NCBI GenBank assembly: GCA_003557545.1 | Contig: PWOD01000110.1 | Span: 1 to 8,255, forward strand | Direction of reading: 5' to 3' | DNA: 8,255 nucleotides | Origin: a bacterium | Lineage (GTDB): Bacteria; T1Sed10-126 | Shown here: one piece after another, positions 1 through 8,255 of the stretch | Layout of the letters: each line of letters begins with the position of its first letter | Position numbering within the stretch: position 1 is the stretch's first letter | Position numbers and translations under genes: made by a program | Notes under the pieces: generated by a model | The model's input: only the letters and a program-made list of their open reading frames with translations | What the model was told of the DNA's origin: nothing | The model's database searches: none

Positions 1-269
1 ACCTCTCCGGTCGAATGTTCCTTTACCCTGTACAGGTAATGTCCACTGCTCACAGAATACCCCGAGCCGCTCTTCACATCCCAGGCATAGGGGTCATCTG
101 ACGTCCGCTTTTTATAAACCATATCCCTGGTCAACCTATATAGTTTTAAGGTGCAAGTGCCGGCTGGTTCAGTTGCCGGCAAATAAGATCTATTAAACAG
201 ATCTGGGCAACTTGGTTTGGACCATTCCGCTGGATTATAAGCTACCGCATATCGACAAAAATTAACAGT
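1..269 (-). pseudogene. FlgD-Ig-like C-terminal domain fragment, no proper start, runs off left edge
   Basis: On the minus strand the frame is open for 89 codons from just after the DUF3006 stop codon to the window edge, in the same frame as that gene. The translation reads protein-like throughout. It has YNPAEW near the start, then TLKLYRLTRDMVYKK, then DDPYAWDVKSGSG, then SGHYLYRVKEHSTGEV. That order (an 'NP' strand, a 'lkiYdl-ge-V' strand, a W-D turn, 'sG-YlYrv') is the pattern of the FlgD-type Ig-like domain found at the C-terminus of many secreted proteins. No ATG occurs before position 122, and that ATG lies inside the domain; TTG at 182 has no ribosome binding site. I infer a 5'-truncated remnant of a larger exported protein whose end lies left of the window. 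Alternatives are an expressed short protein with an unusual start, or readthrough from DUF3006. The domain call is by eye. Confidence 0.5.
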
Positions 270-506
270 TTAGTCGTCAGATGAGCGACGGATTAATTTG
301 TCCTGGAGATTACGAATCTTTTTTCTCCGTTCTTCTTCAATATCAGGACGCAGCTCAAACGAAAGTTCCAGAGCCGCACCTTCGTGGGTGTTCTCCGGAA
401 GCAATTCAAGAGGAAAATTAAAGAGGAACCTTGATTCAACCAGCTCCAGAACAGCGCTTTTCTCCTCAATACGATCGACTATTGCTATTAGTTTATCTGT
501 ACTCAT
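270..506 (-). CDS. DUF3006 domain small protein (78 aa)
   Basis: A 78-residue cytosolic protein of the DUF3006 type. The diagnostic pattern is visible: an N-terminal 'IAIVDRIEEKSAVLEL' strand pair, then 'FPLELLPENTHEGAALEL', then a charged helix rich in Glu, Arg and Lys ending in 'IRNLQDKLIRR'. Length and layout are typical of the family. Its function is unknown; in Bacillota it is often encoded beside ComEC-like metallo-beta-lactamase-fold proteins, none of which is seen here. I place the start at the ATG at 506, not the GTG at 512. A GGGAGGT ribosome binding site at 514-520 lies 7 nt from the ATG but only 1 nt from the GTG. It follows the exonuclease gene by a 49-nt gap with no terminator, so cotranscription is possible, although an AT-rich stretch in the gap could hold a weak promoter. 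The open frame downstream of its stop is described separately. Confidence 0.85.
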   Translation of the reverse strand: MSTDKLIAIVDRIEEKSAVLELVESRFLFNFPLELLPENTHEGAALELSFELRPDIEEERRKKIRNLQDKLIRRSSDD

Positions 507-513
507 AATCACG

Positions 514-520
514 ACCTCCC
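514..520 (-). promoter_or_regulatory. Ribosome binding site of the DUF3006 gene
   Basis: The minus strand reads GGGAGGT, 7 nt upstream of the ATG at 506. The spacing decides the start: for the upstream in-frame GTG (510-512) the site would be only 1 nt away, too close for initiation. Confidence 0.75.
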
Positions 521-555
521 AGTCAGTATAAACTTTATATAAATCTGTTAAACAA

Positions 556-2316
556 TCAACCTTTAGCCAGCGAATAGATCTGTATAATGGGAAATTTTTC
601 TGACCAGAGACTTACTGTTACCTTACCAACCAGAGTAACTGACCGACCAGGTTGAAGAACACCAACTTGGTCAACTTGATCAGCCAGGATGAGTGCCTGA
701 CACCAGCCTGTTGTATCTTTTAAAGTCAACAGCTTATGGACCTCTCCAACCGAACGTAAATTAATCAGCTGCATTTTGGAAAGTTTAACTATCAGCGGAG
801 GAAAATTAGCTGAAAAAGGAAGTAGTTTTAAAAAGCCTTCACCCAGCTTATAAAGCTCTTTAGCGGTGATTTCACCATCATAAACAAAGTTTGCAGCAGT
901 CATCTCCTTCTCATGCCGTTCTAATAACCGGGATACAAACTGTTGAGCTGGCCTGTCAGTCACAGCTAATTTTTCTAACCAAACCGGCTCCTCAGATAAC
1001 CGTTTCACTAACAATTCCGGGCTATTATATTCAACTTCGTTCCGTAATTGCCGATGGAGCCTGTCAGGCAGACCATTAATAAAAAAATGAGCGGCTGGCG
1101 GTGTCCCCTGAACAACCAGTTCACCAGAAATGTTTTCTCGTAACCAATTAATCCCCCGACGATAAACCTGCCTCTCTAACCGGCTGTCAGACGACCATTT
1201 CCAGGCTCTTTCCAAAACAAAATAAGGACTGATTTCTGCTAAAACCTTATCGATATCACCCGGTGTTTCAGATTTTAAACGGGCATAAATCTCTCCAGAA
1301 GCCCGAGCGTCGGCCAGAGCCCGATGATGATCAACCAACTCCACCCCCATATGCTGACAGACACCTTTTAGACTATAACTGGGAAGTCCGGGTAAAGAGG
1401 CCTGGGCCACCCGCATCGAATCCGCAGAAGAATTGGGCAATCCACGCCCAAGATATTTTTTACAATGATGCCTTAAAAAAGAAAGGTCAAATCCTTTGTT
1501 ATGAGCTACCACAAGAGATTCGCCAAGAAATCGGAGGAATTTTTCCAGTGCCTCATCCGGGGGTAATCCAGCCTGCACGTCAGCATCAGTCAACCCGGTT
1601 ATTTCAACAATTTTAGGCGGCACTCTGTCCACAGAATGGACAGTGGTTTCAAAACTGTCTACCAACTGTCCCTTGTAATATTTAACAGCACCGATCTCAA
1701 TAATTTCACTGTTGCGGGCCGAATAACCGGTAGTTTCAAGGTCAACTGCAACAAAACTTGGTAACTCTGCCTCATATAGTTTACGAGCTACTGTTTCCAC
1801 AACACGATAGCAGAGCAAGGTTAAACAGATCTCAGCTTTTTCCAGACCGACAACTTGCTGACTCGTTCCAGAAAACTGTTGGACCGGCCGGGCCGAAAGA
1901 TAAAATTCCGAATCACCTAAATTTCCCATCTGATCCCCGGTAAACAGCCCAACATGAGTTGACATTCCGGACGGTTCCGCAGCAACTATTTCAACTTCAC
2001 CGCCCAGGGATCTCAACCCGTTCTGAAGCAGAGCGGCTGAAAGAAACGCAGAAAACCGGGGTGAAAATGACAGTTTGATCGGCTGTTTGTCCCGTAAAAG
2101 AGCCAGCAAAAAAACAGCCAGACTATCAAGATTCTGAATCTCTTGAGAAGAGCCAGCCGGCTCAGCAGAATTATCTAAAAACTGCTCAAGTTGGCTGGCC
2201 GATTCAATCTTCCGCCGGCGAAAAAAACTTTCCATCACAGCCGGACAATCCAGTTGTCGATCTAATCCAGCTCCAGGTAACAGCTCCCGTTCTGACCAGT
2301 TGTCTAACTCTATCAC
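556..2316 (-). CDS. DnaQ-type DEDDh 3'-5' exonuclease embedded in a RecJ-like scaffold (586 aa)
   Basis: The middle of the protein (residues about 187-350) is a complete DEDDh exonuclease domain. Exo I is VDLETTG (D192, E194), Exo II is AHNKGFD (D277), and Exo III is HRALAD (H331, D336). It should remove nucleotides from DNA or RNA 3' ends with two metal ions. The flanks look like RecJ. Residues 24-115 match its N-terminal helices, and SAALLQNGLRSLG (93-105) lines up with the helix after RecJ motif I. The motif-I aspartates are replaced by S85, R87 and S89. Residues 155-182 resemble the later DHH helix. Residues 355-470 resemble the section from 'VADVVPLVGENR' through the linker. Residues 478-584 match the RecJ C-terminal OB-fold (LLPFSANFPPLIV, then VTLVGKVTVSLW). 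The GGHxxAAG signature of DHHA1 is absent. DinG-type helicase motifs are also absent. The start is GTG, overlapping the PNP stop by 4 bp (GTGA) without a clear ribosome binding site, so translation is probably coupled. The exonuclease call is firm; the RecJ ancestry is a by-eye alignment. Confidence 0.9.
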   Translation of the reverse strand: MIELDNWSERELLPGAGLDRQLDCPAVMESFFRRRKIESASQLEQFLDNSAEPAGSSQEIQNLDSLAVFLLALLRDKQPIKLSFSPRFSAFLSAALLQNGLRSLGGEVEIVAAEPSGMSTHVGLFTGDQMGNLGDSEFYLSARPVQQFSGTSQQVVGLEKAEICLTLLCYRVVETVARKLYEAELPSFVAVDLETTGYSARNSEIIEIGAVKYYKGQLVDSFETTVHSVDRVPPKIVEITGLTDADVQAGLPPDEALEKFLRFLGESLVVAHNKGFDLSFLRHHCKKYLGRGLPNSSADSMRVAQASLPGLPSYSLKGVCQHMGVELVDHHRALADARASGEIYARLKSETPGDIDKVLAEISPYFVLERAWKWSSDSRLERQVYRRGINWLRENISGELVVQGTPPAAHFFINGLPDRLHRQLRNEVEYNSPELLVKRLSEEPVWLEKLAVTDRPAQQFVSRLLERHEKEMTAANFVYDGEITAKELYKLGEGFLKLLPFSANFPPLIVKLSKMQLINLRSVGEVHKLLTLKDTTGWCQALILADQVDQVGVLQPGRSVTLVGKVTVSLWSEKFPIIQIYSLAKG

Positions 2317-3131
2317 AGCTGTGGTATAAGCTTTCGAACCAGCCGCTTAAATTTATCTTTAGCCTTCTCAGTGGTTTCGATAACCTCAGCATGATCAAGC
2401 GGCTGATCAAGAATACCGGCCCCCATATTAGTGATACATGAGAGACCGAGAACTCGTAATCCACAGTGATTTGCAGCTACCACTTCAGGGACAGTAGACA
2501 TTCCGGCAAGATCTCCCCCCAGTCGACGGTACATTCTAACAGTAGCGGGAGTTTCATAAGAAGGCCCCATGGAAGCCACATAGACCGCTTCTTCCAGGGT
2601 GATTTTCAAACTGCGGGCCGCCTGGCGTGCCAGTTCTTTCAGCTCTGGATCATAGGCATAAGTCATATCAACAAACTGCGGACCAACATCAGGTGCTTGA
2701 ACACCGATCAAAGGATTATTACCTAAAAAATTAATGTGATCATCAATTAAAGCCAGGCTCCCAACAGAATACCCCTGATTAACTGCTCCGCTGGCATTGG
2801 TAACCAGCATTGTCGAACAACCAACAGCCTGCATCACCTGCACCGGAAAGACAATATCCTGGATTGGATGTCCCTCGTAATAATGATATCTCCCCTGCAT
2901 GAGGTAAACATTTCTATTTTCCAGCCGCCCCAGCACAAGCTGACCGGCGTGACCTTCGACACGAGATGGTAAAAAACCCGGGATATCCTCATAAGAGATA
3001 ACCACGGCATCTTCAACTTCATCTCCCAGCTCCCCTAACCCGGAACCAAGAATAAGACCCAGTTCTGGTTGAAAATCGATCTTTCCCCTGATGAACTCTG
3101 CTGTTGCTGCTATTTTTTCTGAAAGCTTCAA
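2313..3131 (-). CDS. punA: Purine nucleoside phosphorylase, trimeric inosine/guanosine type
   Basis: Cytosolic enzyme that splits inosine, guanosine and their deoxy forms with phosphate into the free base and (deoxy)ribose-1-phosphate, in purine salvage. At 272 residues it has the usual length of the trimeric PNP family. Visible signatures are LILGSGLG (phosphate loop, S30), EGHAG (H61), GRYHYYEGH (R81, H83), TNASGAVN (111-118), MGPSYETPATVRM (base-site E192), GMSTVPEVVAA (M211, S212) and SCITNMGAG (N235). All expected active-site residues are present. The start is TTG at 3131. A GGAGGT site at 3141-3146 lies 9 nt upstream, and a stop codon directly precedes the TTG in this frame, so no earlier start is possible. 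The TTG overlaps the stop of the GH94 gene (TTGA), and the gene's own stop overlaps the exonuclease start. The product may feed on nucleosides released by the neighbouring nuclease. The gene name follows common usage; deoD and pupG are also used for this family. Confidence 0.95.
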   Translation of the reverse strand: MKLSEKIAATAEFIRGKIDFQPELGLILGSGLGELGDEVEDAVVISYEDIPGFLPSRVEGHAGQLVLGRLENRNVYLMQGRYHYYEGHPIQDIVFPVQVMQAVGCSTMLVTNASGAVNQGYSVGSLALIDDHINFLGNNPLIGVQAPDVGPQFVDMTYAYDPELKELARQAARSLKITLEEAVYVASMGPSYETPATVRMYRRLGGDLAGMSTVPEVVAANHCGLRVLGLSCITNMGAGILDQPLDHAEVIETTEKAKDKFKRLVRKLIPQL

Positions 3132-5515
3132 CTAACATACACCTCCACATGAATTGCATCTCCCGTTTCAGGAAATGGTATTAAATCACCATCAAACTCT
3201 TTTTGATCAACCACTAACTTAGAAATCTCACCATCTCCTCCCGGTTTTTGAAAAATCTCAACCATCCACTCAACACCACGCAATTTTCTGTTAACCTTCA
3301 CGTAATCCCAATCAGGGGGTAAAGCAGGACTAATTTTTAACCCATCCCAGTCTGCCCTGACACCAAGAATATGATCAAGCACCGCCCGATAAACCCAGGA
3401 GGCCGTACCGGACAACCAGTGATAGTTACCCTGTCCAAAATCATCCGAATCAGGACCGGTTATATTCTGACAGTAAACATATGGTTCCAATCTATACAGA
3501 TCAGCATCATCGGCAGCGCGGGTCGTAGGGCTGATCTTTTTCCAGAGCTGATAGGCCTCTTTTCGCCAACCAAGTTCAGCCAGGGCCACCAGGGCAAAAG
3601 CGGCAGCATGGCTAAAGATCGAACCATTTTCCTTTTTGCCGGGATAAAACTGGGTAATTACCCCGATTTCAGGATCAATCTTATCATATGCCGGAGCAAA
3701 ATAACGCAGACCACAGGAACTATCTAACAGTTGATGTACAGCAGCAAAACTGAGCTCTGCTCGATCGCGATCCGCCACTCCTGACAGTACACCCCAGGTC
3801 TGTGTGTTAAGAAACAGCTGCCCGGCGGAATTTTTTGCACTCCCCACCGGCTCCCCTTCATCTGTGAATGCTCTCAGGTACCATTTACCATCCCAGCAGT
3901 CACGGTTTATTGTATTTTTTATCTGTTCAGCCTCCGACCGATAAGCTTCAATTCGATCCTTATCTTTATATCCATATTGATCAAGAATCTCCACGGTTTT
4001 CTGCAGAGCCAGGCAGAGAAACTGACCGATCCAGACCGACTCACCGGTTCCCTCATCACCCAGGGTATTTAATGCATCATTCCAATCACCATAGCGAATC
4101 AGAGGAAGTCCCCGCTCGCCACGCTGGGTTAAAACATAATCGATTCCCGCCAGCATGTGCTCCAGAACGGTCCCGCTTTCCTGACTGTCAAGATAAGGTA
4201 CCTGTTCTTCTAAAAACTGCCAATCACCTGTCTGTTTTAAATAGGCTTCAACCGCCAGCGGAACCCAGAGCGGATCATCGGCATTATTACTTTCATCAAA
4301 ATCCCTCGCTCCCCGAGGTGTCCGATGTGAATTTAAACCATTTTTGAAATTAAATGAAAGTATGTGCAGCAACTTCTCACGGCCCTCAGGAGCAGCAAAT
4401 GGAGTGCAACCATAGGTTTCATGACAACCATCCCTGTACCCCGTATATCCCTGCGAAGAGTGCCAGAACGAGGGAGCCCGACCGAACCATGTGTTAACTG
4501 TAACCTGATAGGGCAGCCAGCGATTAACCAGATTTTGCAGGTCGCGATCAGGCAGCTCTACCTGCACCGGAGAAAATCGTTCCTGCCAGTAGTCCAGGGT
4601 TTTGGCGCGGGCCTGTTCAACGTAACTGTTCGACCGGTAGTCAGACCAATCAACTTGCTCCAATTCAGTTGTTTCCACGACACCCACCATACAGCTCAAA
4701 TCTTGCTCTCCGCCCGCTGGCAGGGTGACTGTCCAGTCCATTGCACCAATAGCTTCAGAACCCTCTACTTCATGACAGCCCAACTGCTCTTGCTCCAGAG
4801 CCTGTGGGTTATGATAATCACGGTAGGGTCCAAAAAACTCACTGTGGCGGGTCTCCCAGCTCCGGGGTTTCTGGGTCGCTGTCATGTACATATGGTAGGG
4901 CCACTGCAATACCTCCCGGGGTACTCCTGTCTTAGTCTCCCAATGACGTTTATGGCCAAGCAGCAGATGATCTTTTTCAATATATCTGACAACTTTAAAC
5001 AGCTGGTCCCACTGACGATCAGTTGCATCACGAGCCGAATTCCCCATTAACCACTCACCTACAGCCACCACCCGGAGCCGGCGCTGCTCTGAACCCTGGT
5101 TGATAATTTTTAACGACCAGATCTCCTGATCTTCATCCGGAGGAACAAAATACTCTATCTCGGTTTTAATCCCCTGATATTCAGCTTCAATTCTGGTCAG
5201 TCCCGGTTGATGAATTGCTTGAAAATTTTCCAATGAACTATTCATTGGAACTCTATTTGGAGACCAGACAGTTCCCCGCTCCTCATCAACCAGATAAAAA
5301 AATCTTCCTGGACAATCACGCCGTAGTCCAGCCGACTCCCGACGCAGGGTGAAATGTCTGGCTGGATCAACATAGAAAGAAAAACCACCACCGTGCTGAC
5401 TGATCAAAGCACAATAATTACCATTGGTTAAATAATTAATCCACGGTAGAGGTGTATTAGGATTTTTGATTATAAAATTTCCCCGGTCATCAAACTCACC
5501 ATATTTATATTTCAC
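3128..5515 (-). CDS. GH94 family beta-glycoside phosphorylase (cellobiose phosphorylase-like, 795 aa)
   Basis: A cytosolic inverting glycoside phosphorylase that should split a beta-linked disaccharide with phosphate into a sugar-1-phosphate and a second sugar. Its length, about 800 residues, matches cellobiose, chitobiose and cellobionate phosphorylases and is too short for cellodextrin phosphorylase or cyclic-glucan synthases. The N-terminus has the family opening: FDDRGNFIIKNPNTPLPWINYL, read as two pieces at residues 8-18 and 19-29, followed by GGGFSFYVDP. The N-terminal beta-sandwich spans roughly 1-300 and the catalytic (alpha/alpha)6 barrel about 320-720. GDWND (476-480) contains the expected catalytic acid, D480 by analogy with chitobiose phosphorylase. 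GSIFSHAAAF (H636) and SGTASWVYRA (702-711) match phosphate-site segments. The start is GTG with only a weak AGGG site, but no ATG is available and the N-terminus aligns with the family. It is the first gene of an operon and has no sugar transporter beside it. Substrate is undecided: cellobiose, cellobionate, chitobiose and laminaribiose all remain possible. Confidence 0.92.
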   Translation of the reverse strand: MKYKYGEFDDRGNFIIKNPNTPLPWINYLTNGNYCALISQHGGGFSFYVDPARHFTLRRESAGLRRDCPGRFFYLVDEERGTVWSPNRVPMNSSLENFQAIHQPGLTRIEAEYQGIKTEIEYFVPPDEDQEIWSLKIINQGSEQRRLRVVAVGEWLMGNSARDATDRQWDQLFKVVRYIEKDHLLLGHKRHWETKTGVPREVLQWPYHMYMTATQKPRSWETRHSEFFGPYRDYHNPQALEQEQLGCHEVEGSEAIGAMDWTVTLPAGGEQDLSCMVGVVETTELEQVDWSDYRSNSYVEQARAKTLDYWQERFSPVQVELPDRDLQNLVNRWLPYQVTVNTWFGRAPSFWHSSQGYTGYRDGCHETYGCTPFAAPEGREKLLHILSFNFKNGLNSHRTPRGARDFDESNNADDPLWVPLAVEAYLKQTGDWQFLEEQVPYLDSQESGTVLEHMLAGIDYVLTQRGERGLPLIRYGDWNDALNTLGDEGTGESVWIGQFLCLALQKTVEILDQYGYKDKDRIEAYRSEAEQIKNTINRDCWDGKWYLRAFTDEGEPVGSAKNSAGQLFLNTQTWGVLSGVADRDRAELSFAAVHQLLDSSCGLRYFAPAYDKIDPEIGVITQFYPGKKENGSIFSHAAAFALVALAELGWRKEAYQLWKKISPTTRAADDADLYRLEPYVYCQNITGPDSDDFGQGNYHWLSGTASWVYRAVLDHILGVRADWDGLKISPALPPDWDYVKVNRKLRGVEWMVEIFQKPGGDGEISKLVVDQKEFDGDLIPFPETGDAIHVEVYVS
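3141..3146 (-). promoter_or_regulatory. Ribosome binding site of the TTG-initiated PNP gene
   Basis: The minus strand reads GGAGGT, 9 nt before the TTG at 3131 and inside the last codons of the GH94 gene. It is the evidence that the rare TTG codon is the true start of the phosphorylase. Confidence 0.75.
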
Positions 5516-5541
5516 AGCAAACCCTGCCTTTCTTTACTATC

Positions 5542-5567
5542 AGATGGTATTTGACTGGACACCATCT
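5542..5567 (-). promoter_or_regulatory. Inverted repeat AGATGGT-12-ACCATCT in the GH94 leader
   Basis: AGATGGT (5542-5548) and ACCATCT (5561-5567) are perfect 7-bp inverted arms around a 12-nt centre. The repeat sits about 26 bp upstream of the GTG start of the GH94 gene and at or just after the predicted transcription start. It could be a repressor operator or an mRNA leader hairpin. It lacks the U-tract of a terminator. The regulator is not identifiable. Confidence 0.45.
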
Positions 5568-5596
5568 ATTTTCCCCTACCTTGATTTTTCATTCAA
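5568..5596 (-). promoter_or_regulatory. Candidate promoter of the GH94-PNP-exonuclease operon
   Basis: On the minus strand TTGAAT (5591-5596) is followed after 17 nt by GAAAAT (5568-5573). This is a fair sigma-A match with a weak -10. The predicted start falls beside the 7-bp dyad. Another inverted repeat, CCTTGA/TCAAGG (5579-5584 and 5593-5598, 8-nt loop), overlaps the -35 element. No better promoter was found in the gap. Confidence 0.3.
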
Positions 5597-5598
5597 GG
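5579..5598. repeat. Inverted repeat CCTTGA-8-TCAAGG
   Basis: Perfect 6-bp arms at 5579-5584 and 5593-5598 with an 8-nt T-rich centre, overlapping the candidate -35 box of the GH94 operon. It is a possible second operator. The arms are short enough that chance cannot be excluded. Confidence 0.35.
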
Positions 5599-5728
5599 AA
5601 AAAATCTTTGCAGTCACTAATTACTCCTGTTAATTTACACCGATATCAACCACAGGCTGGTAAATCAATAATCTGGATAAACCAATTTTAAAACTGCTGG
5701 CTGGCCAAAACCAAACGGTTCCTACCAG

Positions 5729-5784
5729 GATACAAACAAACTCAATTTACTTATAATCTATCCAATAGTAAAATTGTTTAAACA
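5729..5784 (+). promoter_or_regulatory. Candidate promoter and palindrome upstream of the thioredoxin/CcdA-like gene
   Basis: A perfect TATAAT lies at 5752-5757. Only a weak -35 (GATACA, 5729-5734) stands 17 nt upstream. A start near 5764 would give a leader of about 59 nt. Just downstream, TGTTTAAACA (5775-5784) is a perfect 10-bp palindrome at about +12 to +21, where a repressor could bind. The ribosome binding site of the gene is weak (GGGGA, 5814-5818, 4 nt from the ATG). Confidence 0.35.
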
Positions 5785-5822
5785 GCTGGATTATTTTAAA
5801 AAATTATTTTCCCGGGGATTTT

Positions 5823-7115
5823 ATGAACAAACAACCATTCACTATTTTCGCTGTTACTGCTATTTTCCTGCTACTGTTGCTCAGTCTGGTAGCAAATCCC
5901 CGGCCGGGGAAAGCAGATGGCAATGAGGTTACCCTCTATTTTTTCTGGGGGGAAGGTTGCCCTTTCTGCGAAGAACAAAAACCGTATCTTGCCGATTTTT
6001 CTGAACGCTATCCAAATCTCAAAATCAAAAAGTTCGAAGTCTATCACAACCGGCAAAACCGGGAATTTTTCGACACTATGTTAGACGAACATGGTATAGA
6101 GTTTAACGGTGTTCCACAGACCTTTATCGGAGCCGGGCACTGGACCGGATTCCGACCACCGATGGCTCATGAGATGGAAACTACCATCCGTTTCTGTCAG
6201 CGAGTAGGCTGTCCGGATCCTGCTGCAGGAGTCGAACCGAACCGGTCCCCACCGGACCGGAACCAGGCCCGACGACCTGAGCCGATCGATATTCCCCTGT
6301 TAGGAACAGTTGAGATTGCCGACCAACCACTGTGGTTAAGCACAATACTGATCGCCTTTGTCGATGGATTTAATCCCTGCTCCATCTGGGTCTTAACCCT
6401 GCTGCTGGCACTGGTAATCCAAACCAGGTCACGCAGTCGAATAATTCTCGTAGGGGTCACCTTTTTAATCATCACAGCCTCCACTTATGGAGCTTTCATC
6501 GCCGGCCTTTATACGGTTTTTGATTTTATCGACAGACTCTTTTTAATCCAACTTATCGTAGCCATCCTCGCACTACTGTTTGGACTGGTTAATATTAAAG
6601 ATTTCTTTGCTTTCAAAAAAGGATTCAGCTTCTCAATCCCGGAGCGTTTCCAACCGAAAATCTACCGGGGATTACGAGAACTGGCCAATCCCAAAAAATC
6701 TCTGCCGGCACTATTAATAACCACAGCTATAATGGCCCTGGGTATAACCCTTGTTGAACTCCCCTGTACGGCCGGGTTTCCGGTTGTATGGAACACACTG
6801 ATTCTTCTCCAGGATATCCATTTCGGAGGTTTTTTCAGCCTCTTATTACTTTATGTCACTGTTTATTTACTGATCGAGCTGATCATCTTCCTCTCAGCTG
6901 TTTTCACCCTGGATGCCACCCAGTTACAACAAAAACATGGTGAAGTTTTAAAGCTTTTTGGCGGTATCATCATGGTCGCGCTCGCTGCTGTTATCTTTTA
7001 CGACCCTACCTTGATGAACAACATCAACTTTACTCTCCAACTATTTGGAGTCACAACCGCAGTTACTATTATCATCGTAATTATACGTAAATTCTATTTC
7101 CAACGCCAGAGTTAG
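5823..7115 (+). CDS. Exported CxxC thioredoxin-fold domain fused to a DsbD/CcdA-like membrane domain (430 aa)
   Basis: A predicted thiol-disulfide membrane protein. Residues 1-31 form a signal peptide or anchor (hydrophobic 8-24). Residues about 35-130 form a thioredoxin/glutaredoxin-like domain outside the membrane, with the redox motif CPFC (C46, C49) after a YFFWGEG strand and the cis-proline in GVPQT (P98). Two further cysteines, C125 and C130, close the domain. A Pro/Arg-rich linker (136-160) leads to about seven membrane segments: near 171-200, 207-230, 238-258, 294-325, 336-362, 377-393 and 405-422. Two of these carry one cysteine each, in FNPCSIWV (C186) and VELPCTAGFP (C315), placed like the electron-carrying pair of the DsbD/CcdA transmembrane domain. 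I infer that it passes reducing equivalents from cytosolic thioredoxin across the membrane to its own outer CPFC domain. The exact family and partner are not known. It is probably cotranscribed with cysQ, 40 nt downstream. Confidence 0.8.
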   Translation: MNKQPFTIFAVTAIFLLLLLSLVANPRPGKADGNEVTLYFFWGEGCPFCEEQKPYLADFSERYPNLKIKKFEVYHNRQNREFFDTMLDEHGIEFNGVPQTFIGAGHWTGFRPPMAHEMETTIRFCQRVGCPDPAAGVEPNRSPPDRNQARRPEPIDIPLLGTVEIADQPLWLSTILIAFVDGFNPCSIWVLTLLLALVIQTRSRSRIILVGVTFLIITASTYGAFIAGLYTVFDFIDRLFLIQLIVAILALLFGLVNIKDFFAFKKGFSFSIPERFQPKIYRGLRELANPKKSLPALLITTAIMALGITLVELPCTAGFPVVWNTLILLQDIHFGGFFSLLLLYVTVYLLIELIIFLSAVFTLDATQLQQKHGEVLKLFGGIIMVALAAVIFYDPTLMNNINFTLQLFGVTTAVTIIIVIIRKFYFQRQS

Positions 7116-7144
7116 GATACAATCTCCACTATCATTTTTAAATC

Positions 7145-7149
7145 AGGAG
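7145..7149 (+). promoter_or_regulatory. Ribosome binding site of cysQ
   Basis: AGGAG lies 6 nt upstream of the ATG at 7156, in a 40-nt gap after the preceding gene that shows neither a terminator nor a promoter. This fixes the start and supports cotranscription. Confidence 0.7.
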
Positions 7150-7155
7150 TCATTA

Positions 7156-7989
7156 ATGGAACAACTTGAAACTATAATTAAACAGGTTAATCAACTGTTA
7201 GAAGAAGCCGGCCAACGTGTCTTAGAGATCTATCATCAAAATTTTACTGTTAAATATAAAAAAGATGAGATTAATTCTCCCCTCACAGAAGCAGATTGTG
7301 CCGCCCATAAAATCATCTGCAACGGGCTACAGAAAATCACCCCGACAATTCCCCTGATCTCTGAAGAATCAGAAATTAACAAAGATTTTAAGCAACGGCA
7401 GAATTTCGATCTGTTCTGGCTAATTGATCCACTTGACGGAACCAAAGAATTCATCAATAAAAATGGTGAATTTACAATCAATGCCGGTCTAATCAACAAC
7501 GGCCAGCCTGTCGCCGGAGTCGTCTTTGTCCCGGTCAAAAAACAGCTCTATTTTACTGCCGGCGACGGTGCCTACTTAAAAGCAAATGGTACAACCAAAA
7601 AACTTTCTGTTTCAACGATTGATAACCCCACCCGAGCGACTGCCGTCCACAGCCGCTCCCACTCGGGAAAATTGAGCCAGAGGTTGTTTGAAGAGCTCCA
7701 GGTTAAAAATTTCAAAAAACGGGGCAGCAGTTTAAAATTCTGCCACGTAGCAACCGGAGAGGCAGATTTCTACAGCCGGTTCGGCCCACTGTGGGAATGG
7801 GATACGGCTGCTGCCGATGCGATTTTAAGAAATGCCGGGGGAAAGGTTACAGAACCGGACGGAACTCCCCTGATTTATAACAAGCCATCGTTGAAAAACA
7901 GTGCTGGACTATTAGCCACCAACGGCTTACTACATCAACCAATCAGTCGGATGATGGAAAGATTAATAAAAAATTCCACTGATTCTTAA
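7156..7989 (+). CDS. cysQ: 3'(2'),5'-bisphosphate nucleotidase, CysQ type (277 aa)
   Basis: A cytosolic member of the lithium-sensitive, magnesium-dependent phosphatase superfamily (inositol monophosphatase fold). CysQ enzymes dephosphorylate 3'-phosphoadenosine 5'-phosphate to AMP, removing a by-product of sulfate activation and acyl-carrier-protein maturation. Signatures: SPLTEAD (41-47), the metal-binding ISEES (E70, E71), WLIDPLDGTKEFI (88-100, D91 and D94), GEFTINAGLI (104-113), and the C-terminal metal motif WEWDTAAADAIL (D216). TKEF after DPLDGT is typical of CysQ, whereas inositol monophosphatases usually have TxNF. Length is slightly above the 250-270 usual for the family. A clear AGGAG site precedes the ATG. 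The neighbour is a redox membrane protein; a shared link to sulfur chemistry is possible but not shown. Homologues of this enzyme (yeast Hal2) are salt-sensitive targets, which would matter in a halophile. Confidence 0.92.
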   Translation: MEQLETIIKQVNQLLEEAGQRVLEIYHQNFTVKYKKDEINSPLTEADCAAHKIICNGLQKITPTIPLISEESEINKDFKQRQNFDLFWLIDPLDGTKEFINKNGEFTINAGLINNGQPVAGVVFVPVKKQLYFTAGDGAYLKANGTTKKLSVSTIDNPTRATAVHSRSHSGKLSQRLFEELQVKNFKKRGSSLKFCHVATGEADFYSRFGPLWEWDTAAADAILRNAGGKVTEPDGTPLIYNKPSLKNSAGLLATNGLLHQPISRMMERLIKNSTDS

Positions 7990-8054
7990 AATTCCACCGG
8001 ATAATTTTACTGTCAACAGCTGCAATAAATTTACAATTAACAACTTTTTAATAC

Positions 8055-8108
8055 TTGACAGGGAGAATTTTTCAGAATACTGTTATTATCTCTGATTAAT
8101 GATATAAT
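8055..8108 (+). promoter_or_regulatory. Candidate promoter(s) upstream of an off-window gene
   Basis: A perfect -35 hexamer TTGACA lies at 8055-8060, with TACTGT (8078-8083) 17 nt downstream as a poor -10. A perfect TATAAT (8103-8108) stands further on with only weak -35 candidates before it. Which combination is used, if any, cannot be decided from sequence. Confidence 0.35.
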
Positions 8109-8140
8109 TTATCTTGTAGTTAGCTAATAAAGACTTATTT

Positions 8141-8150
8141 ACGTATACGT
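8141..8150. repeat. Perfect 10-bp palindrome ACGTATACGT
   Basis: ACGTATACGT is its own reverse complement and lies about 33 nt downstream of the TATAAT at 8103-8108. It could be an operator for a dimeric regulator. No partner is identifiable. Confidence 0.4.
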
Positions 8151-8155
8151 TTGTC

Positions 8156-8235
8156 CTGACAGACGGCATAACCTACCGCCCTCTCTCATTTTGTTATTTA
8201 AAAAGTAGTATGCTGACAGGCGGACCGAAAGTCAG
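8156..8235 (+). repeat. Near-direct repeat CTGACAGRCGG with complementary segments
   Basis: CTGACAGACGG (8156-8166) and CTGACAGGCGG (8213-8223) differ at one base. GTCAG (8231-8235) can pair with the CTGAC of either copy, and CCGCC (8176-8180) can pair with GGCGG (8219-8223). These pairings compete, as in a leader that switches structure. No known riboswitch class was recognised. Confidence 0.35.
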
Positions 8236-8255
8236 ATAACTAAACAACTTTAAAA

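Follow-up and report, generated by a model that had tools for sequence, protein, structure and literature searches.

The gene at positions 556..2316 (minus strand) of the window, the 8,255-nucleotide stretch of DNA analysed here, encodes a protein of 586 amino acids (P0001) in which a complete DEDDh (DnaQ-like) 3'-5' exonuclease is nested within what appears to be a RecJ-derived scaffold with a dead catalytic centre. Judging from the sequence evidence, P0001 probably belongs to a family of nested two-nuclease proteins, as the form in which RecJ is dead and DnaQ live. The initial annotation had already read the gene as a DnaQ exonuclease lodged inside a catalytically dead RecJ, and this reading is upheld by a residue table, profile tests, relatives with an exonuclease in the same loop, and a shared gene neighbourhood. 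The lineage T1Sed10-126 corresponds to Candidatus Busufiota, for which two genomes (2.15 and 2.2 Mb) are described from hypersaline soda lake sediment (PMC11382960). The assembly that carries P0001 (G000) comprises 2,151,867 bases; the only other T1Sed10-126 genome in the set (G001) carries a single orthologue, P0002, which is 39% identical to P0001 in the search match and shares its domain architecture and gene order. P0001 and P0002 are the only two orthologues known.

The reading frame of P0001 comprises 586 codons and begins with a GTG at position 2316, which shares four bases (GTGA) with the stop of the upstream gene, a purine nucleoside phosphorylase (2313..3131, minus strand; PF01048, E 1e-51); phosphorylase neighbours are conserved at loci of this kind, as described below. 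The latter gene is in turn overlapped by a gene for a GH94-family phosphorylase (window 3128-5515), an arrangement that is kept in G001. An Rfam scan of the window gave no match. The loss of the RecJ centre and of the DHHA1 domain, described below, could be taken as signs of a decaying pseudogene; however, the frame is open in two genera, the start is coupled to the upstream gene, the DEDDh set is complete and the exonuclease is 54% identical between the orthologues, which makes decay extremely unlikely.

The exonuclease domain occupies residues 187-348 (1273..1758, minus strand). PF00929 matches residues 189-344 with an E value of 1e-32, above the gathering score, and the comparison with the Thermotoga maritima PolC exonuclease (2p1j) yields E 2e-29. 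The active site that the initial annotation had described as intact (D192, E194, D277, H331 and D336) was recovered in full and in order in the residue check. The identity of 54% between P0001 and P0002 within this domain, compared with 25-30% elsewhere, marks the exonuclease as the constrained part of both proteins. Among the VIA-align matches listed, a list filled by this one domain, only exonucleases are found, and scans of the genome contigs with P0001 recovered G001 and otherwise mostly PolC and other DnaQ-domain proteins. PolC, in which a DnaQ domain is nested in the PHP nuclease domain, provides both the closest exonuclease sequences and a similar design, a DEDDh exonuclease inside another nuclease domain; in P0001, however, the host domain is RecJ and there is no polymerase.

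Known bacterial RecJ proteins (TIGR00644), with structures from Deinococcus radiodurans and Staphylococcus aureus, have the DHH-DHHA1-OB architecture. The regions of P0001 on both sides of the exonuclease follow the same order: residues 1-186 (1759..2316, minus strand) correspond to the N-terminal region of RecJ and the beginning of its DHH domain, and residues 471-586 (559..906, minus strand) to a RecJ-type OB domain. With a profile built from 26 ordinary RecJs, residues 18-110 align without gaps to RecJ 19-111 (hmmsearch, E 4e-4 to about 1e-3 as a single test). Profile-profile comparisons (hhalign) were run with P0001 and P0002 from which the exonuclease had been cut out, each against a null of 200 column shuffles. 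The N-terminal flank scored 31.2 (best shuffle 27.5), the OB region 37.1 (best shuffle 24.1) and the two flanks joined 43.6, with a collinear alignment of positions 5-418 to RecJ 6-556 (best shuffle 23.9). Since each of these scores exceeds all 200 shuffles, the resemblance of the flanks to RecJ, weak as it appears by single sequence, is not one of chance. The flank profiles thus do match RecJ, and the alignment that the initial annotation had drawn by eye, with the caution that it could be overread, is now backed by hmmsearch and by shuffle-tested hhalign; its assignment of the C-terminal 107 residues to the RecJ OB-fold is likewise borne out.

The signal is unevenly distributed along the C-terminal flank. 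Immediately after the exonuclease, residues 353-396 (1129..1260, minus strand) appear equivalent to the helix region of RecJ with the signature ALGTVADVVPL..ENR..GL, with which the corresponding P0002 segment, LAPLASLAMLSAADFSSADERNLFSYGQRILKE, lines up. A position-free joint scan of P0001 and P0002 has its top score at this segment, a modest result given that 80 of 3000 shuffles score as high anywhere; the scan and the alignment lend modest support to the earlier comparison of the segment with 'LVGENR...GL-RL' of RecJ. The linker that follows at the place of DHHA1 (residues 397-470; 907..1128, minus strand) shows no RecJ signal, with 72 of 200 shuffles scoring as high, and its interpretation as a degenerate DHHA1 was rejected for this reason. 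The earlier statement that the sequence on both sides reads as RecJ in the right order accordingly stands for the N-terminal flank, the OB domain and the collinear whole but not for this linker. As far as can be told from sequence, the RecJ scaffold remains recognisable only in its N-terminal part and in the OB domain, and the DHHA1 half is gone.

The possibility that the flanks are unrelated to RecJ, so that P0001 would be a DEDDh exonuclease with an unrelated N-terminal region and an OB-like C-terminal region, has to be weighed against these results. No Pfam RecJ or DHH match in the flanks is above the cut-off, RecJ_OB is matched below threshold (residues 480-573, E 0.08; P0002, E 0.13), and the linker lacks signal; yet the collinear end-to-end profile alignment exceeds all shuffles, and the insertion point and gene neighbourhood are the same as in the RecJ-DEDDh proteins described below. 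We consider an unrelated origin of the flanks very unlikely. Structure prediction provides weaker evidence: the AlphaFold model obtained from P0001 and P0002 alone was unusable (pLDDT 35), and the only usable one, obtained with RecJ rows in the alignment, had a pLDDT of 64 and matched S. aureus RecJ in Foldseek with E 7.9e-8, a match that is not independent of those rows.

P0001 retains from RecJ, besides the domain order, the aspartate of motif II (D128), which is also present in P0002. The three aspartates of motif I are replaced by S85, R87 and S89, exactly as the initial annotation had listed them; no DHH occurs at the aligned position of motif III, and the aspartate of motif IV is replaced by K/A. 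The DHH triad and the DHHA1 signature are indeed missing, as that annotation had also noted: P0001 has no GGH motif and no Pfam match to DHH or DHHA1 (PF02272) even at E 1, and it is absent from the TIGR00644 matches in G000 as TIGR00644 is from the NCBIfam matches listed for P0001. Because these defining features of RecJ (the TIGR00644 match, the metal ligands of motifs I, III and IV, and DHHA1) were checked and are absent, P0001 should not, on the sequence evidence, be filed as a RecJ nuclease.

RecJ and exonuclease searches of the same genomes (with TIGR00644 for RecJ), followed by a wider search, identified open reading frames that match both. At least nine other genomes encode a RecJ that holds a DEDDh domain in this same loop and in which both centres are intact; in the residue table, both ligand sets are present in L058-L061, L177, L178, L180, L181 and L184. 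A further protein of this type, in an Elusimicrobia genome (L115), is spread across two reading frames of its record and stands outside the residue table. The Pfam matches of the relatives comprise DHH, DHHA1 and, mostly, RecJ_OB, with RNase_T nested after the DHH match. In all of them the insertion loop lies between the helix that ends with ...AFKLAQAL in the DHH core and the strand of motif IV, and the alignment places the exonuclease of P0001 between the same two elements; this loop is variable among ordinary RecJs. P0001 and P0002 combine a dead RecJ with a live DEDDh set, whereas all relatives scored retain both catalytic centres, with the exception of L072 and L183, in which the insertion loop is the same but the RecJ ligands are live and the DEDDh ligands lost, the mirror image of P0001. 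The eroded insert of L072 is still recognisable as DEDDh (1.5e-18).

Two additional loci, L071 (2384-4507) and L073 (2428-4557), encode RecJs with an insert of about 140 amino acids in the same loop, which may represent either a DnaQ that has eroded completely or some other domain; the sequence gives no support for DnaQ, and these proteins were left out of the RecJ-DnaQ count. The divergent 711-amino acid RecJ-DnaQ of L184 (1333-3468), together with L185, has a weak DHHA1 and an altered ENR motif and possibly represents another stage of RecJ erosion.

We found no description of a RecJ with a DnaQ insertion in the literature outside subscription papers and preprints, so that an earlier description is possible. 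The statement of the initial annotation that the arrangement is not known as a described family holds to this extent, although the arrangement itself is not unique to P0001. If the insertion in P0001 is the same as that in the relatives, it is older than the death of the RecJ centre. The proposal that a 3'-5' centre replaced the 5'-3' centre of RecJ is then to be modified: the insertion and the dead RecJ are both borne out, but the 'replacement' would be the loss of one of two co-existing centres.

Evidence for common descent comes from the gene neighbourhood. Of the 10 loci of the RecJ-DEDDh type sampled, 9, with L072 among them, lie next to a gene for a nucleoside phosphorylase (PNP or deoA), versus 1 of 30 ordinary recJ loci, which were viewed with 1.5 kb flanks (Fisher p 4e-7). 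This value is only approximate because the ten loci include L071 and L073, with inserts unproven as DnaQ, and the related loci of the window and G001; flank lengths also differed.

The phylogeny of the exonuclease is less clear. In trees of about 170 columns, the P0001 and P0002 domains group with PolC exonucleases, apart from the other RecJ-inserted domains, with moderate to weak support (84/71 to 91/75) and with PolC over-sampled, the sequences having been drawn in by their similarity to P0001. The AU test does not reject a single clade of RecJ-inserted domains: p is 0.108 when all seven of the first tree are joined, and other groupings give 0.28-0.45. The tree position, the variability of the loop in ordinary RecJs and the presence of other inserts at the same place, such as those of L071 and L073, would all fit an independent event, in which this permissive loop of the Busufiota RecJ, then either ordinary or already dying, received an exonuclease of the PolC type. 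Given the common phosphorylase neighbourhood, which argues for common descent, and the outcome of the AU test, we regard such an event as a somewhat unlikely though serious alternative; it concerns the origin of the domain only and would leave the mechanism proposed below unchanged.

The descent of P0001 from a nested two-nuclease protein, which we favour, suggests the following scenario. A DEDDh exonuclease would have come to sit in the RecJ loop that leads from the DHH core helix to motif IV; the 5'-3' centre of RecJ then probably died in Busufiota, its ligands in motifs I, III and IV being lost and DHHA1 deleted, and the DEDDh centre was kept. P0001 is predicted to be a two-metal 3'-5' exonuclease that releases 5'-dNMPs at single-stranded or frayed 3' ends, 3'-5' digestion of single-stranded DNA being its most likely activity. 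The RecJ-derived OB domain and the residual N-terminal part may grip the strand, an unproven function for flanks that are poorly conserved. Since the gene is coupled to that for purine nucleoside phosphorylase, a role in 3'-end processing in repair and in the recycling of DNA nucleotides can be proposed, as the least certain part of the scenario.

The initial annotation had suggested a search for a normal RecJ in the same genome. None was found in G000, where the TIGR00644 search gave no match of RecJ grade and the three DHH proteins are not RecJ. In G001, an 8.2-kb phage- or plasmid-like contig (C2; L063) encodes a primase-like protein, a RecJ of 573 amino acids and a DNA polymerase III alpha subunit; given the primase-like and polymerase genes, the contig looks mobile, and its RecJ was set aside as a candidate for the cellular protein. 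A cellular RecJ was found in neither Busufiota genome, and at 92-93% completeness its absence from both by chance is unlikely. RecO was found in both.

A second feature of these genomes concerns PolC. The DEDDh domain is degenerate in the PolCs of both G000 (C236; L166:799-5109) and G001 (C54; L165:1495-5808): ExoI is kept, the HNxxFD motif has become YEASFV, with loss of the ExoII aspartate, and the ExoIII set is lost, whereas the other aligned PolC exonucleases keep these residues. Inspection of the alignment suggests that the nine PHP metal ligands are intact (motif according to PMC12926913). In a 2026 survey of Pol III alpha subunits, the inactivated domain is PHP, not DnaQ (PMC12926913); an earlier survey found the exonuclease wholly missing in 6% of PolCs (PMC3919608). 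At codon 642, the G000 PolC gene has an in-frame TAG, with Glu in G001, which may be an assembly error, a recent nonsense change or a case of readthrough.

Could P0001 supply in trans the 3'-5' editing that these PolCs lack? Apart from the loss of the ExoII aspartate and the ExoIII set from both PolCs, the idea gains from the PolC-like character of the P0001 exonuclease, evident from profile scores and, weakly, from the trees, and from the fact that, of the three RNase_T matches found in G000, P0001 alone has the complete DEDDh set. G001, however, has a second one besides P0002, a separate DnaQ of 284 amino acids; a clamp-binding motif is not conserved in P0001 and P0002, the PHP domain with its apparently intact ligands could itself proofread, and the neighbouring genes belong to nucleoside salvage rather than to replication. 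Proofreading in trans therefore appears unlikely. The broader proposal, in which lineages with nested nucleases of opposite polarity lose either centre and, in Busufiota, where those of RecJ and the PolC DnaQ are both lost, the nested exonuclease serves the whole genome, proofreading included, is quite improbable. Both genomes also encode proteins of about 205 amino acids with DEDD-like motifs (L161, L162 and L163), in which HTGLTGA or HTGLSGA stands for the ExoIII HxAxxD.

In eukaryotes, the RecJ relative Cdc45 lacks nuclease activity and is a helicase subunit. As in P0001, the RecJ scaffold is retained and the catalytic centre is gone; unlike P0001, Cdc45 has no nested exonuclease. P0001 may illustrate a route from nuclease to scaffold comparable to that of Cdc45. 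The degenerate PolC proofreader makes Busufiota an exception to the published generalisation and turns replication fidelity in this phylum into a testable question. RecJ and DnaQ attack opposite ends of DNA; one chain that carries both nucleases, and from which different lineages appear to have dropped one or the other, would amount to a natural experiment on the coupling of 5'-3' with 3'-5' digestion. In Busufiota, the protein that occupies the RecJ position may have a polarity opposite to that of RecJ.
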